From Burkholderiales bacterium (GTDB lineage Bacteria > Pseudomonadota > Gammaproteobacteria > Burkholderiales > Burkholderiaceae), in the NCBI GenBank assembly GCA_026225235.1, contig JAMFSK010000096.1:1-64000 (forward strand): DNA of 64,000 bases, in the 5' to 3' direction. This document shows, one piece after another, positions 1 to 64,000 of the stretch (its first letter is position 1; each line of letters begins with the position of its first letter). Below the pieces are notes generated by a model that did no database searches, was not told the origin of the DNA, and worked only from the letters and a program-made list of their open reading frames with translations. The position numbers and the translations under genes were made by a program.

Positions 1-692
1 AGGGCCAAGCGGAATAAACGCGCTGCATCTAGACAATGCACCGACGGCCAACGATTAAGACCATCGCCCACATATCCCGATTCCTTCTTCTTACGTGCGA
101 TCTTGATAAGCATTGGAGTCAAGCCTTGATCGCCTGCACCGTGCACGATGGGCGGAAGACGGACGGCCGAGGTGCGAACGCCGCTCGAAGCCAATTCCTG
201 CAACAAATTCTCCGTTTCGGCGCGAGGTGCCGCGAAGAAAGTGGGATCGTACGATTCGTCCTCGGTGGCGAGTTGACCTTGTCTCATCGCCATGGTCGCG
301 AAGGGCGCCACCAAGGGGCGGTCTGATCCTGCCAGCGATTGACCGATCGTCTTCAGCGCGCGCCGATCCGTTTCGACCGCCGCGATCATGAACCTTTGAA
401 CGATGCCCCGCGGCGCGCCTCCCAAAAATAAACCCAGACGTTTGCCGAGAGGTATGTGCGATACCTTGTGATAGAAGGCCATATGGACGGCCCCGTCGGC
501 AACGGCAGCGGCGCGGCGAAGACATTCGAGGTCATCGACGGAACCCAACTGCACGCGTGCTCCAGCATCGATCAACTTCTTTCCAGAGGCCGCGGAGCGT
601 GCAAGCCCCGTGACTTGGTGGCCCGCCGCGATGAGCTCCTTGACGACGGCAAACCCAATAAAGCCCGCAGCACCCGTAACGAAAATACGCAT
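1..692 (-). CDS. NAD(P)-dependent epimerase/SDR-extended oxidoreductase, 3' end cut by window edge
   Basis: The reading frame opens at an ATG at 692-690 and stays open for 230 codons to the left edge, so the C-terminus is missing. The N-terminus is a Rossmann nucleotide-binding loop, MRIFVTGAAGFIG, with the G-x-x-G-x-x-G spacing of extended SDR/epimerase proteins, followed by the usual ELIAAGHQVTGLARS helix and strand. Later segments such as VRTSAVRLPPIVHG also match the nucleoside-diphosphate-sugar epimerase/dehydratase-like family. The start lies 54 bp from a divergent AraC gene, which probably controls it. The substrate cannot be read from the sequence. Confidence 0.85.
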   Translation of the reverse strand, partial: MRIFVTGAAGFIGFAVVKELIAAGHQVTGLARSAASGKKLIDAGARVQLGSVDDLECLRRAAAVADGAVHMAFYHKVSHIPLGKRLGLFLGGAPRGIVQRFMIAAVETDRRALKTIGQSLAGSDRPLVAPFATMAMRQGQLATEDESYDPTFFAAPRAETENLLQELASSGVRTSAVRLPPIVHGAGDQGLTPMLIKIARKKKESGYVGDGLNRWPSVHCLDAARLFRLA

Positions 693-746
693 TTTGACGA
701 TCTCCTTGGGCAAACGTTAAGGGATCGAGAGCGTACAATCTATGCT

Positions 747-1733
747 ATGGAGTCGCTATTTATATCGAGATCGTCCAGAATCGCCACCGATCCTCTCTCC
801 GATGTGCTCTCGCTGCTGAATCCTCGCGGATACATGTCGGGCGGGATCGATGCGGGTGGAGACTGGTCAATCCAATTCGAGCAGGATCGGCACTTCCGGT
901 GCTTTGCCATTGCTTCCGGCTTTTGCTGGCTTGCCGTGGAGGGCATCGATGACGCCGTTCGCCTTCAGACGGGGGACTTCCTTGTGCTGCCGCACGGACG
1001 AGCTTTCCGTCTGGCAAGTGATCTCGAGGTGGCTCCGGTCGACATCATGACCGTCATAAAGGCCCCCCTGAACGGCAGTGTTTTCTGCTGGAAGGGCGGG
1101 GGCGCCTGCCTCGCTTTTAGCGCATTGTTTACCTTTGCGGGCGACGACGTCAACATTCTGCTAAGTGTGCTTCCGCCTCTCGTACATATCCGCAAGGAGG
1201 CGGACCGTTCAACGATGCGCTGGTATCTGGAGCGCATGATGAAGGTGATTCGCGAGCCACAGCCAGGGGGAGTGCTACTGGGAGAGCACCTCGCGCAGAT
1301 GATGCTGATCGAGGTGTTGGGACTGTACATGGGAGAGGCGACGACGGGCGGCGTCGGATGGCTGTCTGCGCTAGCCGACAAACAGATCGGTGGCGCCATT
1401 ACGGCGATGCACGGGAATCCCAGCTTTCGGTGGACGTTGAAGGAGCTGGCCAAGCGCGTCGGCATGTCGCGATCCTCCTTCGCTGTGCGATTCAAGGAGA
1501 AAGTGGGATGTTCCGCTATGGAATATCTGACGCGTTGGCGAATGCGCCGTGCTGCGGACAAGCTGGTGAACTCGAGCGACCCTGTTTCGTCAATAGCCAC
1601 TTCCCTCGGCTATGAGTCTGAGAGTGCATTTAGCTTTGCCTTCAAGAGGGAGATGGGATGTTCGCCCCGGCAGTACGGCTATGCACGGAAATCTCACTCA
1701 GCCACGCTCGTTGACAACCTGTCGAGCGACTGA
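747..1733 (+). CDS. AraC family transcriptional regulator (cupin_6 type)
   Basis: A 328-residue regulator. The N-terminal half (about 10-190) resembles the AraC-type cupin sensor: LSDVLSLLNPRGYMSGGIDAGG, then CFAIASGFCWLAVEG and LQTGDFLVLPHG. The C-terminus (about 215-310) holds two helix-turn-helix units, FRWTLKELAKRVGMSRSSF and DPVSSIATSLGYESESAFS, the second followed by the family's FKREMGCSPRQY. The frame extends upstream to 456, but that part overlaps the divergent epimerase, so I use the ATG at 747. It probably controls the epimerase gene facing it. Confidence 0.9.
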   Translation: MESLFISRSSRIATDPLSDVLSLLNPRGYMSGGIDAGGDWSIQFEQDRHFRCFAIASGFCWLAVEGIDDAVRLQTGDFLVLPHGRAFRLASDLEVAPVDIMTVIKAPLNGSVFCWKGGGACLAFSALFTFAGDDVNILLSVLPPLVHIRKEADRSTMRWYLERMMKVIREPQPGGVLLGEHLAQMMLIEVLGLYMGEATTGGVGWLSALADKQIGGAITAMHGNPSFRWTLKELAKRVGMSRSSFAVRFKEKVGCSAMEYLTRWRMRRAADKLVNSSDPVSSIATSLGYESESAFSFAFKREMGCSPRQYGYARKSHSATLVDNLSSD

Positions 1734-1793
1734 CATCCGTCCTGAGACGACCTTGTGATTCGCGGCACTAGCGCAAGCAACACGAAATGTTTC

Positions 1794-2777
1794 CTATGGC
1801 AACATCGCTTGGAAAGCCTTCACCACGTCGGCGTTGAATTGCTCATGAAACGCTGGCCGGTCGAAACCCGGCCCGCTGTTGCAGATTTCCGGCCGCATCC
1901 GCGAAAGACGCGCATCACAAGGCGGAAGGAAGTCGTAGTGGCCTGCGTTGGCAACCACACGATAGTCGGGCGCACCGGGCAAGTCGGCGCGTACCGGCTC
2001 GTCATAGTAGGGATGCGGCTGATGACGATCTTCGGCAGCACTCCAGAGCTGGACCGGAGCACGAACGCCGCTTAGCGCCGCGCGCCCGAAAGTAAATCCA
2101 AACGATGGCGCAGCGATGACGACTGCGCCGATCCGCGGATCGTGAACCCAGACGTCGGCCGGAACCTTCGCACTGGAATGGAGATCGACGCCGGCATGCT
2201 GCAGCGCCTCACACAAATCATGGTCCGGATGGGCCTCGCAAAACGGGGCGATTTTCGAGAGGTCCGGATTCCCGCCTGCTGCCACAAGCACCGTGAAGCC
2301 ACCGTTGGAAAACCCAAACGCGCCAACACGGGCCGCATCCACCCGCCCATGCCAACGCCACTCATTAAGCATGTAGTCAATCAGATGGTGAAGCTGGGCA
2401 GGACGGCGCCAGAGTTCCAACACCCGGCTCTGGTCATCAAAGGTGTCCCCTGCGTGACTGACCGCTACCGCGATGAAGCCCGCGTGTGCCAAGGCGAGAG
2501 CCGTGTCGTAATGGGCGCCGTACCAACTGGCGCCGCCGTGCGACATCACCACCAGAGGCAAGTGATCGCCGGCGATCGGAGCATCCGGCGCGACAGTCTG
2601 CGTGAAATTGCCCAGGGCCTGCGGCGTCGCCGGAGCATCAGTTGGATACCAGATGCCGGCAATGAGCGGCGGCTCCGCGCCATTCGGTATCTTGACCTCC
2701 TCAAAGCCGACATCAGCGGCGAAGACAGGCGCGGCAATCAGGCACAAAAGAGCGGTGATAATGGCCATCAATCGCAT
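1794..2777 (-). CDS. Secreted alpha/beta hydrolase, dienelactone hydrolase-like
   Basis: 327 residues. The first 20 or so form a clear signal peptide (MRLMAIITALLCLIAAPVFA with an AxA cleavage site), so the mature enzyme is probably periplasmic. The body is an alpha/beta hydrolase: VVMSHGGASWYG near the oxyanion hole, the nucleophile elbow GFSNGG around residue 155, and a late NAGHYDF that would supply the catalytic His. The length and signal peptide match the predicted dienelactone hydrolase group (COG4188). The substrate is unknown. It stands alone between an AraC gene and a GNAT gene. Confidence 0.82.
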   Translation of the reverse strand: MRLMAIITALLCLIAAPVFAADVGFEEVKIPNGAEPPLIAGIWYPTDAPATPQALGNFTQTVAPDAPIAGDHLPLVVMSHGGASWYGAHYDTALALAHAGFIAVAVSHAGDTFDDQSRVLELWRRPAQLHHLIDYMLNEWRWHGRVDAARVGAFGFSNGGFTVLVAAGGNPDLSKIAPFCEAHPDHDLCEALQHAGVDLHSSAKVPADVWVHDPRIGAVVIAAPSFGFTFGRAALSGVRAPVQLWSAAEDRHQPHPYYDEPVRADLPGAPDYRVVANAGHYDFLPPCDARLSRMRPEICNSGPGFDRPAFHEQFNADVVKAFQAMLP

Positions 2778-2847
2778 GGACGGTCTCCATGGTTGTCGTC
2801 GCGCAGGTCGAAAAGCACTGAGGCATGCTCAACCTATTCGCGTTGAT

Positions 2848-3306
2848 CTACAAGATGAGCTTGTAGCCCTCATGGCTCGCAACAAAGCCAAGTTTTTCAT
2901 AGAAACGGTGCGCGTCAGAACGGCCTTTGTCCGTTGTCAGTTGCACTAGTTGGCAACCGCGTGATTTGCACTCCGAGATCGCCCATTCGAATAGCTGCCG
3001 ACCTATCCCCGTGCTGCGGAACGGCGCGGCGATTCGAACCGCTTCGATCTGCCCCCGCCACCCGCCCCTTCGAGCGATCCCTGGTATGAACGAAATTTGC
3101 AATGTGCCAATCACCGCCTCTCCATCGACGGCGACTACCAGACGCTGATTCGGATCATTCTCTATTGCTTTGAAAGCGGCAACGTACCTTTCGTCCAAGG
3201 GTGAGCTAACGGTCTCTCGTTGGCTACCAAGCTCATCGTCCGCCAGTAGCCCAACAATTGCAGGTACGTCCGCCAGTAGCGCTGTTCGGAAAATGATGTG
3301 GTTCAC
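2848..3306 (-). CDS. GNAT family N-acetyltransferase
   Basis: 152 residues, a normal length for a single-domain GNAT enzyme. The acetyl-CoA loop region is visible as VRIAAPFRSTGIGRQLFEWAI, with the Q/R-x-x-G-x-G/A pattern as R-S-T-G-I-G. The C-terminal motif B, DAHRFYEKLGFVASHEGYKL, is typical of small-molecule GNATs. The start is a GTG at 3306. The acceptor is unknown. Confidence 0.85.
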   Translation of the reverse strand: MNHIIFRTALLADVPAIVGLLADDELGSQRETVSSPLDERYVAAFKAIENDPNQRLVVAVDGEAVIGTLQISFIPGIARRGGWRGQIEAVRIAAPFRSTGIGRQLFEWAISECKSRGCQLVQLTTDKGRSDAHRFYEKLGFVASHEGYKLIL

Positions 3307-3461
3307 GTCTTAACGGTGAGTAGTGGAGTTCGATGGTGGGAGAAGCAAATCGTGTCTGCCGGTCTTGCAGGCGCACGGACAAGATGTTCTTCGCGAGTCC
3401 CAGCCCGGCTTCAACATCTTGAGCACATTGTGACGAGCTAGTTTAACCGGATGCGCTGTGG

Positions 3462-3869
3462 CTACGCCCTATCAAAGGTGCGTCGGCATTCCTCGATGCT
3501 GGGCCAGTTCTCTCTGATCCATGAAGTGAAGCCCTCGAGGGCCGGCAACATGCTGGCCCCCATCGGGGTCAGTTCATATTCGACGCGCGGAGGCACTTCA
3601 GGGAAATAGTGGCGAACCAACAGGCCGTCGCGCTCCAGATTGCGCAAGGTAAGGGTCAGCATCCGCTGCGTGATGCCCTCAATGCCATTCTTTAATCCCG
3701 AGAAGCGAAGACGATGGCCGTGCGCAACCGCAAGGTGTGACATGACCAGGATGGTCCATTTGTCGCCGAGGCGCGCGAGGACACCATGTGGAGCGCAAGG
3801 CTTGAACTGGGGACCCTGCTCCGTCTCCTCGTAGGGACGCCCATGAATCGATCGTTTCAACAGTATCAC
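3462..3869 (-). CDS. HxlR family transcriptional regulator
   Basis: From the GTG at 3869 this gives 135 residues, the usual HxlR size. The winged-helix core is clear: C-A-P-H-G-V-L-A-R-L-G-D-K-W-T-I-L-V, then LRFSGLKNGIEGITQRMLT and LRNLERDGLLVRHYFPEVPP with the wing residues RVEYELTPMG. A longer frame reaches 4001 but would overlap the divergent NmrA gene, so I prefer the internal start; a TTG at 3860 is also possible. HxlR proteins often sense electrophiles and control the reductase gene next to them, which fits the divergent partner. Confidence 0.87.
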   Translation of the reverse strand: MILLKRSIHGRPYEETEQGPQFKPCAPHGVLARLGDKWTILVMSHLAVAHGHRLRFSGLKNGIEGITQRMLTLTLRNLERDGLLVRHYFPEVPPRVEYELTPMGASMLPALEGFTSWIRENWPSIEECRRTFDRA

Positions 3870-3921
3870 CCTTGTGCCTGAGGCAGAAAAATGTGCCTTC
3901 TTCCGCAAGACACAACCTTGG

Positions 3922-3939
3922 TATAGATTCGTAACTATA
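3922..3939. promoter_or_regulatory. Candidate HxlR operator between hxlR-type and NmrA-type genes
   Basis: An inverted repeat, TATAG then 8 nt then CTATA, lies 23-40 nt upstream of the NmrA start and in the shared intergenic region. It overlaps the area where the NmrA promoter should lie. HxlR dimers bind AT-rich dyads of this size, so it is a reasonable operator candidate. Confidence 0.45.
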
Positions 3940-3961
3940 GTGAAAACACGAGGATTTTTCC

Positions 3962-4888
3962 ATGTCGCAGGGCAAGCTCCCAGTTTTGGTTTTTGGTGCA
4001 ACGGGGCAGCAGGGAGGCTCTGTTGCTTCAGCGCTCAGCAACGCTGGCTGGCCGGTCAGGGCGTTGGTCAGAGACTGCAGTTCGGTGAAATCAGCCGAAC
4101 TGCGTAAAGCTGGCGTCGAACTGGTTCAGGGCGATATGGCCGATGCTCAGTCGATGCGGGCGGCGATGACGGGCGTATACGGTGTGTTCAGCGTGCAGCC
4201 GAGTTCAGGCCAGGGAGCGATGTATGGCGTGAGCGACGAAGACGAGGCACGCTACGGCATGGAGATCGCGAACATTGCGGTCGAGAGCGGTGTCCAGCAC
4301 CTCGTCTATTCGTCGACTGGCGCCGTTGGTGATGAGCCGACCGGCATGGGGCATTTCGACACGAAGGCCCGCATTGAAGCGCATATCCGCACGCTGGCAA
4401 TAACCGCAACGGTCGTCCGACCGGCAACTTTCATGGAGATGCTGCTGATGCCGGGTTTCGGTCTGGATCAAAGCCGCTTCGACTTCTTCATCATGCCGGA
4501 CCAGGCGATGCAGCTTTTGGCGGTCAAGGACATCGGCAAAATTGTTGCGGCCATCTTCGCCGATCCTGAGCGCTTCGGTGGCGCGACCCTTGAGATCGCC
4601 AGCGACATCATCACAGGTCGAGACCTGGGATCTGTATTCACGGAAGCGGCAGGACGTCCTATCATCTATGCGCGATTCTCGAACGAAGTGCTAGCGGCTA
4701 GCCCGTTCCTCGCGAGGTTGACCGAGCTCGTCGACGCGGGACGCCTCACCGGGAAAGCCGACCTCGAAGCGTTGCGTGCGATCAACCCCGATTTGGAATC
4801 CTTTCGATCCTGGCTGGCAGGAAGCGGCCACAAGGGGTTCCTGGAAGCGCTAGGAACATCAGGTGAGTGGAGCTATGGCCACGAATAA
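3962..4888 (+). CDS. NmrA family NAD(P)-binding oxidoreductase
   Basis: 308 residues. The N-terminus has the NmrA/atypical SDR loop, VLVFGATGQQGG, followed by VRALVRDCSS, which suggests an NADP-binding Arg after strand 2. VQGDMADAQSM and VQHLVYSSTGAVG are further family hallmarks. The catalytic Tyr/Lys pair of classical SDRs is not obvious, as in many NmrA-like quinone reductases or sensors. It faces an HxlR regulator, an arrangement typical of stress-induced quinone or aldehyde reductases. Confidence 0.87.
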   Translation: MSQGKLPVLVFGATGQQGGSVASALSNAGWPVRALVRDCSSVKSAELRKAGVELVQGDMADAQSMRAAMTGVYGVFSVQPSSGQGAMYGVSDEDEARYGMEIANIAVESGVQHLVYSSTGAVGDEPTGMGHFDTKARIEAHIRTLAITATVVRPATFMEMLLMPGFGLDQSRFDFFIMPDQAMQLLAVKDIGKIVAAIFADPERFGGATLEIASDIITGRDLGSVFTEAAGRPIIYARFSNEVLAASPFLARLTELVDAGRLTGKADLEALRAINPDLESFRSWLAGSGHKGFLEALGTSGEWSYGHE

Positions 4889-5093
4889 ACATCCGATTAT
4901 TGCTGCTCGCGCAGTACCTTTGGCTCTCTGAAGGCAGACGAGCGAGACAGCATAGCGATCGCTCGTGAACGCAGACTGCCGCGACAAATTATCGAACAGA
5001 TGGTGTCGCTACAGCAGCGTAAGCTACGAGGCCGTGCTTAAAAGCGTGCTGCGGATCTGTTCGGTCGAGGCGGCGCCTCGCCCATCAAAGCGC

Positions 5094-5136
5094 TTGACTC
5101 CCCCTGATGTAAGCAGGTAACCTTCGTAGGTTACCT
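5094..5136 (+). promoter_or_regulatory. Promoter and MarR operator upstream of the marR-like gene
   Basis: A perfect 8-bp inverted repeat, AGGTAACC then TTCGTA then GGTTACCT (5115-5136), ends 17 nt before the MarR start codon. A TTGACT hexamer at 5094-5099 could serve as -35 with a -10 (TAACCT) inside the dyad. The position fits autorepression, with MarR bound over the -10 region of its own operon. Confidence 0.65.
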
Positions 5137-5152
5137 TCTCATCTACCGAGTC

Positions 5153-5611
5153 ATGGCCGCGAACAAGCAGACGGTTGATCCCAATACAGCATTAGCGCTG
5201 TCGGTTGCTGGCGAGCTTCGCGAGCTAACCGGCAAGCTCAAGCGCAGGCTACGTGAAGAGTCGCGCATCGGAACCTTCACCTGGCCTCAGGTGCAAGTGC
5301 TAGTCCGTCTGGAGCGCGAAGGCCCCGCCACGGTGACGACGCTCGCGCGAGCGGAGGGTGTGCGGCCGCAATCGATGGGAGAAACGCTCTCGATTCTCAA
5401 GGCCGCAGGGCTCGTGAGCGGTGCCCCGGATCCGGCCGACGGACGGCAAACGGTCTTGTCCATCACCGAGCGCTGCCGGGAACTGATACGCGTGAACCGC
5501 GCGGCACGCGAGGACTGGTTGTTCCGTGCCATCCAGACTCAGCTCGCGCCCGACGAGCTGACACAGCTTGCGAACGCCGTCGAATTACTCAAGCGCATCG
5601 CCAACGCATGA
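5153..5611 (+). CDS. MarR family transcriptional regulator
   Basis: 152 residues. The winged helix is visible as TWPQVQVLVRLEREGPATVTTLARAEGVRPQSMGETLSILKAAGLV followed by the wing DPADGRQTVLSIT, with the D-x-R-D/G-R-x pattern of MarR. The first gene of an apparent operon with an isochorismatase-like hydrolase (39 nt downstream), a small membrane protein and an MFS exporter. MarR proteins usually repress such operons until a phenolic ligand binds; the ligand here is not known. Confidence 0.9.
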   Translation: MAANKQTVDPNTALALSVAGELRELTGKLKRRLREESRIGTFTWPQVQVLVRLEREGPATVTTLARAEGVRPQSMGETLSILKAAGLVSGAPDPADGRQTVLSITERCRELIRVNRAAREDWLFRAIQTQLAPDELTQLANAVELLKRIANA

Positions 5612-5650
5612 GCAGCGCCTCGCGCTCCCCCACATCCGAAGGAACCCCCA

Positions 5651-6214
5651 ATGCCCCTATCCACACTCGACGCTAAAACAGCGCTCGTCATTATCGATCT
5701 GCAGAAAGGCATCGTTGCGATTCCCGCCGCCCCTCCTGGCGACGACGTGGTCAAACAAGCCAGCTCGATGGCCAACGCTTTCCGCAAACACAGGCTGCCC
5801 GTTGTGCTCGTCAATGTCGATGGGGGTGCGCCAGGCCGGACTGAACAGCCGCGCAACCTGAGGGACCTTCCTGCTGGATGGTTCGATCTGGTCCCTGAGT
5901 TGAATCAACAGCCAGCCGACCATGTCGTGACCAAGCGGACTTGGGGCGCCTTTACAAACACGGATCTTGAGCAGCATCTGAAGCAACAAGGCGTCACACA
6001 AGTGGTGATCGCAGGCGTCGCGACCAGCGCCGGAGTGGAGTCCACTGCTCGGCAGGCCCACGAGCTCGGTTTCAACGTCACGCTTGCCATCGACGCGATG
6101 ACGGACCGGAGCCTCGACGCGCACATCAACAGCATCACCCGCATCTTCCCGAAGCTGGGTGAAACCGGCACGACTCAGGAGATCGTCGATCTCCTCGACA
6201 CAAGGAGCGTTTGA
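5651..6214 (+). CDS. Isochorismatase-like cysteine hydrolase family protein, catalytic Cys replaced by Gly
   Basis: 187 residues with the isochorismatase fold: strand 1 Asp in ALVIIDLQKGI (Asp16), the Lys region VTKRTWGAF, and the cis-peptide/nucleophile segment VVIAGVATSAGVESTARQA. In amidohydrolases of this superfamily the nucleophile sits in a C-V-x-x-T-A context; here that position is Gly, as in true isochorismatases which use no Cys. It sits in a MarR-controlled operon with a membrane protein and exporter. A ribosome binding site, AAGGAAC, precedes the ATG. Confidence 0.85.
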   Translation: MPLSTLDAKTALVIIDLQKGIVAIPAAPPGDDVVKQASSMANAFRKHRLPVVLVNVDGGAPGRTEQPRNLRDLPAGWFDLVPELNQQPADHVVTKRTWGAFTNTDLEQHLKQQGVTQVVIAGVATSAGVESTARQAHELGFNVTLAIDAMTDRSLDAHINSITRIFPKLGETGTTQEIVDLLDTRSV

Positions 6215-6216
6215 GA

Positions 6217-6546
6217 ATGGAACCGATGCATTACGTTGCGTATTTCTTTGGCGGGGCCTTGCTCACGAATGCGGTCCCGCATTGGGTGAGCGGCCTGATG
6301 GGTCGTGCGTTCCAAAGTCCCTTTGCCAAGCCACACGGCGTGGGGCTTTCGTCATCGATCGTCAATGTGCTGTGGGGATTTCTGAACCTAGCAGTCGCCT
6401 ACATCTTGCTTTGCCGTGTCGGACACCTTGATTTGCAGGCACCCGATCAGGTCATCGCACTCGGTCTGGGCGTGCTGCTTACCAGCGTGATGACGGCACG
6501 AATGTTCGGCCGGTTCCACGGCGGCAATACGGCGGAACGCGCGTAA
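6217..6546 (+). CDS. Small inner-membrane protein of unknown function
   Basis: 109 residues from the ATG at 6217, which has an AAGGAG ribosome binding site 9 nt upstream; a TTG at 6211 would overlap the preceding stop. Three hydrophobic stretches are visible (MHYVAYFFGGALLTNAVP, SSIVNVLWGFLNLAVAYILL and VIALGLGVLLTSVM), so it is probably an integral membrane protein. It sits between the hydrolase and the MFS gene, with 2 and 5 nt spacers, so it is translated as part of the same operon. No function is recognised. Confidence 0.78.
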   Translation: MEPMHYVAYFFGGALLTNAVPHWVSGLMGRAFQSPFAKPHGVGLSSSIVNVLWGFLNLAVAYILLCRVGHLDLQAPDQVIALGLGVLLTSVMTARMFGRFHGGNTAERA

Positions 6547-6551
6547 GCAGT

Positions 6552-7817
6552 ATGGCGACTGGCACGTTTCGTTCGCTTAGCAACTTCAATTACCGGATCT
6601 GGTGCGGCGGCGCGATCGTATCCAACATCGGTACCTGGATGCAGCGCACCGCTCAAGACTGGCTCGTGCTGACGCAGTTGACCCACAGGAATGCGACGGC
6701 CGTAGGCGTGGTCATGGCACTCCAGTTCGGCCCTCAGCTTCTCCTGCTACCCCTGACAGGTTTCGCAGCCGACCATCTCGACCGACGCAAGCTGCTGTTT
6801 GCTACGCAGGGTGCCATGGGAGCGCTTGGACTCGGTCTCGGCCTCCTCACGATCACTGGCCTCGTCCAGTTGTGGCACGTGTACGTGTTCGCATTTCTGC
6901 AGGGCTGCGTCGCGGCCTTCGATGCCCCTGCCCGTCAGACCTTCGTCGGCGAACTGGTCGGCGAAACGGACCTGGCCAACGCCGTCGCACTGAACTCGAC
7001 ATCGTTCAACGCTGCGCGGATGGTGGGGCCCGCCGTCGCGGGTATTCTCATTGCCTCGGTGGGCACCGGCTGGATTTTCCTGATCAACGGAGCGTCGTTC
7101 TGCGCCGTGCTCTTCGCGCTGAGTCTTCTCCGAGTCAGCGAGCTTCGGGTTCGCGATCGGGCAGTGCGCACCCGCGGGAGCTTTGCGGAAGGCTTCAGCT
7201 ATGTCTGGAAGCGGCCGGACCTAAAAGCCGCCCTGCTCATGCTGTTTCTGATCGGTACTTTCGGGCTGAATTTCCCGATCTTCATCTCGACGATGGCTGT
7301 CACCGCCTTTCATGCGGGTGCGAGTCAGTATGGGCTGCTGACATCGATCATGGCGATCGGCTCGGTCACCGGGGCACTGCTCGCGGCGAAGCGCGCGAAG
7401 CCGCATTTCGTGCTTCTGCTGGGGAGCGCCACGATCTTTGGCGTTGGCTGCACGCTCGCGGCGCTTATGCCGACCTATGGTCTCTTTGGCATGGCACTGA
7501 TCGTGATCGGGGTCTCGACTCAGACCTTTACCACGTCGACCAACGGGCTCGTGCAAATGTCGACCGAGCCCTCCATGCGCGGACGGGTAGTCGCCATTCT
7601 GCTTGCCATCGCACTTGGGGGTACCCCTTTGGGTGCACCCATTGTCGGCTGGGTTGCCGATCATTTTGGTCCGCGTTGGGCGCTCGGCGTGGGCGCCGCT
7701 GCCGGTTTTGGCGCAGCGATCGTCGGGATCTGTTACCTCGCGAAGTACCGAAACCTGCGCGTCAGCATGGCCGCATGGCGTCTGCAGGTTCGCCTCGACC
7801 CTACGCCGCAGCGCTGA
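6552..7817 (+). CDS. MFS transporter, EntS/MFS_3-like exporter
   Basis: 421 residues with about 12 hydrophobic segments. The start FRSLSNFNYRIWCGGAIVSNIGTWMQRTAQDWLV is typical of the MFS_3 group that includes enterobactin exporter EntS. The loop 2-3 motif appears as GFAADHLDRRKLLF, and the segment AFDAPARQTFVGELV is a second family signature. It lies 5 nt after the small membrane gene. Together with the isochorismatase-like enzyme and MarR it suggests efflux of an aromatic or phenolic compound. Confidence 0.9.
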   Translation: MATGTFRSLSNFNYRIWCGGAIVSNIGTWMQRTAQDWLVLTQLTHRNATAVGVVMALQFGPQLLLLPLTGFAADHLDRRKLLFATQGAMGALGLGLGLLTITGLVQLWHVYVFAFLQGCVAAFDAPARQTFVGELVGETDLANAVALNSTSFNAARMVGPAVAGILIASVGTGWIFLINGASFCAVLFALSLLRVSELRVRDRAVRTRGSFAEGFSYVWKRPDLKAALLMLFLIGTFGLNFPIFISTMAVTAFHAGASQYGLLTSIMAIGSVTGALLAAKRAKPHFVLLLGSATIFGVGCTLAALMPTYGLFGMALIVIGVSTQTFTTSTNGLVQMSTEPSMRGRVVAILLAIALGGTPLGAPIVGWVADHFGPRWALGVGAAAGFGAAIVGICYLAKYRNLRVSMAAWRLQVRLDPTPQR

Positions 7818-7928
7818 TCAGTGTCGCGACGAAATCGATGAACGCGTTCACGCGCATGAGAAAAACGAGAAAGGCGGAGACGATGTCGTTACTGCGGATG
7901 CGCGGCAACCCGTTGTTCTGAGCACACG

Positions 7929-8852
7929 CTAGGTCGCCGCAAGCCATTGGGTTTTAACAGCCTCGATCAACGCACGGACTTTTCCAGTCGGAAAACGCGT
8001 GGGCGGAAACACGGCCTGAATGCTGGCGGCCGCACTGGCCCAGCCCGGGAGCAAGCGCACCAGCCGCCCCGCAGCTACGTCGTCGCGTACCGCAAAATCC
8101 GTCATCAGGCTAAAGCCGCCGCCAGCCAGCGTCGCTGCCCGGCACGCCGGCGCGGTGTTGGTCTGAAACGACCGCGCGCAACGCACGCTGTATTTTTCCT
8201 CTCCGTTCTCGAGCGCAAGCGTCCAGGGTCGCGGCAAGTTCGACAGCGCGACGAAAGGTAGCGACGCCAGTGATGCCGGTTCGTCCGGCATGCCCCATGT
8301 CTCGATAAACGAAGGGCTCGCGATCGCCCAACGCTCGAAATCACCGATTTTCACGGCACGATAATTCGAATCGGCGAGACGCCCGAGCCGAATCGCGACA
8401 TCGACCCCCTCGGCGACCAGGTCGACGTAGTGATCGCTCGACAACAACTCGACCTCGAGCGCCGGATGCTGCTGGCGCAGCACCACCAAGGCCGGCGCGA
8501 CGACAAGCGCGCCGTAGTCGACTGGCGCGCTCACGCGCAATGTCCCGCGCAAGTCGCCCAGGTCCCCGGCCACAGCCCCCAGCGCATCTTCCGCCGCGCG
8601 CAATACCAGACAACTTCCCTCGTAAAAGGCCCGTCCTGCCTCAGTAACGTTGAGCCGGCGCGTCGTGCGCGCCAGCAAGCTGATGCCCAGCTCCGCCTCG
8701 AGTCGCTGCATATGCGTGCTGACCATGGTCTTGGCCAGGCCGAGCCGCTCAGCGGCAGCAGTCAGGGACCCCGCTTCCACAACAGCGACGAACACCGCCA
8801 GCCTGTTCAGATTGACATCGCGCAGATCGGCCATCAGGGATTGTCCATCCAT
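7929..8852 (-). CDS. LysR family transcriptional regulator
   Basis: 307 residues. The N-terminal helix-turn-helix is clear: LNRLAVFVAVVEAGSLTAAAERLGLAKTMVSTHMQRLEAELG, followed by LLARTTRRLNVTEAG. The C-terminal two thirds is the periplasmic-binding-protein-like effector domain. A second start at 8834 (MADLRDVN) is possible. It is divergent from a GST gene 113 bp away, so that gene is the likely target. The intergenic region has repeated TATCCATC-like words but no convincing single T-N11-A dyad. Confidence 0.9.
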   Translation of the reverse strand: MDGQSLMADLRDVNLNRLAVFVAVVEAGSLTAAAERLGLAKTMVSTHMQRLEAELGISLLARTTRRLNVTEAGRAFYEGSCLVLRAAEDALGAVAGDLGDLRGTLRVSAPVDYGALVVAPALVVLRQQHPALEVELLSSDHYVDLVAEGVDVAIRLGRLADSNYRAVKIGDFERWAIASPSFIETWGMPDEPASLASLPFVALSNLPRPWTLALENGEEKYSVRCARSFQTNTAPACRAATLAGGGFSLMTDFAVRDDVAAGRLVRLLPGWASAAASIQAVFPPTRFPTGKVRALIEAVKTQWLAAT

Positions 8853-8965
8853 CGAGGTTTATGTTTGCTGGATTATCCATCTTTCGAGACTTATCCGGAG
8901 CGACTACTCTTCGCTCATCGATTCAATTTCTTATCCCGATTCCTCCTATCAAGCGGAGTGTTTGT

Positions 8966-9607
8966 ATGCCAGCAGCCCAGCCGAAACAGCCCATTCGCCT
9001 CTACACGACGACTTTGTCGGGACACGGCCATCGCGTGAAGCAATTCCTGACGATGCTCGACCTGCCCTTCGAGGTGATCGAGATCGACATGAAAAGCCGG
9101 GCCAACCGGAAGCCTGAGTTCCTGGCCATCAGCCCGTTCGGGCAAGTGCCTGCAATTAAAGACGGCGACGTGGTGCTGTTCGATTCGAACGCGATTCTTG
9201 TCTATCTCGCGAAGCGGTATGGCGACGAGTCGTGGTTGCCGGAAGATCCGCTTGGCGCAGCAGCGGTCCAGCGCTGGTTTTCGCTTGCAGCCGGGCAAAT
9301 CGCGTTCGGTCCCTGCCGGGCCCGGCTCGTAACGGTGTTCGGCGCGCCGTTCGACCACGAAACGGCGAAGCGCACGGCGGTAGCACTCTTCGATGTCATC
9401 GAAGCGGAATTCGCGCACAATCAGTTTGCCGCTGGTGATCATCCGACCGTTGCCGATCTGGCCGCGCACGCGTATATCGCGCACGCCCCTGAAGGCGGTG
9501 TTTCGCTCGAACCCTATCCGAATTTGCGCGCGTGGATCAAGCGCGTCGAAGCCCTGCCGCGTTTTGTCGCGATGCCGCAGAGCAAGGCCGGTTTGCTCGC
9601 GGAATAA
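8966..9607 (+). CDS. Glutathione S-transferase
   Basis: 213 residues from the ATG at 8966, which has a GCGGAG ribosome binding site; an upstream in-frame ATG at 8861 would overlap the LysR promoter area. The thioredoxin-like N-terminal domain is clear: RLYTTTLSGHGHRVKQFL, the cis-Pro segment FGQVPAIKDGDVVLFDSNAIL with the glutathione-binding D/E-S pair, and a helical C-terminal domain with VADLAAHAYIAHA. It lies 41 bp before the large oxidoreductase, in the same direction, so both may answer to the LysR gene. Confidence 0.9.
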   Translation: MPAAQPKQPIRLYTTTLSGHGHRVKQFLTMLDLPFEVIEIDMKSRANRKPEFLAISPFGQVPAIKDGDVVLFDSNAILVYLAKRYGDESWLPEDPLGAAAVQRWFSLAAGQIAFGPCRARLVTVFGAPFDHETAKRTAVALFDVIEAEFAHNQFAAGDHPTVADLAAHAYIAHAPEGGVSLEPYPNLRAWIKRVEALPRFVAMPQSKAGLLAE

Positions 9608-9648
9608 ACGCCTGCTCGCTGCTCTACCCCGACTGATCGGAGGTTCTC

Positions 9649-11739
9649 ATGACCGAGATCTTCACCCCCTGGCCTGGCCCGTCGGCTACGGACTCCCCGT
9701 TTCACGCGGGCGAACTGGCGATACAGGAGCGCGCGGATGTCCTCGCGGCCGCCTGGTCGTCGGGGCAGCGCAGCATTCGTCCATTCATGCCGGACCAACA
9801 CCAGGCTTTTTTTGCCGAACAGCCCTTCATGGTGCTCGGCGGAATCGACGCGCAGGGGCAACCCTGGGCGACCTTGCGTGTGGGCGCGCCGGGTTTCACC
9901 TCGGCACTCGATGCGAAGACCTTGCGAATCGCCGGCGCTGCGCTGCCTGGCGATCCGCTCGGTGACGCATGGAAAATCGGCAGCATGATCGGCGGATTGG
10001 GCCTGCAACCGAAAACACGGCGACGCAATCGGGTAAATGGCGTCATCAAGTCCCTCGACGACAATGCGCTGACGCTGACGGTCAGTCAGAGCTTCGGCAA
10101 TTGCGCCAAGTACATCCAAAGCCGCACGCCGACCTTCGTTGCGCGAAGCGAATCTGAACCTGTTCAGCCGGCAAGCCACGCCGCGGCGCTGGATGACGCC
10201 GACCGGATGCTTCTTGAACGTGCGGACACTTTCTTCATTGCCAGCGCGAATATTGCAGAAGATGCGGGTCGCGCACGAGGCGTCGATGTCTCCCATCGTG
10301 GCGGAACGCCGGGTTTTGTGCGGATAGACGATGCGCACACACTGACCACGCCCGACTTCAGTGGAAACCGCTTCTTCAACACTTTGGGCAATCTTACACA
10401 CGATCCGCGTGCCGGTTTGCTCTTTGTCGACTTCGAGCGGGGCGACCTGATCTATATGGCGGCGGACGCAGAAATCATCTGGGATGCCGAGCAAATCAAA
10501 GCGTTTCCCGGCGCGGAACGACTGGTTCGCTTTCATATTCGAGAAGTGCGACGCAGCCCGGGCGTTCTGCCGTTCCGGTGGTCGCCGGTTGAGTTTGCCC
10601 CGCAGTTTACAGCGTTGCTGGCCGCACGCAAATCGGAAGTGTCCAAGTCGTGGAGGCCGTTCAAGGTCGTCGAAATTCGCCAGGAAACCTCGGCGATCCG
10701 CTCGTTTTATCTGGAAGCCGTGGATGGCAAGCCGATAGCGGCCTTTGAGCCCGGCCAGTACCTCCCGATCCAGATTCCCGTCGCGGGGCGAGAAGAACCG
10801 CTTGTGCGTACCTATACCTTGTCGGATGCGCACGATGGCTTACGCTATCGAATCTCGGTCAAACGTGAAGGTATTGCGTCCACTTGGCTGCATGATCATG
10901 TCGAAGTGGGCACGCAGATCAACGCAAAAACGCCACGTGGTTCGTTTTTTTTCGATGCGTCAAGCCCGCGGCCTGCCGTGCTGCTGTCAGCGGGCATCGG
11001 CATTACACCGATGATGGCGATCCTGAATCGCGCCAAAGCGGAAGGTACCGCCGCTGCGCCCCCGCGCGCAATGCACTTCATCCACGGCGCGCGCAACCAT
11101 CACGAGCGTCCGTTCGCTGATGACTTGAAGCGTTCTGCGTCGACAGGCACCAACGTGTCGGTTCATCTGCTGGACAGCAAGCCTGAGCCAGATGACGATG
11201 CGTCTCACGGACGGCTGCGTGGACGTGTGGACATCGCTCAGGTCAAGCGCTTGCTTCCGTTCGACGACTACGACTTCTATCTGTGTGGGCCGACCGCTTT
11301 CATGAGCGATATGTACGACGGCCTGCGCGCGTTGAACGTGCCCGACGAACGTATTCGCTTCGAGGCGTTTGGGCCGGCCAGCGTCAAACGTAACCCGACG
11401 AATGCTACTTCTGTAACAGCGGAGGGTTCAGTTTCGTCTGCCGCGGCATCGCAGGACACCCGGACCGCCGAGGTGGTGTTTGCCCGCTCCGAACGCACGA
11501 TCCGCTGGGCGCCGAAAGACGGCACCCTGCTCGAACTCGCGGAGGCAAATGGCATCCCGACGGAATCGAATTGCCGCGTCGGCGAGTGCGGAACGTGCTC
11601 GACGCGTCTGCGGGAAGGACGGGTCGCTTACAGCGGTCAGGTCGATGCGGAGATCAAACCGGGATGCGCGTTGTTGTGCGTCGGTCGACCGGATGTTTCG
11701 GACGTAGCAGGCGGCGCGCGCATCGTGCTTGATCTGTAG
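9649..11739 (+). CDS. Three-domain fusion: PNPOx-like FMN domain, ferredoxin-NAD(P)+ reductase domain and 2Fe-2S ferredoxin domain
   Basis: 696 residues. Residues ~40-320 look like a pyridoxamine-phosphate-oxidase-type split barrel. Residues ~335-430 form a ferredoxin-reductase FAD domain with the RTYTLSD flavin motif; ~440-560 hold the NAD(P) domain with LLSAGIGITPMMAIL and FYLCGPTAFM. Residues ~610-696 are a plant-type ferredoxin with the cluster cysteines in C-R-V-G-E-C-G-T-C and a fourth Cys near ALLCVGRP. Electrons would run NAD(P)H to flavin to 2Fe-2S. Such fusions are annotated as MOSC- or PNPOx-linked reductases; the substrate is unknown. Confidence 0.85.
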   Translation: MTEIFTPWPGPSATDSPFHAGELAIQERADVLAAAWSSGQRSIRPFMPDQHQAFFAEQPFMVLGGIDAQGQPWATLRVGAPGFTSALDAKTLRIAGAALPGDPLGDAWKIGSMIGGLGLQPKTRRRNRVNGVIKSLDDNALTLTVSQSFGNCAKYIQSRTPTFVARSESEPVQPASHAAALDDADRMLLERADTFFIASANIAEDAGRARGVDVSHRGGTPGFVRIDDAHTLTTPDFSGNRFFNTLGNLTHDPRAGLLFVDFERGDLIYMAADAEIIWDAEQIKAFPGAERLVRFHIREVRRSPGVLPFRWSPVEFAPQFTALLAARKSEVSKSWRPFKVVEIRQETSAIRSFYLEAVDGKPIAAFEPGQYLPIQIPVAGREEPLVRTYTLSDAHDGLRYRISVKREGIASTWLHDHVEVGTQINAKTPRGSFFFDASSPRPAVLLSAGIGITPMMAILNRAKAEGTAAAPPRAMHFIHGARNHHERPFADDLKRSASTGTNVSVHLLDSKPEPDDDASHGRLRGRVDIAQVKRLLPFDDYDFYLCGPTAFMSDMYDGLRALNVPDERIRFEAFGPASVKRNPTNATSVTAEGSVSSAAASQDTRTAEVVFARSERTIRWAPKDGTLLELAEANGIPTESNCRVGECGTCSTRLREGRVAYSGQVDAEIKPGCALLCVGRPDVSDVAGGARIVLDL

Positions 11740-11849
11740 TCAGCGAACATGCCCCGCGCTCGGTCATCAGGGAGCACGTCCGACACAGCGGTTGAGGCCA
11801 GAGCACGTGGCCGAAGCGGCCCTGAACCAGCCGGACTTGAATGATTTTT

Positions 11850-11948
11850 ATGCAATAGTTGATCTAACGAGTCAACAATTACATATTTTTCAACGCACAT
11901 TCTTGAAAATGATTGTAAAAAATGCAATAGTTGATTTATGGGATCAAC
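11850..11948. repeat. Two 27-bp direct repeats, candidate AbiEi operators
   Basis: Copies at 11850-11876 and 11922-11948 share the first 14 bases ATGCAATAGTTGAT and end in GTCAAC or ATCAAC, so each contains an inverted pair GTTGAT/ATCAAC (first copy with one mismatch). They are 72 bp apart, and the second overlaps the AbiEi start codon at 11938. AbiEi antitoxins are known to repress their own operon by binding inverted repeats, so these are probably its operators. The surrounding DNA is much more AT-rich than the neighbours. Confidence 0.7.
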
Positions 11949-12681
11949 TTACGCATTATTTTCATTCAAGAAGGTGCTAGCGGTCCTCCCGCGCGGGGCG
12001 CCGCTGGATGTGTCTTTCCTGAACAACCACGGCCTGAGCGCCTTCCACGCCTCCCACCTCGCCAAAAGCGGGTGGTTGACTCATCTCGGCCGTGGCGTCT
12101 ACATGCTTCCCGGCGACACGTTGACGCGCGACGGATGCCTTGCCTATCTCATGCGCCGCAGAGCAGGGCTGCATGTCGGTGGCAAGACGGCCCTCGCCTG
12201 GCGCGGCGTCCGCCACAACGTTACTTTCCGGGAGGTCATCACACTCTGGGGCGAACAACAGGTACGCCTCCCGACGTGGTTTCTCGAGCGCTTTGAATGC
12301 ACGTACCAGACGACGCAGCTGTTTGATCCCTCCCTGCCGAAAGACTTCGCCCTGCAGCCACTGCCCGGCGGAAACCCCGCGGTTCTTGTGTCTGCTCAGG
12401 AACGCGCGCTGCTCGAACACTTAAGCGATGTCGGCAAGACGGAGTCGCTACAAGACACGCGGGACCTCATCGAGAACACCCGCAACCTCCGACTTCCTGT
12501 TCTTGAAACCTTGCTTGCCCATACAACACGTATCAAGGTCGTCCGTCTGGCGCGCGCTCTTTCGGAAGAGCTTGACCTGCCGTGGGCCGCGACGGCCAAA
12601 ACGTACAGCGAGAAAAAGGGCGGCGGAGCGCGATGGGTGGCAGTCTCCAAGGGCGGCGAGCGATTGGACCTCAAGGCATGA
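11938..12681 (+). CDS. abiEi: AbiEi-type antitoxin/transcriptional regulator (type IV toxin-antitoxin)
   Basis: 247 residues. The N-terminal winged helix is visible in FLNNHGLSAFHASHLAKSGWLTHLGRGVYMLPGD, the signature of the AbiEi antitoxin. The C-terminal domain (about 90-247) matches AbiEi in layout: TALAWRGV, then VLVSAQERALLEHL. It overlaps the toxin gene by ATGA, which favours coupled translation. Known AbiEi proteins neutralise AbiEii without direct protein binding and repress the operon. The assigned start lies inside a repeat; a GTG at 11974 is an alternative. Confidence 0.85.
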   Translation: MGSTYALFSFKKVLAVLPRGAPLDVSFLNNHGLSAFHASHLAKSGWLTHLGRGVYMLPGDTLTRDGCLAYLMRRRAGLHVGGKTALAWRGVRHNVTFREVITLWGEQQVRLPTWFLERFECTYQTTQLFDPSLPKDFALQPLPGGNPAVLVSAQERALLEHLSDVGKTESLQDTRDLIENTRNLRLPVLETLLAHTTRIKVVRLARALSEELDLPWAATAKTYSEKKGGGARWVAVSKGGERLDLKA

Positions 12682-13604
12682 AGCAGGAATACATCGACAC
12701 GGTCCGGCTGCTGATCGACATCGCGCCAACCATCTTTACGTCCCCGCACTTCGCGATGAAAGGCGGCACGGCGCTGAACCTGTTCGTGCAGGGTACGCCC
12801 CGCTTGTCGGTCGATATTGATGTGACGTTCACCGATCACACTCTGCCGCGCGAGGCGGCTCTCAGCGCCATCGAAGCCGACCTCAAGGCAGCGGCGGTGA
12901 CGCTGGGAGCACGAGGTCTGTCTGTCGTCATTCCGAGAAAGCCCAGCGGCGAAGACGTGAAGCTCTTCATCCAGAATGAGGGTGTCGAAGTCAAAGTTGA
13001 AGTCAATCACGTCTTTCGCGGGACGTTGCTGCCGGTCAAAACCGTACCACTTGCACCTGCAGCGCAGGAAATGTTCACCTCGGGACTGTCCGTGCCGATG
13101 CTGGACCACGCCGAACTCTACGGCAGCAAGCTTGTGGCCGCCATGGATCGCCAGCATCCGCGTGACATCTTCGACGTCCTCAAAATGTATGAAAAGTTCG
13201 GCCTCGACGCCGGCTTTGTCGATTGCTTTGTCGCCTATCTTGCCGGGCACAACCGGCCTGTCCATGAAGTGCTGTTCAGTGCCGATGCACCTTTCGATGT
13301 CATCTACGAGAGCCACTTCAGAGGCATGACCACGGACGAAGTCTCTCTGGACACGCTATTGAAGACAAGAGCCAAGCTGAAGGCCAAGCTCCCCCGGGCA
13401 CTCACGCAGCAACACAAAGACTTTCTCCTGTCGCCGGTCAAAGCAGAACCCGTGTGGGACCTCATGCCATTCCCATCCCTGAAAGATCTGCCCGCCCTCA
13501 AGTGGAAGCTCATCAATCTTGAAAAGCTCAAGAAGGCTAAAGCCTCGGTGTTCGCTCAGCAATACACCGCATTGGCAGAACGTTTGAGCAACTCAAGCAA
13601 TTGA
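12678..13604 (+). CDS. abiEii: AbiEii-type nucleotidyltransferase toxin (type IV toxin-antitoxin)
   Basis: 308 residues from the ATG at 12678, which overlaps the antitoxin stop. The nucleotidyltransferase signature is clear: MKGGTALNLF, then LSVDIDVTF with the two catalytic acidic residues. Further family segments are VEVKVEVNHVFRG with its third acidic position and DRQHPRDIFDVL. AbiEii proteins are toxic nucleotidyltransferases, some of which modify tRNA, and many give phage resistance by abortive infection. The gene looks complete. Confidence 0.88.
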   Translation: MKQEYIDTVRLLIDIAPTIFTSPHFAMKGGTALNLFVQGTPRLSVDIDVTFTDHTLPREAALSAIEADLKAAAVTLGARGLSVVIPRKPSGEDVKLFIQNEGVEVKVEVNHVFRGTLLPVKTVPLAPAAQEMFTSGLSVPMLDHAELYGSKLVAAMDRQHPRDIFDVLKMYEKFGLDAGFVDCFVAYLAGHNRPVHEVLFSADAPFDVIYESHFRGMTTDEVSLDTLLKTRAKLKAKLPRALTQQHKDFLLSPVKAEPVWDLMPFPSLKDLPALKWKLINLEKLKKAKASVFAQQYTALAERLSNSSN

Positions 13605-13710
13605 AAAACTGTCTCAAAACACCGATGTGGTGAATCTATCCGAGATGTTCAGCAGCGGTGATGACCCTCAGATCTTCGTCAAGCGCTATCTCAAAGCTAC
13701 GCGCGACTGA
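13588..13710 (+). pseudogene. Short orphan reading frame, possible gene remnant after the AbiE toxin
   Basis: A frame overlapping the end of abiEii stays open for 40 codons and ends at a TGA at 13708. It has no plausible start but reads like protein: VVNLSEMFSSGDDPQIFVKR. It could be the tail of a gene lost when the AbiE module inserted, or chance. No family is recognised. Confidence 0.25.
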
Positions 13711-13717
13711 AGCACAT

Positions 13718-14473
13718 TCACGCACGAACGACGGTCAGGCCGAGCTTCGCCAGCGGATCGATGAGCACCTTCTTCGCTGACCGCTCGACGATGATCGTCT
13801 GGGCGAGCGTTACCTCACCGATCGAATAGGCCGACGCTGCATTGAGCTTGTCCGATGAAGCCAGTACAACGGTCTCCGCTGCCCGTGCTGCCAGGGCGCG
13901 TTTTACATACGCCTCCTCCAGATCGCCGGTGCTCAACCCCGCGGTTGGATGCACGCCGGTAACCCCCATGAAATAGAGGTCAGCACGGATATGCGACATC
14001 GCCTCGATCGCCGCAGCGCCGACCGTCACGATTGAATGCTTGTAGAGCCGGCCACCGATCACGATCACTTCGATCGAGGGATGATCGACTAGCCCGACCG
14101 CCACGCTAGGACTGTGCGTAACTATGGTTGCGGCCAAATCGCGCGGAATGTGCCGTATCAGTTCGGCGGACGTAGTGCCGCCATCGACGATGACGATCTG
14201 GCCTTTGCCGATCATGCGCGCCGCCGCGATGGCGATCGCGCGCTTGCCTGAAGACTCCAGCTCGCGTCGCTCCACGAACGGAGCCACGGCAGACGAAGCG
14301 GGCAACGCGCCACCATGCACACGTTGCAGCAGACCCTCCCCCGCCAGTTCACGCAAGTCGCGACGAACAGTATCTTCCGACACGCCAAAGGTCTCGGCCA
14401 GTTCTCCCGCCAGCACCTGACCGTCCCGCTCCAGGGTCTCCAGGATCACTTTCTTGCGTTGAGTCGTCAGCAT
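13718..14473 (-). CDS. DeoR family transcriptional regulator
   Basis: 251 residues from the ATG at 14473. The DeoR helix-turn-helix is clear: RKKVILETLERDGQVLAGELAETFGVSEDTVRRDLRELAGEG, then LLQRVHGGALP. The C-terminal sugar-phosphate sensor has IVDGGTTSAELIRHIP and VIVIGGRLYKHS, as in DeoR regulators that bind phosphorylated sugars. It is divergent from a NudK-like gene; both may be controlled through GCACGA repeats in between. Confidence 0.9.
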   Translation of the reverse strand: MLTTQRKKVILETLERDGQVLAGELAETFGVSEDTVRRDLRELAGEGLLQRVHGGALPASSAVAPFVERRELESSGKRAIAIAAARMIGKGQIVIVDGGTTSAELIRHIPRDLAATIVTHSPSVAVGLVDHPSIEVIVIGGRLYKHSIVTVGAAAIEAMSHIRADLYFMGVTGVHPTAGLSTGDLEEAYVKRALAARAAETVVLASSDKLNAASAYSIGEVTLAQTIIVERSAKKVLIDPLAKLGLTVVRA

Positions 14474-14479
14474 CATCTT

Positions 14480-14541
14480 TGCACGAATTATCTTGATATT
14501 GCACGAAACCGCACGATACCATGATGACTCATATTGCGCGA
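14480..14541. promoter_or_regulatory. Repeated GCACGA motifs between the DeoR-type and NudK-type genes
   Basis: The word GCACGAA occurs at 14481 and 14501, GCACGAT at 14511, and a related GCGCGA at about 14536. Three are preceded by TT or ATT. DeoR proteins often bind several direct copies of a short motif, so this array is a plausible operator for the divergent pair. Confidence 0.5.
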
Positions 14542-14552
14542 GGGGAAGCACC

Positions 14553-15251
14553 ATGCTGGCGACAAAAGACCGGGTCCGCATCATCGACACGACCGTGTTA
14601 TCCGACGACTGGTATGTGCTGAAGAAAACGACCTTCGACTTCCTGCGCAGCGACGGCGTCTGGCAGCGGCAGAGCCGCGAGACTTACGACCGGGGGAATG
14701 GAGCCACGCTCTTGCTGTTCAACCGCGTCAACCAAACCGTCGTCCTCACGCGCCAGTTCCGCTTGCCAGCCTTTGTCAACGGCCATGACGGCATGCTGGT
14801 CGAGGCCGCAGCCGGCCTGCTCGACAATGCCTCGCCCGAAGAGCGAATACGCGCGGAGGCGGAAGAAGAAACCGGCTATCGCGTGCAAGACGTGCACAAA
14901 GTCTTCGAGGCCTACATGAGCCCGGGGTCGGTCACGGAGAAATTGCACTTCTTTATCGCCGACTATGACGCATCGACACGCGTTGGGCGTGGCGGAGGCA
15001 TTGAAGCGGAGGGAGAAGATCTCGAGGTGATCGAGCTGCCGCTCAGCGAGGCGCTGGCGGCCGTGCAACGTGGCGAAATCGTCGATGCGAAGACGATCAT
15101 GCTGCTGCAGTATGTTGCGTTGAACGATCAGATGGGCACGCTGGCGCCATGCCAGGCACCCAGCGTGACATCGGTCAACGATGCGCGCCGGAAGCGTTCC
15201 CTCGTCGGCGGCGAGCAAGCTGCTGGACGTGATCCGCGAGGTGGTACGTGA
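14553..15251 (+). CDS. NUDIX hydrolase, GDP-mannose pyrophosphatase (NudK)-like
   Basis: 232 residues from the ATG at 14553, which has an AGGGGAAG ribosome binding site. The N-terminus resembles NudK: RVRIIDTTVLSDDWYVLKK. The Nudix box is GLLDNASPEERIRAEAEEET, followed by GY. The metal-binding E-E-E-T-G core is intact; the canonical R is Ala and the first box Glu is Ser, so it is a variant box. The C-terminal 30 residues after ALNDQMGTL are not typical of NudK and may be a random extension. Probable substrates are sugar nucleotides such as GDP-mannose. Confidence 0.85.
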   Translation: MLATKDRVRIIDTTVLSDDWYVLKKTTFDFLRSDGVWQRQSRETYDRGNGATLLLFNRVNQTVVLTRQFRLPAFVNGHDGMLVEAAAGLLDNASPEERIRAEAEEETGYRVQDVHKVFEAYMSPGSVTEKLHFFIADYDASTRVGRGGGIEAEGEDLEVIELPLSEALAAVQRGEIVDAKTIMLLQYVALNDQMGTLAPCQAPSVTSVNDARRKRSLVGGEQAAGRDPRGGT

Positions 15252-15319
15252 CCAAACCAGGCGAAACCATGGGTAGCGCATGCGTCCGTTCGATCGGCCC
15301 ACCCTCATGCGCAACGGCT

Positions 15320-15345
15320 GCCCTGCCAGGCGCAACTGGCAGGGC
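15320..15345. terminator. Perfect 10-bp hairpin between convergent genes
   Basis: GCCCTGCCAG, a 6-nt loop GCGCAA, then CTGGCAGGGC. It lies between the ends of the NudK-like gene and the GH3 gene, which converge. There is no T-run on either strand, so if it terminates transcription it probably acts together with other factors, in both directions. Confidence 0.5.
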
Positions 15346-15407
15346 GCACCGCCTTACTTACGCCAGTTGCTTGACTCAGATCGACGCAAGGTGGCGCAAG
15401 TCACGAG

Positions 15408-17750
15408 CTAGGCTCGCTTGCCTTCCGCCGCAGCACGCAACATCTCGTCCAGCCGTGCATCGGAGAAGTGCCCATGCGAGAACGCGGGCACCTTGTTGAC
15501 CGGCATTTCATCGACGAATGCAAATGTCGACATCCGTGCCTTGCGGATCGCCGTGATCTGCTCGTGCGTCAGATTGGCCGCGTCGGCCTCTTTACCCGAA
15601 TCCAGCAATGCACCAAAGCCCAGCGCACGCACGAGTTCTTCATAGAAGGCCTCGCCGTTTGCGGCTCCCTTGAAGTCGCCCACCAGGGAGCGAGGCGTCA
15701 GGTGCTTGCCAGCGACCGCCTTTGCAGACACCTCGATCGAAACCTGTAGCGGCAGGTCGCGCGACGAGCCACCGACACGGATGTCGAATGTGCCCGGCGT
15801 GACCGCCCAGCCCCCCGTATCCGCGTCGTAATAAGCGAAGTCGCGTCGGTTGAGCGTGAAGCGAACGATCTTCTCTTCGCCCGCGGCCAGCGCGACTTTG
15901 TCGAAGGCTCGCAGCTCGACGATGGGACGCGGGAGCGCCGGTGCCCGTTCGTGAACATAAAGCTGCACGACCTCCTGTCCAGCCACGGCACCAATGTTCT
16001 TAACTGTGACTTCAATCGTTACATATCCGTTGTGATCGACATCGAACACCGCCCCGCTGCTGCGAATGCCGGTATAGGCGAACTCGGTATAGCTGAGCCC
16101 GAACCCAAACGGGAACAGCGGCTCAAGCCGCTTGACATCGTAGTAGCGATATCCGACGAACACGCCTTCGCCATAGTGCGCGTGACCCGAACGACCCGGG
16201 AAGTTCGGGAACGTCGGTGTTTGTTCGAGCGTGGCCGGAAACGTCTCGGCGAGCTTGCCCGACGGATTTGCACGCCCGGTCAACACGTCTGCAATCGCGC
16301 CTCCGCCAGCCTGCCCACCGAGCCATGCCTCAACAATGCCTTTCACCCGTTCGGCCCAGGGCATCTCGATCGCCGAGCCATTGAGCAATACGACCACCAC
16401 GTTTGCGTGCCTCTGCGCCACGGCTTCGATCAATCTCACATGCCCCGGCGGTATCGCAATCGAATGGCGGTCGAAACCTTCCGACTCATAGCTGTCAGGC
16501 AACCCGGCAAAGACCACTGCGATGTCGGCCGACGACGCGGCCTTCACGGCTTCATCGATCAATGCACCGGTTGTCTCGCCCTCAGTGTCGTAGCCCTCTG
16601 CACGAACCAGGCTTTCCGCAGCGAGCAGCACGGCGAGTTCGTCGGCCGCATTGCTCGTACGCGTCGGATTGACCATCGAGCTTCCCGCGCCCTGATAGCG
16701 CGGTGAACTCGCAAAGGCGCCGATTAGGGCGACCTTCTTGCCGGACGCCAGCGGGAGTACCTTGCCTTCGTTCTTGAGCAGCACGATGGCTTCGGCACCC
16801 GCGCGCCGCGCGAGTGCATGGTGAGCGTCTGCATCGAAGCTCGCATCCGTCTTGCGGGCCGCGACGGCGCGCAGGATCAGCGCGGCGACTTCGGTGGCCG
16901 CCTTGGCGAGCGAGTCTTTAGACAGACGGCCTTCCTGCACGGCCGCGACAATCTTCTTTTGATTGTGATCGCCGCTGCCCGGCATCTCGAGGTCATTGCC
17001 CGCTTCAACGCCCGCCACGCGGTCGTTGATGCCGCCCCAGTCCGAGACGATGAGGCCTTCGAAGCCCCAGTCGCGACGGAGGATATCGGTCAGCAACTCG
17101 CGGTTCTCGGAGGCGTACGTGCCGTTCACGAGGTTGTACGAACTCATCACCGTCCAGGGTTGCGCCTCGGACACCGCGATTTCGAACGCACTCAGGTAGA
17201 TCTCATGGAGCGTGCGCGCATCGAGATCCGAGCTCGTGGCCATGCGCTCGCTTTCCTGGCTATTCACCGCGAAGTGCTTGAGCGAGGTGCCCACCCCCTC
17301 GCTTTGGACGCCTTCGATGTATGCAGCAGCGAGGCGACCTGACAAGAGCGGATCTTCCGAGAAGTACTCAAAATTGCGGCCGCCGAGTGGCGAGCGCTTG
17401 ATGTTGATGCCTGGCCCCAGCAAGACCTGGACGTCAACCGCCTGCGCCTCGCGGCCCAGAGCGGTGCCGACCTCACGCAGCAGGCTGGTGTTCCACGTTG
17501 CCGAGAGCGCCGACGCCGTCGGAAAACAGGTTGCCGGCACACTGCCTCCGGCGCCCCAACTGTCGTTGCGGCGAATCCTGCGCAAGCCATGCGGCCCATC
17601 GGACAGCGCAATCGGCGGCAGGCCGAGCCGTTCGATTCCATGCGTGGCCCACCAACCGTCGCCGGAAAGCAGCAACGCCTGCTCCTCGACGGTCATCTGG
17701 GCAACGAGTTCCGCAGCCCGGCGTTTGTCATTCGCTCGCGCGATATCCAT
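15408..17750 (-). CDS. Glycoside hydrolase family 3 beta-glucosidase
   Basis: 780 residues from the ATG at 17750, which has a GGAGAC ribosome binding site. The GH3 N-domain is plain: DGPHGLRR, LLGPGINIKRSPLGGRNFEY, SEDPLLSGRLAAAYIEGVQS and LKHFAVNSQE. The catalytic nucleophile Asp lies in GLIVSDWGG (around residue 240). The second domain and the fibronectin-III-like C-terminal domain (GFGLSYTEFAYTG, then VTVKNIGAVAGQEVVQLYV) follow. No signal peptide is visible, so it is cytoplasmic. It hydrolyses beta-glucosides or related oligosaccharides. Confidence 0.93.
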   Translation of the reverse strand: MDIARANDKRRAAELVAQMTVEEQALLLSGDGWWATHGIERLGLPPIALSDGPHGLRRIRRNDSWGAGGSVPATCFPTASALSATWNTSLLREVGTALGREAQAVDVQVLLGPGINIKRSPLGGRNFEYFSEDPLLSGRLAAAYIEGVQSEGVGTSLKHFAVNSQESERMATSSDLDARTLHEIYLSAFEIAVSEAQPWTVMSSYNLVNGTYASENRELLTDILRRDWGFEGLIVSDWGGINDRVAGVEAGNDLEMPGSGDHNQKKIVAAVQEGRLSKDSLAKAATEVAALILRAVAARKTDASFDADAHHALARRAGAEAIVLLKNEGKVLPLASGKKVALIGAFASSPRYQGAGSSMVNPTRTSNAADELAVLLAAESLVRAEGYDTEGETTGALIDEAVKAASSADIAVVFAGLPDSYESEGFDRHSIAIPPGHVRLIEAVAQRHANVVVVLLNGSAIEMPWAERVKGIVEAWLGGQAGGGAIADVLTGRANPSGKLAETFPATLEQTPTFPNFPGRSGHAHYGEGVFVGYRYYDVKRLEPLFPFGFGLSYTEFAYTGIRSSGAVFDVDHNGYVTIEVTVKNIGAVAGQEVVQLYVHERAPALPRPIVELRAFDKVALAAGEEKIVRFTLNRRDFAYYDADTGGWAVTPGTFDIRVGGSSRDLPLQVSIEVSAKAVAGKHLTPRSLVGDFKGAANGEAFYEELVRALGFGALLDSGKEADAANLTHEQITAIRKARMSTFAFVDEMPVNKVPAFSHGHFSDARLDEMLRAAAEGKRA

Positions 17751-17827
17751 ATCTGTCTCCTGATTGTTGGAACTACTGTGCGCCGTCGCTCCCCCTGACA
17801 GCGCATTTAACCGGTCCGATCGGGACG

Positions 17828-18457
17828 CTACACCATGTCGGGACCACAATACTCACGAAAGCCCGGCTGCGCGGCCAGACGATTGACATAAGCGAGGATC
17901 GCCGCGAAATGGGGGCGCGGAATCGGGATTGGCGTATGGAGCCATCGATTGACCGACAGACAGATCGGAATATCAGCCAGCGTGAAGTGCTGCCCTGCGA
18001 CGAAAGCCCCCGTGATCTCGAGGCGTTGGCTCAAGATGCCGATATGCTTGGTCCAAAGTTCCGATGAAGCCCGGATCGCCTCAGGATCCTGATGGGCGGG
18101 CGAATGGCGAGCCAGGCCGAGAAACGCATAGCTCCACGACCGGTTCAGGTCAGTCGCCTGCCAGTCCATCCATTGATCGACGCGTGCTCGCGCCCGCGGG
18201 TCGCCCGGGTAAAGATGCTCGCCGCCATAGCTCGCGGCAAGATACCGGATAATCGAATTCGACTCCCAAAGGACGAAGTCACCGTCCCGAATCACCGGCA
18301 CCAGGGCATTCGGATTGAGGGCAAGAAACTCCGGCTTGGAGGGCGACTGAAAACCGGCGCCCCAGTCTTCGCGTTCAAACGGAATCTGCAACACAGCGCA
18401 GGTCCAGAGGACCTTGCGAACATTGATCGACGAGACCTTCCCAAGTATTTGCAGCAT
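17828..18457 (-). CDS. Glutathione S-transferase
   Basis: 209 residues. The N-terminal thioredoxin-like fold reads [18 protein letters not shown], then [28 protein letters not shown] with the cis-Pro and E-S glutathione-binding residues. The C-terminal helical domain carries [20 protein letters not shown]. The Ser of KVSSINVRK could be the activating residue. The function is general conjugation or peroxide reduction; the substrate is unknown. It is on the opposite strand from the hypothetical gene downstream of 18458. Confidence 0.9.
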
Positions 18458-18575
18458 GAAGCGCCCCAGCAGTGGAGAGAGCAGACATTCTAGGAGGCTG
18501 ATCGCCCCGTTGACATGTACAGTTCAGCGAACACACACCGATTTACCGGGGACAGCCTGGCACAGGAGTTTTTGC

Positions 18576-19406
18576 ATGACCGACCACGAGACGCTGCATC
18601 CCTTACGCCCCTTGCTCAAGAACTTTATCTGGGAGCACGGCCGGATCGGGACACGCTACCTCGACTGCGTGACCGGGGAGGTCAAGTTCGACGAAGGCAA
18701 GAAATCCCGCTTCGCTGTGGAGAAGTACTTCTATGTCCCATTAGGCAAAGGCGCCGAAGTCGAAGCTGACGCCGCCACCGAGGCCCATGGGCCGCAGATC
18801 CAGGAGGCCGGCCTCGCGCGCTTTCTGCGGGCTGCCCAACTCGGTGTACCAGGCGAAGCCGGATCCGCTGCGGAAGTTCAGCGCGCGGTGCACGACTGCG
18901 TGGAGCTAGGTATTTTCAGCGCCTACCAAGCGGAGGCACAAGAAGCCCTGGCCCGTTATGCACAGGAAGCGATGTTCGACGACGAAATCCGCGCCGCGGT
19001 GATCGCCGATCTTCGCCCTAAGTACACGGCTATGCGAGACCAACTGGCGCTCTATGACTTCACGGTTCTGCACGGGCTCCCTGCGCCGCTGTTCTTCAGC
19101 GAGATGCCGCTGACCGACTGGCGAGTCCGCGTGCGCCCTGCCTTGCCGTTTGTCTCGCTGCCGCTCGGCCCTTACTGCCTGCTGGTTGGCGCACCATCGA
19201 ACCGGACCAGCCGTGCCGCGCCGCTCGCCTGGAAGCCCGCTCCCGCGATGGGCCCGTTGAAGGATCACAATCTGCTGATGGCCGAGCGCGCGCGACTATG
19301 GCTCGTGGCGACGACGGATGAACAACTGGTCGCCGTCCGGGATCGTTTTGTCATTGGTGGACCGGACGCTGCCACCGGCGGACAGAACGCGAACCGTCTG
19401 CCCTGA
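18576..19406 (+). CDS. Hypothetical protein, weak DUF4238-like resemblance
   Basis: 276 residues from the ATG at 18576, with an AGGAG site upstream; the frame extends further but would overlap the GST promoter. The sequence starts with LLKNFIWEHGRIGTRYLDC and has an EKYFYVPLGKG segment followed by an Ala/Glu-rich helical stretch (AAEVQRAVHDCVELGIFSAYQAE). Parts recall DUF4238 proteins but the match is weak. No membrane segment or signal peptide is visible, and no function can be given. Confidence 0.62.
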   Translation: MTDHETLHPLRPLLKNFIWEHGRIGTRYLDCVTGEVKFDEGKKSRFAVEKYFYVPLGKGAEVEADAATEAHGPQIQEAGLARFLRAAQLGVPGEAGSAAEVQRAVHDCVELGIFSAYQAEAQEALARYAQEAMFDDEIRAAVIADLRPKYTAMRDQLALYDFTVLHGLPAPLFFSEMPLTDWRVRVRPALPFVSLPLGPYCLLVGAPSNRTSRAAPLAWKPAPAMGPLKDHNLLMAERARLWLVATTDEQLVAVRDRFVIGGPDAATGGQNANRLP

Positions 19407-19451
19407 AACCCGCGCCATTCGGACGCAGCGACTTCGCTTCACCGAAGTCGT

Positions 19452-19958
19452 TCAAGCCACCTTCAAGGTTTCAACGTCCGCCTCCGGCGGGCTCAAATGA
19501 GCGACCTCCACGTCGAAAGACAAAGTACGCAGGATTGCCTGGAGGGTGACGAGGTCCGATTTGCCGGGTATCCAGTCCCAGTACACCGTGCCATCCACGG
19601 ACACTTCGAAGAACGACTCATCGAAACAGTCCGGCCGGAACCGACGTAGCGCGACAACGCCACGCTCGCCGCGCACCTGCGGTGAGTGGACCAGGTCATG
19701 CTTGGCCAAGTTGATCGTCAAGTCCTGCAGCGACACCTGTGAACGTGCCAGACCGACGCCGCTGACCTCCACATTTGCAAATCCCACGAGAAGAAGACCA
19801 TGCTCGACGAGCGACTCGCCCGGCTTCGCGTAGTAGTCGCCCATCCATTCGCCGTTAACGTCCAGCTGGATTTTTATTTGATCGTCATCGCCTACACGAA
19901 TAGGTTGGCACGTCAAATTTACGCGGTCGTTCATCATCGCCCCAAATGTGGTGTTCAC
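19452..19958 (-). CDS. Hypothetical protein
   Basis: 168 residues, no family recognised. It is acidic and beta-rich (QIKIQLDVNGEWMGDYYAKP, then FFEVSVDGTVYWDWIPG), with no signal peptide or membrane segment. It converges on the preceding hypothetical gene, with 45 bp between stops. The start could also be the second or third Met (MMNDRVNL). The reading frame is long enough and has the codon usage of a real gene. Confidence 0.55.
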   Translation of the reverse strand: MNTTFGAMMNDRVNLTCQPIRVGDDDQIKIQLDVNGEWMGDYYAKPGESLVEHGLLLVGFANVEVSGVGLARSQVSLQDLTINLAKHDLVHSPQVRGERGVVALRRFRPDCFDESFFEVSVDGTVYWDWIPGKSDLVTLQAILRTLSFDVEVAHLSPPEADVETLKVA

Positions 19959-20161
19959 CTGCTTTACGGCGCGAGGTGAGTCCAGGGAGATAAGGGTTTA
20001 CCCTTGAACGATTGAATAACACGCGATTCCGGACCCGTCGAGCCAAAATTCAGCCCTCCGCATGTTCTGGAGCGAGAGATGTCCGACCCGCGGCCCAGTC
20101 TTCTCCTTTTGAGATATGATTTTTGGCCGCACATAAGACATCGATTTCCACGGGACACCTT

Positions 20162-20803
20162 ATGCAATTGATCGGCATGCTTGATTCGCCCTATGTTCGA
20201 CGCGTCGCCATCTCCCTGCAGTTGCTGCAACTGCGCTTCGAACACCGGTCCGTATCCGTTTTCAGTACGTTTTCGCAATTTCAGGCTATCAATCCCGTCG
20301 TCAAAGCGCCGACCTTGATTTGTGATGACGGCGAGGTCCTCATGGAATCGGCCTTGATCCTCGAGTACGCCGAAGCTCTCGCGGGTCCGGGAAAAAGCCT
20401 TCTGCCGACCGATATCACCGAGCTCCAGCACACCTTGCGCGTCGTTGGGCTTGCCATGGTGGCGTGCGAGAAGAGTATTCAGATTGTGTACGAACTCAAT
20501 CTGCGTCCCACCGAGAAACTCCATGAGCCGTGGATGTCGCGCGTGACCGGCCAATTGATCGCTGCGTACGACGCGCTGGAATTCGAACTGAAACGTCGGC
20601 CACTCGGCGTGACCAACAGCACGATCAATCAGGCCGGTGTGACGACTGCCATAGCGTGGAATTTCACGCAAATGATGACGCCGGAGTATTTCGACGCCAC
20701 GCAGTACCCAACGTTGCGCGAGTTCTCGTTGCAGGCGGAAACGCTTGCCGAGTTCAAAGCGGCGCAGCACGGCGCAGAGACTTATCGATACGCGGGTGCG
20801 TGA
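20162..20803 (+). CDS. Glutathione S-transferase
   Basis: 213 residues from the ATG at 20162. The N-terminal fold is MLDSPYVRRVAISLQLLQL, with Ser of DSPYVRRV at the activating position, then NPVVKAPTLICDDGEVLMESALILEYAE with the cis-Pro and E-S pair. It is the third GST in the window and the most divergent in its C-terminal domain. A GC-rich hairpin follows the stop. Confidence 0.88.
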   Translation: MQLIGMLDSPYVRRVAISLQLLQLRFEHRSVSVFSTFSQFQAINPVVKAPTLICDDGEVLMESALILEYAEALAGPGKSLLPTDITELQHTLRVVGLAMVACEKSIQIVYELNLRPTEKLHEPWMSRVTGQLIAAYDALEFELKRRPLGVTNSTINQAGVTTAIAWNFTQMMTPEYFDATQYPTLREFSLQAETLAEFKAAQHGAETYRYAGA

Positions 20804-20829
20804 GCAGTTACAGAGCGGATGCATGAATG

Positions 20830-20851
20830 GCTCCGGCGCAAACGCCGGGGC
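20830..20851 (+). terminator. GC-rich hairpin downstream of the GST gene
   Basis: GCTCCGGCG, loop CAAA, CGCCGGGGC: a 9-bp stem with one G-T pair, 26 nt after the GST stop. No T-run follows, so it may be a weak or Rho-assisted terminator. Confidence 0.45.
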
Positions 20852-21058
20852 ATAACATCGCTACTTCCGAGAAGGCAATGGCACCTTCAAAACGCAAACC
20901 AGGTCGTATTGGTTGCTTAGTCGGATAGAGCGATCCGCTCCGCGTTGTCCGATTTCTCGCCTGATTCGGCAGTTTCGCTTATAGCTCAACCCCGTTCGTC
21001 TACGTAGCATGACTAGGCGTTAACCGTCACGCCACGCTACCCGAAACGAAGGAAAAAC

Positions 21059-21367
21059 ATGCTTGAACTGAGATCAAGCTGCGAACACTGCAATACAGCG
21101 CTCCCGCCCGAGTCACTTGAAGCACGTATCTGCAGCTACGAGTGCACCTTCTGCGTCTCATGTGTCGATACGATCATTCACAACGTGTGCCCGAACTGCG
21201 GCGGTGGGTTCGAACCCAGACCGGTCAGACCCTCGCAGAACTGGAAGAACGGCAACTGCCTCGACAAAGATCCACCGTCCGGCAAAGTCAAACACAAGCC
21301 CGTAGATCCCGTTGCCCATGCGCAATTCTCCGCGGGGATTCGGGCGATTCCCCCTGAGCAACGGTAG
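21059..21367 (+). CDS. DUF1272 domain-containing zinc-binding protein
   Basis: 102 residues. The first 55 match DUF1272: LRSSCEHCNTALPPES, then CSYECTFCVSCVD and VCPNCGGGFEPRPVRP. Paired cysteines (C-x2-C, C-x3-C, C-x2-C, C-x2-C) suggest two treble-clef-like zinc sites. The C-terminal 45 residues are basic and low complexity. No function is known for the family. It is monocistronic, with 691 bp to the next gene start, and is preceded by a strong AAGGAA ribosome binding site. Confidence 0.88.
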   Translation: MLELRSSCEHCNTALPPESLEARICSYECTFCVSCVDTIIHNVCPNCGGGFEPRPVRPSQNWKNGNCLDKDPPSGKVKHKPVDPVAHAQFSAGIRAIPPEQR

Positions 21368-21459
21368 CCAGAGAAACGAAACGCGGTTAATAAGGCTCAG
21401 CCGAACGGTTTGATCTCATTTAATCCATCGATCCCCCGTACACGCGCTCTAAACGTAAA

Positions 21460-22218
21460 TCACCACGGAATTGTTTCCCCATTCCAGCGCGTAAACATTC
21501 CTGTGGGGCCATCCGGACCCAGCAGCGCAACGCGCACCGCCTCACGAGCGCCTTCCTCGACGGTTTCGGTTCCCGCATATCCGTTGAGGTTTGTCTTCGT
21601 AAAACCCGGGGAGACGGCATTGACCTTGATACCTTCTGGCTCAAGTTCGATGGCCATAGCGACCGTCAAAGCGTTGAGAGCCGTCTTGGATGCAGAGTAG
21701 ACGGGGCCGAAGATCGCACGATAGGGGAAGGCTGAGTTCGAGTTCGTCGTCAACGACCCCACTCCACTCGACACGTTGACGATGCGGGAGCCCGGTGTCT
21801 TGCGCAAAAGGGGCAGCATCGCCTGATACACCGAGAGCACACCAAACACGTTGGTGTTCCATACCGCGCGCATTTCATCGAGGCCTACGTTGCTCGGGCG
21901 CACCGACTTTGCGTACTCCTCGACGGACTGACCGGGTCGCTTCTTCGTATTCGAGATGGCCGCGTTCTGGATCAGCACGTCAAGGCGCCCAAATTCATTC
22001 AGGACGCGCTCTGCCGCAGAGGTGATCGAAGCCTGATCTGTCACGTCGAGTTGGAGCGCGAAGGCGCCCGGCCCCACTTCCCTGGCCGCAACCTCACCAC
22101 GTTCAAGGCTGCGCGACCCGACCAGCACAGTCAGGCCGCGAGCTACGAGATCCTTCGCGATCTGAAGACCGATTCCTTGATTCGCCCCGGTTACAAGAGC
22201 AACGGGTTTTTCCTGCAT
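21460..22218 (-). CDS. Short-chain dehydrogenase/reductase
   Basis: 252 residues, classical SDR. The cofactor loop is VTGANQGIG, the N-x-A motif is LIQNAAIS, and the active site has Ser in IVNVSSGVGS with Tyr and Lys in PVYSASKTALN. The Arg after strand 2 (VGSRSLERG) suggests NADP preference. The loop around 115-125 (EEYAKSVRPSNVGLDEMRAVW) resembles carbonyl reductases. It is divergent from an AraC gene, which is the likely regulator. Substrate unknown. Confidence 0.92.
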   Translation of the reverse strand: MQEKPVALVTGANQGIGLQIAKDLVARGLTVLVGSRSLERGEVAAREVGPGAFALQLDVTDQASITSAAERVLNEFGRLDVLIQNAAISNTKKRPGQSVEEYAKSVRPSNVGLDEMRAVWNTNVFGVLSVYQAMLPLLRKTPGSRIVNVSSGVGSLTTNSNSAFPYRAIFGPVYSASKTALNALTVAMAIELEPEGIKVNAVSPGFTKTNLNGYAGTETVEEGAREAVRVALLGPDGPTGMFTRWNGETIPW

Positions 22219-22242
22219 AGCTATCTCCCAATCGAAGTGCGG

Positions 22243-22258
22243 TAGGGCATGCGCCCTA
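22243..22258. promoter_or_regulatory. Palindrome in the SDR leader
   Basis: TAGGGC, ATGC, GCCCTA: 6-bp arms, 24 nt upstream of the SDR start codon. It could be an operator for the divergent AraC protein or an mRNA hairpin. Confidence 0.35.
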
Positions 22259-22350
22259 GGTGAGGTGGTTTGCGTATGCTCGTACGATAGACCGCAGCGC
22301 CCGTACTCACTACAATTGAAAATCCAAATTTCATTTGCAGGAGTCCAGCA

Positions 22351-23268
22351 ATGATCGACCCGTTGGCCGAAGTCGTGACGCTGCTCCAGCCAAGCGCCCG
22401 GTTCTCCAAGCTGGTTCTGGGCGCCGGCCCTTGGCGCGTTCGTCGCTCAGATGCCGGTCAGCCGCTCTATTACGTGATTCTCGAAGGCATGTGCCGCATG
22501 GCGATCGACGGGCAAGAGCCCATCGAGCTTGCTTCGGGTGACTTCGTGCTGATTCCCGCGGCCTACGGCGTCGCGATGTCCAGCCTTGTGCCACCACCGC
22601 CGGGCGTTGAGACCCTGATGCCCATCGCACTCGGCAACAATGAATTTAGAATCGGGGAACAAGAGGGTCCCGTCGATTTGCGAATGATGGTCGGCCACTG
22701 CACCTTCGGTTCACCCGATGCGTGCCTGCTGGTCTCCTTGCTACCTCAAATCGTGCATGTCCGCGGCGTAGAGCGGCTGGCCACCCTCGTGCAACTCGTA
22801 CGAGATGAATCACGCGAGCAGCGGCCTGCGCGCGAGGTCGTCCTGTCACGACTGCTGGAAGTACTGCTCATCGAGGCGTTGCGATCTACGGCAGAAACGA
22901 CAGCCTCACCAGGCCTGGTTCGCGGGCTGTCCGATTCTCGTCTCGCGGCCGCGATCCGCGGCATGCACGAAGACCCTACGCGCGCGTGGACGGTCGCTGA
23001 TCTCGCGAAAGAGGCCGCACTGTCGCGCTCAAGCTTCTTTGAACGCTTCAACCGCGCGGTCGGCGTGGCGCCGATGGAATATTTACTCACTTGGCGCATG
23101 GCCCTCGCAAAGGACCTGCTACGCCGTAATGAAGGCCGCATTGCGGAGGTTGCACTCCGCGTTGGCTACAGCTCCGCCAGCACCTTCAGCGTTGCCTTCA
23201 CGCGGCATGTCGGGCGGCCACCATCACAATACGTGCGCGATGAGCAGGCGGCCATCGACGAGACATAA
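22351..23268 (+). CDS. AraC family transcriptional regulator (cupin_6 type)
   Basis: 305 residues. The N-terminal cupin sensor has DPLAEVVTLLQPSARFSKL, then PLYYVILEGMCRMAIDG and LASGDFVLIPAAYG. The C-terminal DNA-binding domain has two helix-turn-helix units, WTVADLAKEAALSRSSFFER and GRIAEVALRVGYSSASTFS, followed by FTRHVGRPPSQY. It is the second AraC regulator of this type in the window, about 27% of the same layout as the one at 747, and faces an SDR gene 132 bp away. Confidence 0.92.
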   Translation: MIDPLAEVVTLLQPSARFSKLVLGAGPWRVRRSDAGQPLYYVILEGMCRMAIDGQEPIELASGDFVLIPAAYGVAMSSLVPPPPGVETLMPIALGNNEFRIGEQEGPVDLRMMVGHCTFGSPDACLLVSLLPQIVHVRGVERLATLVQLVRDESREQRPAREVVLSRLLEVLLIEALRSTAETTASPGLVRGLSDSRLAAAIRGMHEDPTRAWTVADLAKEAALSRSSFFERFNRAVGVAPMEYLLTWRMALAKDLLRRNEGRIAEVALRVGYSSASTFSVAFTRHVGRPPSQYVRDEQAAIDET

Positions 23269-23351
23269 GACGTCGTCGTCACGCTGACAAACCTGCCGGT
23301 TTGAGGGTTGATTCGTGTGTGGCGGTTCGGTAATTCGAACGCCGATGCGCG

Positions 23352-23738
23352 TCAGTCGAGCGGCGGAATCGCGCCTTCCGACAAGGTCTTGATGAGCCTC
23401 GTGCGACGCCGTTCGAGATCCTGAATCTGACGATCGATGGCTTCGAGGCGTTGCCGCTGGACATCGGTGATCTGCTCGCATGAGCGGGCGCCTTCAATCA
23501 AAAGCATGCAGTCCGGAAAGCCGCGAATATCGTCAATGGAGAAACCGGTCGCGATCATTCGCTGGATCTGCCTGACCTGCGTGACTGTCGTCTCGGGGAA
23601 CATGCGGTAGCCGTTGCTCGCGCGCACCACGGCGAGCAAACCGTGTTCGTCGTAGTGCCGGATCGACCGCACGCTCGCGCCAGTGCGCTGCGCAACTTCA
23701 CCGATAGACAGCAATTCTTTCGAAGGCATCTTGTTCAT
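23352..23738 (-). CDS. MerR family transcriptional regulator
   Basis: 128 residues. The MerR winged helix is clear: LLSIGEVAQRTGASVRSIRHYDEHGLL, then NGYRMFPETTVTQVRQIQRMIATGFSIDDIRGF. A coiled-coil dimerisation helix ends the protein (RQRLEAIDRQIQDLERRRTR). A Cys-rich metal site is absent; only C at CMLL and C at SCEQ are visible, so it may sense a small organic ligand or redox state. It faces a hydrolase gene over a MerR-type promoter. Confidence 0.9.
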   Translation of the reverse strand: MNKMPSKELLSIGEVAQRTGASVRSIRHYDEHGLLAVVRASNGYRMFPETTVTQVRQIQRMIATGFSIDDIRGFPDCMLLIEGARSCEQITDVQRQRLEAIDRQIQDLERRRTRLIKTLSEGAIPPLD

Positions 23739-23762
23739 GAAGAACAGATTAGCACAAGCCGC

Positions 23763-23794
23763 TTGACTCTGACACTAGTGTGAGGGTTGAGACT
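23763..23794 (+). promoter_or_regulatory. MerR-type promoter with central palindrome
   Basis: A TTGACT -35 (23763-23768) is followed by the palindrome ACACTAGTGT (23772-23781) with flanking CT/AG, and a weak -10 (GAGACT at 23789) at the long 19-20 bp spacing MerR regulators need. It points at the alpha/beta hydrolase gene. Confidence 0.55.
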
Positions 23795-23825
23795 AGCCGA
23801 ACGGTTCACTCTTCTGGTCTTCACC

Positions 23826-24734
23826 ATGCACACCCGAATGCTCACTTATATGCTCACTGCCGCAGTCTCGGCGGCAACACTCTTCGCGTTCCCACCCGAT
23901 GCGGTCGCAGCCCCTACAAGCTATAGGGTTACATCGAAGGATGGCGTAAAGCTTGCGGTTCAGGAGAGCGGCAACCCCGACGGGCCGCCGATCATTTTCA
24001 TTCACGGTCTGCTTGGCAGTCGGCTGAACTGGGAAGCCCAGGTGCAAAGCCCCGAATTGCGTCAATACCGGATCATTACCTACGATCTGCGCGGCCACGG
24101 CTTGTCGGATAAACCACCTGGTGCGGAGTCGTATCACGATGGGCGCCGGTGGGCCGACGACCTCGAAGCTGTCATCCAGGGCTCGCACTCGAAAAGGCCT
24201 GTCGTGGTCGGCTGGTCGCTTGGCGCCGTAGTGATATCCAACTATCTCGCCACGTACGGCGATCACGACATCGCTGGCGGTGTATACGTCGATGGCGTGG
24301 TCGAACTTGCGCCGGAGCAAATCGTCGATCATCCTGAGGTCTATCGGGACATGACCTCGCCGGACCTGAAAACACATCTCGATGGCGAGCGCACCTTTGT
24401 CGGACTGTGTTTCAATCGTCGTCCAGATGACGACACATTTAACCGACTGGTCGCCAACGCCGCGATGGCATCGTGGGACATGCAGAAAGAGGTTCCGACG
24501 ATGACAGTATTCGCAGCCGAGGGGCTCAGCAAGGCGCACGTTCCGTTGCTGTTCATCTATGGTGGCCACGACGCTCTGGTCGACACACCCACGACTTTGG
24601 CCCGCGCGACCGCGTTAAATCCACGCATCGCGACCAAGGTGTATCCCGACGCTGGTCACGCGTCGTTCATCGAAGAATCCGATCGTTTCAATCACGATCT
24701 GGTCGAGTTTGTCAGGTCGTTGTCCTGGAAATGA
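23826..24734 (+). CDS. Secreted alpha/beta hydrolase
   Basis: 302 residues from the ATG at 23826. A signal peptide is visible: MHTRMLTYMLTAAVSAATLF, then FPPDAVAAP. The core follows: IIFIHGLLGSRLNWE (oxyanion region), nucleophile elbow VGWSLGAVV (Ser of G-W-S-L-G), the Asp segment IYGGHDALVD and the His in PDAGHASFIEE. The triad looks complete. An earlier in-frame ATG at 23787 precedes the signal peptide but overlaps the MerR promoter. It probably acts on small esters or lactones. Confidence 0.88.
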   Translation: MHTRMLTYMLTAAVSAATLFAFPPDAVAAPTSYRVTSKDGVKLAVQESGNPDGPPIIFIHGLLGSRLNWEAQVQSPELRQYRIITYDLRGHGLSDKPPGAESYHDGRRWADDLEAVIQGSHSKRPVVVGWSLGAVVISNYLATYGDHDIAGGVYVDGVVELAPEQIVDHPEVYRDMTSPDLKTHLDGERTFVGLCFNRRPDDDTFNRLVANAAMASWDMQKEVPTMTVFAAEGLSKAHVPLLFIYGGHDALVDTPTTLARATALNPRIATKVYPDAGHASFIEESDRFNHDLVEFVRSLSWK

Positions 24735-24761
24735 AACGCGGTTCTACACACGGAAGTGGTC

Positions 24762-25673
24762 ATGGCATCTGAAGTCAAACGAACGACTGGGGAGGACTTC
24801 TTTCCGGGCTTCGCCAAGCTCGACATCGAAGCGGGCGACGTCTCGTTTCGCGGCGCGATCGGAGGGACAGGATCACCGACTCTGCTGCTACACGGCTTTC
24901 CGCAGACCCACGTTGCGTGGCGACTGATTGCACCGATGCTCGCGAAGTCCCACACCGTGATCGTGCCCGACCTTCCGGGATACGGCGACAGCCGCACGCA
25001 CAACGATCAGCCACGATGGACCAAACGTCGCGTGGCCGCGGCGCTCGTCGCGTTGATGGATCGGCTCGGGCACGAACGGTTCGCCGTAGTCGGGCATGAC
25101 CGCGGCGCTCGCGCCGGATACCGGCTGGCACTGGATCATCCTCAGCGTGTCGCCGCGTATGCATCGCTGACCGTCGTGCCCACACTCGATGCCTTCGCCG
25201 GTGTCGACAAGACTTTTGCGCTTAACGCCTGGCACTGGTTTTTTCTGGCGCAACCCGCGGACCTTCCGGAGCGGATGCTGGCGGCCGATCCTGACGCTTT
25301 CATTGACGCCGCGCTCAGAAAAATGACAGGAGGACTCAAGCGAATCGATCCTTCGGCACTCAACGCCTATCGAACCGCATTCCGCGATCCGGATGTGCGT
25401 CATGCTATCTGTGAAGACTATCGCGCTGCCACGTCGGAGGATCTCGAACACGACGCGAGCGACTTTTCTGCGGCCCGAAAGCTTGCCTGTTCGGTGTTGG
25501 TACTCTGGAGCGAGAGCGAGCAGAAGAGAAGGGCTACCTCGCCTCTCGACACCTGGTCCAGATGGGCGACGAATGTGACAGGCAGAGGCTTGCCCGGCGG
25601 TCACCTGCTGCCTGAGGATGCCCCGAACGAGGTGTTGTCGGCCCTCGATAGTTTCCTGAGCGATAAATTCTGA
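24762..25673 (+). CDS. Alpha/beta hydrolase, haloacetate dehalogenase-like
   Basis: 303 residues. LLLHGFPQTHVAWRLIAPML gives the oxyanion loop. The nucleophile elbow is VVGHDRGARAGY, with Asp as nucleophile, as in haloacetate dehalogenases and epoxide hydrolases. The His is in LPGGHLLPEDAP. Asp rather than Ser as nucleophile, together with the DRGAR segment, is typical of the fluoroacetate dehalogenase group, but epoxide hydrolase activity cannot be excluded. It follows the previous hydrolase by 27 bp and may share its promoter. Confidence 0.85.
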   Translation: MASEVKRTTGEDFFPGFAKLDIEAGDVSFRGAIGGTGSPTLLLHGFPQTHVAWRLIAPMLAKSHTVIVPDLPGYGDSRTHNDQPRWTKRRVAAALVALMDRLGHERFAVVGHDRGARAGYRLALDHPQRVAAYASLTVVPTLDAFAGVDKTFALNAWHWFFLAQPADLPERMLAADPDAFIDAALRKMTGGLKRIDPSALNAYRTAFRDPDVRHAICEDYRAATSEDLEHDASDFSAARKLACSVLVLWSESEQKRRATSPLDTWSRWATNVTGRGLPGGHLLPEDAPNEVLSALDSFLSDKF

Positions 25674-25704
25674 CGCTAGGGGAACGAGGCGTCGCGACGA
25701 GTCA

Positions 25705-26214
25705 TCACCGCAACGCGAACGACCTCCCGAAGAACACGACCGTGCCGAGCATTGCGAGGATCGCCGTCAGTCCCAGCATGATGGAGATGTGAAGGCCGAG
25801 CGTGTTCAGAATGGCGCCCCCCACCAGCGAGCCGACAGCAAGCACGAGCTGCAACAGCGAGGTGAATACTGCCCCGCGGCCCTCCTTGAGGTGACGCGCC
25901 GACAGCAGGATCCAGGTTTGCAGCGACACAGGCACTCCGCCACAAACCAATCCCCAAACGAGGACCAGCGCACTGGCTGCAACCGGCGCGATCGCACTGA
26001 CCAGTAGCAGCAGTGTGGCCGCCACACAGACAAGGCCGACTCCGGCACGGGACACGCGAACCCCGCGCTGACTGAGTGCGCCCATGACAGCATCTCCGAT
26101 CAATGCGGCGATGCTCAAGGTGAACAAGACACCGGCCACACGTTCCGGCGGCAGCGCAACGTAATCGGTCAGCAGCGAAAAAAAAAGGATAGTAGCCATG
26201 AGATGTCTCGTCAT
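25705..26214 (-). pseudogene. Truncated MFS transporter, C-terminal half only
   Basis: About 169 residues that align in layout to transmembrane segments 7-12 of an MFS exporter: ATILFFSLLTDYVA, VAGVLFTLSIAALIGDAVMG, and SLQTWILLSARHLKEGRGAV. Normal family members are near 390-400 residues; the N-terminal six segments are missing, and no other frame upstream carries them. A run of nine A on the plus strand (26178-26186) sits near the start. Probably a non-functional remnant. Confidence 0.6.
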
Positions 26215-26343
26215 GATCGGAGCGGCCCGAACCTTGCAACGGGCGGCGCAATTGGCCGCTCCGTGAATGCATAGTAGGGTTGCGTACCGAGGGAAATCCA
26301 TGACGCGACAAGTCAAGAAATAGCGGCAGACGGGTAAAGAATT

Positions 26344-26358
26344 TGACCTGTAAGGTCA
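26344..26358. promoter_or_regulatory. Candidate operator of the XRE/MmyB regulator
   Basis: A perfect dyad, TGACCT, GTA, AGGTCA, lies 36-50 nt before the XRE start codon. It sits where a promoter core would lie and is the obvious autoregulation site. Confidence 0.55.
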
Positions 26359-26394
26359 TTGAATCCAGACTAGGGCGGGCACTACACTGACTCT

Positions 26395-27219
26395 ATGAAA
26401 ACCCAACAAGTCCCTTTCGGCGTGCTTCTGCGGCGCTGGCGCCAACAGCGCCGAATGACGCAGACCGATCTCGCCCTGGCGGCGGAGAGTTCGACTCGTC
26501 ATCTGTCATGTCTGGAAACGGGAAGAGCGCAACCGAGTCGCGAAATGATCACGCGCCTTGCCGAATATCTGGACGTTCCGCTTCGCGACCAGAACATGCT
26601 GCTTTTGGCTGCGGGGTTTGCACCGGCTTTTCAAGAGCGCTCAGTGGCCGATCTGGAAGCGGCGAAGCGTGCGATCGACAGCGTTCTGCAGGCGCACAAG
26701 CCCTACCCTGCCTTTGCGGTCGATCGACGGTGGAATGTGGTGCTGTCGAATGCAGCGCTTCCACAGCTTTATGAGGGGTGTTCGGCGGAACTCCTGGAGC
26801 CGCCAGTCAATGCTGTGCGATTGATCCTGCATCCGAAGGGCGTGGGGCAGCGGATCCTGAACTATTCCGAGTGGCGCGCCCATACCGTCAGCCTGCTTCG
26901 CCAGCAGATGGAAACGCGGGCCGACCCTGTGATTCACGCCCTGCTCGCGGAAGTGATGGCTTATCCGACGCCGCCCAATTCAGATAACCATGCGGGTTTC
27001 GACGCCTCGCCGAGGCTGGCCACCCCGCTTCGCATCCGCACACGATTGGGTACTGTGTCGTTCCTGAACACCATTACTGTTTTCGGCACACCGAATGACG
27101 TGACATTGGCGGAACTTGCGTTGGAAATGCTGTTCCCGGCTGATGAACGCACCGTCGAGATCGTTAAGAGCATGAACCAGGAGACGGCGGCGGTTATGGA
27201 TATGGCAGATTGGCGGTAG
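26395..27219 (+). CDS. XRE family regulator with MmyB-like ligand-binding domain
   Basis: 274 residues. The Xre helix-turn-helix is FGVLLRRWRQQRRMTQTDLALAAESSTRHLSCLETGRAQPS. The rest (about 100-270) is the MmyB-like domain: YPAFAVDRRWNVVLSNAA, then FLNTITVFGTPNDVTLAELALEMLFPAD. MmyB-like domains can bind fatty-acid-like ligands. It has a paralogue at 28608 in this window. The MFS remnant behind it may have been its original target. Confidence 0.92.
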   Translation: MKTQQVPFGVLLRRWRQQRRMTQTDLALAAESSTRHLSCLETGRAQPSREMITRLAEYLDVPLRDQNMLLLAAGFAPAFQERSVADLEAAKRAIDSVLQAHKPYPAFAVDRRWNVVLSNAALPQLYEGCSAELLEPPVNAVRLILHPKGVGQRILNYSEWRAHTVSLLRQQMETRADPVIHALLAEVMAYPTPPNSDNHAGFDASPRLATPLRIRTRLGTVSFLNTITVFGTPNDVTLAELALEMLFPADERTVEIVKSMNQETAAVMDMADWR

Positions 27220-27315
27220 GCCGATTGCTGTCGCATAGCGTCACTCCGCGCCCTTTGTGAGTTCATTTTCTAACCCCCTTTTACAAAAATAAACGCAGCC
27301 GCAACGATCGCACCA

Positions 27316-27825
27316 ATGAACTGGAACACAATCAACATACGGTCTGCCCGCATGACGCTGAAGCCCTTTACCTCTGCGGATGCGGACGACGCTTTCTCCT
27401 GCATCACACCGTCACTGACACGGTTCATGTCTTGGGATCCGCCCGCCTCGAGGGAGGAATTCGATCAGGTATGGCGCGCGTGGCTTCTGACGATACAAGA
27501 TGGCTCCGATTTCGTGTTCGTGAGTCGAAGCGCCGTCGACAACCAGTTTCTTGGCCTCGTCGGGCTTCACCGCGCGCAAACTGAAAATCCGGAATTGGGA
27601 ATCTGGATCCGGGAAGACCGGCACGGTAACGGCTTCGGGCGCGAGGCAGTGACCGCAGTCGCTGACTGGGCATCGACACATTTGAAGCCCTCGAGTTTCA
27701 GCTATCCCGTAGCGGAACAAAACGGGGCGAGTCGCCGTATCGCCGAGTCGCTTGGGGGCGTCGCCGTCGCTCAGCGCGCTGACCGGAAATATCATGCCGT
27801 CATCTATCAAATCCCGCCCCAATGA
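27316..27825 (+). CDS. GNAT family N-acetyltransferase (RimJ/RimL type)
   Basis: 169 residues. The start MTLKPFTSADADDAFSCI and the central GLVGLHR... with LGIWIREDRHGNGFGREAV match the RimJ/RimL-like GNAT group (R-x-x-G-x-G/A acetyl-CoA loop as R-H-G-N-G-F-G). It ends with VAEQNGASRRIAESLG. It could modify ribosomal protein N-termini or a small molecule. ATG at 27316 is the first start in frame. Confidence 0.85.
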   Translation: MNWNTINIRSARMTLKPFTSADADDAFSCITPSLTRFMSWDPPASREEFDQVWRAWLLTIQDGSDFVFVSRSAVDNQFLGLVGLHRAQTENPELGIWIREDRHGNGFGREAVTAVADWASTHLKPSSFSYPVAEQNGASRRIAESLGGVAVAQRADRKYHAVIYQIPPQ

Positions 27826-27912
27826 GTGCGCAGCGCGGCCATTCCTTTACTTCCGAGGTAATTGAATGGTTGCACCCGATCGATAACATGACACCTGTCT
27901 CCTGTCGCTAAC

Positions 27913-27929
27913 GGTGCGAAGTAAGCACC
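27913..27929. promoter_or_regulatory. Inverted repeat upstream of the CMD-family gene
   Basis: GGTGC, 7 nt, GCACC lies 53-69 nt before the start codon. It is a plausible operator for the neighbouring XRE protein, but the arms are only 5 bp. Confidence 0.3.
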
Positions 27930-27981
27930 CCGCAGGAGGTACCAACGCAGTCACGTTAACGAACGCACCATGGAGTCATAA

Positions 27982-28533
27982 ATGCAGAATTTCCCCCTTC
28001 ATACAATCGAATCAGCGCCCGAAAACTCGAAGCCTATCCTTCAGGCGCTCGAGCAGAAATTTGGCTTTTTGCCCAACGTGATGGCCACCATGGCCAACAA
28101 CCCCGTGCTGCTCAATGGATTCGCCGCCAGCTTCGGAAGTTTCCACGGCGGAAGTCTCGACGAATGCGAGAAGCAGACGCTCCTGCTCACGAATGCGGTC
28201 ACTATCAAGTGCCCTTGGACCGTGGCGGCGCACTCGACGTTCGCGCTCGAGGACGGCATGTCGGAGGCTGACGTGAATGCCATCCGCGTTGGCAAATTGC
28301 CGGCCACCCCGAAGTACGCAGCACTCTCAAGCATTACGAAAGCGCTCATCGAGAAGCGCGGAAATGTGAGCGACGCCGATATCGAGCGATTCACTTCGGG
28401 AGGATACTCTCGGGAACAGATCTTCGAAGTGATCACCAGTATTGGCATTTCCACGATGGCCGCCACCACGACGAATATGGCCGGCACACCGATCGAAGAT
28501 CGCTTTAAGGCTCAGAGCTGGTCTGCTGCCTGA
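27982..28533 (+). CDS. Carboxymuconolactone decarboxylase family protein, resolving Cys replaced
   Basis: 183 residues with the AhpD-like all-helical fold. The typical start of this group is present: LEQKFGFLPNVMATMANNPVLLNGF. The redox motif region reads NAVTIKCPWTVAAHSTFA; AhpD and its relatives have C-x-x-C before the His, here it is C-P-W-T, so the second Cys is lost. That rules out a standard disulfide peroxidase cycle. A GGAG site precedes the gene, and it is 74 bp before an XRE regulator. Confidence 0.88.
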   Translation: MQNFPLHTIESAPENSKPILQALEQKFGFLPNVMATMANNPVLLNGFAASFGSFHGGSLDECEKQTLLLTNAVTIKCPWTVAAHSTFALEDGMSEADVNAIRVGKLPATPKYAALSSITKALIEKRGNVSDADIERFTSGGYSREQIFEVITSIGISTMAATTTNMAGTPIEDRFKAQSWSAA

Positions 28534-28607
28534 AGAGTTTGACGGTGCGGGACGTTGGTCCGGAACACACCCGCACGTCAGTACGATCGACCACGAATCC
28601 AAACCCG

Positions 28608-29471
28608 ATGACGACATCCCAAGCAAACCCAAGGACCGAACGGGTGGCCAACGAACTGGGTACGCTATTGCGCCACTGGCGGGATATGCGTGGCACAAGC
28701 CAGTTCGATCTGTCGCTCGATACCGGCGTGTCGCAACGACATCTGAGCTTCATCGAAAGCGGCCGCAGTGTTCCCAGCCGCCAGACACTAATGCAGATTG
28801 CGCAAACACTCGATGTTCCACTACGCGATCGCAACACCTTGTTGCTCGCGGCAGGCTACGCACCGATCTATTCCGAAGGTGCGTGGAACGCCGTGGAAAT
28901 GCAGAGCGTCACTAGCGCGCTCGGCCGCGTTCTTCGTCAACACGAACCGTTTCCGGCGCTGGTGATGGATCGCTATTGGGACGTGCTCATGGTCAATGAA
29001 TCGACGCCGCGCTTTTTCAATTGCTTCATCGATTTGGCCGCGCGTAGGGGACCGCGCAATATGCTGCATCTGATGTTCGACCCAGAAGGCATGCGCCCCT
29101 TTGTCGCCAACTGGGAAGCCGTGGCACAAAGCCTGATCCAGCGCGTTTATCGGGAATCGGTTGCACGCGTTATCGACGACAAGACCAAGGAACTGCTTGC
29201 CTCACTGCAGGTCTATCGTGATGTGGAGCCCGAATGGAAGCTCCCCAAGACTCGCGGCACGCCAGCAACCATGCCGATGATCCCGATCACCTTCGTCAAA
29301 GACGAGAAGATGCTGAACTACTTTTCGATGGTGACTACGGTCGGCACGCCACAGACCGTGGCGGCTCAGGAACTGCGCATCGAATGTCTGTTTCCGGCAG
29401 ACGAGGCGACGGAGGCTCATCACATCGCAATGCTCGCGGCACTCGCGCAAGATCAAAAAACGAACGCATGA
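28608..29471 (+). CDS. XRE family regulator with MmyB-like ligand-binding domain
   Basis: 287 residues from the ATG at 28608. The helix-turn-helix is LGTLLRHWRDMRGTSQFDLSLDTGVSQRHLSFIESGRSVPS, and the rest is an MmyB-like ligand domain with FPALVMDRYWDVLMVNES and FSMVTTVGTPQTVAAQELRIECLFPAD. It resembles the regulator at 26395 across its length and is probably a paralogue. It follows the CMD gene by 74 bp and probably controls it. Confidence 0.92.
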   Translation: MTTSQANPRTERVANELGTLLRHWRDMRGTSQFDLSLDTGVSQRHLSFIESGRSVPSRQTLMQIAQTLDVPLRDRNTLLLAAGYAPIYSEGAWNAVEMQSVTSALGRVLRQHEPFPALVMDRYWDVLMVNESTPRFFNCFIDLAARRGPRNMLHLMFDPEGMRPFVANWEAVAQSLIQRVYRESVARVIDDKTKELLASLQVYRDVEPEWKLPKTRGTPATMPMIPITFVKDEKMLNYFSMVTTVGTPQTVAAQELRIECLFPADEATEAHHIAMLAALAQDQKTNA

Positions 29472-29552
29472 CGTCGTCCCGGGCGAAGCAAAATTCACAG
29501 GCTTCTTGCAAAGCGGAACAAGGCAACTTACCTCTAAATTGTCTCAACCCAG

Positions 29553-30314
29553 TTAGCCCGACACAATCGCAAACACACGCGCCGGAAAGTCGGATCCTTT
29601 CTTCGGCTTGGGCCACGTCGCCACGAGCAATGCTCCGCACTCCGGTAACTCGTCCAGACTAGCCATCAATTCGATCTGCCAGCGATCCCGCTCGAGCACA
29701 TAACGTTCGAGCGAACTACCGCCACGACTGATCGCGATGCCTCCGTCCGTGTCCATCGTTTCGTGCCCGCAAGCGATGGCATCCCCCGTCTCAAAGACGA
29801 AACGTAGCGCGTCGAGCGTCCATCCTGGGAAATGCGCGACGTCGTTGTTATCAAGGTTCAGCATGCGGTCTTTGCTAGGCCAGCGCGCCGACCATCCACT
29901 TCGTTTTGCCACAAAGGCGCCAGCTGGAATCAGGCCATTCCTTGACTCCCACTGTCGCACATCATCGAGCGACAGACAATAATCCGCATTGAATTCCACT
30001 TCGGCACGAATATCGACTACAACGAGCGGCAAGACCATCTCCGTCACTGGAATCTCATCGAGAAAGCGGTTCCCTTTGACGAAATGTGCGCCCGAATCGA
30101 CGTGAGTCCCCCATTGACCGACAAGGCTGTAGCGATGCGCAAGAAATCCCTGGCCCACCGAACCTGTCGCAGGTGGATGATCGTACAAGACTGTACGCTG
30201 TTCGGGATCGAAGAGCGGCGAATGCGGAATGGTCTCGTCAAACGCATGCGTCAAATCGATAAAACGACAATGTCGCAGACGATCGACGATGGCCCATAGA
30301 GCGTGCCCCATCAT
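29553..30314 (-). CDS. Cyclase/kynurenine-formamidase-like metal-dependent hydrolase
   Basis: 253 residues. The PF04199 cyclase motif is visible as FIDLTHAFDETIPHSPLFD at the N-terminus and WGTHVDSGAHF around residue 75, matching the H-x-G-T-H-x-D-x-x-x-H metal site, with the first His replaced by Gln-Trp. The core LDALRFVFETGDAIACGHETMDTD also matches the family. Last gene of the DUF1537-PdxA2 operon, following the cupin gene by 2 nt. It could act as a lactonase or amide hydrolase on the acid-sugar substrate. The start at 30311 is equally possible. Confidence 0.83.
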   Translation of the reverse strand: MMGHALWAIVDRLRHCRFIDLTHAFDETIPHSPLFDPEQRTVLYDHPPATGSVGQGFLAHRYSLVGQWGTHVDSGAHFVKGNRFLDEIPVTEMVLPLVVVDIRAEVEFNADYCLSLDDVRQWESRNGLIPAGAFVAKRSGWSARWPSKDRMLNLDNNDVAHFPGWTLDALRFVFETGDAIACGHETMDTDGGIAISRGGSSLERYVLERDRWQIELMASLDELPECGALLVATWPKPKKGSDFPARVFAIVSG

Positions 30315-30316
30315 TG

Positions 30317-30694
30317 TCAGATCCTGTCCAGCGTCGTGCGGGTGCGCTCGTTCACCACGTTGCCGGTATTGATCGTGGTGCGAGGCTCGAGCAGCAAGCA
30401 ATGAACCTCATCCGAAACCGCTTCCGGACAATGCACGATGCCTTTTGGCACGATCACATACTCGCCCTCGTTGATGATCACCTCGCCCCCGTTTTCCGGC
30501 TTCATTCTCATCCGCAACGTGCCTTTTACGACGAGAAACAGTTCATCCTCGTTGTCGTGATGGTGCCAATTAAAAGTGCCGCTGAACTTGGCAAACTTCA
30601 ACTGGGACTCGTTGATGTCGCCACCAATCTTCGGCGACCAGTATTCCGATACGCCTGCGAAGGCTGCCGCGATGTTGACCTTGTTGACGATCAT
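30317..30694 (-). CDS. Small cupin domain protein
   Basis: 125 residues, a single cupin barrel. Motif 1 is GTFNWHHHDNEDELFLVVKGTLRM and motif 2 is EYVIVPKGIVHCPEA, with three His and one Glu as metal ligands. The ATG overlaps the TIM-barrel stop by ATGA. Similar small cupins are often isomerases or dioxygenases; none has been linked to acid-sugar catabolism that I know of. It is in the five-gene operon. Confidence 0.85.
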   Translation of the reverse strand: MIVNKVNIAAAFAGVSEYWSPKIGGDINESQLKFAKFSGTFNWHHHDNEDELFLVVKGTLRMRMKPENGGEVIINEGEYVIVPKGIVHCPEAVSDEVHCLLLEPRTTINTGNVVNERTRTTLDRI

Positions 30695-31368
30695 GCTGTT
30701 ACTCCACCGATCTGGAAAATGGTGTCCACTTGCGCCGCCAGCAAGCGGTCGACAAACGCGCCCTGGAAAATCGCGCTGCCGACTGTAAAGCCCCAAATGC
30801 CTGTGTCGTTCATCGCCTGTACCCGCGCAACGCTGTCGATACTGCCAGCAGCGATAACAGGAACACCTACGGCTTCCACAACACGCCGGGTCAGCTCAAC
30901 CGGATCACCCTCGCCGACAAAACGATAAGCGAGCAGATCGAGGCCATGGACACCTGGCAGCGCTGCGATGCGGCGCGCGTCCTCGACGATTTCGTCCATC
31001 GTGCCTTCCAGCGAAGTGGGATGTCTGACAGTATGGCCCGCGAAAGGAAAGTATTGAACTTGAGAACCGTTCAGTAGTTTCAAGGCGTCGTCGACATGAC
31101 GGCCGCCCAGCAGATAGTCGACACCGATGTCAAGCGCAGCCCGAATGGACTCAAGTTCGGTTTGACGGTCAGTGGCGACCACTTCCAGCATCACCTTTCG
31201 GCCGTCGGCCCGAATCCGCATAGCAAGCTGCTTGAGTTGCGCCACAGGCAAACCTATATCCTTGAACCCGACGTAGTGGATCGGGCTATCGCGCATGCTG
31301 TCGTAGGCGCTCATCGCGTCGGCGACCGTCTCGTCGTTCTGGGTCAACATTAAAATAAAGTGGGACAC
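30691..31368 (-). CDS. TIM-barrel protein of unknown function (ribulose-phosphate-binding barrel type)
   Basis: 225 residues from a GTG at 31368, which has a GGAG site 8 nt upstream; longer frames run into the PdxA2 gene. Eight beta strands can be picked out in order: FILMLT, HYVGFKDIG, KVMLEVV, VDYLLGG, QYFPFAG, GLDLLAYRF, PVIAAGS and WGFTVGSAIF. The last two have the phosphate-binding Gly-Ser turns of HisA/HPS-like barrels, and K-D in GFKDIG could be catalytic. Its stop overlaps the cupin start. I cannot assign a reaction. Confidence 0.75.
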   Translation of the reverse strand: MSHFILMLTQNDETVADAMSAYDSMRDSPIHYVGFKDIGLPVAQLKQLAMRIRADGRKVMLEVVATDRQTELESIRAALDIGVDYLLGGRHVDDALKLLNGSQVQYFPFAGHTVRHPTSLEGTMDEIVEDARRIAALPGVHGLDLLAYRFVGEGDPVELTRRVVEAVGVPVIAAGSIDSVARVQAMNDTGIWGFTVGSAIFQGAFVDRLLAAQVDTIFQIGGVTA

Positions 31369-31399
31369 GATGTGCTCCGGTGGTGGGTCGATGCTCCGC

Positions 31400-32386
31400 T
31401 CAGGAGCGAATGAATTGGTGTGCCATTTGAAGCGCCACTTGCAGGCTTGCGGGATCGGCAATGCCCTGCCCTGCGATGTCAAAGGCGGTGCCGTGATCAG
31501 GGCTCGTGCGAACGAACGGCAACCCCACGGTGATGCTGACGCCGTCTTCAACGCCAGCGAGCTTCACAGGTATCAGACCCTGGTCGTGATACTGGGCCAC
31601 GACGATATCGAAGCGCCCGCGCCGCGCATTCATAAAGACGGTGTCGCCGGGCCACGGGCCACTCGCGTCGATTCCTTCTCCTTTCGCGGCGCGGATGGCC
31701 GGCCCGATAATGTCGATATCTTCGCGTCCAAACAGCCCCCCTTCGCCTGCGTGAGGATTCAATCCGGCGACTGCTACACGTGGCCGCTCGATGCCAAGGT
31801 CCCGCATGGCCCGATGAGCGAGCCGGATAATGCGAAGTTCGCTTTCGATAGAGAGCCTTGCGATTGCGTTCAGCATCGAACAATGGACCGTCACGAGAAT
31901 CGTACGTAGCATTGGATTGACAAGCATCATGGCGTAGTCACGAGTGCCGGAGAGGTCCGCCAGCATTTCCGTGTGCCCCGGGTAAGGAGCCCGCGCGGCG
32001 GCAAGCGCTTTCTTGTGAATCGGCGCCGTACAAATGCCCGCGATTTCGCCTTTCATGGCGAATTCGATCGCCATTCGGATAGCGTCGTATGCCGCCTTCC
32101 CCGCGAGTGCACTTACTTGTCCGGTCGGCAAATCAGCGGGTAATTCGCTGGTGTTCAGCACTTCAAGTACGCCGGGACGCGGAGCAGCCTGAGCTGTCGA
32201 TGTGATGGCCCTCACCTCGAGCAGCAGGCCGAGCTTTGCAGTTTGTGCCCTCAGCACGCCGACGTCACCGATCACAAACGATGGGTGTCCATCGATGAAA
32301 GACGCATTCGCAAAGGTCTTGAGGACGATTTCCGGACCAATGCCCGCAGCGTCCCCCATTGTCACGGCTATTAGTTTCCTGCTCAT
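31400..32386 (-). CDS. pdxA2: PdxA2-like 4-phospho-D-threonate/erythronate 3-dehydrogenase
   Basis: 328 residues of the PdxA family. Metal-binding His segments are visible: YPGHTEMLADL (about residue 136), LNPHAGEGG (about 208) and YHDQGLIPVKL (about 264). The frame starts MSRKLIAVTMGDAAGIGPEIV. Housekeeping PdxA acts in vitamin B6 synthesis; a copy fused into an operon with a DUF1537 kinase is typical of PdxA2, which oxidatively decarboxylates 4-phospho-D-threonate or -erythronate to dihydroxyacetone phosphate. The start overlaps the kinase stop by 4 nt. Confidence 0.88.
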   Translation of the reverse strand: MSRKLIAVTMGDAAGIGPEIVLKTFANASFIDGHPSFVIGDVGVLRAQTAKLGLLLEVRAITSTAQAAPRPGVLEVLNTSELPADLPTGQVSALAGKAAYDAIRMAIEFAMKGEIAGICTAPIHKKALAAARAPYPGHTEMLADLSGTRDYAMMLVNPMLRTILVTVHCSMLNAIARLSIESELRIIRLAHRAMRDLGIERPRVAVAGLNPHAGEGGLFGREDIDIIGPAIRAAKGEGIDASGPWPGDTVFMNARRGRFDIVVAQYHDQGLIPVKLAGVEDGVSITVGLPFVRTSPDHGTAFDIAGQGIADPASLQVALQMAHQFIRS

Positions 32387-33471
32387 TGCCCCACTCCTTT
32401 CAATGCATCAAGACAGACCAGAAAGGCGTCATCCTGGCCGAAGCCGCCCGCTTTCGTGATCATGGGAAATCTCCCGGCGGCGGTGTCGACCATGGCGAGC
32501 GCGACGCCGGGCAGCACTTCGCGACATACGCATAGCGACAGCGCCGGGAGCGCGTCGACGATCTGTCTCGCGGTTTCGCCTCCGGTCACGACCAACCCAT
32601 CACACACGCCGCTGCGCAACAGATCGGCGGCCTGATGGGCGACGTCATGCAAAGCAGATCGTGGTGACGAACGGACTTCACGAGTCGCAAGAACTTGGAT
32701 GTGTCGACTCGACTGCACCGCTTCGAGCTGCAAGCGCGAGCGCGGATTCAAACTGCCAACAACGAGCAAGGGACGCTGTGCCGCATTGACAGCTGAGTCG
32801 AGTCCTTTGGCACCGCTGTCAGCCGGCACGGGCAGCACACGAGCCATCGCTCGCAGCATCCCAGTCGAACCGGCCCACAAAACATCAGCCCTCGTCGCGA
32901 AGGTTTCCACGAGTGTGTCGAGTTCGTTTTCTGTCTGTGCGTCGACAACGACCGCATCATGCGTTTCGAGCAGTACTCTGGTGTGTGCCGCGTCGCGCGC
33001 CACTGCAACGCACACGTCATGCGTCTTAAAGAGGGCCGGTACACTCGATTCCCGGACCGGCAGCGTCGGATCGCGACCGAAGGCACTTTCGTGTACGAGC
33101 ACGCCGTCGGCATACACCCGTCCAGCCCGGGTAGTTCGTCCCGCCGCAGGGAACGCAGGCACAATCAAAAGCTTCCGTCGCCCCGAAGCCGCAAGCGCTG
33201 ACAGGCAGTCAAGAGCAACACGCCCGCGCAGAGTCGAATCGAATTGGAGAACCAATAGGTCCGCGTTGCTCCAGGCGCGGGCAGCGGCATACACAGCGTC
33301 GCCCGCGCTCCCGGCAACGTTTTCGCGCGTACGGGTATCGATGCTGGCGACAACGACGTTTTCCTCGCCGGCTGTCCCCAGTTGAACATCAGCATCCCAG
33401 CCGCGTTGTGCGAAACACGCCGTGCCATCAAGCGCGCTGCTGAAATCGTCCGTGATGATGCGGATTCGCAT
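32383..33471 (-). CDS. dtnK: Four-carbon acid sugar kinase (DUF1537), D-threonate/D-erythronate kinase type
   Basis: 362 residues from the ATG at 33471. The N-domain begins MRIRIITDDFSSALDGT, with the Asp pair that DUF1537 kinases use for catalysis, then DLLVLQFDSTLRGR. The C-domain has the ATP-binding segment around 260-330: LRSGVCDGLVVTGGETARQIVDAL and PMITKAGGFGQDDAFL. Its product would be the substrate for the PdxA2 enzyme it overlaps. The gene symbol is by family and context; the exact acid sugar (threonate or erythronate) is not fixed by the sequence. Confidence 0.85.
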   Translation of the reverse strand: MRIRIITDDFSSALDGTACFAQRGWDADVQLGTAGEENVVVASIDTRTRENVAGSAGDAVYAAARAWSNADLLVLQFDSTLRGRVALDCLSALAASGRRKLLIVPAFPAAGRTTRAGRVYADGVLVHESAFGRDPTLPVRESSVPALFKTHDVCVAVARDAAHTRVLLETHDAVVVDAQTENELDTLVETFATRADVLWAGSTGMLRAMARVLPVPADSGAKGLDSAVNAAQRPLLVVGSLNPRSRLQLEAVQSSRHIQVLATREVRSSPRSALHDVAHQAADLLRSGVCDGLVVTGGETARQIVDALPALSLCVCREVLPGVALAMVDTAAGRFPMITKAGGFGQDDAFLVCLDALKGVGQ

Positions 33472-33488
33472 GGCCGTCCTGTGATATG

Positions 33489-33536
33489 TTTGGTTCGTCA
33501 ATTCTGATCTTTTTCAGATATTTTTGAAGAACCAAA
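33489..33536. promoter_or_regulatory. Nested dyad between the acid-sugar operon and the MocR gene
   Basis: Outer perfect inverted repeat TTTGGTTC (33489-33496) and GAACCAAA (33529-33536), centres 40 bp apart, about four helical turns. Inside it lies TCTGA (33503-33507) and TCAGA (33514-33518). It fills most of the 87-bp gap between the divergent genes and is very likely the MocR operator. Confidence 0.65.
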
Positions 33537-33558
33537 ACCGAGGCATTTTCTAGCGTCT

Positions 33559-35025
33559 ATGGTTGCGACTCCGTCATCCAGGCAACAGTTGCCCGCTTTG
33601 CTCGATCTCGACATCGACCGGCAAGTGGACCTCCCCGTGTTCCGACAGATCGCCACGCGTTTGCGCGAGCACATCGGACGTGGCGTTCTGCCGGCGGGTA
33701 CCCGTCTGCCGCCGAGTCGAGAACTGGCCACACAACTCGCCGTCGCCCGCAACTGCGTGATCGATGCATACGATGAACTGATCGCCGACGGCCTGCTCGA
33801 AGGGCGTGGCCGTCACGGCACGTTCGTCGCGGCCAATGCAAGCGCCAAACGCTCGACCAAAAAGCACCCAAACTGGGCGCCCTCTGCGTTGCGGCGACAT
33901 ACGGTGCATGGTTACCCCGTGCCGGTGCCGGACAACGCCGCGTTCGACTGGCGCCCAGGGCTTGCGAACGCGCGCAGCTTGCCGCTCGATGCGTGGCGCA
34001 CCGCATGCCGCGAAGCGGGCCGTCATTTGCCGCCGCAAGGTTATGGCGACCCGCGCGGCGATCAGGACCTCAGGCGAGCGATCGTCAGGTGGCTGCATGA
34101 GCACCGATCCGTGCGAGTCGAGCCCGAGCAGATCGTCGTCACACAAGGCACCGGGCAAGCGCTGACTTTGATTACGCAGGCACTTCTGCGCACAGGCGAT
34201 CGGTGTGCAACCGAAGATCCGGGCTATGCCGGCGCAGCGGTCGCGTTTCTTCGGGCGGGTGCATCGCTGCGTTATGTGCCCGTAGACGGAGACGGCATTC
34301 GCGTCGATGACATCGTGGAAGGACAATCGGCTCCGGTGATGGTGCATATCACGCCCACTCATCAATACCCAATGGGCGGCCGCTTGTCCGGACCGCGTCG
34401 GCGGGCCTTGATCGAACTCGCGCGCCAGCACGGCACGCTGATTCTCGAGAACGAGTACGACTTTGAGTTCAACTACGCCGGGACAAACCATCCTCCCGTC
34501 TTCTCCAGCGCGCCGGAAAGCACCCTCCTGCTCAGCACCTTTGCGAAAGCGGTGAGTCCTGCGCTGCGGCTGGGGTTTATTACGGCTCCGCCTGAAGCGG
34601 CGAATGTGCTTGCCGCATTCATCGAGCGCGAACGCTCTCACGTGTCATGGCCCGCGCAAAAGGTGATTGAACAACTGATGGTGTCCGGTGAACTCGACCG
34701 GCATTTGCGACGAGTTCGCCGACACTATGCGGCGATACGTGAGGCCATCCGTGAGCGGCTGGCCGTGTATCAATCGGTGATCGAGATCACGGGCGACGAG
34801 GGGGGATTGCACGTTGTCGTATGCGGGCGCACGCGCGCACTCGATCGGAAGTTGCAGGCCACCTTAAGAGCGCAGGGCGTGCTCTTCGATTGCGTCCGGC
34901 AATTTGCGACGCTCGATCCTGACGCAAACGGATTGCTATTCGCGTACGGGCATATGGACACTGAGATGCTTGTTACGTCGCTTGACCAATTGGAGCGCTG
35001 CGTCAAGGAGATGTCGCGCCGCTAA
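33559..35025 (+). CDS. MocR-type regulator: GntR helix-turn-helix fused to PLP-dependent aminotransferase-like domain
   Basis: 488 residues. Residues ~15-90 are a GntR winged helix (QIATRLREHIGRGVLPAGTRLPPSRELATQLAVARN, then YDELIADGLLEGRGRHGTFVA). Residues ~110-485 form a fold type I aminotransferase domain; the PLP Lys is in STFAKAVSPALRLGF. MocR proteins bind PLP and a ligand and often control PLP or amino-sugar metabolism. It faces the acid-sugar operon containing the PdxA-like enzyme. Confidence 0.92.
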   Translation: MVATPSSRQQLPALLDLDIDRQVDLPVFRQIATRLREHIGRGVLPAGTRLPPSRELATQLAVARNCVIDAYDELIADGLLEGRGRHGTFVAANASAKRSTKKHPNWAPSALRRHTVHGYPVPVPDNAAFDWRPGLANARSLPLDAWRTACREAGRHLPPQGYGDPRGDQDLRRAIVRWLHEHRSVRVEPEQIVVTQGTGQALTLITQALLRTGDRCATEDPGYAGAAVAFLRAGASLRYVPVDGDGIRVDDIVEGQSAPVMVHITPTHQYPMGGRLSGPRRRALIELARQHGTLILENEYDFEFNYAGTNHPPVFSSAPESTLLLSTFAKAVSPALRLGFITAPPEAANVLAAFIERERSHVSWPAQKVIEQLMVSGELDRHLRRVRRHYAAIREAIRERLAVYQSVIEITGDEGGLHVVVCGRTRALDRKLQATLRAQGVLFDCVRQFATLDPDANGLLFAYGHMDTEMLVTSLDQLERCVKEMSRR

Positions 35026-35058
35026 AGGTTGCTGAATTCCGCCCAAAAACATGGCCTC

Positions 35059-36849
35059 TCAGTGAGCCGACAACTGCCCGGCAAGCCTCAAGGCCAATGC
35101 CGCAAGCGTCAGGCTCGGATTCGCTGCGGGCGAGGTAGGAAACACCGAGTTGTCGCATGCATAGAGGTTGTCGTAGGCGAGGAACTTGAGATTCGCATCG
35201 ACCACGCCAGAACCGTCGCCGGCCATCCTCAACGTTCCAACCTCATGAGCCACACCTCCGAGGTCGGCATCCTGCAGCCCTAGACCATCTTCTCCCAATA
35301 CCGGCTCCGCGCCGAGCGCGGCGAACAAGGTCGCAGCGATCTGGTCCTGCTCCGCAATATCTGCAGCCGAAGGCGGCGTGGCATTGAACGTCAGGTTGAC
35401 CGGGTCAGCCGGCGCACCGGTGATCGTTAGCCCATTCGATTCGTTGAGGCTTGCATAGTTCATGAAAACCAGTTCGCATAGCATCCAGTCATTGCGCGCG
35501 GCGCGCTCGAGCGCAAGGTTTTCCGGGTCGATATACCGTCCTTGATTGAAGTCGGCGCCCAGCTCGACCACGATATCGAATGCGTGATGTCCCGGCGCCG
35601 CGCCAGGTTGCCTCAGAATGACCTTCGCAGAGTCCGTCGTGCTCGACTGTGGTGAGTTCGGTGACAGTGTGAAATGCCGGTAGCGGATCGAGTGGTCAGT
35701 GATGCCGCGACCGACCTTTCCGTTGGGGTCCTTGAGTCCGCTCTGCAGTGCAATCTTGGCCGATTCGATGGTGCCGGCCGAGAGCACGACCGTCTTCGCA
35801 GAGAACGTCCGTTCCTGCTGCGCGAGCATGTCCCAGCCACGCACGCCAGTGACACGCGCCGGGTTCGCGGGATCGGTGATCAGCGACCAGACAGCAAAAT
35901 TCAAATTGACCGTCGGCATCGCATGGCCCGACCCCGGGTCGTCGAGCAGGCGGTCTTCCATCATCAGGTCGGCCGTCGAGAAGAAACCCGCGGGCACAGA
36001 CCACTGGGTCGCTCCTTTGTATTGCACGGCCATCGATGCATCCTCTGCCGTATAGCCCGCGATGGTGTTTTGCAGGAAGGTCCGCGAGCTGTCCTGATAG
36101 GCGGTCGAGCCCGGCTGAGCGCGATTCATTGCGGCTTCAGCCGCGGTATAGCCGCTACCGAGCAGGTAGCTGCTGACGTCGGCTGGCCACGCGCCAAGTT
36201 CCCAGGCAGTCTGACGCGGAATCAGTCCGCCCCAGAACACCGACCGGCCGCCGAGATTGAATGCCTGCCCCCCCGCGAAACGCGATCCCGGTGTATTAAG
36301 ATAGTTGACGACGCGGAAATCCGGCCAGAGCGACCAGATGTGCTTGTCGAACTGCCCGATCCGGAGCCGGCGCGGCAGGTTGCCCACATGCGTCGGAAAA
36401 AGATAGGAACCTGCTTCGACCAGCAGGACGTCTGCGCCGGCGTCCGCCAGGCGCGACGTCAGCAAGCCACCTCCCATGCCGGAGCCGACCACGAGGACGT
36501 CGTATTGATGGTTAGGATCGAGATTGCGTACAAAGAAGCGCTGAGGAACAACGCCGTGTTCGACGATCGCCGCATCGTGCGGCGCGAAGGTCACCTGTGC
36601 CTCGCCATAGTCATGCGTGCCCGTACACTGATCGGCGGCTAGCGCGAGATTGTCGCCGGCCATCCATCGTCCAGGCGTCAGCACAAACTTGAACTTAATG
36701 CCATCGGGGAAGAAGGCATCGTCGAGATCGAACGTCCAGGCGCCGCCCGTATAGACGCCGCCGCGGTCGAGGGTCCAGTTCGGTGCCCATCTCAGCACGA
36801 CCGTCTGGCCCGGCGAGTACTGCTCAGTCACAAATCGGATGGTGAACAT
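35059..36849 (-). CDS. GMC family oxidoreductase with N-terminal extra domain
   Basis: 596 residues from the ATG at 36849. The first ~105 residues form an extra beta-rich domain (SPGQTVVLRWAPNWTLDRGG), absent from most GMC enzymes. The FAD Rossmann loop is DVLVVGSGMGGGLLTSRLADAG, followed by LLVEAGSYLF. The C-terminal FAD/substrate motif is VAHEVGTLRMAGDGSGVVDA with the His of H-x-x-G-T, and YACDNSVFPTSPAANPSLT. It oxidises an alcohol or polyol group, possibly a sterol or glucoside. No signal peptide is visible. Confidence 0.88.
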   Translation of the reverse strand: MFTIRFVTEQYSPGQTVVLRWAPNWTLDRGGVYTGGAWTFDLDDAFFPDGIKFKFVLTPGRWMAGDNLALAADQCTGTHDYGEAQVTFAPHDAAIVEHGVVPQRFFVRNLDPNHQYDVLVVGSGMGGGLLTSRLADAGADVLLVEAGSYLFPTHVGNLPRRLRIGQFDKHIWSLWPDFRVVNYLNTPGSRFAGGQAFNLGGRSVFWGGLIPRQTAWELGAWPADVSSYLLGSGYTAAEAAMNRAQPGSTAYQDSSRTFLQNTIAGYTAEDASMAVQYKGATQWSVPAGFFSTADLMMEDRLLDDPGSGHAMPTVNLNFAVWSLITDPANPARVTGVRGWDMLAQQERTFSAKTVVLSAGTIESAKIALQSGLKDPNGKVGRGITDHSIRYRHFTLSPNSPQSSTTDSAKVILRQPGAAPGHHAFDIVVELGADFNQGRYIDPENLALERAARNDWMLCELVFMNYASLNESNGLTITGAPADPVNLTFNATPPSAADIAEQDQIAATLFAALGAEPVLGEDGLGLQDADLGGVAHEVGTLRMAGDGSGVVDANLKFLAYDNLYACDNSVFPTSPAANPSLTLAALALRLAGQLSAH

Positions 36850-37070
36850 CGGCCCCTCCCGCGCGTGCAATCGACACCTCTCTATCGATTTGCACGCTAA
36901 GTGGTCAAGCGATGAGTACTGCGAGTCTGGCGATGCGGACACGTTACACGATCAAAATGCCGGAGGAGGATTTTCGTGCCGGAGCGCACGACCCAAACAT
37001 AGCGAAGGACAGATCCGGACAGACTGCCGGGCGCGAGCGGTCAACGGCCTGTCGAAGGACGCGACCGCAT

Positions 37071-37844
37071 TCAAGCGACGGCAGGCTTCGGTCGACTTAG
37101 TCTGACCATCTGTTTGAACATGAGATGCGGCGCGACGCGGCTGGCGATCTTGAGCACGTTGCTCAAGCCCGGACGAATCTCGGACTTCCCCGCTTCAATG
37201 CCCGCGATGGCGTGACGCACCAGGTCCTTCACGTCCATGCCCTTCTCACCTTTCATTTCTTCGGCGAACTCGTTCCGGAACAGTGGAGTTTCAGTACCCG
37301 GCGGAGCCAGTTCGACCACGGAGACCCCCGATCTCTCAAGTTGAATACGCAAGCAGCGCGTATAGGCGTGCATCGCCGCTTTTGACGCCGAGTAGATGGG
37401 CGCGGCGGGAAAAGGGACGAACGCTAGACCTGAAGAAACGTTGACAATCAACGCATCCTTTTGCTGACGTAAGAGCGGCAGGAACGTTTGAATCATCCAC
37501 ATCGGCCCCTTCAAATTGGCATCGATCTCCGTGGTCAAATCAGCCAGCTGACTCTGCTCGTCAAGCTTGATATTGCGCATAATGCCCGCGTTGTTCACAA
37601 GCACATTCAATTTGGGGAACTGACTGAGCAAGACGTCGTAGAGCCGTCCGACGTCTTCCGGCTTGCTCACGTCGCTTTCAATCACACTGACGCCTGTCAG
37701 CGTCCTCTGGGCGACTTCCAGCTTGTTGCGGTCGCGCCCCGTGATGATGACCGTGTTGCCACGAAGACTCAGTTGTCGGGCCAATTCGAAACCGATGCCG
37801 CTAGTCCCCCCTGTGATCAGTACCGTCCGTCCAGTCATTTGCAT
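37071..37844 (-). CDS. Short-chain dehydrogenase/reductase (DltE-like)
   Basis: 257 residues. The cofactor loop is ITGGTSGIG, the N-N-A-G motif is VLVNNAGIMRN, and the active site is VNVSSGLAFVPFPAAPIYSASKAAMHAY (Ser, Tyr, Lys). The C-terminal ~60 residues (EEMKGEKGMDVKDLVRHAIAGIEAGKSEIRPGLS) match the DltE/YqjQ-like SDR subgroup. It faces an HxlR gene, so it is probably induced by the HxlR ligand. The role is oxidation or reduction of a small carbonyl compound. Confidence 0.9.
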   Translation of the reverse strand: MQMTGRTVLITGGTSGIGFELARQLSLRGNTVIITGRDRNKLEVAQRTLTGVSVIESDVSKPEDVGRLYDVLLSQFPKLNVLVNNAGIMRNIKLDEQSQLADLTTEIDANLKGPMWMIQTFLPLLRQQKDALIVNVSSGLAFVPFPAAPIYSASKAAMHAYTRCLRIQLERSGVSVVELAPPGTETPLFRNEFAEEMKGEKGMDVKDLVRHAIAGIEAGKSEIRPGLSNVLKIASRVAPHLMFKQMVRLSRPKPAVA

Positions 37845-37918
37845 GATGTTTTTTCCAAGATTGCCAAGTGTGAAGCTAGCTTGACTGATAAACTTTCTAA
37901 AAGGAAGAAGGCACCTGA

Positions 37919-37931
37919 AAGTACTGTACTT
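37919..37931. promoter_or_regulatory. Candidate HxlR operator
   Basis: A near-perfect palindrome AAGTAC, T, GTACTT lies 21-33 nt before the HxlR start codon, in the 107-bp gap shared with the SDR gene. It is the best operator candidate for this regulator. Confidence 0.55.
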
Positions 37932-37951
37932 ACCAAAAAGAGAGTATTGGA

Positions 37952-38383
37952 ATGAAACAGTTTTCTGACTTCACGCCTGAGCAGATTGCGGCCGCCCAGT
38001 TCTATTCGCGACAGACGCCTCCCACCGATCTGGACCCCCGCGTCGCTTTGCTCGTCACCGACCTGATCGGACGTGTTGCCGACAAGTGGACGATGCTGAT
38101 CCTCGACGTTCTTGCGGAGAAAGGAGAGTTGCGTTTTACGCGTCTGAGCGAACTGGTCGAAGGCATCAGCCAAAAAATGCTGACGCAGACCTTGCGCGCG
38201 ATGGAACGCGATGGTTTGGTGGCCCGCACCGTGCACGCTGCGGTCCCGCCAAAAGTCGAATACAAGCTGACGAATTTGGGAACTACCTTGGGCGCCGCAT
38301 TTTGTGGCGTTTGGGTTTGGGCGGCCAATAATTTTGATGAGGTCGCAAAGGCTCGTGGCCAGTTTGATGCGAGACCGAAGTAA
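37952..38383 (+). CDS. HxlR family transcriptional regulator
   Basis: 143 residues. The winged helix core is VADKWTMLILDVLAEKGELRFTRLSELVEGISQKMLTQTLRAMERDGLVARTVHAAVPPKVEYKLT. The N-terminal ~35 residues are longer than usual for the family. It faces the DltE-like SDR at 37071 and is the second HxlR-reductase pair in the window. Confidence 0.88.
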   Translation: MKQFSDFTPEQIAAAQFYSRQTPPTDLDPRVALLVTDLIGRVADKWTMLILDVLAEKGELRFTRLSELVEGISQKMLTQTLRAMERDGLVARTVHAAVPPKVEYKLTNLGTTLGAAFCGVWVWAANNFDEVAKARGQFDARPK

Positions 38384-38690
38384 CGTCGCGGAACAAACAA
38401 ATTCAACGTGTATCGCAAGCGGCTCGGAATGAACCGTCAGATACGAGCTACGTGTTTCGTTCCACGGTCGAGGGCGTGACATTGCCACGTAACGCGCCTT
38501 AAGCTTTCATACCGGATACGGCTTTGATTCAATTTTAATTGCCCCGTAAGCTTCGACGGAACAAAGGTACCAATCCAAAGTGATGAGTGAGTCGCATCGC
38601 TCTTTTCCTTCGATTGCCGCTTCGGTGTCTCGTCGCATACTGGTCGTTACGACACACCCACCGCCGGTGACGGCCTAGAGGATCGCTGAA
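38384..38690. other. Intergenic stretch without a recognisable gene
   Basis: About 307 nt between the HxlR gene and a small hypothetical gene. No reading frame of note and no strong hairpin or promoter could be picked out. Confidence 0.4.
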
Positions 38691-39017
38691 ATGAGAGCTC
38701 ATCATCTGAACGCCCCGGTATTTCCGACCAATCTTCCGTCGAGTACGAATGGCGTCTCGCAGGGGAGCCGTAGCGCCGGCCCGTCTTTCTCGACCGTCCT
38801 CGCACAGACGACGACTCGATCAGACGAAGCATCGTCGCTCCAATGGCGAAACGAATTGCTCGCTCGACTTGGCCAGACCCAGGCGAAGCTCGCCGCCATG
38901 AGTCCGCAGGATCGCAAGGTGCTCGAGAAGAAGCTGACTGATTTGATGAGAAAGTCATCGAGCGCAGGGCAACGGCGAGTCGATGACCGTGATGAGGATG
39001 ACAGGCCGAAGGGTTAG
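38691..39017 (+). CDS. Small hypothetical protein
   Basis: 108 residues, no family recognised. The N-terminal 45 residues are Ser/Thr-rich and look disordered (FPTNLPSSTNGVSQGSRSAG); residues ~47-90 form a charged helix (SLQWRNELLARLGQTQAKLAAM) and end in an acidic/basic tail. The composition resembles secreted or flagellar-type regulatory proteins, but that is speculation. The frame could also be chance. Confidence 0.45.
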   Translation: MRAHHLNAPVFPTNLPSSTNGVSQGSRSAGPSFSTVLAQTTTRSDEASSLQWRNELLARLGQTQAKLAAMSPQDRKVLEKKLTDLMRKSSSAGQRRVDDRDEDDRPKG

Positions 39018-39068
39018 AGCGATCCGCTTTCAAGGCGTGTTAGTTCAGTTCCAATCGATGCCATGTGC

Positions 39069-39260
39069 TCAACCCTGCCATTGCGCGAGGGTTTCCTTGG
39101 CAAAGTCGGCGTACGAACGCAGCGGCCGGCCACGCAGAGTCGTCATTTCCGCAACGTCCTTGGACGTGCCTAGCATTCCATCTTGCTGGAAGCGTTCAAG
39201 CATTAGCCACCTTTCCAGACCAATGGCTATGACTCGAACGCCCGCTTCAATACTCTGCAT
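39069..39260 (-). pseudogene. C-terminal fragment of an NmrA/SDR-type reductase
   Basis: 63 residues ending in TTLRGRPLRSYADFAKETLA, which is typical of the C-terminus of NmrA-like NAD(P)-binding reductases. The Rossmann N-terminus is missing, and the fragment ends against a monooxygenase gene at 39303. Probably a remnant. Confidence 0.5.
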
Positions 39261-39302
39261 GTGGCGCTCCAGCTTGACGTCCGCTGCCCATGCTAGCGGG
39301 CA

Positions 39303-39632
39303 TCAACCTGCTACTGGTGACCCCAGAATATGCGCGAGAACGCCGTCTCCATACGTTCGGATAACCTCAGAAATAATCACCTGATAGCCAGCTAACCAAT
39401 TCGACTGCGCAGCCTTCGCCTCGAGATGAGCAGGATGTTGGATTAGCGTCTGAAGCGCATCAAGCGACTCCCAGTAGTACACGTTGGATGTCAAACCGCT
39501 TGAAGCGTTTTCCCACGTTTCTTCGCCCATGTAACCCGGTATTTCTTTGGCAGCGTCCGCGATTGTTTGATCAAGCCGATGAAACGCATCGTCAAACTGC
39601 TTTGTAGCAAAGATAAACGTGGAGGAATACAT
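39303..39632 (-). CDS. Antibiotic biosynthesis monooxygenase (ABM) domain protein
   Basis: 109 residues of the ferredoxin-like ABM fold: FIFATKQFDDAFHRLDQTIADAAKEIPGYMGEETWENASSGLTSNVYYWESLDALQTLIQHPAHLEAK. Related proteins are small oxygenases or unknown dimers that use no metal or cofactor. No His-Trp pair for haem degradation is evident. Substrate unknown. It stands next to the NmrA remnant. Confidence 0.82.
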   Translation of the reverse strand: MYSSTFIFATKQFDDAFHRLDQTIADAAKEIPGYMGEETWENASSGLTSNVYYWESLDALQTLIQHPAHLEAKAAQSNWLAGYQVIISEVIRTYGDGVLAHILGSPVAG

Positions 39633-40002
39633 CCTGTTGATCCAATAGGAAAGTTGATGGTTCGACGAGTAGGGGTATGTTTCGCTACGTGACCCGTGGT
39701 TGCCACACAGTCTGAAGTCGTCTTACATCGCGGGCACTACCTTCGATTGTCGACGGTTTGTCTAAAGATGTCGCCCGTTCAACAGATATCATGCCTCGCC
39801 GCATCTCAATTGGGTGTGCACATTGAGACATACCGTCGAGTGAACGCCACCATATTCGTATAATGAATGCCCATGCCCGTGACGCTTCTTTTTAAGGCGC
39901 GATACTCGCGTCGATGCAGCCGCGATCGAAGGAAAGAGCATACTCCGCCCATGTGCGAAAGCAGGTTCGCATGAAAGAAACAAATAACGACTGAGTGAGC
40001 AG
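39633..40002. other. Intergenic stretch holding the acyltransferase promoter region
   Basis: About 370 nt without a gene. It contains an inverted repeat, TCTCAAT (39804-39810), 11 nt, ATTGAGA (39822-39828), of the size LysR-type regulators bind, and a TATAAT (39859-39864) that could be a -10 for the acyltransferase gene. No gene could be seen. Confidence 0.4.
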
Positions 40003-41082
40003 ATGAGCAACGGGGACCAGCAGATTCGATCCATTCAGGCACTACGGGGCATCGCAGCCTTGGCGGTCGTCCTCTATCATTTTACCAAGCTAGCTAGCGA
40101 ACAAAGCACTGCGCGCTCACTCCTATGGGAGACAGGAATTGGCACCGTCGGAGCTGCTGGCGTTGATCTGTTCTTCATCATTAGCGGATTCGTGATGGTC
40201 ATCTCGGCCGCCGACAGGGGTACTTCGCCCATATCATTTCTGGCGTGCCGGGCATTGCGCATTTACCCGCTGTACTGGTTCTGGACCACCCTTCTTCTTG
40301 CCCTGACATTCAAAGGTTATTTCACGCCCGAGGTGTGGTCTTCAAAGTACCTGGTCGCTTCCTATCTGCTTCTGCCGTATACGGACATCGGTCCATTTGT
40401 TGAGCACGTTCCGTTGTTGGGACAGGGCTGGACGCTGAGCTACGAAATCTATTTCTATTTGATTTTCGCGCTCTGCCTGCAAGGTCCCAAGCGATTCCCT
40501 GTCGTCCGGACCGTCATCGCGCTCGCCGTGACCGGCGCCGCCGCCGTCATCTTGGACGCACCAGCGCCAATCCGCTATGTCGCAGCATCGCCCCTGATTC
40601 TTGAGTTCGCTTTTGGTATGTTGGCTGCACGCTTTTATCAATGGACTTCCAGGCGCTGGCCTTGCCCGCGGTCGCAAGCACTTCCTTTGGCCATTTTGTG
40701 CGTCGGTGGGATTTGGGCACTGTCAGCCGTCAAGCTGGGTTCCTCACTATGGGCGGTGCGATCCATTGCATTCGGCATTCCCTGCCTGGCGATTCTGATT
40801 GGTGCGGTGATGTTCGAACTCGCGGGACGACGACCGGGACGTCTCCTTTGCAATATCGGAAACGCGTCATATTCGATCTATCTTAGCCATGGAGTCATCC
40901 TGGCCTGTGTATCTTACTGGCTCTCGACATGGCATCACCCTCTGAAATCTCCTGACCTTTTTGCGTTGATTGGTTCCATGTGCGCAACGCTATTCGGTAT
41001 TGCGACGTACAAGTTGATCGAACAACCGCTAGGCCGTCATACCCGTTTAACACTTCGAGTCAATAAGTCGAAAGCGTATTAA
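40003..41082 (+). CDS. Acyltransferase 3 family membrane protein
   Basis: 359 residues with about ten hydrophobic segments. The acyltransferase 3 signature is clear at the start: QIRSIQALRGIAALAVVLYHFTKL, with the conserved R-G and H, and later VDLFFIISGFVMVIS. The family O-acetylates lipopolysaccharide, peptidoglycan or other exopolymers using acetyl-CoA. No sugar-modification neighbours are present, so the acceptor is unknown. The gene is isolated, between two large gaps. Confidence 0.9.
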   Translation: MSNGDQQIRSIQALRGIAALAVVLYHFTKLASEQSTARSLLWETGIGTVGAAGVDLFFIISGFVMVISAADRGTSPISFLACRALRIYPLYWFWTTLLLALTFKGYFTPEVWSSKYLVASYLLLPYTDIGPFVEHVPLLGQGWTLSYEIYFYLIFALCLQGPKRFPVVRTVIALAVTGAAAVILDAPAPIRYVAASPLILEFAFGMLAARFYQWTSRRWPCPRSQALPLAILCVGGIWALSAVKLGSSLWAVRSIAFGIPCLAILIGAVMFELAGRRPGRLLCNIGNASYSIYLSHGVILACVSYWLSTWHHPLKSPDLFALIGSMCATLFGIATYKLIEQPLGRHTRLTLRVNKSKAY

Positions 41083-41415
41083 TGCCAATCGCTTTCGGAT
41101 AGACACCGGCGGAACGAATTTCCGTAGACGGCTCGCACCGGTCGCTTACTGTCCCCCAAACCGGTCGTTAAAACAGCGCCTGATGGTTAAACGACTGCTT
41201 CCGTATGAGAAGCAGACACATTCGTCGGAGACGACCTCGATCGCACGATCGCTACGCACGATTTCAAAGTCCGTTCGGCTCCGAAGTTGTTGTCGATCCA
41301 GGCTTCAATGCCCCGTTACCCGACGACCTGATGCACGCTGAAGCCGCGCCGTTGCCTGCCGACGGTCCGCAAACCGCCAGCCTGTTCCAGGGCTGGCGTT
41401 GCTCATTCCCACGGA
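41083..41415. other. Intergenic stretch between acyltransferase and helicase genes
   Basis: About 333 nt. Near the helicase end there is a hairpin, CGCCAGCC (41375-41382), 8 nt, GGCTGGCG (41391-41398), which may terminate the helicase transcript weakly. Otherwise nothing could be seen. Confidence 0.4.
41375..41398 (-). terminator. Hairpin downstream of the DEAD-box helicase gene
   Basis: An 8-bp perfect stem with an 8-nt loop, 18 nt after the helicase stop; on the helicase strand it is followed by GGTTT. A weak intrinsic or Rho-assisted terminator. Confidence 0.4.
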
Positions 41416-42816
41416 TCAGGTTTGGCGTTTTCCGCGGCCACCAGCGGGTTTGCTGCGTGGCTTTTGCACGCTGAGTTGGTTACCGCTGGACAAGCTCGTG
41501 CCTTTACCCGCGGCCACAACGCGCTGCGCCGCAGGTTTGCGTTTGTTTTCGCCACTTTGCAGGCGCGGTTTTTTGCCGAACACCGGCAAGGCGGCCGGCG
41601 CAGCTTGCGGCACTTTCGGCTTCTTAGGTTTTTTGGGCTTCTTGATGATCTGGCCTGTCACGCTAGTTTGCGGCACGCGGTGTTCGGCTTCAAAACCCGG
41701 CTCTTCTTCACGGGGCAGCGCTTGCCGGATCAGCGCTTCAATCGCGGCCAGTTGCGGCGCTTCATCGGCACACACAAGGGACACCGCCATGCCGCTGGCT
41801 CCCGCGCGGCCGGTACGACCAATACGATGCACATAGTCTTGCGCCACGATCGGCAGATCAACGTTGATCACCAGCGGCAGGTCGTCGATATCCAGCCCTC
41901 GCGCAGCCACATCGGTGGCTACCAGCATAGGTACTTCGCCCGTCTTAAAGCGCTCCAGCGCACGCAGGCGCGCGGGTTGCGGTTTGTCGCCGTGGATGGT
42001 GTCGACCGCATAGCCCGCTTCGTCCAGCATGGCCGCCAGGTATTCCACGCCATTGCGGGTTTTGACGAACACCAGTGCGTGCTCCCATTTGTTCTCAGCC
42101 ACAAGATGCATGAAGAGGTCAGGCTTGTTCTTTTTATCCACTGTCACCACCCACTGCTTGATCTTGCTGGCAGTGACATTGGGCGGGCTGACGCTGATAT
42201 TGACCGGGCCGCGCAGAATGCCCGCCGCCATGGTGCGGATATCATCGGTAAACGTGGCTGAGAACAGCAGGGTCTGGCGCTGAGCTGGCAAGGCAGCAAA
42301 GACGGCGTTGAGTTCACGCGCAAAGCCCAGATCCAGCATGCGGTCGGCTTCATCCAGCACCAGCGTTTGTACTTGATCGAACTGCACTGCGTTCTGGCGA
42401 TAGAGATCTAGCAAACGACCCGGCGTGGCAACGAGCACATCCACGCCTTTGCGCAACTTCATCATCTGCGGGTTGATACTCACGCCTCCGTACGCAGCCA
42501 GAAACCGTAAGTCGAGGCCTTTGCCGTAATCGATAAAGCTCTGCAGCAGTTGTTCGGCCAGTTCACGCGTGGGCACCAGCACCAGAACACGTGCGCGGTT
42601 GCTGGACACCGCTGGGCCGTCTTGCACTAGCCGTTGCAACAATGGCAGCGCAAAACCCGCTGTCTTGCCAGTGCCGGTCTGTGCCGCAGCCATGACGTCC
42701 TTACCACTGAGTACGGCAGGAATCGCCTTGGCCTGCACCGGCGTAGGTGTCTGGTAATTGAGATCCTGCAAATTACGCAGCAGGAGATCGATCAGGCCAA
42801 GCGAGGCAAAAGACAT
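41416..42816 (-). CDS. rhlE: DEAD-box ATP-dependent RNA helicase (RhlE type)
   Basis: 466 residues. All core motifs are present: Q motif NYQTPTPVQAKAIP, motif I AQTGTGKTAGF, Ia PTRELAEQ, II LDEADRMLDLG, III SATFTDD, V ATDVAARGLDIDDL and VI HRIGRTGRAG. The C-terminal ~90 residues are a basic Lys/Arg tail (KKPKKPKKPKVP), typical of RhlE-like proteins. It unwinds RNA in ribosome assembly or mRNA decay, and is one of the few housekeeping genes here. The symbol is by best family fit. Confidence 0.9.
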   Translation of the reverse strand: MSFASLGLIDLLLRNLQDLNYQTPTPVQAKAIPAVLSGKDVMAAAQTGTGKTAGFALPLLQRLVQDGPAVSSNRARVLVLVPTRELAEQLLQSFIDYGKGLDLRFLAAYGGVSINPQMMKLRKGVDVLVATPGRLLDLYRQNAVQFDQVQTLVLDEADRMLDLGFARELNAVFAALPAQRQTLLFSATFTDDIRTMAAGILRGPVNISVSPPNVTASKIKQWVVTVDKKNKPDLFMHLVAENKWEHALVFVKTRNGVEYLAAMLDEAGYAVDTIHGDKPQPARLRALERFKTGEVPMLVATDVAARGLDIDDLPLVINVDLPIVAQDYVHRIGRTGRAGASGMAVSLVCADEAPQLAAIEALIRQALPREEEPGFEAEHRVPQTSVTGQIIKKPKKPKKPKVPQAAPAALPVFGKKPRLQSGENKRKPAAQRVVAAGKGTSLSSGNQLSVQKPRSKPAGGRGKRQT

Positions 42817-43225
42817 TGGCGTATCCCAGGCTAAAACCGCAATTCTAGCGGGCTGTTTCCCTTGTAGAGCTTGAAAGCTGCCTGTCGGGCACTTGTGAGT
42901 TCGCGCATGCCGATCATGAGCAGTGAAGTTCGCCGGGATGTCCGAATAGTTTGAGCGGCGGCTTCCACCTAGTTAGCTTGCCTTTGTTCCAAGGTACCCG
43001 CGAACAACTCGGCAAGGCGAGAGCCCTTGTCGTGGCGCGCAAACAGTCGGCGCTCATCTTCCAACGTGTGACCAAACGGTACGTGGGTGACATCGTCTCC
43101 ATGGACGGGATCACGTACCAACATAGGCAGCGATCACGGTGCGCAGAAGGAATGCAGCAAGACCTTGCGATGCCCTTGGGATAGTGCCAGCGATTTGCGC
43201 TCTGGATGCTGCGTCATAGTCGCGC
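42817..43225. other. Intergenic stretch between helicase and metR
   Basis: About 409 nt, no reading frame with recognisable content on either strand. It holds the helicase promoter region and the end of metR. No strong hairpin or repeat was seen. Confidence 0.4.
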
Positions 43226-44128
43226 CTACTGCTTGACCAAGGCCGGCGCTGGCTTACGAGCCAGGTCGATAAAGGCCTTCAGATAATCGATTTCCGTATC
43301 AGACTCGCGAGCACCCAAGAAGATCTGTTTGGCGATGCCGTTTTTACCCAAGCGTACCGGCACGATATCCATCTTGTCCGCGTATTCCTCCACGAGCCAG
43401 CGAGGCAGCGCCGCTACGCCCCTGTTGCTCGCCACCATCTGCAACATGATGTCGGTGGTCTCGATCGCCTTGTGGCGTCGCGGCGTGACACCCGCAGGCA
43501 TCAGGAACTGGTTGTAGATGTCGAGCCTGTCGATCTCTACCGGATAGGTGACCAGCACCTCCTGAGCCAGCTGTCCCGGTTTAACGTAATTTGCGCTGGC
43601 GAGTGGATGGGCACGGCTCACCACTAGAACTTGTTCATAGTCGAACACCGGCTCGAAGTGTAAGCCCGTCTTGTAGAGCGGGTCAGGGGTGACGAGCAAG
43701 TCGATCTCATACCCGAACAACGCGCCAATTCCGCCAAACTGAAATTTCTGCTTCACGTCGACGTCCACATCCGGCCATCGGGCGAGATAAGGCGACACCA
43801 CTTTGAGCAACCACTGGTAGCAAGGATGGCATTCCATGCCGATGCGCAAGGCGCCCCGTTCACCCTGAGCGTATTGGCCCAGCCGCTCTTCCGCAAGCGC
43901 CAGTTGGGGCAGCACCCGATTCGCCACGGCCAGCAGGTATTGGCCGGCCTGGGTCAATCGCAGGCTGCGCCCCTCACGCAACCAGACATCCGTTCCGAGT
44001 TGTTGCTCCAGCTTTTTGATGGAGTGGCTTAGCGCCGATTGCGTCAGGTAGAGCGTCTCCGCCGCCGCCGTGAGCGAACCGTGTTTGTCCACCGACTGAA
44101 TGATGGACAGGTGAATTCTCTCGAGCAT
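43226..44128 (-). CDS. metR: LysR family regulator MetR
   Basis: 300 residues. The helix-turn-helix is LSIIQSVDKHGSLTAAAETLYLTQSALSHSIKKLEQQLG, then VWLREGRSLRLTQAG. The effector domain, IGMECHPCYQWLLKVVSPYLARWPDVDVDV, matches MetR, which binds homocysteine and activates metE. It is divergent from metE, the classical arrangement. The C-terminus, with MVASNRGVAALPRWL, is also typical of MetR. Confidence 0.93.
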   Translation of the reverse strand: MLERIHLSIIQSVDKHGSLTAAAETLYLTQSALSHSIKKLEQQLGTDVWLREGRSLRLTQAGQYLLAVANRVLPQLALAEERLGQYAQGERGALRIGMECHPCYQWLLKVVSPYLARWPDVDVDVKQKFQFGGIGALFGYEIDLLVTPDPLYKTGLHFEPVFDYEQVLVVSRAHPLASANYVKPGQLAQEVLVTYPVEIDRLDIYNQFLMPAGVTPRRHKAIETTDIMLQMVASNRGVAALPRWLVEEYADKMDIVPVRLGKNGIAKQIFLGARESDTEIDYLKAFIDLARKPAPALVKQ

Positions 44129-44139
44129 GAGCAGGATTA

Positions 44140-44164
44140 ATGGTTTGTTGAAATATCACCATTT
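44140..44164. promoter_or_regulatory. Inverted repeat between metR and metE
   Basis: AATGGT (44140-44145), 13 nt, ACCATT (44159-44164); a second small dyad AGAAT, CC, ATTCT follows (44174-44185). The classical TGAA-N5-TTCA MetR box was not found exactly. Either dyad may be a variant MetR site. Confidence 0.4.
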
Positions 44165-44227
44165 TACTTCATAGAATCCATTCTCTACGATCGGACACCT
44201 GCAAACGAATCAAATAAAGGCGACACC

Positions 44228-46525
44228 ATGGCAAGGACGCATAACCTGGGCTTCCCGCGCATCGGCGCGAAACGCGAGTTGAAGTTCGCACTCGAGTCGT
44301 ATTGGAAAGGGGAATCGTCGCTCGACGAGTTGAACACCTCGGGTGCGCAACTGCGTCAACGTCACTGGGCGCATCAGGCGCAACTCGACCTGGCAGCGGT
44401 GGGCGACTTCGCGTTCTATGACCAGGTGCTCGACATGAGCTTTACCCTGGGCAATCTTCCGGAGCGCGTACAAGGCTTCCATGGCGATGCGCTCGACAAC
44501 GCCTTCCGCGTCGCGCGGGGCCGCTCGGCCAAGGGAGCCGAGGATCACGCCGCGTGCTGTGGCGGTGTCGCCGCCGGCGAGATGACCAAGTGGTTCGATA
44601 CCAACTATCACTACATCGTCCCTGAATTCAGCGCGACCACGCAGTTCAAGCTGGACGCGTCGCGCCTGCTCGAACATCTGGCCGAGGCCAAGGCACAGGG
44701 CGTCAAGGCCAAGCCGGTGATCATCGGCCCTGTGACCTATCTGGCGCTCGGCAAGGCCAAGGACGATTCGGACAAGCTGGCCCTTTTGCCCCGTTTGCTT
44801 CCCGTGTACGCGGACCTGCTCGCCACGCTGGCAGCACAGGGCATTGAATGGGTTCAGATCGATGAACCGATCCTCGTTACGGAACTCGCTGCCGAATGGC
44901 AACAGGCGTACCACACGGCCTATCAGGCACTTGCAACGGGCAAGGGCGAGGTCAAGCTTTTGCTCGCCACGTATTTCGGCCAATTGCTCGACAACCTGCC
45001 ACTCGCCTGCAGTCTGCCGGTGCGGGGTCTGCATCTGGACGCGGTCAACGCCCGCGTAGAAGTGGAAGCCGTCATCGCACGACTCCCGCAGGACCGCGTG
45101 CTGTCGCTGGGTGTCATCAACGGCCGCAACATCTGGAAGACGGATCTGAGCGCCACGTTGGACTGGCTTGAGCCCGTCGCCAGGCAACTGGGCTCCCGCC
45201 TGTGGGTCGCACCGTCCTGCTCACTGCTGCATGTGCCGGTCGATCTTGAAAGCGAGCAGAAACTGGACACCGAGGTGCGGTCCTGGCTGGCTTTCGCGCT
45301 GCAGAAACTCGACGAACTCAAGGTGCTGGCGACAGCGCTGAATCAGGGTCGTGATGCGGTCAGGTCTGAGCTGGCTGAAAACACCGCAGCCATCGCTGCA
45401 CGACGCGCCTCGCCACGTGTCAACAACCCGAAAGTCAAGGCGGCCCTCGCGAGCATCAGCACGTCGCTAGGTCAGCGTAAGAACACCTACACCACCCGCG
45501 CCGACAAGCAGGCTGCGCTGCTGAATCTTCCGCTCTACCCGACGACGACCATTGGCTCATTCCCGCAGACGGGAACGATTCGTCACGCTCGCAGCCAGTT
45601 CAAGAGCGGGCAGCTCGACGCAGCAGGCTACAAAGCCGCCATGCACGCAGAGATCGAACGCAGCGTGCGCGAGCAGGAAGCGCTCGGTCTGGACGTGCTG
45701 GTCCACGGCGAAGCCGAGCGTAACGACATGGTCGAATACTTCGGCGAACAACTCGACGGCTACGCCTTCAGCCAGTTCGGCTGGGTGCAGTCGTATGGCT
45801 CGCGTTGCGTAAAGCCGCCTATCCTGTTCGGCGACATCAGCCGTCCGAAACCGATGACGATCGAGTGGATCAAGTACGCTCAATCGCTCACCAGCAAGCC
45901 GATGAAGGGCATGCTGACGGGTCCGGTCACGATCCTGAACTGGTCCTTCGTGCGTGACGACCAACCGCGCTCGGTCTCGTGCTACCAGTTGGCCCTGGCG
46001 ATCCGCAAAGAAGTGCTGGATCTCGAGAAGGCCGGCGTGCGTGTGATCCAGATCGACGAGGCCGCACTGCGTGAAGGCCTGCCGCTGCGCAAGTCACAGT
46101 GGCAGGACTACCTCGACTGGGCCGTCACGTCCTTCCGCATCACAGCGAACGGTGTGGAAGACGAGACGCAGATTCACACGCATATGTGCTATTCGGAGTT
46201 CAACGACATCATCGCGTCGATTGCCGACATGGATGCCGACGTGATCACCATCGAGACGTCGCGTTCCGATATGGAGTTGCTCGATGTGTTCGACCACTTC
46301 AACTATCCGAACGAAATCGGACCGGGCGTGTACGACATCCACTCGCCCAACATCCCGACGCAAGAACAGATCGTCAAGCTCATGCAGAAGGCCGCCGAAC
46401 GTATTCCGGCGAAACGTCTGTGGGTGAACCCGGACTGTGGCCTGAAGACGCGTCAGTGGGAAGAAGTCATCCCAGCACTGACCAATATGGTCGCCGCGGC
46501 CAAGGTCCTGCGCGCCTCGGCCTAA
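44228..46525 (+). CDS. metE: Cobalamin-independent methionine synthase MetE
   Basis: 765 residues, full length. The N-domain starts [18 protein letters not shown], with the folate-binding pattern; the C-domain carries the zinc site in THMCYSEF and PDCGLKTR and the segment [12 protein letters not shown]. The enzyme transfers methyl from methyltetrahydrofolate triglutamate to homocysteine in the cytoplasm. Divergent from metR and followed by an intrinsic terminator, so probably monocistronic. Few B12-dependent alternatives can be judged from this window. Confidence 0.97.
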
Positions 46526-46598
46526 GGCCCGCGCCTCACTTGTGGCGTCTGCCGAACGGGCCAGCTTCGACTCGCTCGGCAGATCACCCGTCCAATCG

Positions 46599-46624
46599 TC
46601 CCGGGTCGAACTCGGGATTTTTTT
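46599..46624 (+). terminator. Intrinsic terminator of metE
   Basis: An 8-bp stem with one G-T pair and a 3-nt loop (46599-46617), followed by seven T (46618-46624). It lies 74 nt after the metE stop and is the clearest rho-independent terminator in the window. Confidence 0.8.
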
Positions 46625-46682
46625 AGCTCCTGCCATGTTTAAACGTAGCCATTTCACAATCGAGCAGATAGAAGACATCACA

Positions 46683-47075
46683 ATGCCCACCACAGTGACC
46701 GAAATCTTCGACTGCCTGGTTGAAGAGATAAAAAATGCTGTCGCAGATCGCGGTTTCCTATCGGTGTGCAACCGCGCAATGGAGCTTGGATTGTCTGGCG
46801 GCCCGTCGGACTCGGAATTCTCGGTCGGCTACCGATTCGAGGGTTCGGATTCCACCGGAGACATGCTCAGCCTATATGTGCGTTCCTACGATCCAAGTGG
46901 CCCCATGCAAGTTCGCCCTCGCCTCACTCGTTTCACGATTGCGGTGTCCGAGAACTGTGTTGTCAAGCTGGAATATGAGGACGAATACGAAGGTTCGAAT
47001 CGGTGGCGCCGGGAAGTCTTGAAGAACGCAAGAGATCGACACGACAACGGGAGTGAAGCGCGTAAGCTCGTGTAG
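46683..47075 (+). CDS. Hypothetical protein
   Basis: 130 residues from the ATG at 46683; a start at 46635 is possible, but the 46542 start of the long frame would lie across the metE terminator. The sequence is mixed alpha/beta and acidic (VTEIFDCLVEEIKNAVADRG, then YRFEGSDSTGDMLSLYV). No family is recognised, and no signal peptide or membrane segment is seen. Confidence 0.6.
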   Translation: MPTTVTEIFDCLVEEIKNAVADRGFLSVCNRAMELGLSGGPSDSEFSVGYRFEGSDSTGDMLSLYVRSYDPSGPMQVRPRLTRFTIAVSENCVVKLEYEDEYEGSNRWRREVLKNARDRHDNGSEARKLV

Positions 47076-47196
47076 GCGCGAGGTGGCCACACGTCAAGCG
47101 GTCGCAGTCTTCAATTGGTTATCAGTGTTCCGGTCATGCGGCTCGCGACAAATGGTCGCCATGAGTCACAACAGGGTCTCACCTGAGTTGAACTCA

Positions 47197-47625
47197 ATGA
47201 GCAATTCATCGAGGCTGCTCCTTGGGCTTGCGCGCCCCGGTGCGTTAGCAATCAGTGAGAGAGGCCTGACTTCCTGGCTGGACGTTGAACGTCAACCAGA
47301 TACAGTGGCGCGACGTGCGAATGACGTGGCAGCCAAGACCGCGAAGACTGCGCATTGGATGAACCAGCCGCGCCGGCCAGCCGGCCATTTCGCGGGCATC
47401 CAGTTCTATCACGACGACATCGACACTTCGAAGTGGCCGTTCGAAGCGATCATCCGTGATCTCATCGAGACCCGCGATGGTGCAACGTATTTCGCCGAGC
47501 GCGTGTGGGGCGTTTCGCTCCGCTACGACCTCAGCAGCAGCCATCCGATGGTAGACCGCAGCGTTCCTGATTTTGAACTGGTCGACGGAACGAAGGGATT
47601 CGTGGTCACTTCTAGTTTGCGGTGA
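47197..47625 (+). pseudogene. C-terminal remnant of an FAD-dependent monooxygenase
   Basis: The last ~70 residues, IIRDLIETRDGATYFAERVWGVSLRYDL then SSSHPMVDRSVPDFELVDGTKGF, resemble the C-terminal thioredoxin-like domain of phenol-hydroxylase-type FAD monooxygenases. Such enzymes are near 500-600 residues, and neither the FAD domain nor its Rossmann loop is present. The frame ends abnormally in VVTSSLR. Probably a truncated gene. Confidence 0.5.
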
Positions 47626-47891
47626 ATCGGTTTTCTCATGTCCGTGTTATCTAGGAGAGGGCTTAGCTCACGCGGACCATGTGTCATCTCCTCCCCGATT
47701 TTCGCCACCACTCTTGAAGCGGTCTTGGGACGATTGTCGATGATCTTGAACGTTGAGTCGACAATCTCTTCCTGGCCGGACCGCTTCATGTGACACTGGG
47801 CTCAGTTGACCAGACATAGTCCGTCGCTTCTCGACGACGGACACTCAAAATGCCGGACACGTTAGTGCTTATCACAGCGCCCCAAAAGCGC
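47626..47891. other. Scar region between a monooxygenase remnant and a SnoaL-like gene
   Basis: Contains a minus-strand frame (starting at 47789, MKRSGQEEIVDSTFKI) that could be the remnant of a transposase or other gene, and a 7-bp hairpin TCCGTCG, 8 nt, CGACGGA (47820-47841). I cannot identify either. Confidence 0.3.
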
Positions 47892-48257
47892 CTATCGCTG
47901 CGAACCTGCGTAGTATGCAATCACCTTAGCCGCCTGGCCCGAATCATTCATAGTGACGCAGTCGATCACACGATTCCCGTTTTCCCTTCGGTACAGGATT
48001 GCGTAACCTGAGGGGGCGAGGAACACTTGTTCAAGCTGAAAATTCAGCTGCGGTGCCAGTTCCAGACCCAAGGCGAAGTGTTTCCTCAATTCGACGACTC
48101 CGAAGAGTTTGCCGTCCGGCTTCTGCCAACGCATCTTAACGGTCTCAGCCTCGAACACCACATCCCGTGAGTAATGCGACATGATCCGCTCCAGATCGTG
48201 AGAGTTCCAAGCTTCGATCCAGTCCTTCGCATGCGTCTCGGCATCTTCGTAGGTCAT
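47892..48257 (-). CDS. SnoaL-like (NTF2 fold) protein
   Basis: 121 residues of the NTF2/SnoaL fold: AETHAKDWIEAWNSHDLERIMSHYSRDVVFEAETV, then ALGLELAPQLNFQLEQVF and VIDCVTMNDSGQAAKVIAYYAG. Small proteins of this type are polyketide cyclases, isomerases or ester hydrolases, but most are unassigned. No partner gene is nearby. Confidence 0.83.
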   Translation of the reverse strand: MTYEDAETHAKDWIEAWNSHDLERIMSHYSRDVVFEAETVKMRWQKPDGKLFGVVELRKHFALGLELAPQLNFQLEQVFLAPSGYAILYRRENGNRVIDCVTMNDSGQAAKVIAYYAGSQR

Positions 48258-48497
48258 CGTTTGTCTCGTTTTTGAGGGGCTTCAAAATTGTCATCTGTTG
48301 TTCACAGACGGTTGGGTCGCAGGCGCCATTTTGTGCGGGATAGCCGCTTTCAAACTCACCGTTTCGCTCTGATCTCGCAATCCCCCGATCCCGGAAGGCG
48401 ATTTCCGACATGCACGCTACGCGCTTCTCATGCTCACTTTTCAACGCATTTTCTCCGACTCCAGAAGACGGGATGCGTGTAGATTTTCAGACCAACG

Positions 48498-49673
48498 TCA
48501 GGCAACCTCGGAGCGCGAGGCATGTGGCGCTAATTCGAGCCGATTGCCGCCAAGCGACTTCGCGTTGTATAACGCCGCGTCGGCAGCCGCCAGCAGGTCG
48601 GCAAGCGTGGGCGCTTCGGTTCCGAGCTGTGCGAGCCCAATGCTGACCGTTGCTTGTATTGCGACGCCGTCAATCCGGTGAGGGATCGTCTCAGCGAAAC
48701 GTTTAGCGACGATCTCGCCCAATTCTTTGGCGCGAATGCTGTCATGGTGAGGAAGCAAGGCAGCGAACTCTTCTCCGCCGATGCGCGCAAGAATCGCATC
48801 AGGACCCACCACGCTCCGGGCAATGTCGCCAAATGCTTTCAGTACCTCGTCGCCCGTCTTGTGACCGTATCGATCATTGATCGTCTTGAAACGATCGAGA
48901 TCGAATGCAAGGAGGGTAATCGACCCGCATGGTTCTGCGTCGCGGATTACACGAGCGCCCTCTTCAAAAAACCATCTGCGATTGCCAATACGGGTCAGGT
49001 AATCTGTTTGGGAGTCTCGTAGAAGCTCGCCATGGGTCTCCTCACGGAACAGCCTCAACAGAGTCATCGGCAGAACAACCGAATACAGAACTCCCTCGTA
49101 CATCGTAAAGTCGCTGGCGACCGACACCACGTCCCGCCCGTACCGTGCCGCCAAGAAAGGCAAGATGCACGCTCTGGCAGCATATAGGAGCGTATGGATA
49201 CCCGTCACCAACGCCGCGATATGCCGCGATTGCGTCGATTTGATGCCGTCGGATCGCAGCAGCTCAAAAGACGCCGCGCCGCTCGCCAACGCGATCGGAA
49301 TCGCGCTCGCGTAGTACCACACCGAATTTTCCCAGCGAGCGCCAGCGACGGCCCATGTGAGCGCCAGCAGGAAGAGCATCGCAACAGAGCTGTTACGGTA
49401 TTTCCGGCCGCCCAAGGATGCGACGCCTTGCAGGACCAACAAATAGCCAGTGACGATAACGAGGTTGCTCAAGGCGGAGCCCGTCGCACCTGGCAATTCG
49501 TGACGAACTGTTACCGCCGCACATCCGATTGCAAGCGTCGCGTACCCCGCTGCCAGTATTTTCAATTCCTTGCTGCGCCTGGGATGTGTTCGATGTTCCC
49601 AGAGCGTCATCCCGGCACTGGCGAAAAGCGTCCCGACCACGAGGAAATAAAGAGTGAGAAGATCGACGTGCAT
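48498..49673 (-). CDS. Membrane diguanylate cyclase (GGDEF domain)
   Basis: 391 residues. The first ~205 residues hold about seven hydrophobic segments (LYFLVVGTLFASAGMTLW, IVTGYLLVLQGVASLGG, MLFLLALTWAVAGAR). A GGDEF domain follows: DYLTRIGNRRWFFEEG, LAFDLDRFKTINDRYGHKTGDEVLKAF, and the active-site loop ARIGGEEFAALLP. Glu at the fourth loop position is functional. The R-x-x-D inhibitory site is absent (GPDA), so c-di-GMP feedback is unlikely. It makes cyclic di-GMP at the inner membrane. Confidence 0.93.
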   Translation of the reverse strand: MHVDLLTLYFLVVGTLFASAGMTLWEHRTHPRRSKELKILAAGYATLAIGCAAVTVRHELPGATGSALSNLVIVTGYLLVLQGVASLGGRKYRNSSVAMLFLLALTWAVAGARWENSVWYYASAIPIALASGAASFELLRSDGIKSTQSRHIAALVTGIHTLLYAARACILPFLAARYGRDVVSVASDFTMYEGVLYSVVLPMTLLRLFREETHGELLRDSQTDYLTRIGNRRWFFEEGARVIRDAEPCGSITLLAFDLDRFKTINDRYGHKTGDEVLKAFGDIARSVVGPDAILARIGGEEFAALLPHHDSIRAKELGEIVAKRFAETIPHRIDGVAIQATVSIGLAQLGTEAPTLADLLAAADAALYNAKSLGGNRLELAPHASRSEVA

Positions 49674-50152
49674 CGCTCAGGAGAGAATCCCACGCCGATG
49701 TATCACGGCGGCAATTCTATGCAAAAATTTTGATAATGGGATGATAGTCGAGGTATGGCTCCCGGATGCACGGTTGTCGAGAACGCACATCGGCATCTTC
49801 ATGCTGACTCAGGGGGAAGGCCTCGGAAAGAGTTTTTCATTTAAACCGAGGACTGATTCAACTACCTCTAATCCCGCAGGGACTAAGACACTCCTACAAC
49901 CTGGCGAAGGAGAGAAAAGACCATACGGCAACACAGGCCCATTTAACGGCAAAAGTAGACAGAACTTTAGGGCCGTCGGATAAAATTATCAGATGATAGT
50001 GGTCGGCTGACGTCTCTCAGCCGTGGATTTTTCCGTCGAGCACCAACGATCTGAGACCCCGTGTCGGAGGTCCGGAACTGGCCACCCTCAACCTAGCGGC
50101 AAGTGGCTCAGGTCGACCAGCTCCGAATCATCCCCCTTCCGAAAGGCGACAC
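49674..50152. other. Intergenic stretch between the diguanylate cyclase and DUF1330 genes
   Basis: About 479 nt. A frame on the plus strand from 49654 reads without similarity to anything (GKSFSFKPRTDSTTSNP) and was not accepted as a gene. A hairpin with a T-run lies at 50005-50032. Nothing else could be seen. Confidence 0.4.
50005..50032 (+). terminator. Terminator-like hairpin
   Basis: GGCTGA, 6 nt, TCAGCC (50005-50022), then GTGGA and five T (50028-50032). It is on the plus strand with no clear upstream gene in that direction, so its role is uncertain. Confidence 0.35.
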
Positions 50153-50446
50153 TCACGACTGCGTTTCGACTATGAACATCCGCGCTTGCTGGGCTTCCCG
50201 ACGTTCGGCCTTGATCGGCGCGTACCTTTCGGAATTGTAGAAGGCTAGTGCTTGGGCGAGAGTCGGAAACTCAAACACGCCGGCCATCGGCAGCGGCACC
50301 TCATCTCCCTCAAGAACCTGTGCAACAGGACCAAAATGAAGAATCTTCCCGCCCGCCTCTTTTAGCGCCGCCTGAAAGCGTGGAGCGAGCGCGGCCTGCT
50401 TGGCAGAGTCGATGACGCGTAGATTGACGTGTACGTATGCCGGCAT
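50153..50446 (-). CDS. DUF1330 domain-containing protein
   Basis: 97 residues of the DUF1330 ferredoxin-like fold: AYVHVNLRVIDSAKQAALAPRFQAALKEAGGKILHFG, then FEFPTLAQALAFYNSERYAPIKAERR, the standard family segment. The family has no assigned reaction. Isolated gene. Confidence 0.88.
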   Translation of the reverse strand: MPAYVHVNLRVIDSAKQAALAPRFQAALKEAGGKILHFGPVAQVLEGDEVPLPMAGVFEFPTLAQALAFYNSERYAPIKAERREAQQARMFIVETQS

Positions 50447-50598
50447 TGCGCCCCCCCATCAATAATGCATATACACTATTGTGCGAGGATGGGGCTGTCA
50501 AGGAGGTAGACGTAAACGGTTTTGATCCAGAATGTTTGAAGGGCAAGTGTCGAACTGTTGAATGTCACCGCCACCATCCGCCAAGCGGGTTGTCACGA

Positions 50599-50985
50599 CT
50601 ACAATTGGGCTTCGATAGCACTCTTGTCGATCACCGACCATACCTTCGCAATCTTCCCGCCGCGAAACTCGTAGAACACGTTCTCCGTGAAGACGACCCG
50701 CTTGCCCCCGATGTTCAATCCTAGGAACGTGAGCTTGGGCGTGCAATCGAATCGCAGACGGCATGCGACGACAGGGGGCTCGATCACTAGCAGTTCAATG
50801 TCAAAGCGCAAGTCAGGTATTTTGCGGACGTCTTTCTCTAGCATTTCGCAATAGCCCAACAAGCCGATTAGCCGACCGTTGTGACTAACATTGTCGTCAA
50901 CGAACTTACCGAGCGATGTCCAATCCCGCTTGTTCAGACAATCCAGGTAATTTCGGAAAATGGTGCTCAAGCCCCATTCGCTCAT
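50599..50985 (-). CDS. SnoaL-like ester cyclase family protein
   Basis: 128 residues of the SnoaL/polyketide-cyclase fold: FRNYLDCLNKRDWTSLGKFVDDNVSHNGR, then VRKIPDLRFDIELLVIEPP and TENVFYEFRGGKIAKVWSVIDK. It is close to the group annotated as ester cyclases. Function in vivo unknown. Confidence 0.85.
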   Translation of the reverse strand: MSEWGLSTIFRNYLDCLNKRDWTSLGKFVDDNVSHNGRLIGLLGYCEMLEKDVRKIPDLRFDIELLVIEPPVVACRLRFDCTPKLTFLGLNIGGKRVVFTENVFYEFRGGKIAKVWSVIDKSAIEAQL

Positions 50986-51087
50986 CGCAGTCTCCTTGTC
51001 GCTGACAACTCAATTCAATCACGATCCCAGACTGAAATGGCGTGCGGCAATTTTCTCGCTCGTCTCAAGCGCGAAGCGCGCACGATC

Positions 51088-51207
51088 TCACTGGAAGCGC
51101 GCCCAGAGATATCGCTGAGTCTGAAAGGTCACCTGGTGCCCAACAGGCAACACCTGCTTCGCGATTGTCTGTGCAACGACACCCGCGCCAATGAATCCAA
51201 TTTTCAT
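51088..51207 (-). pseudogene. Truncated F420-dependent NADP oxidoreductase-like gene
   Basis: An ATG at 51207 opens a 39-codon frame, MKIGFIGAGVVAQTIAKQVL then PVGHQVTF, which is the start of coenzyme F420-type NADP reductases (G-x-G-x-x-A loop), and then stops at 51088. Normal members are about 200 residues. Clearly a truncated copy. Confidence 0.6.
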
Positions 51208-51217
51208 TCGAGGTCCC

Positions 51218-52150
51218 TTATCGCTTCGCGGACAACGGGAAGTCATCGCGGAAGAATTCCGGCGCGGTCTTCGCCCTCCGGCCGATCAGCGCCTCAAGAT
51301 CTCCTGTCTGATCTTCCCATTCGCCAGCGTTCATTCCTTGTACCCATTTGCATGCAAACTCCACAACAAAATCCGGCACGCCATCTGCACGCTTGAGCTC
51401 GAAGTACGCCTCGTCTGATAACGTGGTGTGAGGTACTTCTTTCCCGTGGATATTCGAGAGTATCTCGGCTATGTCGGAGAATGAAACCGACGGATCACCT
51501 GTTAAGGTGTAGGACTTGTTTTCATGGCCGTCTCCACTCAGGATAGCGGCATGCGCGGCTGCAAGATCGTCCCGAGTCGCTGCCGCGAACTTTCCCGATC
51601 CTGCCGGAACGCGAACGCCGGTCTCACAGGCATTCGCCCCGATGTAGAAGGCGAGAACGTCCAAGAACGGCGGATGATAGGCGAGCGTATAGGTGAGTCC
51701 CGAAGACATCAGCATCTGTTCGGTGAAGAGATCTTCCTCGGTTATTTCCTTCATCGAGAATGTCGAATTCTTCTTCCGTGCAATCGACATGGAAACAAGA
51801 TGCTCAACCCCTGCATCGACGGCAGCTCTAATGACATTGCCCTGTGCCGTCTTGCGGTCGGTGAATGCATGCGTCGAGGTCATCATCAGCTTCTCGACAC
51901 CTGCGAAGGCATGCAACAATGACGCTCGATCAAAGTAATCGCCCTGGCGTAGTTCCACGCCCAGGGCCGCCAAATCTTCAGCTTTCGACGAGTCGCGAAC
52001 CAGCGCCACCAGATCGCTAGCGGGACGCGTCTTGAGTAGATGGAGAAGCGTCTTCCGTCCCACATCTCCGCTTGCACCCGTTACAAGGATTCTTCTCACG
52101 TCATTGCCCTGTCGATTTATTCTGTTTCTCAGTTGTGAGGCAGATGCCAT
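51218..52150 (-). CDS. NmrA family NAD(P)-binding reductase
   Basis: 310 residues from the ATG at 52150, which lies 3 nt after the GST stop; a GTG at 52099 would start right at the Rossmann strand, VRRILVTGASGDVGRK, and is an alternative. Other family segments are LRQGDYFDRASLLHAF, VEHLVSMSIARK and the TYTLTGDPSVSFSDIAEILS stretch of the quinone reductase 2-like subgroup. Third in a minus-strand run SDR-GST-NmrA, probably one transcript. Confidence 0.87.
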   Translation of the reverse strand: MASASQLRNRINRQGNDVRRILVTGASGDVGRKTLLHLLKTRPASDLVALVRDSSKAEDLAALGVELRQGDYFDRASLLHAFAGVEKLMMTSTHAFTDRKTAQGNVIRAAVDAGVEHLVSMSIARKKNSTFSMKEITEEDLFTEQMLMSSGLTYTLAYHPPFLDVLAFYIGANACETGVRVPAGSGKFAAATRDDLAAAHAAILSGDGHENKSYTLTGDPSVSFSDIAEILSNIHGKEVPHTTLSDEAYFELKRADGVPDFVVEFACKWVQGMNAGEWEDQTGDLEALIGRRAKTAPEFFRDDFPLSAKR

Positions 52151-52153
52151 GGC

Positions 52154-52840
52154 CTAGCCTGCTTGTCTGGCCACTTCGCGCTGTGCGCGACGTACGGGCT
52201 GAGGTGCCTGGGGGTTCAAGTCGCGGGCGATTGCATAGGCTCTTTCTGTTGCCGGGCGTGAAGCAACGGCCTCGAGCCAGCGTTCGAGCGCCGGATAGAC
52301 GTCCAGTTGCAAGCCAAACAGGCTGTACGATGCCGCCCAGCTATAGGCGGCGATGTCCGCGACCGAGTATGCGTTGCCAGCGAGCCATTCACGGTTTTCC
52401 AGTCGCTTGTTGAGAACGCCAAACAGACGCGCTGTCTCCTTCGTATATCGATCCACCGCGAACGGGATTTTTTCCGATGAGCGGAGGAAGAAAATGAGTT
52501 GTCCGGCCATCGGGCCCAGTCCAGCGACCTGCCAGAACAACCATTGCGTCGCATCCATCCGTTCGCGGAGATCACCAGGGATCAGCTTGCCGGTTTTTTC
52601 GGCGAGGTACAGCAGGATCGCGCCTGACTCAAACAGGCCGATCGAATCTCCCCCATCGAGCGGATCATGATCGACGATTGCCGGCATCTTGTTGTTAGGG
52701 GCAATCTGGAGAAACGCCTCCTTGAATTGTTCGTCTTTCTGAAGATTGACGGGCACGATCCGGTATGGAAGGCCGGTTTCCTCCAGAAACATCGTGATCT
52801 TGTGGCCATTGGGTGTGGTCCAGTAATGCACATCAATCAT
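52154..52840 (-). CDS. Glutathione S-transferase (YfcG/Ure2-like)
   Basis: 228 residues. The N-terminus MIDVHYWTTPNGHKITMFLEETGLPYRIVPVNL and IAPNNKMPAIVDHD, then FESGAILLYLAEKTGKL, identify the YfcG/Ure2p group of GSTs, in which the Asn of TPNGHK replaces the usual Tyr/Ser. Such enzymes reduce disulfides. It sits between the SDR (67 bp upstream) and the NmrA gene. Confidence 0.92.
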   Translation of the reverse strand: MIDVHYWTTPNGHKITMFLEETGLPYRIVPVNLQKDEQFKEAFLQIAPNNKMPAIVDHDPLDGGDSIGLFESGAILLYLAEKTGKLIPGDLRERMDATQWLFWQVAGLGPMAGQLIFFLRSSEKIPFAVDRYTKETARLFGVLNKRLENREWLAGNAYSVADIAAYSWAASYSLFGLQLDVYPALERWLEAVASRPATERAYAIARDLNPQAPQPVRRAQREVARQAG

Positions 52841-52906
52841 TGAATACTCCAGTCAAAGCCGCATCGAAGTCGGCGGCGGATTTTCGTCCGCCGCCTGTCA
52901 TCCTGA

Positions 52907-53686
52907 CTACAGGCTCAGCTCGCCCCATCCACCAGTCACAAAATGATTGTGACCCGTGATATAGGCAGCCCGCGGTGATACAAGAAAAGCAATTATCTCG
53001 GCAAGCTCTTCCGGTTGACCTGCGCGCCCCTTGAGAGGAACAGTCGCAAAGAACTGTTCGTCCGTGATGCCCATGGCCGATGTAATCGTCTTGCGCACTT
53101 CATCGCCACCCGGCGTGATGATTGGGCCCGGCGTCACGATGTTGACGCGTACGCCGATAGGAGCGAGTTCCTTGGCGAGCCCTTGCGAATAGTTGTTCAG
53201 GGCTGCCTTCGCTGCGCCGTAATGCAGCAGCGGACCACCAAAAGGAGCATTTCCACCTGCGGAGACATTGACGATTGCTCCAGCCTTCGACTCCTTGAGT
53301 GCTCCTAGCACGGCACTGGTTACCCGCACGGTAGCCATGAAGTTGATGTTGATCGAGTCCAGCCATTCGTCATCTGAGATCGCTTCGGAATTGGGGAGGT
53401 GAACGCGTGCGGCACCCACCGAATTGACCAGAATGTCGAGCCCTCCCAGCGCTTGCAGCGCGGCCTTTCCAACTGCGTCGGCACCTTCCTTCGTTCTGGT
53501 GTCACCCGCGATGAAAATTGCGTCCTTAGGTGTCTGAGCGTGAGGCTGGCGGGCCGTGACAACCACTTTGGCGCCGGCGTCGATAAGTCGTTGCGCCACT
53601 GAAGCGCCAATACCTCGCGAGCCTCCCGTGACGAGCACGCGTTGACCGGCAAACTCTTTCGATAGGTCAAGTGAAAAAGCAGACAT
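52907..53686 (-). CDS. Short-chain dehydrogenase/reductase
   Basis: 259 residues from the ATG at 53686. The cofactor loop is VTGGSRGIGASVAQ, then VVVTARQ; the catalytic triad is IVNVSAGGNAPFGGPLLHYGAAKAAL (Ser, Tyr, Lys). The tail, VSPRAAYITGHNHFVTGGW, is the standard SDR C-terminus. It is the first gene of the SDR-GST-NmrA run. Its upstream region has a strong palindrome at 53891. Confidence 0.92.
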   Translation of the reverse strand: MSAFSLDLSKEFAGQRVLVTGGSRGIGASVAQRLIDAGAKVVVTARQPHAQTPKDAIFIAGDTRTKEGADAVGKAALQALGGLDILVNSVGAARVHLPNSEAISDDEWLDSININFMATVRVTSAVLGALKESKAGAIVNVSAGGNAPFGGPLLHYGAAKAALNNYSQGLAKELAPIGVRVNIVTPGPIITPGGDEVRKTITSAMGITDEQFFATVPLKGRAGQPEELAEIIAFLVSPRAAYITGHNHFVTGGWGELSL

Positions 53687-54171
53687 GCTTTCATCTCCGT
53701 TCGTGTTTCGATGAAGTGCGCAGCCTTGACTCGGCCGCGCTTGAGCGGACCAACTGGTCCAGAATGGCAAACGAATCGTTCGGGGCTGGCCGTCCTGTCA
53801 GCCGGTGGGGAGCGAGGCTCTCCCTGACCATGACGGAGATATTCATCTATTCAATGATTGGTCGGTAGACGTACAAACCGACTTTCATAAATTCAATAAT
53901 TGAATATCCACGCAAGACCAGGCGCCCAACACGATCGACAGTCATGCCCAAGCGTCGTCGCGAACTCCTCACGCATTTCATTTCAATGTAAATCGAACGT
54001 AAGGCATTGATTTATAACAGTTGATGCACGGCCTTCCGAGGCGTGGAATCGACCTCACGAGCGATTTTTTCGCGAGTTATCTTGTATGCACTGAGCGAGG
54101 CGCCGGCTCAAGGCGTCCGGCGATCACGTACCTCACCGTCAGCCCAGACAGCCCATTTAGGAACTCTTGTC
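53687..54171. other. Divergent promoter region between the SDR run and the BMP transporter operon
   Basis: About 485 nt, no gene. It holds a perfect dyad ATTCAAT, A, ATTGAAT at 53891-53905 and a partial copy at 53848. The nearest candidate regulators are not adjacent. Confidence 0.5.
53891..53905. promoter_or_regulatory. Palindrome ATTCAAT-A-ATTGAAT, candidate operator
   Basis: A 15-bp dyad with one central base. A second, partial copy starts at 53848 (TATTCAATGATT), and its exact reverse complement lies at 52835-52846 over the GST start codon. Three related sites in one transcription unit suggest control by one regulator that is not encoded next to it. Confidence 0.5.
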
Positions 54172-55218
54172 ATGTCGAATTCGATCGTCGGCCGCACCCC
54201 TGCGCGGCACTCCCGCCGTCTCCTCGCGCAAGCTGGACTGCTGCTCGCGGTCTCGCTTGCGGTGTTCTCGTCGCAAGCCTCCGCAGCGGACAAGGCCGCG
54301 ATCCTGCTGCCGGGCAGCATCAACGACCAGAGCTGGAATGAGCAGGGCTACGACGGCGTCAAGCGGCTCAAGGCCATGGGCTGGGATGTCGCTTACTCGG
54401 AGAACGTCCAGCCCGCCGACATGGCGCAGGCGATGCGCGACTATGCGCGCCGAGGCTACAAGCTCGTGATCGGCCATACCGGCCGCTTCCAGTCCGCCGC
54501 CGAAGGCGTGGGGCCGCGTTTCGAGAAGACCCTCTTCGTGGTCGGCTCAGGCGCCGCGGGCTCGGGCAAGAACGTGACGTCGATCGACTATGACAACACG
54601 CAGTTCGGCTACCTGATGGGCGTGCTCGCCGCGCGCATGAGCAAGACCGGCAAGATCGGCTCGGTCGACGGTCTCGAGGGACTGCCCAACATCGTCGCTC
54701 AGGTCGGCGCCTATCGCAAAGGCGCCCTGAGCGTGCGGCCGGACATCCAGGTGAAGGTCATCTACGTGCAAGACATGGAAGACGCCGCCGCCGCGAAGGA
54801 AGCGGCCCTGTCGCTAATCGCCTGGGGCGCCGACTTCGTGAGCGGCAAGCTCAACGCGGCCCAGTCAGGCATCATCGAAGCCGCGAAGGAAAAGAACATT
54901 TATACGAGCGGCCGCTCGACGGACAACACGAAGATCGCACCGCAAAACGTCGTGACCAATATTGTCGAGAAGTGGGGCGAAATGTACTCGGCGATCGCAC
55001 AGGCTGACCAGGCCGGCACGGGCGGCGGCAAATACATCCTCTACGGGCTCAATTCAAAGGGCAGCACAGGCGCCTCGCTCCAGTACACGGACGGCCAGCC
55101 GTTCAACCCGGTGGTGCCCGCGGCGATCGTCAACGAACTCAACGCCGACGAGAAGAAATTCGCATCCGGTGAGCTCAAGGTCTCCGTCACGCCGCAGGAC
55201 GCGCGCGGCGGTTTGTAA
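54172..55218 (+). CDS. BMP family ABC transporter substrate-binding protein
   Basis: 348 residues from the ATG at 54172. A signal peptide with a hydrophobic core, GLLLAVSLAVFSSQASA, is followed by the mature start DKAAILLPGSINDQSWNEQG, typical of BMP/Med proteins that bind nucleosides and related compounds. Other family landmarks are YDNTQFGYLMGVLAARMSKTG and GADFVSGKLNAAQSGIIEAA. It is the first gene of a transport and amide-hydrolysis block and probably binds the heterocycle to be degraded. Confidence 0.92.
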   Translation: MSNSIVGRTPARHSRRLLAQAGLLLAVSLAVFSSQASAADKAAILLPGSINDQSWNEQGYDGVKRLKAMGWDVAYSENVQPADMAQAMRDYARRGYKLVIGHTGRFQSAAEGVGPRFEKTLFVVGSGAAGSGKNVTSIDYDNTQFGYLMGVLAARMSKTGKIGSVDGLEGLPNIVAQVGAYRKGALSVRPDIQVKVIYVQDMEDAAAAKEAALSLIAWGADFVSGKLNAAQSGIIEAAKEKNIYTSGRSTDNTKIAPQNVVTNIVEKWGEMYSAIAQADQAGTGGGKYILYGLNSKGSTGASLQYTDGQPFNPVVPAAIVNELNADEKKFASGELKVSVTPQDARGGL

Positions 55219-55229
55219 AGGCACCCCCG

Positions 55230-56753
55230 ATGAACGTCATGCTCGAGATGCGCGGCATCAGCAAGCGCTTCGGCACGGTCCAGGCGAATCGCGAGGTCGA
55301 TCTCACGGTTCCCGCCGGTTGTATCGTGGCCTTGCTTGGCGAGAACGGCTCCGGCAAGAGCACGTTGATGAAGCTGCTGTTCGGCATGGAACGGCCCGAC
55401 AGCGGCGGCATCGTCTTTAAGGGCCGAGAGTTCGAGCCTGCCGGGCCGCGCGACGCGATCGCCGCGGGCATCGGCATGATTCACCAGCACTTCATGCTGG
55501 TCGAGTCGATGTCGGTCGTCGACAACGTGATGCTTGGCTGGACCGAAGCGGGCACGTGGCTGCGACGCGGTGAAATGATCCGTCGCATCCGCGAGGTCAG
55601 TGCGCGTTACGGGCTCGATCTCGACCCGCACCAGTGGGTGCGCGACTTGCCGTTCGGCATGCGCCAGCGCATCGAGATCGTCAAGGCGATTGTGCGTGGT
55701 GCCGATCTCCTGATCCTCGACGAGCCCACCTCGAACCTCAGTGCGCCTGAAGTCGCTGGTCTGATGACGGTGATGCGACGGATGCGCGACGAGGGTCGCT
55801 CGGTGATCTTCATCTCGCACAAACTCGGCGAGGTCATGGAGATCTGTGACGAGGGCATCGTGCTGCGCGACGGCAGCGTGGTCGGCCATTTCGATGTGGC
55901 CGCGGTCACGCGCAGCGAACTGGCTCGCATGATGGTCGATCGCGATCTCGACAGCGCCGCCGACCGGACCGAGCGCCCACCGGGCGAGGTGCTGCTGCAT
56001 GTCGAAGGCCTGGGCCTCGATGGCGGTCACAGTGGGGGAGCCGGGAGCGGTTTGCCCCTGCTCGGCAATATCGGATTTTCCTTGCACGAGGGCGAGATCC
56101 TTGCGATCGCCGGCATCGACGGCAATGGCCAGACCGAGTTGATCGAATGCCTCGCTGGCCTGCGTACGCCGACGCGCGGCGTGGTCACGCTGGCGGGTGT
56201 CGACGTGACGTTCGCGAGCGTCAAAGAGCGTCTTGCAGCGGGGCTCGCCTATATTCCGGTCGACCGTGCGACCACCAGCCTCATCCCGGCGATGTCGATC
56301 GAAGACAACCTCGCGATGCGCGACTTCGATCTGGCGCCATGGAAACGCGGTACCTGGCTCGATCGCGCCGCGTTCCGGGACGTCGCGACCCAACGCATTC
56401 GCGATTTCTCGATCGCCTGCGCAGGACCCGAGGTCCCGGCCCGCACGCTCTCAGGCGGCAACCAGCAGAAGATCGTCATCGCGCGCGAGGTCGGACGCCA
56501 GCCGCGCGTGCTGCTCGCCGCGCAACCGACCTGGGGTCTCGATCCCGGTGCGACCCGCTTTGTGATCGACCAGTTGCTTGCGCTGCGCAATGCCGGGGCC
56601 GCCGTGCTCTATGTCTCATCCGAACTCGAGGAGGTCATGATGCTCGGCGACCGGATCGGCGTCATGAGCGGCGGCATGCTCAAGGGCGTGGTACGGCGCG
56701 CGGAGGTCGACCTGACCGCGATCGGCATGATGATGGCCGGGGCGCCGAACTGA
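55230..56753 (+). CDS. ABC transporter ATPase with two nucleotide-binding domains (nucleoside/BMP type)
   Basis: 507 residues. NBD1 has Walker A GENGSGKSTLMK, Walker B LLILDEPTSNLS and the D-loop; its signature is LPFGMRQ instead of LSGGQ. NBD2 has a Walker A-like GIDGNGQTELIE, signature LSGGNQQKIVIAREV and Walker B LLAAQPTWGLDPG. This split is typical of the YufO/NupA class that powers BMP-dependent importers. It starts 11 nt after the binding-protein gene. Confidence 0.93.
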   Translation: MNVMLEMRGISKRFGTVQANREVDLTVPAGCIVALLGENGSGKSTLMKLLFGMERPDSGGIVFKGREFEPAGPRDAIAAGIGMIHQHFMLVESMSVVDNVMLGWTEAGTWLRRGEMIRRIREVSARYGLDLDPHQWVRDLPFGMRQRIEIVKAIVRGADLLILDEPTSNLSAPEVAGLMTVMRRMRDEGRSVIFISHKLGEVMEICDEGIVLRDGSVVGHFDVAAVTRSELARMMVDRDLDSAADRTERPPGEVLLHVEGLGLDGGHSGGAGSGLPLLGNIGFSLHEGEILAIAGIDGNGQTELIECLAGLRTPTRGVVTLAGVDVTFASVKERLAAGLAYIPVDRATTSLIPAMSIEDNLAMRDFDLAPWKRGTWLDRAAFRDVATQRIRDFSIACAGPEVPARTLSGGNQQKIVIAREVGRQPRVLLAAQPTWGLDPGATRFVIDQLLALRNAGAAVLYVSSELEEVMMLGDRIGVMSGGMLKGVVRRAEVDLTAIGMMMAGAPN

Positions 56754-56793
56754 ATGCGATACCTATCGACCCTGGCCAGACAGCGGCCGACTC

Positions 56794-57963
56794 ATGGCCC
56801 GACAAGGAAATGATGTGGTGGACCTTCCCGATCTCACCCCACCGCAAGTTCATGGAGCCGCGCGTGGCACCGCTCATGGAGCCCAATTGCAACCGAACCC
56901 CGTGAAGCCCACGCTCGCAGGCGGCCGTGCCGCCGTCGGGGCAAGACGCGCCTTGCAATCGCTCGCGTTATCGGTGTCCGCCGTCGTACTCGCATTCGGC
57001 GTCACCGCCCTCTTCATCCTCCTCGCCGGCAAGAACCCCCTCACGGCGTACTGGATCATGCTGCGCGGCGCCTTCGGCTCGATCGACGCCATTTCATTCG
57101 CCCTCAACAAAAGCGCGCCATACATCCTCGCGGGCACGGGTGTCGCCCTGTGCTTCCGCGCCAAGGTCATCAATATCGGCGCGGAGGGGCAAATCGCGAT
57201 CGGCGGGATCTGCGCGACCTGGGTCGGCCTGCACGGTGCCGCATGGCCGGGGCCGGTGCTGATCGCCGCATCGCTTGCCGCGGGAGCCGTGGGCGGTGCG
57301 TGCTGGGCGGGGATCGCGGCCGCGCTGCGGATTTATCGCGGCGTCAGCGAGGTGCTGTCGACTCTAATGCTCAACTTCGTCGGGCTGTTGATGGTGGGTG
57401 CCGTGTTGCATGCCTCGATGGGCGAGGTCGGCGCGGGCTTTCCGCAATCGCCGATGCTCTCCGACAGCGCCTTCCTGCCGATCATCTGGCCCGACAGTGA
57501 CCTGCATGCGGGCATTCTGCTCGCGATAGTCTTGTCCGCTGCGAGTTATGTGTTGCTCTGGCGGACACCTTTCGGCTTCCGGCTGCGGTTGATCGGCAAC
57601 AGCGCGCCGGCAGCCCGCTATGCAGGGGTCTCGTTCGGCCGCGGTCTGTTCTCCGTGATGGCCGTCGCGGGTGCGCTCGCGGGACTGGCGGGCGGCATCG
57701 AGATACTCGGCGTCCAGTACCGGCTGATCGAAGGATTCTCGAACGGCTTCGGCTTCAATGCCGTGGCCGTCGCGCTACTTGCGGCGCTCGATCCGCTCGC
57801 GGTCATCCCAGCGGGGCTCTTCTTCGGTTTCGTCGAGGCCGGCGCGCTCGCGATGCAACGCGAGATCGGTGTGCCATCGTCGCTCGTCTATGTGATACAG
57901 GGGCTGACTATGGTCTTCGTGCTCTGCGCGATGGGCTTCGAAAAACGCGCGAGGCGCGTATGA
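56794..57963 (+). CDS. ABC transporter permease (nucleoside/BMP type)
   Basis: 389 residues with about nine hydrophobic segments. The family signature FRAKVINIGAEGQIAIGG sits near residue 125, and GNSAPAARYAGVSFGR near 270. The N-terminal ~45 residues are unusual and Pro/Gly-rich, and the true start may be further in (for example a GTG at 56903). It overlaps the next permease by ATGA. Confidence 0.9.
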   Translation: MARQGNDVVDLPDLTPPQVHGAARGTAHGAQLQPNPVKPTLAGGRAAVGARRALQSLALSVSAVVLAFGVTALFILLAGKNPLTAYWIMLRGAFGSIDAISFALNKSAPYILAGTGVALCFRAKVINIGAEGQIAIGGICATWVGLHGAAWPGPVLIAASLAAGAVGGACWAGIAAALRIYRGVSEVLSTLMLNFVGLLMVGAVLHASMGEVGAGFPQSPMLSDSAFLPIIWPDSDLHAGILLAIVLSAASYVLLWRTPFGFRLRLIGNSAPAARYAGVSFGRGLFSVMAVAGALAGLAGGIEILGVQYRLIEGFSNGFGFNAVAVALLAALDPLAVIPAGLFFGFVEAGALAMQREIGVPSSLVYVIQGLTMVFVLCAMGFEKRARRV

Positions 57964-58892
57964 ATCTGATCGAAACCCCGGTCCTGATCGGTCTGCTGGT
58001 CTCGACGATCCGCATCGCCTCGCCCTTGCTGTTTGCCGCACTCGGCGGTGCACTATCCGAGACAGCGGGCACCTTTGCGGTCGGCATCGAAGGCATGATG
58101 CTGATGGGCGCGTTTTCCGGCACGGTGGTGACCTATCTCACAGGCAACATCGTGCTTGGATTTCTGTGCAGCATGCTGGGGGGTGCCTTCGCCGCGATGC
58201 TGATTGCGGTCGCTACAGTCCGTTTCCGGACCGACCATATGGTGACAGGCCTTGCCGTCAACATCCTCGTGCTCGGCCTCACCAGCTTCCTGCTGCGCGG
58301 CATGTTCGGCGGCCATGCCCCCACCATCCGGCTGAACACCTTGCAGCCGCTCGCCGTGCCGGTGCTGTCTCGTATCCCGCTGCTTGGCCCCGTGCTGTTC
58401 GACCAGCCCGTGCTGACGTACGCAGCCTTCCTCGCGGTACTGCCCCTGCACTACGTGTTGACCCATACGCAACTCGGACTCAAATTGCGCGCAGCCGGCG
58501 AGAACCCCGCCGCGGTGTTTTCGATCGGCTCGAACCCGGCCTTGATCCGCGCCTCCGCGATCGTTGCAGGAGGCCTGCTCGCCGGTCTCGGCGGCGCGGT
58601 TCTGCCGCTGCAGGAACTCGGCACCTTTACCGACGGCATGACAAACGGGCGTGGTTTCATCGCGCTCGCCGCAGTCCTAATCGGCCGCTGGAAACCCGGC
58701 GGCGTGATGCTCGGCTGCTTGCTGTTCGGTGCGACCAGCGCGGTCGGCCTGAACATGCAGGGCTGGGGCCTGCCCGTCAGTTCCTATGTGGTTCAGATGA
58801 TGCCGTACATGATCGCCCTCGGCGTGCTGTGTGCATTCGGGCGTTCGACCCGTATGCCGGCTGCGCTCGGCAATGTGCTGGCATCGCGCTGA
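57960..58892 (+). CDS. ABC transporter permease (nucleoside/BMP type)
   Basis: 310 residues with eight or more hydrophobic segments. The counterpart signature, AGTFAVGIEGMMLMGAFSG, lies near residue 40, with GENPAAVFSIGSNPALIR near 180. The start codon overlaps the previous stop, so the two permeases are translated together as a heterodimer. Confidence 0.93.
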   Translation: MNLIETPVLIGLLVSTIRIASPLLFAALGGALSETAGTFAVGIEGMMLMGAFSGTVVTYLTGNIVLGFLCSMLGGAFAAMLIAVATVRFRTDHMVTGLAVNILVLGLTSFLLRGMFGGHAPTIRLNTLQPLAVPVLSRIPLLGPVLFDQPVLTYAAFLAVLPLHYVLTHTQLGLKLRAAGENPAAVFSIGSNPALIRASAIVAGGLLAGLGGAVLPLQELGTFTDGMTNGRGFIALAAVLIGRWKPGGVMLGCLLFGATSAVGLNMQGWGLPVSSYVVQMMPYMIALGVLCAFGRSTRMPAALGNVLASR

Positions 58893-58928
58893 CCTTCTCT
58901 CGATTCGACAGATACAACTGGAGACGCA

Positions 58929-60047
58929 ATGAAAATCGGCGTGCATAAAATCGCCATGGCCTCACCCGGTGACACCTCGGAACTGGCCAGGCTCATCGAC
59001 ACGGGCACCCTCGATCCGCACGACATCGTCGCCGTGATCGGCAAGACCGAAGGCAATGGAGGCGCCAACGACTTCACACGCGGTTTCGCGACCCAGTCGA
59101 TGCAACTGCTGCTGGCCGAGCGTCTGGGCATGACGGCTGCCGAAGTGGGCAAGAGGGTGTGCTTCGTCTGGTCCGGCGGAACCGAAGGCGTGCTGTCCCC
59201 GCATGCCACCGTGCTCACGCGCATCGATCGCGCCGGCGAGCCGGCGTCCCCGCCTTTATCCGGCAAGACACCGCGCCTCGCGCTCGGCATCGCGATCACG
59301 CGTGACGTGCTGCCCGAGGAAGTGGGTACGGTCACCCAGGTCGAGGTCGTCGCCGAGGCTGTGCGCGATGCGATGGCCTCGGCCGGCATCACTGATGCAG
59401 GCGACGTCCACTACGTCCAGGTCAAGGGGCCACTGCTGACGCCCGCCTCGATCGCCGATGCAGACAAACGGGCCAAGACACTCGTCACACGCGACCCGAA
59501 CGGCTCGAAGCCCTATGCGCGTGGTGCCACCGCGCTTGGCGTCGCCGTCGCACTCGGCGAGGTCGACGCAGGTGCGATCGATGACACCGTGATCGCACGG
59601 CGCATGGATCTGTTCTCGTCGGTGGCGGCAACGTCAGCAGGCGGTGAACTCAAGAACTGCGAAGTCCTCTTGTTCGGCAATTCCCTCGCCAGCGACAGCG
59701 ATTTCGTGATCGCCCATGGTGTACTCCACGACGTGATCGACGCGGCAGCGGTACGAAACGTCCTGCGCGCCACCGGTCTTGAAGTCGGCGAAAGTCTCGG
59801 TGAAGACGAGGTGCAACGTGTCGCCGCCGTCTTCGCGAAAGCCGACGCGAGCCCGAACGGAAAGATCCGCAACTGGCGCACCACGATGCTCTCCGATGCG
59901 GACATCAACTATGAACGTCATGCAAGAGCGGTACTCGGCGGCGTGATCGCCTCGGTGACCGGTGACCCCGCCATTTTCGTATCTGGGGGCACCGAGCATC
60001 AGTGCGCGCCCGGAGAAATGCCCATCGCTGCGATCGTGCGCGTCTGA
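58929..60047 (+). CDS. Ring-opening amidohydrolase (barbiturase/cyanuric acid hydrolase family)
   Basis: 372 residues of the AtzD/TrzD/barbiturase family (PF09663). The threefold repeat is visible: SGGTEG around Ser82, TSAGGE around Ser236 and SGGTEHQ at Ser352, each paired with a Lys: KTEGNG (Lys39), QVKGPLLT (Lys166) and FAKADAS (Lys304). These Ser-Lys pairs bind and open a cyclic imide. The sequence alone does not separate cyanuric acid from barbiturate as substrate. The gene lies 36 bp after the permease. Confidence 0.93.
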   Translation: MKIGVHKIAMASPGDTSELARLIDTGTLDPHDIVAVIGKTEGNGGANDFTRGFATQSMQLLLAERLGMTAAEVGKRVCFVWSGGTEGVLSPHATVLTRIDRAGEPASPPLSGKTPRLALGIAITRDVLPEEVGTVTQVEVVAEAVRDAMASAGITDAGDVHYVQVKGPLLTPASIADADKRAKTLVTRDPNGSKPYARGATALGVAVALGEVDAGAIDDTVIARRMDLFSSVAATSAGGELKNCEVLLFGNSLASDSDFVIAHGVLHDVIDAAAVRNVLRATGLEVGESLGEDEVQRVAAVFAKADASPNGKIRNWRTTMLSDADINYERHARAVLGGVIASVTGDPAIFVSGGTEHQCAPGEMPIAAIVRV

Positions 60048-60065
60048 CCCAACGGAGCCTGCCGC

Positions 60066-61481
60066 GTGGTATCGACCAATAATCTGTGGGCCTGCTCGGC
60101 GAGCGAGCTCGCTCACGCGTATGCGGGTGGCGACTGTTCGCCGGCCGACGTGATCGACTGTCTCGCGCATCGAATCGAAACAATCAATCCGCATCTCAAC
60201 GCGTTCGTGACCCTCGACCTCGAGGGCGCGCGCGCCGCCGCTGTCGCAAGCGAAGCCCGGTGGCGCGCGGGAGCACCGCTCAGCGCGCTCGATGGTGTGC
60301 CCGTTAGTATCAAGGACAACCTGACCGTCGGCGGCATGCGTTCGACCTGGGGCAGCGCGCTCTATGCGCAGTTCGTGCCCGATGCCGACGAGCTGCCCGT
60401 CGCGCGCCTGCGTGCGGCCGGTGCCTTGATCCTGGGCAAGACTAATTGCCCCGAACTGACTGTGCACGGCTATACCGACAACCTGTTGTTCGGGGTCACG
60501 CGCAACCCCTGGGACACAGCGCTCACGCCGGGGGGGTCAAGTGGCGGCGCGGCCGCTGCAGTAAGCGCGGGGCTCGGACCGATCGCGCTGGCCACCGACG
60601 GCGGCGGTTCGATCCGCAGGCCGGCATCGTACACGGGCCTTGTGGGACTCAAGCCTTCGCGTGGCAGAGTGGCTCGCGCGAATGGCTTTCCATCCGTCCT
60701 CCTCGATTGCGAGGTGGTCGGCCCGATCGCACGAACGGTCGAAGACATGCGGCTCGTCATGCAGGTGATCGGCCAGCCCGATGGGCAAGACCCGCTTTCC
60801 ACTCTGCTGTCGCACGAGACGTTTGAGTGCGACGCACCGCGTGCATGCCGGATTCTCCATGTGCCCCAGTTCGGCGATGCGCCAGTCGACCGCGAGATCA
60901 CCGACAGCGTCACCGCTGCGACGCGCACACTCGAATCGCTCGGGCATAGGGTCGAGACCGGTACAGTACCGCTCGATTTCGATGCGCTTGGTCAGTCATG
61001 GTCGGTCTTGAGCCAGACGGGGCTGCGCTGGCTCGCGGATCGTCATGCGGGGTGGGAGTCGCAGGTCGGCCCTGCCATCGCCTCGCTGATCGCCGCGGGT
61101 GGTACGCTATCGGCCGTGCAGTACTACGAGGCGCTGGAGCAATTCGCCCAGCTGAAGCGCGACCTTGCGCGTGTCTTCGAACGCTACGACGTGATCCTGA
61201 CGCCGTCCGCGGCGGCCATGCCATGGCCTGCAGCTGACGCCTATCCCCCCGTGATCGACGGGCATGATGTCGGTCCACGCGGTCATGCCGTGTTCACGGC
61301 CTTCGTCAACATGTCCGGCTGTGCTGCCATCAATCTGCCCGCCGCACCCGCACCAAACAGGATGCCGATCGGCTTCCAGCTGGTCGGGCCGGTCGGCAGC
61401 GATGGTTTGCTGTGCAAGCTCGGGCTGCAGTACGAAGACACGTTCGACAACAGCCGGTCATGGCCACCGCTCTGTGGTTGA
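60066..61481 (+). CDS. Amidase signature family hydrolase
   Basis: 471 residues from a GTG at 60066 with GGAG upstream. The catalytic Lys is in VSIKDNLTVGG (Lys83), the cis-Ser in PGGSSGGAAAA (Ser158) and the nucleophile in TDGGGSIRRPA (Ser182). It lies 18 nt after the ring-opening enzyme. By analogy with AtzD-AtzE, or barbiturase-ureidomalonase, it probably hydrolyses the linear product of ring opening. No small AtzG-like partner gene is visible. Confidence 0.92.
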   Translation: MVSTNNLWACSASELAHAYAGGDCSPADVIDCLAHRIETINPHLNAFVTLDLEGARAAAVASEARWRAGAPLSALDGVPVSIKDNLTVGGMRSTWGSALYAQFVPDADELPVARLRAAGALILGKTNCPELTVHGYTDNLLFGVTRNPWDTALTPGGSSGGAAAAVSAGLGPIALATDGGGSIRRPASYTGLVGLKPSRGRVARANGFPSVLLDCEVVGPIARTVEDMRLVMQVIGQPDGQDPLSTLLSHETFECDAPRACRILHVPQFGDAPVDREITDSVTAATRTLESLGHRVETGTVPLDFDALGQSWSVLSQTGLRWLADRHAGWESQVGPAIASLIAAGGTLSAVQYYEALEQFAQLKRDLARVFERYDVILTPSAAAMPWPAADAYPPVIDGHDVGPRGHAVFTAFVNMSGCAAINLPAAPAPNRMPIGFQLVGPVGSDGLLCKLGLQYEDTFDNSRSWPPLCG

Positions 61482-61588
61482 GGTGCAGTGCGCCCACGTG
61501 TGACAGGCGCCACGATCAGACCGAACGAACGAACAGCCCGATCGTGAGCGCTGCTTTATCGGCCTACCGCTGTTCGTTCGGCATGGCC

Positions 61589-62458
61589 CTAACTCGCCTC
61601 GGGCACCGCCATTGCCGGCATCTCCTTGGGTAGCCGGCCGCCGACAAGCAAGGTAATGTCGCGGGTTGCAGCCATCACATGCCGGCCGAGGCTTTCGACA
61701 CGATCGCTCGTGACGCGCGAGGTCGGGCCGACCACCGAGACCGCCGCGACGGCCACGCCAAATTCGTTGAACACGGCCGCGGCAACACAGCGCAAGCCCA
61801 TCGCAGTCTCTTCGTTGTCGATTGCATAGCCGCGTGCGCGAATGCCCGCCAGCGCTCCATGCAAGGTCGTGCCGCGAGCGATCGACTGAGGCGTCAGACG
61901 CTGCAAGCCGCCATGCTGGATCACTTCCGTCACGCGTTCCGCCGCTTGCCAGGCTAGGATCGATTTGCCCATCGCCGTGTTCGCGAGCGGCGAGCGGCTG
62001 CCGGGCCTCGATATCGCACGGACCATCTGTTTGCTTTCGATCTGATGAAGCAGCAGCACATCGTCCTGATCCATGCCGCCGAGGTTGACCGTTTCGCCTG
62101 CGACGTCGCGCAAGCGCCGCATGATCGGTGTCGCGAGCTCGATAATATTGTGGCGTCGTCCAAACACCGAGCCGACCGAGAAACACTGCGCGCCGATATG
62201 CCAGAGATTCTTGTCGGGTTCGAACGAAACGAAGCGCTTTTGCTGCATCGTCGTCAGCAGGCGGTGAACCGTCGGGGACGGCAATCCGCTGCGCTCCGCA
62301 AGGTCGATGAGCCGGTAGCCGTCGTCATCCTCACCCAGAATTTCGAGCAGGGATAGCGCCCGGGACAAGGCCTGCACCGAGGTTCGGTCTTCGCGCAAAA
62401 TCGGTTGAACATTGTCCGCGTGCCTGCCGCGCAGCGGCTTCGCGTTTTCGCTTTTCAT
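61589..62458 (-). CDS. IclR family transcriptional regulator
   Basis: 289 residues from the ATG at 62458. The winged helix is VQALSRALSLLEILGEDDDGYRLIDLAERSGLPSPTVHRLLTTM; the effector domain has LANTAMGKSILAW, RGTTLHGALAGIRARGYAID, then GLRCVAAAVFNEFGVAVAAVSVVGP. It is convergent with the amidase and divergent from the porin, so it probably controls the whole cyclic-amide block. Confidence 0.93.
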   Translation of the reverse strand: MKSENAKPLRGRHADNVQPILREDRTSVQALSRALSLLEILGEDDDGYRLIDLAERSGLPSPTVHRLLTTMQQKRFVSFEPDKNLWHIGAQCFSVGSVFGRRHNIIELATPIMRRLRDVAGETVNLGGMDQDDVLLLHQIESKQMVRAISRPGSRSPLANTAMGKSILAWQAAERVTEVIQHGGLQRLTPQSIARGTTLHGALAGIRARGYAIDNEETAMGLRCVAAAVFNEFGVAVAAVSVVGPTSRVTSDRVESLGRHVMAATRDITLLVGGRLPKEMPAMAVPEAS

Positions 62459-63040
62459 TCGTTTCTCCGTGGCCGGTCGACAATCACGCTCCAGCGTGTC
62501 GTCTCCGTCGGAGCGATATGAAAGCAAGTCAGATGCCATTTGACCGATGCGCGAAACAGCGGTGTGCGCCATGCGCATCGAGGCACCCGACTTTGCAGCA
62601 GCGATGCATCGCACCAAAAAGCAGGGGTTTTACGCCACGAACGTGCGCGTCGGCAGCGGCATGCACCACCATGCCTCGCGAGCACTGTTTGCGCTTTCAG
62701 GCGTGCGTGCGTGCAAAGGCCGCCCTTTCGTCGCGAAACGATCCCAAGTCATTGAATGCACATGGCGTTTCGATTTGTTTCCACCTCGCGAAATCGGTAG
62801 CTTGCTTAGATTCTGGCTCGTTACTTTGAGCATTAGACGGCCGCGCGATTCGTCCACGTTTGACGATCCCACGCTGTCCTGATGTGCCTGCCACAAAACA
62901 CCGGGCAGCACTCCCATACGCAGTGTTCACGATGGTCGCCGGGCCACACACCACCGCACGATATCGAAAGCATTCCCGACCGGTTCGCGGCCGGTCCGAT
63001 GTGTGCGCCATCGCGAATCCCCAACAGGCGAAGCAAAAAA
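62459..63040. other. Intergenic region between iclR-type and porin genes
   Basis: About 582 nt without a gene. It holds a dyad TTTCG, TCG, CGAAA (62726-62738) and a second repeat CGATTT, 14 nt, AAATCG (62771-62796), both candidate IclR sites. Several plus-strand frames overlap here without similarity and were not accepted. Confidence 0.45.
62726..62796. promoter_or_regulatory. Candidate IclR operator sites upstream of the porin gene
   Basis: Two inverted repeats, TTTCG/CGAAA (62726-62738) and CGATTT/AAATCG (62771-62796), lie within 300 nt of the porin start. IclR family proteins bind imperfect dyads of this kind; the assignment is positional. Confidence 0.35.
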
Positions 63041-64000
63041 ATGAAAGTATCTGAAAAGCGCGCAGCATTCCTCAAGCCCGACGCTCGCGCACTGACCCGT
63101 ACCGTCACCCTTGCCCTGCTCGCGCTGCCCGCCTACGCAAACGCGCAAGCGTTGCCCGACACCCTTACCGTACCCTCCGTAACGAGCGTGACGGACCTGT
63201 TCACTCAGGGCAGGTTTACGGGCGACTTCCGTACGCTTTATTACGGCGCGCACAACGCCTTTTACAACCAAGGGGTCAACCAGAACACGCTCAGCTATGG
63301 CGGCGGCATCGGCTATACGACGGCCGCACTCTACGGCTTTTCGGTCGGTGTCAGTGCGTATATCCAGCGCGGCATCGCCCACCCCGACGATCCGGCGCAC
63401 GTCGACGGCGCGCTCGGACCGAACGTTACCTCGCTCGGCGAAGCCTATCTTCGCTGGCAAGGCGATGGTTTCACGTTCACGGCAGGCAACCAGTCGATCG
63501 ACGTGCCATTCGCCTCAAGTTATGACTGGCGCATCGCACCAGACCTCTTCCAGGGTTTCTCCGGCACCTATGGGACTGCCGACAACTACGTGACCGCATT
63601 CCGCATGTTTCGGTGGAAATCGTGGATCGGCAACTCATTCTCGAAACAGACTGCCTACAACGAGAGCTTCGATTCGTTCTCGACGATCGGCAACCAGACG
63701 ACCAATGGCTTCTACGGCGCAGGCGCCTCGGGCAAGCTGCCGCTCGATCCCGTAGTGACCAAGGGACAAGCGTGGTACATGGTCTATCAGGACTATGCGC
63801 GGATGACCTATCTTGAAGGCTCGGCGAGTCTCAAGGACGGCGAGATCAAGCCCTTCGTCGGCGCGCAGGTCTTCTTCGAGACCGGCGACGGCAGGGATCT
63901 GCTCGGGCCCGTCAACAGCCATGTATATGGACTGCAGCTGGGTGCAAAGCGCAACAGCCTGACCGTCGAACTCGGTTACGACTACATCAAGCCCAATGGC
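63041..64000 (+). CDS. OprD-family outer-membrane porin, 3' end cut by window edge
   Basis: 320 codons from the ATG at 63041 to the right edge, no stop. A signal peptide is visible (TVTLALLALPAYANAQA). The mature start, VTSVTDLFTQGRFTGDFRTLYY, is typical of OprD-family porins, which have 18 beta strands and take up small organic acids or amino acids. Alternating aromatic and small residues (GEAYLRWQGDGFTFTAGNQS) support the barrel. It is divergent from IclR and probably brings the substrate of the ABC importer across the outer membrane. Confidence 0.88.
   Translation, partial: MKVSEKRAAFLKPDARALTRTVTLALLALPAYANAQALPDTLTVPSVTSVTDLFTQGRFTGDFRTLYYGAHNAFYNQGVNQNTLSYGGGIGYTTAALYGFSVGVSAYIQRGIAHPDDPAHVDGALGPNVTSLGEAYLRWQGDGFTFTAGNQSIDVPFASSYDWRIAPDLFQGFSGTYGTADNYVTAFRMFRWKSWIGNSFSKQTAYNESFDSFSTIGNQTTNGFYGAGASGKLPLDPVVTKGQAWYMVYQDYARMTYLEGSASLKDGEIKPFVGAQVFFETGDGRDLLGPVNSHVYGLQLGAKRNSLTVELGYDYIKPNG

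Follow-up and report, generated by a model that had tools for sequence, protein, structure and literature searches.

A MocR-linked operon of DUF1537 kinase, PdxA and TIM barrel genes as a candidate module for the breakdown of 4-hydroxythreonine

The operon found in the window (the whole 64-kb stretch of DNA that was analysed) may serve, under MocR control, to break down or detoxify 4-hydroxythreonine or a hydroxy-amino acid very similar to it, a reading to which we assign a probability of roughly 0.42. Five genes on the minus strand face a divergent MocR-type regulator; these gene identities, the order and the strands were all confirmed as given in the preliminary description, which had also seen correctly that the kinase-PdxA pair is lengthened by additional linked genes. 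The kinase (32383..33471) and PdxA (31400..32386) overlap by 4 nt, and the tight joining described earlier for the additional genes stood for the TIM barrel (30691..31368) and the small cupin (30317..30694), with another 4-nt overlap, and for the cupin and the PF04199 cyclase-family hydrolase (29553..30314), with a 2-nt gap; it did not hold for PdxA and the TIM barrel, which lie 31 nt apart (31369-31399). No tRNA was found in the 64-kb window.

In the proposed pathway, the DUF1537 kinase would produce 4-phosphohydroxythreonine, which PdxA would oxidise and decarboxylate to 3-amino-2-oxopropyl phosphate, and the TIM barrel would strip the amino group to release a triose phosphate for glycolysis, perhaps via a Schiff base on Lys36 or by a reverse Amadori shift. 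The step of the cupin would lie near that of the TIM barrel, and the cyclase-family hydrolase may serve to open the substrate when it comes as a lactone or amide. The proposal is built on the gene order and its conservation, the PdxA and kinase signatures, the TIM barrel fusions and the gene neighbourhoods, from which we infer the substrate, every reaction and the regulation. 3-Amino-2-oxopropyl phosphate has hitherto been known as a precursor of vitamin B6. More tentative still is the fuller version of the pathway, a dedicated degradation of 4-hydroxythreonine via this compound in which an undescribed TIM barrel family would yield triose phosphate and ammonia, and members of the family standing alone or fused to methylglyoxal synthase (MGS) would guard against the leaked reactive intermediate.

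The PdxA of the operon (Pfam PdxA) appears to bear the biosynthetic, 4-phosphohydroxythreonine signature and not the threonate one. The residue after HDQG, in an active-site loop, is Leu271 (codon CTG, 31574..31576, minus strand), as it is Leu in all 25 TIM-linked PdxAs (HDHG-L in L060) and in 3/3 sole-copy PdxAs, and it is His in 14 of the 14 paralogue controls. Among solved structures, His is found in 6e85 (D-threonate 4-phosphate dehydrogenase) and 2hi1 (PdxA2) and Leu in 1yxo and 6xmy, both named PdxA; however, 4jqp, named 4-hydroxythreonine-4-phosphate dehydrogenase, has His, which counts against the 4-hydroxythreonine reading. By this residue, a putative marker of specificity, the window PdxA falls outside PdxA2. 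In a 42-row tree, which took 14 of the 25 TIM-linked PdxAs and had long branches flagged by the warnings of the tree program, the TIM-linked PdxAs fell into a 27-row group (99/97) together with the sole-copy PdxAs of G482, G210 and G549, and the acid-sugar-type paralogues stood apart. These three genomes carry one PdxA and one PdxJ each, and their PdxA is considered biosynthetic because it is the sole copy. The controls of the first tree (100/99) were limited to acid-sugar-type paralogues and the C116 copy; the second tree dropped 11 of the 25 TIM-linked and 7 of the 15 control rows of the first, and rejected the TIM-linked PdxAs as one clade (4 changes). Neither tree includes L050, whose kinase and PdxA are fragmented, nor does the neighbour count below, and PdxA matches without a locus were left out (G389 C13, G389 C22 and G062 C82).

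Overall sequence likeness is not decisive for the type of PdxA: the nearest solved structures to the window PdxA are the His-type 4jqp, 2hi1 and 6e85 (2.2e-88 to 1.4e-85), with the Leu-type 1yxo ranking behind (6.1e-67), and it shares 47% identity with the C130 copy in the same genome but 37-39% with the other PdxA from G062, G076 and G087. The family model TIGR00557 (cut-off 290.35) does not discriminate either, since C130 (362.7) passes as well as the window PdxA (370.7), and both the window PdxA (336 bits) and the kinase-linked C130 copy (317) score below the cut-off of 583 in the PdxA2 model NF002891. PdxA2 also performs the PdxA reaction (PMC9997740). The earlier suggestion that the kinship of this PdxA with vitamin B6 synthesis is meaningful was right.

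The kinase differs from the controls as well. It is of the short, TIM-linked type (362 aa) with the motifs DDFSSALDG, DSTLRG, PAFPAAGR and KAGGFG, and carries both DUF1537 domains (SBD_N and NBD_C in Pfam, PF07005 and PF17042), the NBD_C match spanning profile positions 99-168 only. The motif DDxxS is present in 22/22 TIM-linked kinases, and DDxxG in 10/10 controls. Recycling of 4-hydroxythreonine by DUF1537 was reportedly described by Thiaville in 2016; it shares the proposed kinase substrate and the PdxA step with our operon but ends in PLP, whereas the extra enzymes and the regulators suggest breakdown instead. Such recycling is cited in PMC9997740 and PMC7954711, and the latter reports 4-hydroxythreonine kinase activity for DUF1537 members while treating these kinases rather as acid-sugar enzymes. 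DUF1537 kinases and PdxA2 are promiscuous, which counts against the 4-hydroxythreonine reading.

The TIM barrel has a phosphate-binding motif and invariant Lys36, Asp37, Glu62, His116 and Arg149; the lysine is found in 36/36 TIM sequences and, judging from this invariance, is perhaps a Schiff-base lysine. The family occurs in a PdxA-TIM fusion protein of 603 aa, in TIM-MGS domain fusions at six loci (the MGS domain of L128 matches methylglyoxal synthase at 8.4e-26) and in TIM-cupin fusions in some alphaproteobacteria. The substrate of methylglyoxal synthase is dihydroxyacetone phosphate, which would suit a fusion partner that leads from an aminoketone phosphate to a triose phosphate. The TIM barrel probably acts between the PdxA product and triose phosphate. 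The earlier idea of an upstream step on a lactone, amide or epimer gives way to this downstream position, the better reading because PdxA-TIM and TIM-methylglyoxal-synthase fusions exist.

Two known barrels were considered and rejected for the TIM protein: HisA, as TIGR00007 gave 24.4 bits against a cut-off of 228.95 and matched residues 154-205 only, and PdxJ, as there was no PF03740 match at 0.001. HisA, HisF and other ribulose-phosphate-binding barrels are like it in fold and in the C-terminal phosphate-binding half, although the HisA cut-off is not reached. Fold searches are of little use for its function because many TIM barrels match, sugar-phosphate epimerases, aldolases and synthases among them, with PdxJ at Z 18.6-18.9.

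The order of the genes is conserved by more than chance. All five genes and MocR occur in identical order, with 61-80% protein identity, at L044, L045 and L047, and MocR-kinase-PdxA-TIM at five further Burkholderiales loci (L044, L045 and L046 were equated with G087, G062 and G076, each pair being counted once). The cupin and cyclase accompany 4 of the 9 intact Burkholderiales loci. As the TIM gene served to find these nine, its presence in them proves nothing; when the search was made via PdxA, a close PdxA was found in 4 of 349 Burkholderiaceae genomes, and the TIM gene adjoins it in 4/4. Of the extra genes, which had been regarded as passengers should most homologous operons lack them, the cupin and cyclase are thus accessory and the TIM gene is kept; that all of them are passengers is rejected by these four genomes and by the fusions. 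The cyclase itself matches PF04199 at 113.2 bits (cut-off 23.1), isatin hydrolase A at 7.5e-28 and the cyclase-family protein 8f9x at 1.5e-30, making it similar to isatin hydrolase and other PF04199 cyclases, and the cupin matches Cupin_2 in Pfam. There are loci without a kinase nearby (L054, L076), and 13 of the 18 TIM loci from one sample have the TIM gene without adjoining PdxA or kinase; both findings count against the proposed pathway. The viral contigs searched held no relative, and weak matches (E 4.8e-6 and weaker) were treated together as HisA-like noise.

Hydroxy- or amino-acid genes (a panel of ThrB, ThrC, Tdh, Kbl, LtaE, DSD1-like, RidA, DAO, OCD, M20 and class III aminotransferase) lie near 6/14 TIM+PdxA loci, those yielding no reference protein, and near 0/13 control PdxA2 loci, the former count being inflated by the closeness of L075 and L125 to the donor L057, of L124 to L058 and, partly, of L053 to L049. 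The controls came from the best-scoring matches, and of the best 15, the TIM-linked G443 and the G723 match were omitted. L084-L086 stood outside the neighbour search, and their annotated neighbours were read instead. None of the panel genes was found in the 64-kb window or near L044, L045 and L047, which speaks against the 4-hydroxythreonine reading.

The regulator (33559..35025, plus strand; GntR HTH and aminotransferase domain in Pfam) passes the NCBIfam PdxR model with 348.9 bits (cut-off 320). Between it and the kinase lies the inverted repeat TTTGGTTC.../...GAACCAAA (33489..33536), a candidate MocR operator with arms of 13 nt each (33489-33501 and 33524-33536) that are 92% complementary. 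The left box TTTGGTT is present in 9/9 aligned MocR/kinase intergenic regions and the right box GAACCAA in 7/9, with one mismatch in L053 and absent from L051. The dyad noticed earlier is thus real and conserved, while PLP binding by MocR and its binding to the dyad are putative. MocR regulators commonly control amino-acid-like pathways according to the regulon survey PMC5320631. In plasmid-borne versions of the operon the regulator is of the LysR type.

DUF1537 and PdxA2 pairs reportedly carry out an acid-sugar pathway, as described by Zhang in 2016. Here, the kinase and PdxA would turn a C4 acid sugar, a threonate or erythronate epimer, into dihydroxyacetone phosphate, with the remaining genes supplying the substrate from a lactone, amide or epimer. 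The same assignment is found for such pairs in described pathways in PMC7954711, and it agrees with the His-type nearest structures of PdxA, with a TIM fold like that of sugar-phosphate epimerases and with the match of the kinase to NF047819, the D-threonate kinase DtnK equivalog (2.6e-38), although that score, 132 bits, is below the cut-off of 450. The D-threonate pathway (DtnK and PdxA2) shares with the operon the two adjacent families, and the operon differs in its short DDxxS kinase, Leu-type PdxA, extra TIM, cupin and cyclase genes and MocR or LysR control. The signature residues of PdxA and kinase, unlike those of the controls, speak against an acid sugar. No transporter, sugar transporters included, was found adjoining the operon, which weighs against the 4-hydroxythreonine reading too, and dihydroxyacetone phosphate would need no further dedicated enzyme, yet the TIM gene keeps its place beside PdxA in all four Burkholderiaceae genomes with a close PdxA. 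A D-threonate- or D-erythronate-type substrate, as originally proposed, is doubtful and probably wrong because of the biosynthetic PdxA signature and because two other loci of the same genome, C130 and C14, resemble acid-sugar loci; we regard this explanation as unlikely.

Salvage of vitamin B6 appears less likely again; here the kinase and PdxA would feed 4-hydroxythreonine into the PdxJ route, which leads to pyridoxine phosphate, and a PdxR-like MocR that senses PLP would be in control. The PdxR-type match of MocR would fit such control, the PdxA signature is that of DXP-dependent B6 synthesis (PdxA-PdxJ), where a TIM barrel also follows PdxA, and the tree showed no clear housekeeping PdxA in the window genome. 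But the TIM barrel has no PdxJ family match, PdxJ is encoded elsewhere in the genome and once in each of the 14 genomes examined, the TIM, cupin and cyclase are without a known place in the PdxJ route, and several of the plasmid-borne, LysR-linked versions are placed among catabolic genes. It is similarly improbable that the substrate is another small hydroxy acid or hydroxy-amino acid, with the TIM barrel as an aldolase or condensing enzyme on the PdxA product: the invariant Lys36 is what a Schiff-base lysine would lead one to expect and the fold matches include superfamily aldolases and synthases, but the neighbourhoods suggest no second substrate and the MGS fusion indicates a C3 phosphate.

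Breakdown of 4-hydroxythreonine is the reading that we put forward. No report of a DUF1537, TIM and cupin operon or of hydroxythreonine catabolism was recognised in the titles and abstract openings of open-licence PMC papers; DUF1537 does not appear in the parts seen of the main text of PMC5320631, nor is there anything concerning these genes in those of the rhizosphere paper PMC3333776. If the reading is true, a TIM barrel family that public annotation names '4-hydroxythreonine-4-phosphate dehydrogenase', cupin protein or hypothetical protein would gain a function, and PdxA2-like genes would be split by a simple residue test into acid-sugar and amino-acid users. In addition, it would tell how soil and root bacteria handle a toxic analogue of threonine and homoserine.

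In the window, genes for a DUF1537 kinase (33471-32383), PdxA (32386-31400), a TIM-barrel protein (TIM; 31368-30691), a cupin (30694-30317) and a cyclase (30314-29553) follow one another on the minus strand, and a MocR gene (33559-35025) lies divergently on the plus strand. The preliminary description had the last three genes joined by 4-nt overlaps or a 2-nt gap, which holds for TIM/cupin (overlapping by 4 nt, as do kinase/PdxA) and for cupin/cyclase (2 nt apart), but PdxA and TIM are separated by 31 nt. Between the kinase and MocR genes lies an operator-like dyad, TTTGGTTC...GAACCAAA, with its left box in all nine aligned intergenic regions and the exact right box in seven; L053 has one mismatch and L051 is without the right box. 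Downstream of the operon stand two related XRE-type regulator genes near each other (26395-27219 and 28539-29471, the latter MmyB-like), which fall in one cluster, and a carboxymuconolactone-decarboxylase-like gene (27982-28533) adjoins one of them. The closest transporter-like gene that we noted is a reading frame on the minus strand (25705-26316; about 200 amino acids), which by eye resembles a portion of a membrane transporter.

The module is real and sporadically distributed. A strong TIM match was found in 4 of 199 relatives, the window genome counted among the four, and none in the same-genus genomes G001 and G002; the gene occurs in 12 of 398 Pseudomonadota genomes (threshold 1e-15), in 9 of 199 from the family to which G443 belongs, at 10 loci in a pattern-limited scan of genome contigs and in 23 plasmid records. 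MocR-kinase-PdxA-TIM is intact in 9 of 11 Burkholderiales loci (the window and L044-L053), which were found via the TIM gene, so its presence there is by construction; L052 starts within PdxA at a contig end. In L050 of Candidimonas nitroreducens (9200-9891) the TIM gene is whole, and kinase and PdxA were matched just as pieces (71 and 73 residues). When PdxA was used for the search, a close PdxA was found in 4 of 349 Burkholderiaceae genomes and TIM adjoins it in all four, which speaks against all three extra genes being passengers. Cupin and cyclase follow TIM in only four of the nine intact loci (window, L044, L045, L047) and are thus accessory. L052 has a cyclase, seemingly split across two frames, and then the cupin. 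Across the phylum, a close PdxA was present in 9 of 398 genomes, with TIM adjoining in G000 (the window genome), G389, G443 and G519 and no TIM match in the stretches around PdxA of G243, G534, G482, G549 and G210. The order in plasmids was LysR-kinase-PdxA-TIM in nine of the ten records examined; the Gluconobacter plasmid locus L054 is without kinase, and the PdxA of L086, missing from the gene table, was detected by tblastn. A phage-type integrase gene adjoins the MocR gene of L044 (5104-5907), in line with spread by transfer, and a 34-residue piece of the TIM gene, 65% identical and close to a contig end (L040:8418-8519, genome G074), is perhaps a remnant.

We read the operon as a MocR-controlled module for the breakdown of a hydroxy amino acid, 4-hydroxythreonine or a very close relative, with a probability of about 0.4, all of its substrates and reactions being what we infer. 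The preliminary description had instead an acid-sugar operon with extra genes, leading from a D-threonate- or D-erythronate-like substrate to dihydroxyacetone phosphate; the extended kinase-PdxA module it saw is there, but a hydroxy-amino-acid substrate is likelier, if not by a wide margin. In a first tree, whose only controls were acid-sugar-type paralogues together with the window genome's third PdxA (the C116 copy), the TIM-linked PdxAs formed one group (25 rows, 100/99), as did, with weak support, the TIM-linked kinases (22 rows, 80/68). With further PdxAs added, a second tree, built with 14 TIM-linked rows and a program warning of long branches, placed them among biosynthetic-type PdxAs, in a group of 27 rows (99/97) which leaves out the acid-sugar-type paralogues and includes the sole PdxA of G482, G210 and G549; since each of these genomes has one PdxJ, their PdxAs should serve vitamin B6 synthesis. 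The residue after HDQG, which in E. coli PdxA we take to sit between a metal-binding His and a Lys that binds substrate, is Leu in 25/25 TIM-linked PdxAs (24 with HDQG, L060 with HDHG-L) and 3/3 sole-copy PdxAs, and His in 14/14 paralogue controls; 17 other rows have Leu (10, three as HDQA-L), His (4) or Gln (3). G062, G443 and G759 carry a TIM-linked PdxA together with a second paralogue with His (L168, L185, L186). Among solved structures, the PdxA2 2hi1, the D-threonate 4-phosphate dehydrogenase 6e85 and 4jqp, which is named PdxA, have His; 1yxo and 6xmy have Leu. The kinase motif DDxx(S/G) has Ser in 22/22 TIM-linked proteins and Gly in 10/10 controls. Overall likeness is undecisive, as the window PdxA is 55-58% identical to the sole PdxAs, 60% to the copy in G243 and G534, 47% to the C130 copy, 37-39% to the other PdxA of G062, G076 and G087 and 36% to the C116 copy, and its nearest structures are the His-type 4jqp, 2hi1 and 6e85, with the Leu-type ones behind; the typing thus rests on tree and signature. 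These nearest structures, together with the 13 of 18 TIM loci of the genome set (L074, L077-L083, L126-L130) at which TIM stands alone, with neither a PdxA nor a kinase match for a neighbour, take weight from the hydroxy-amino-acid reading and lend it to the acid-sugar pathway, which we nevertheless consider unlikely.

The window genome encodes three DUF1537 kinases and the same number of PdxA proteins. The C130 locus (DeoR-like regulator, aldehyde dehydrogenase, sugar-type ABC transporter, 424-aa kinase, PdxA2) and the C14 locus (sugar-type ABC transporter with OtnI-, OtnC- and OtnK-like genes), named mostly from reading translations with profile matches for kinase and PdxA only, look like acid-sugar loci, and their ABC genes resemble each other (28-37%); the window operon is thus a third, different kinase locus. 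Distant from it in the window are a DeoR-like regulator (13784-14401) and an RbsA-like ABC ATPase (55257-56684), 36% and 35% identical to their C130 counterparts. In the C116 PdxA (L006, listed again as L043), HDQG is followed by Gln. This protein clusters with PdxA-like ones from G243 and G534, so no PdxA of the assembly (84% complete) could clearly be assigned as the housekeeping one.

Neighbouring genes were searched with reference proteins from the annotated loci L056-L060 and from L046 and L049, for a panel of ThrB, ThrC, Tdh, Kbl, LtaE, DSD1/alanine-racemase-like, RidA, DAO, OCD, M20 and class III aminotransferase. Leaving aside the seven reference-giving loci and the broken L050, at least one panel gene was found in 6 of 14 TIM+PdxA loci (L048, L053, L073, L075, L124, L125) and none in the other eight (L044, L045, L047, L051, L052, L054, L055, L076), in the 64-kb window or in the 13 control PdxA2 loci, all from the family of G443; within that family the counts were 3/3 versus 0/13. 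Contig ends truncate some of the loci, and the positives are not independent, as L075 and L125 are close kin of the donor L057 and L124 of L058, and L053 and L049 share an 87% identical gene. DAO-ThrC-ThrB adjoin the MocR gene in Ralstonia (L046) and Paraburkholderia lacunae (L048), and family matches in L046 confirm threonine synthase, homoserine kinase and threonine aldolase. An APH-type kinase adjoins a class III aminotransferase in L057 (13496-16025), annotated likewise in L084 and L086; we presume a resemblance to the hydroxylysine kinase and phospholyase pair.

Zhang 2016 reportedly described the DUF1537-PdxA2 acid-sugar pathway, and Thiaville 2016 is said to have dealt with 4-hydroxythreonine recycling by DUF1537. 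One paper states that DUF1537 proteins can phosphorylate 4-hydroxythreonine, which is toxic, and that these kinases are rather acid-sugar enzymes (PMC7954711); others have PdxA2 serving organic-acid catabolism while able to perform the PdxA reaction (PMC9997740) and MocR-controlled genes including threonine synthase and RidA proteins (PMC5320631). In the portions of the literature accessible to our search, no paper described this TIM family together with PdxA.

The TIM structure model (mean pLDDT 92.6) matched HisA, RPE, thiamin phosphate synthase, OMP decarboxylase, hexulose-phosphate synthase (Z 20.4) and PdxJ (Z 18.6-18.9); as many TIM barrels score similarly, the fold does not reveal the function, and likeness to HisA in sequence is limited to the phosphate-binding end. 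Thr9, Asp12, Lys36, Asp37, Glu62, His116 and Arg149 are invariant in 36/36 sequences. G389 joins PdxA and TIM in one 603-aa protein, TIM has a C-terminal methylglyoxal synthase (MGS) domain in L077, L078, L079, L126, L128 and L129 (L077/L078 and L126/L129 each from a single genus) and a C-terminal cupin domain in L055, L056, L058, L074 and L127; the PdxA and MGS fusions come from different organisms, and no protein among them has both. The L128 MGS domain matches solved methylglyoxal synthases (best 8.4e-26) and retains the GGDQQ and FFxDP stretches. A HalD-like 2-oxoglutarate halogenase/hydroxylase is encoded near the TIM-MGS fusion gene in L126 (7526-8389) and L128 (11522-12430); it may produce a hydroxy amino acid or alter one. 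A trimethylamine methyltransferase (MTTB) family gene (L077:5876-7420) is immediately upstream of another fusion gene, and a gene that by eye resembles methylisocitrate lyase/PEP mutase (L081:6342-7226) immediately precedes a solo TIM gene.

If PdxA yielded dihydroxyacetone phosphate, as in the acid-sugar pathway, no step would remain between PdxA and MGS, whereas with 3-amino-2-oxopropyl phosphate as its product one deaminating isomerisation would be lacking, and TIM would carry it out, leading to the MGS substrate. It is therefore possible, if doubtful, that 4-hydroxythreonine is degraded via 3-amino-2-oxopropyl phosphate by a new family of TIM enzymes making triose phosphate and ammonia, a proposal that loses weight to the same two observations that favour the acid-sugar pathway. 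What makes the module interesting is TIM.
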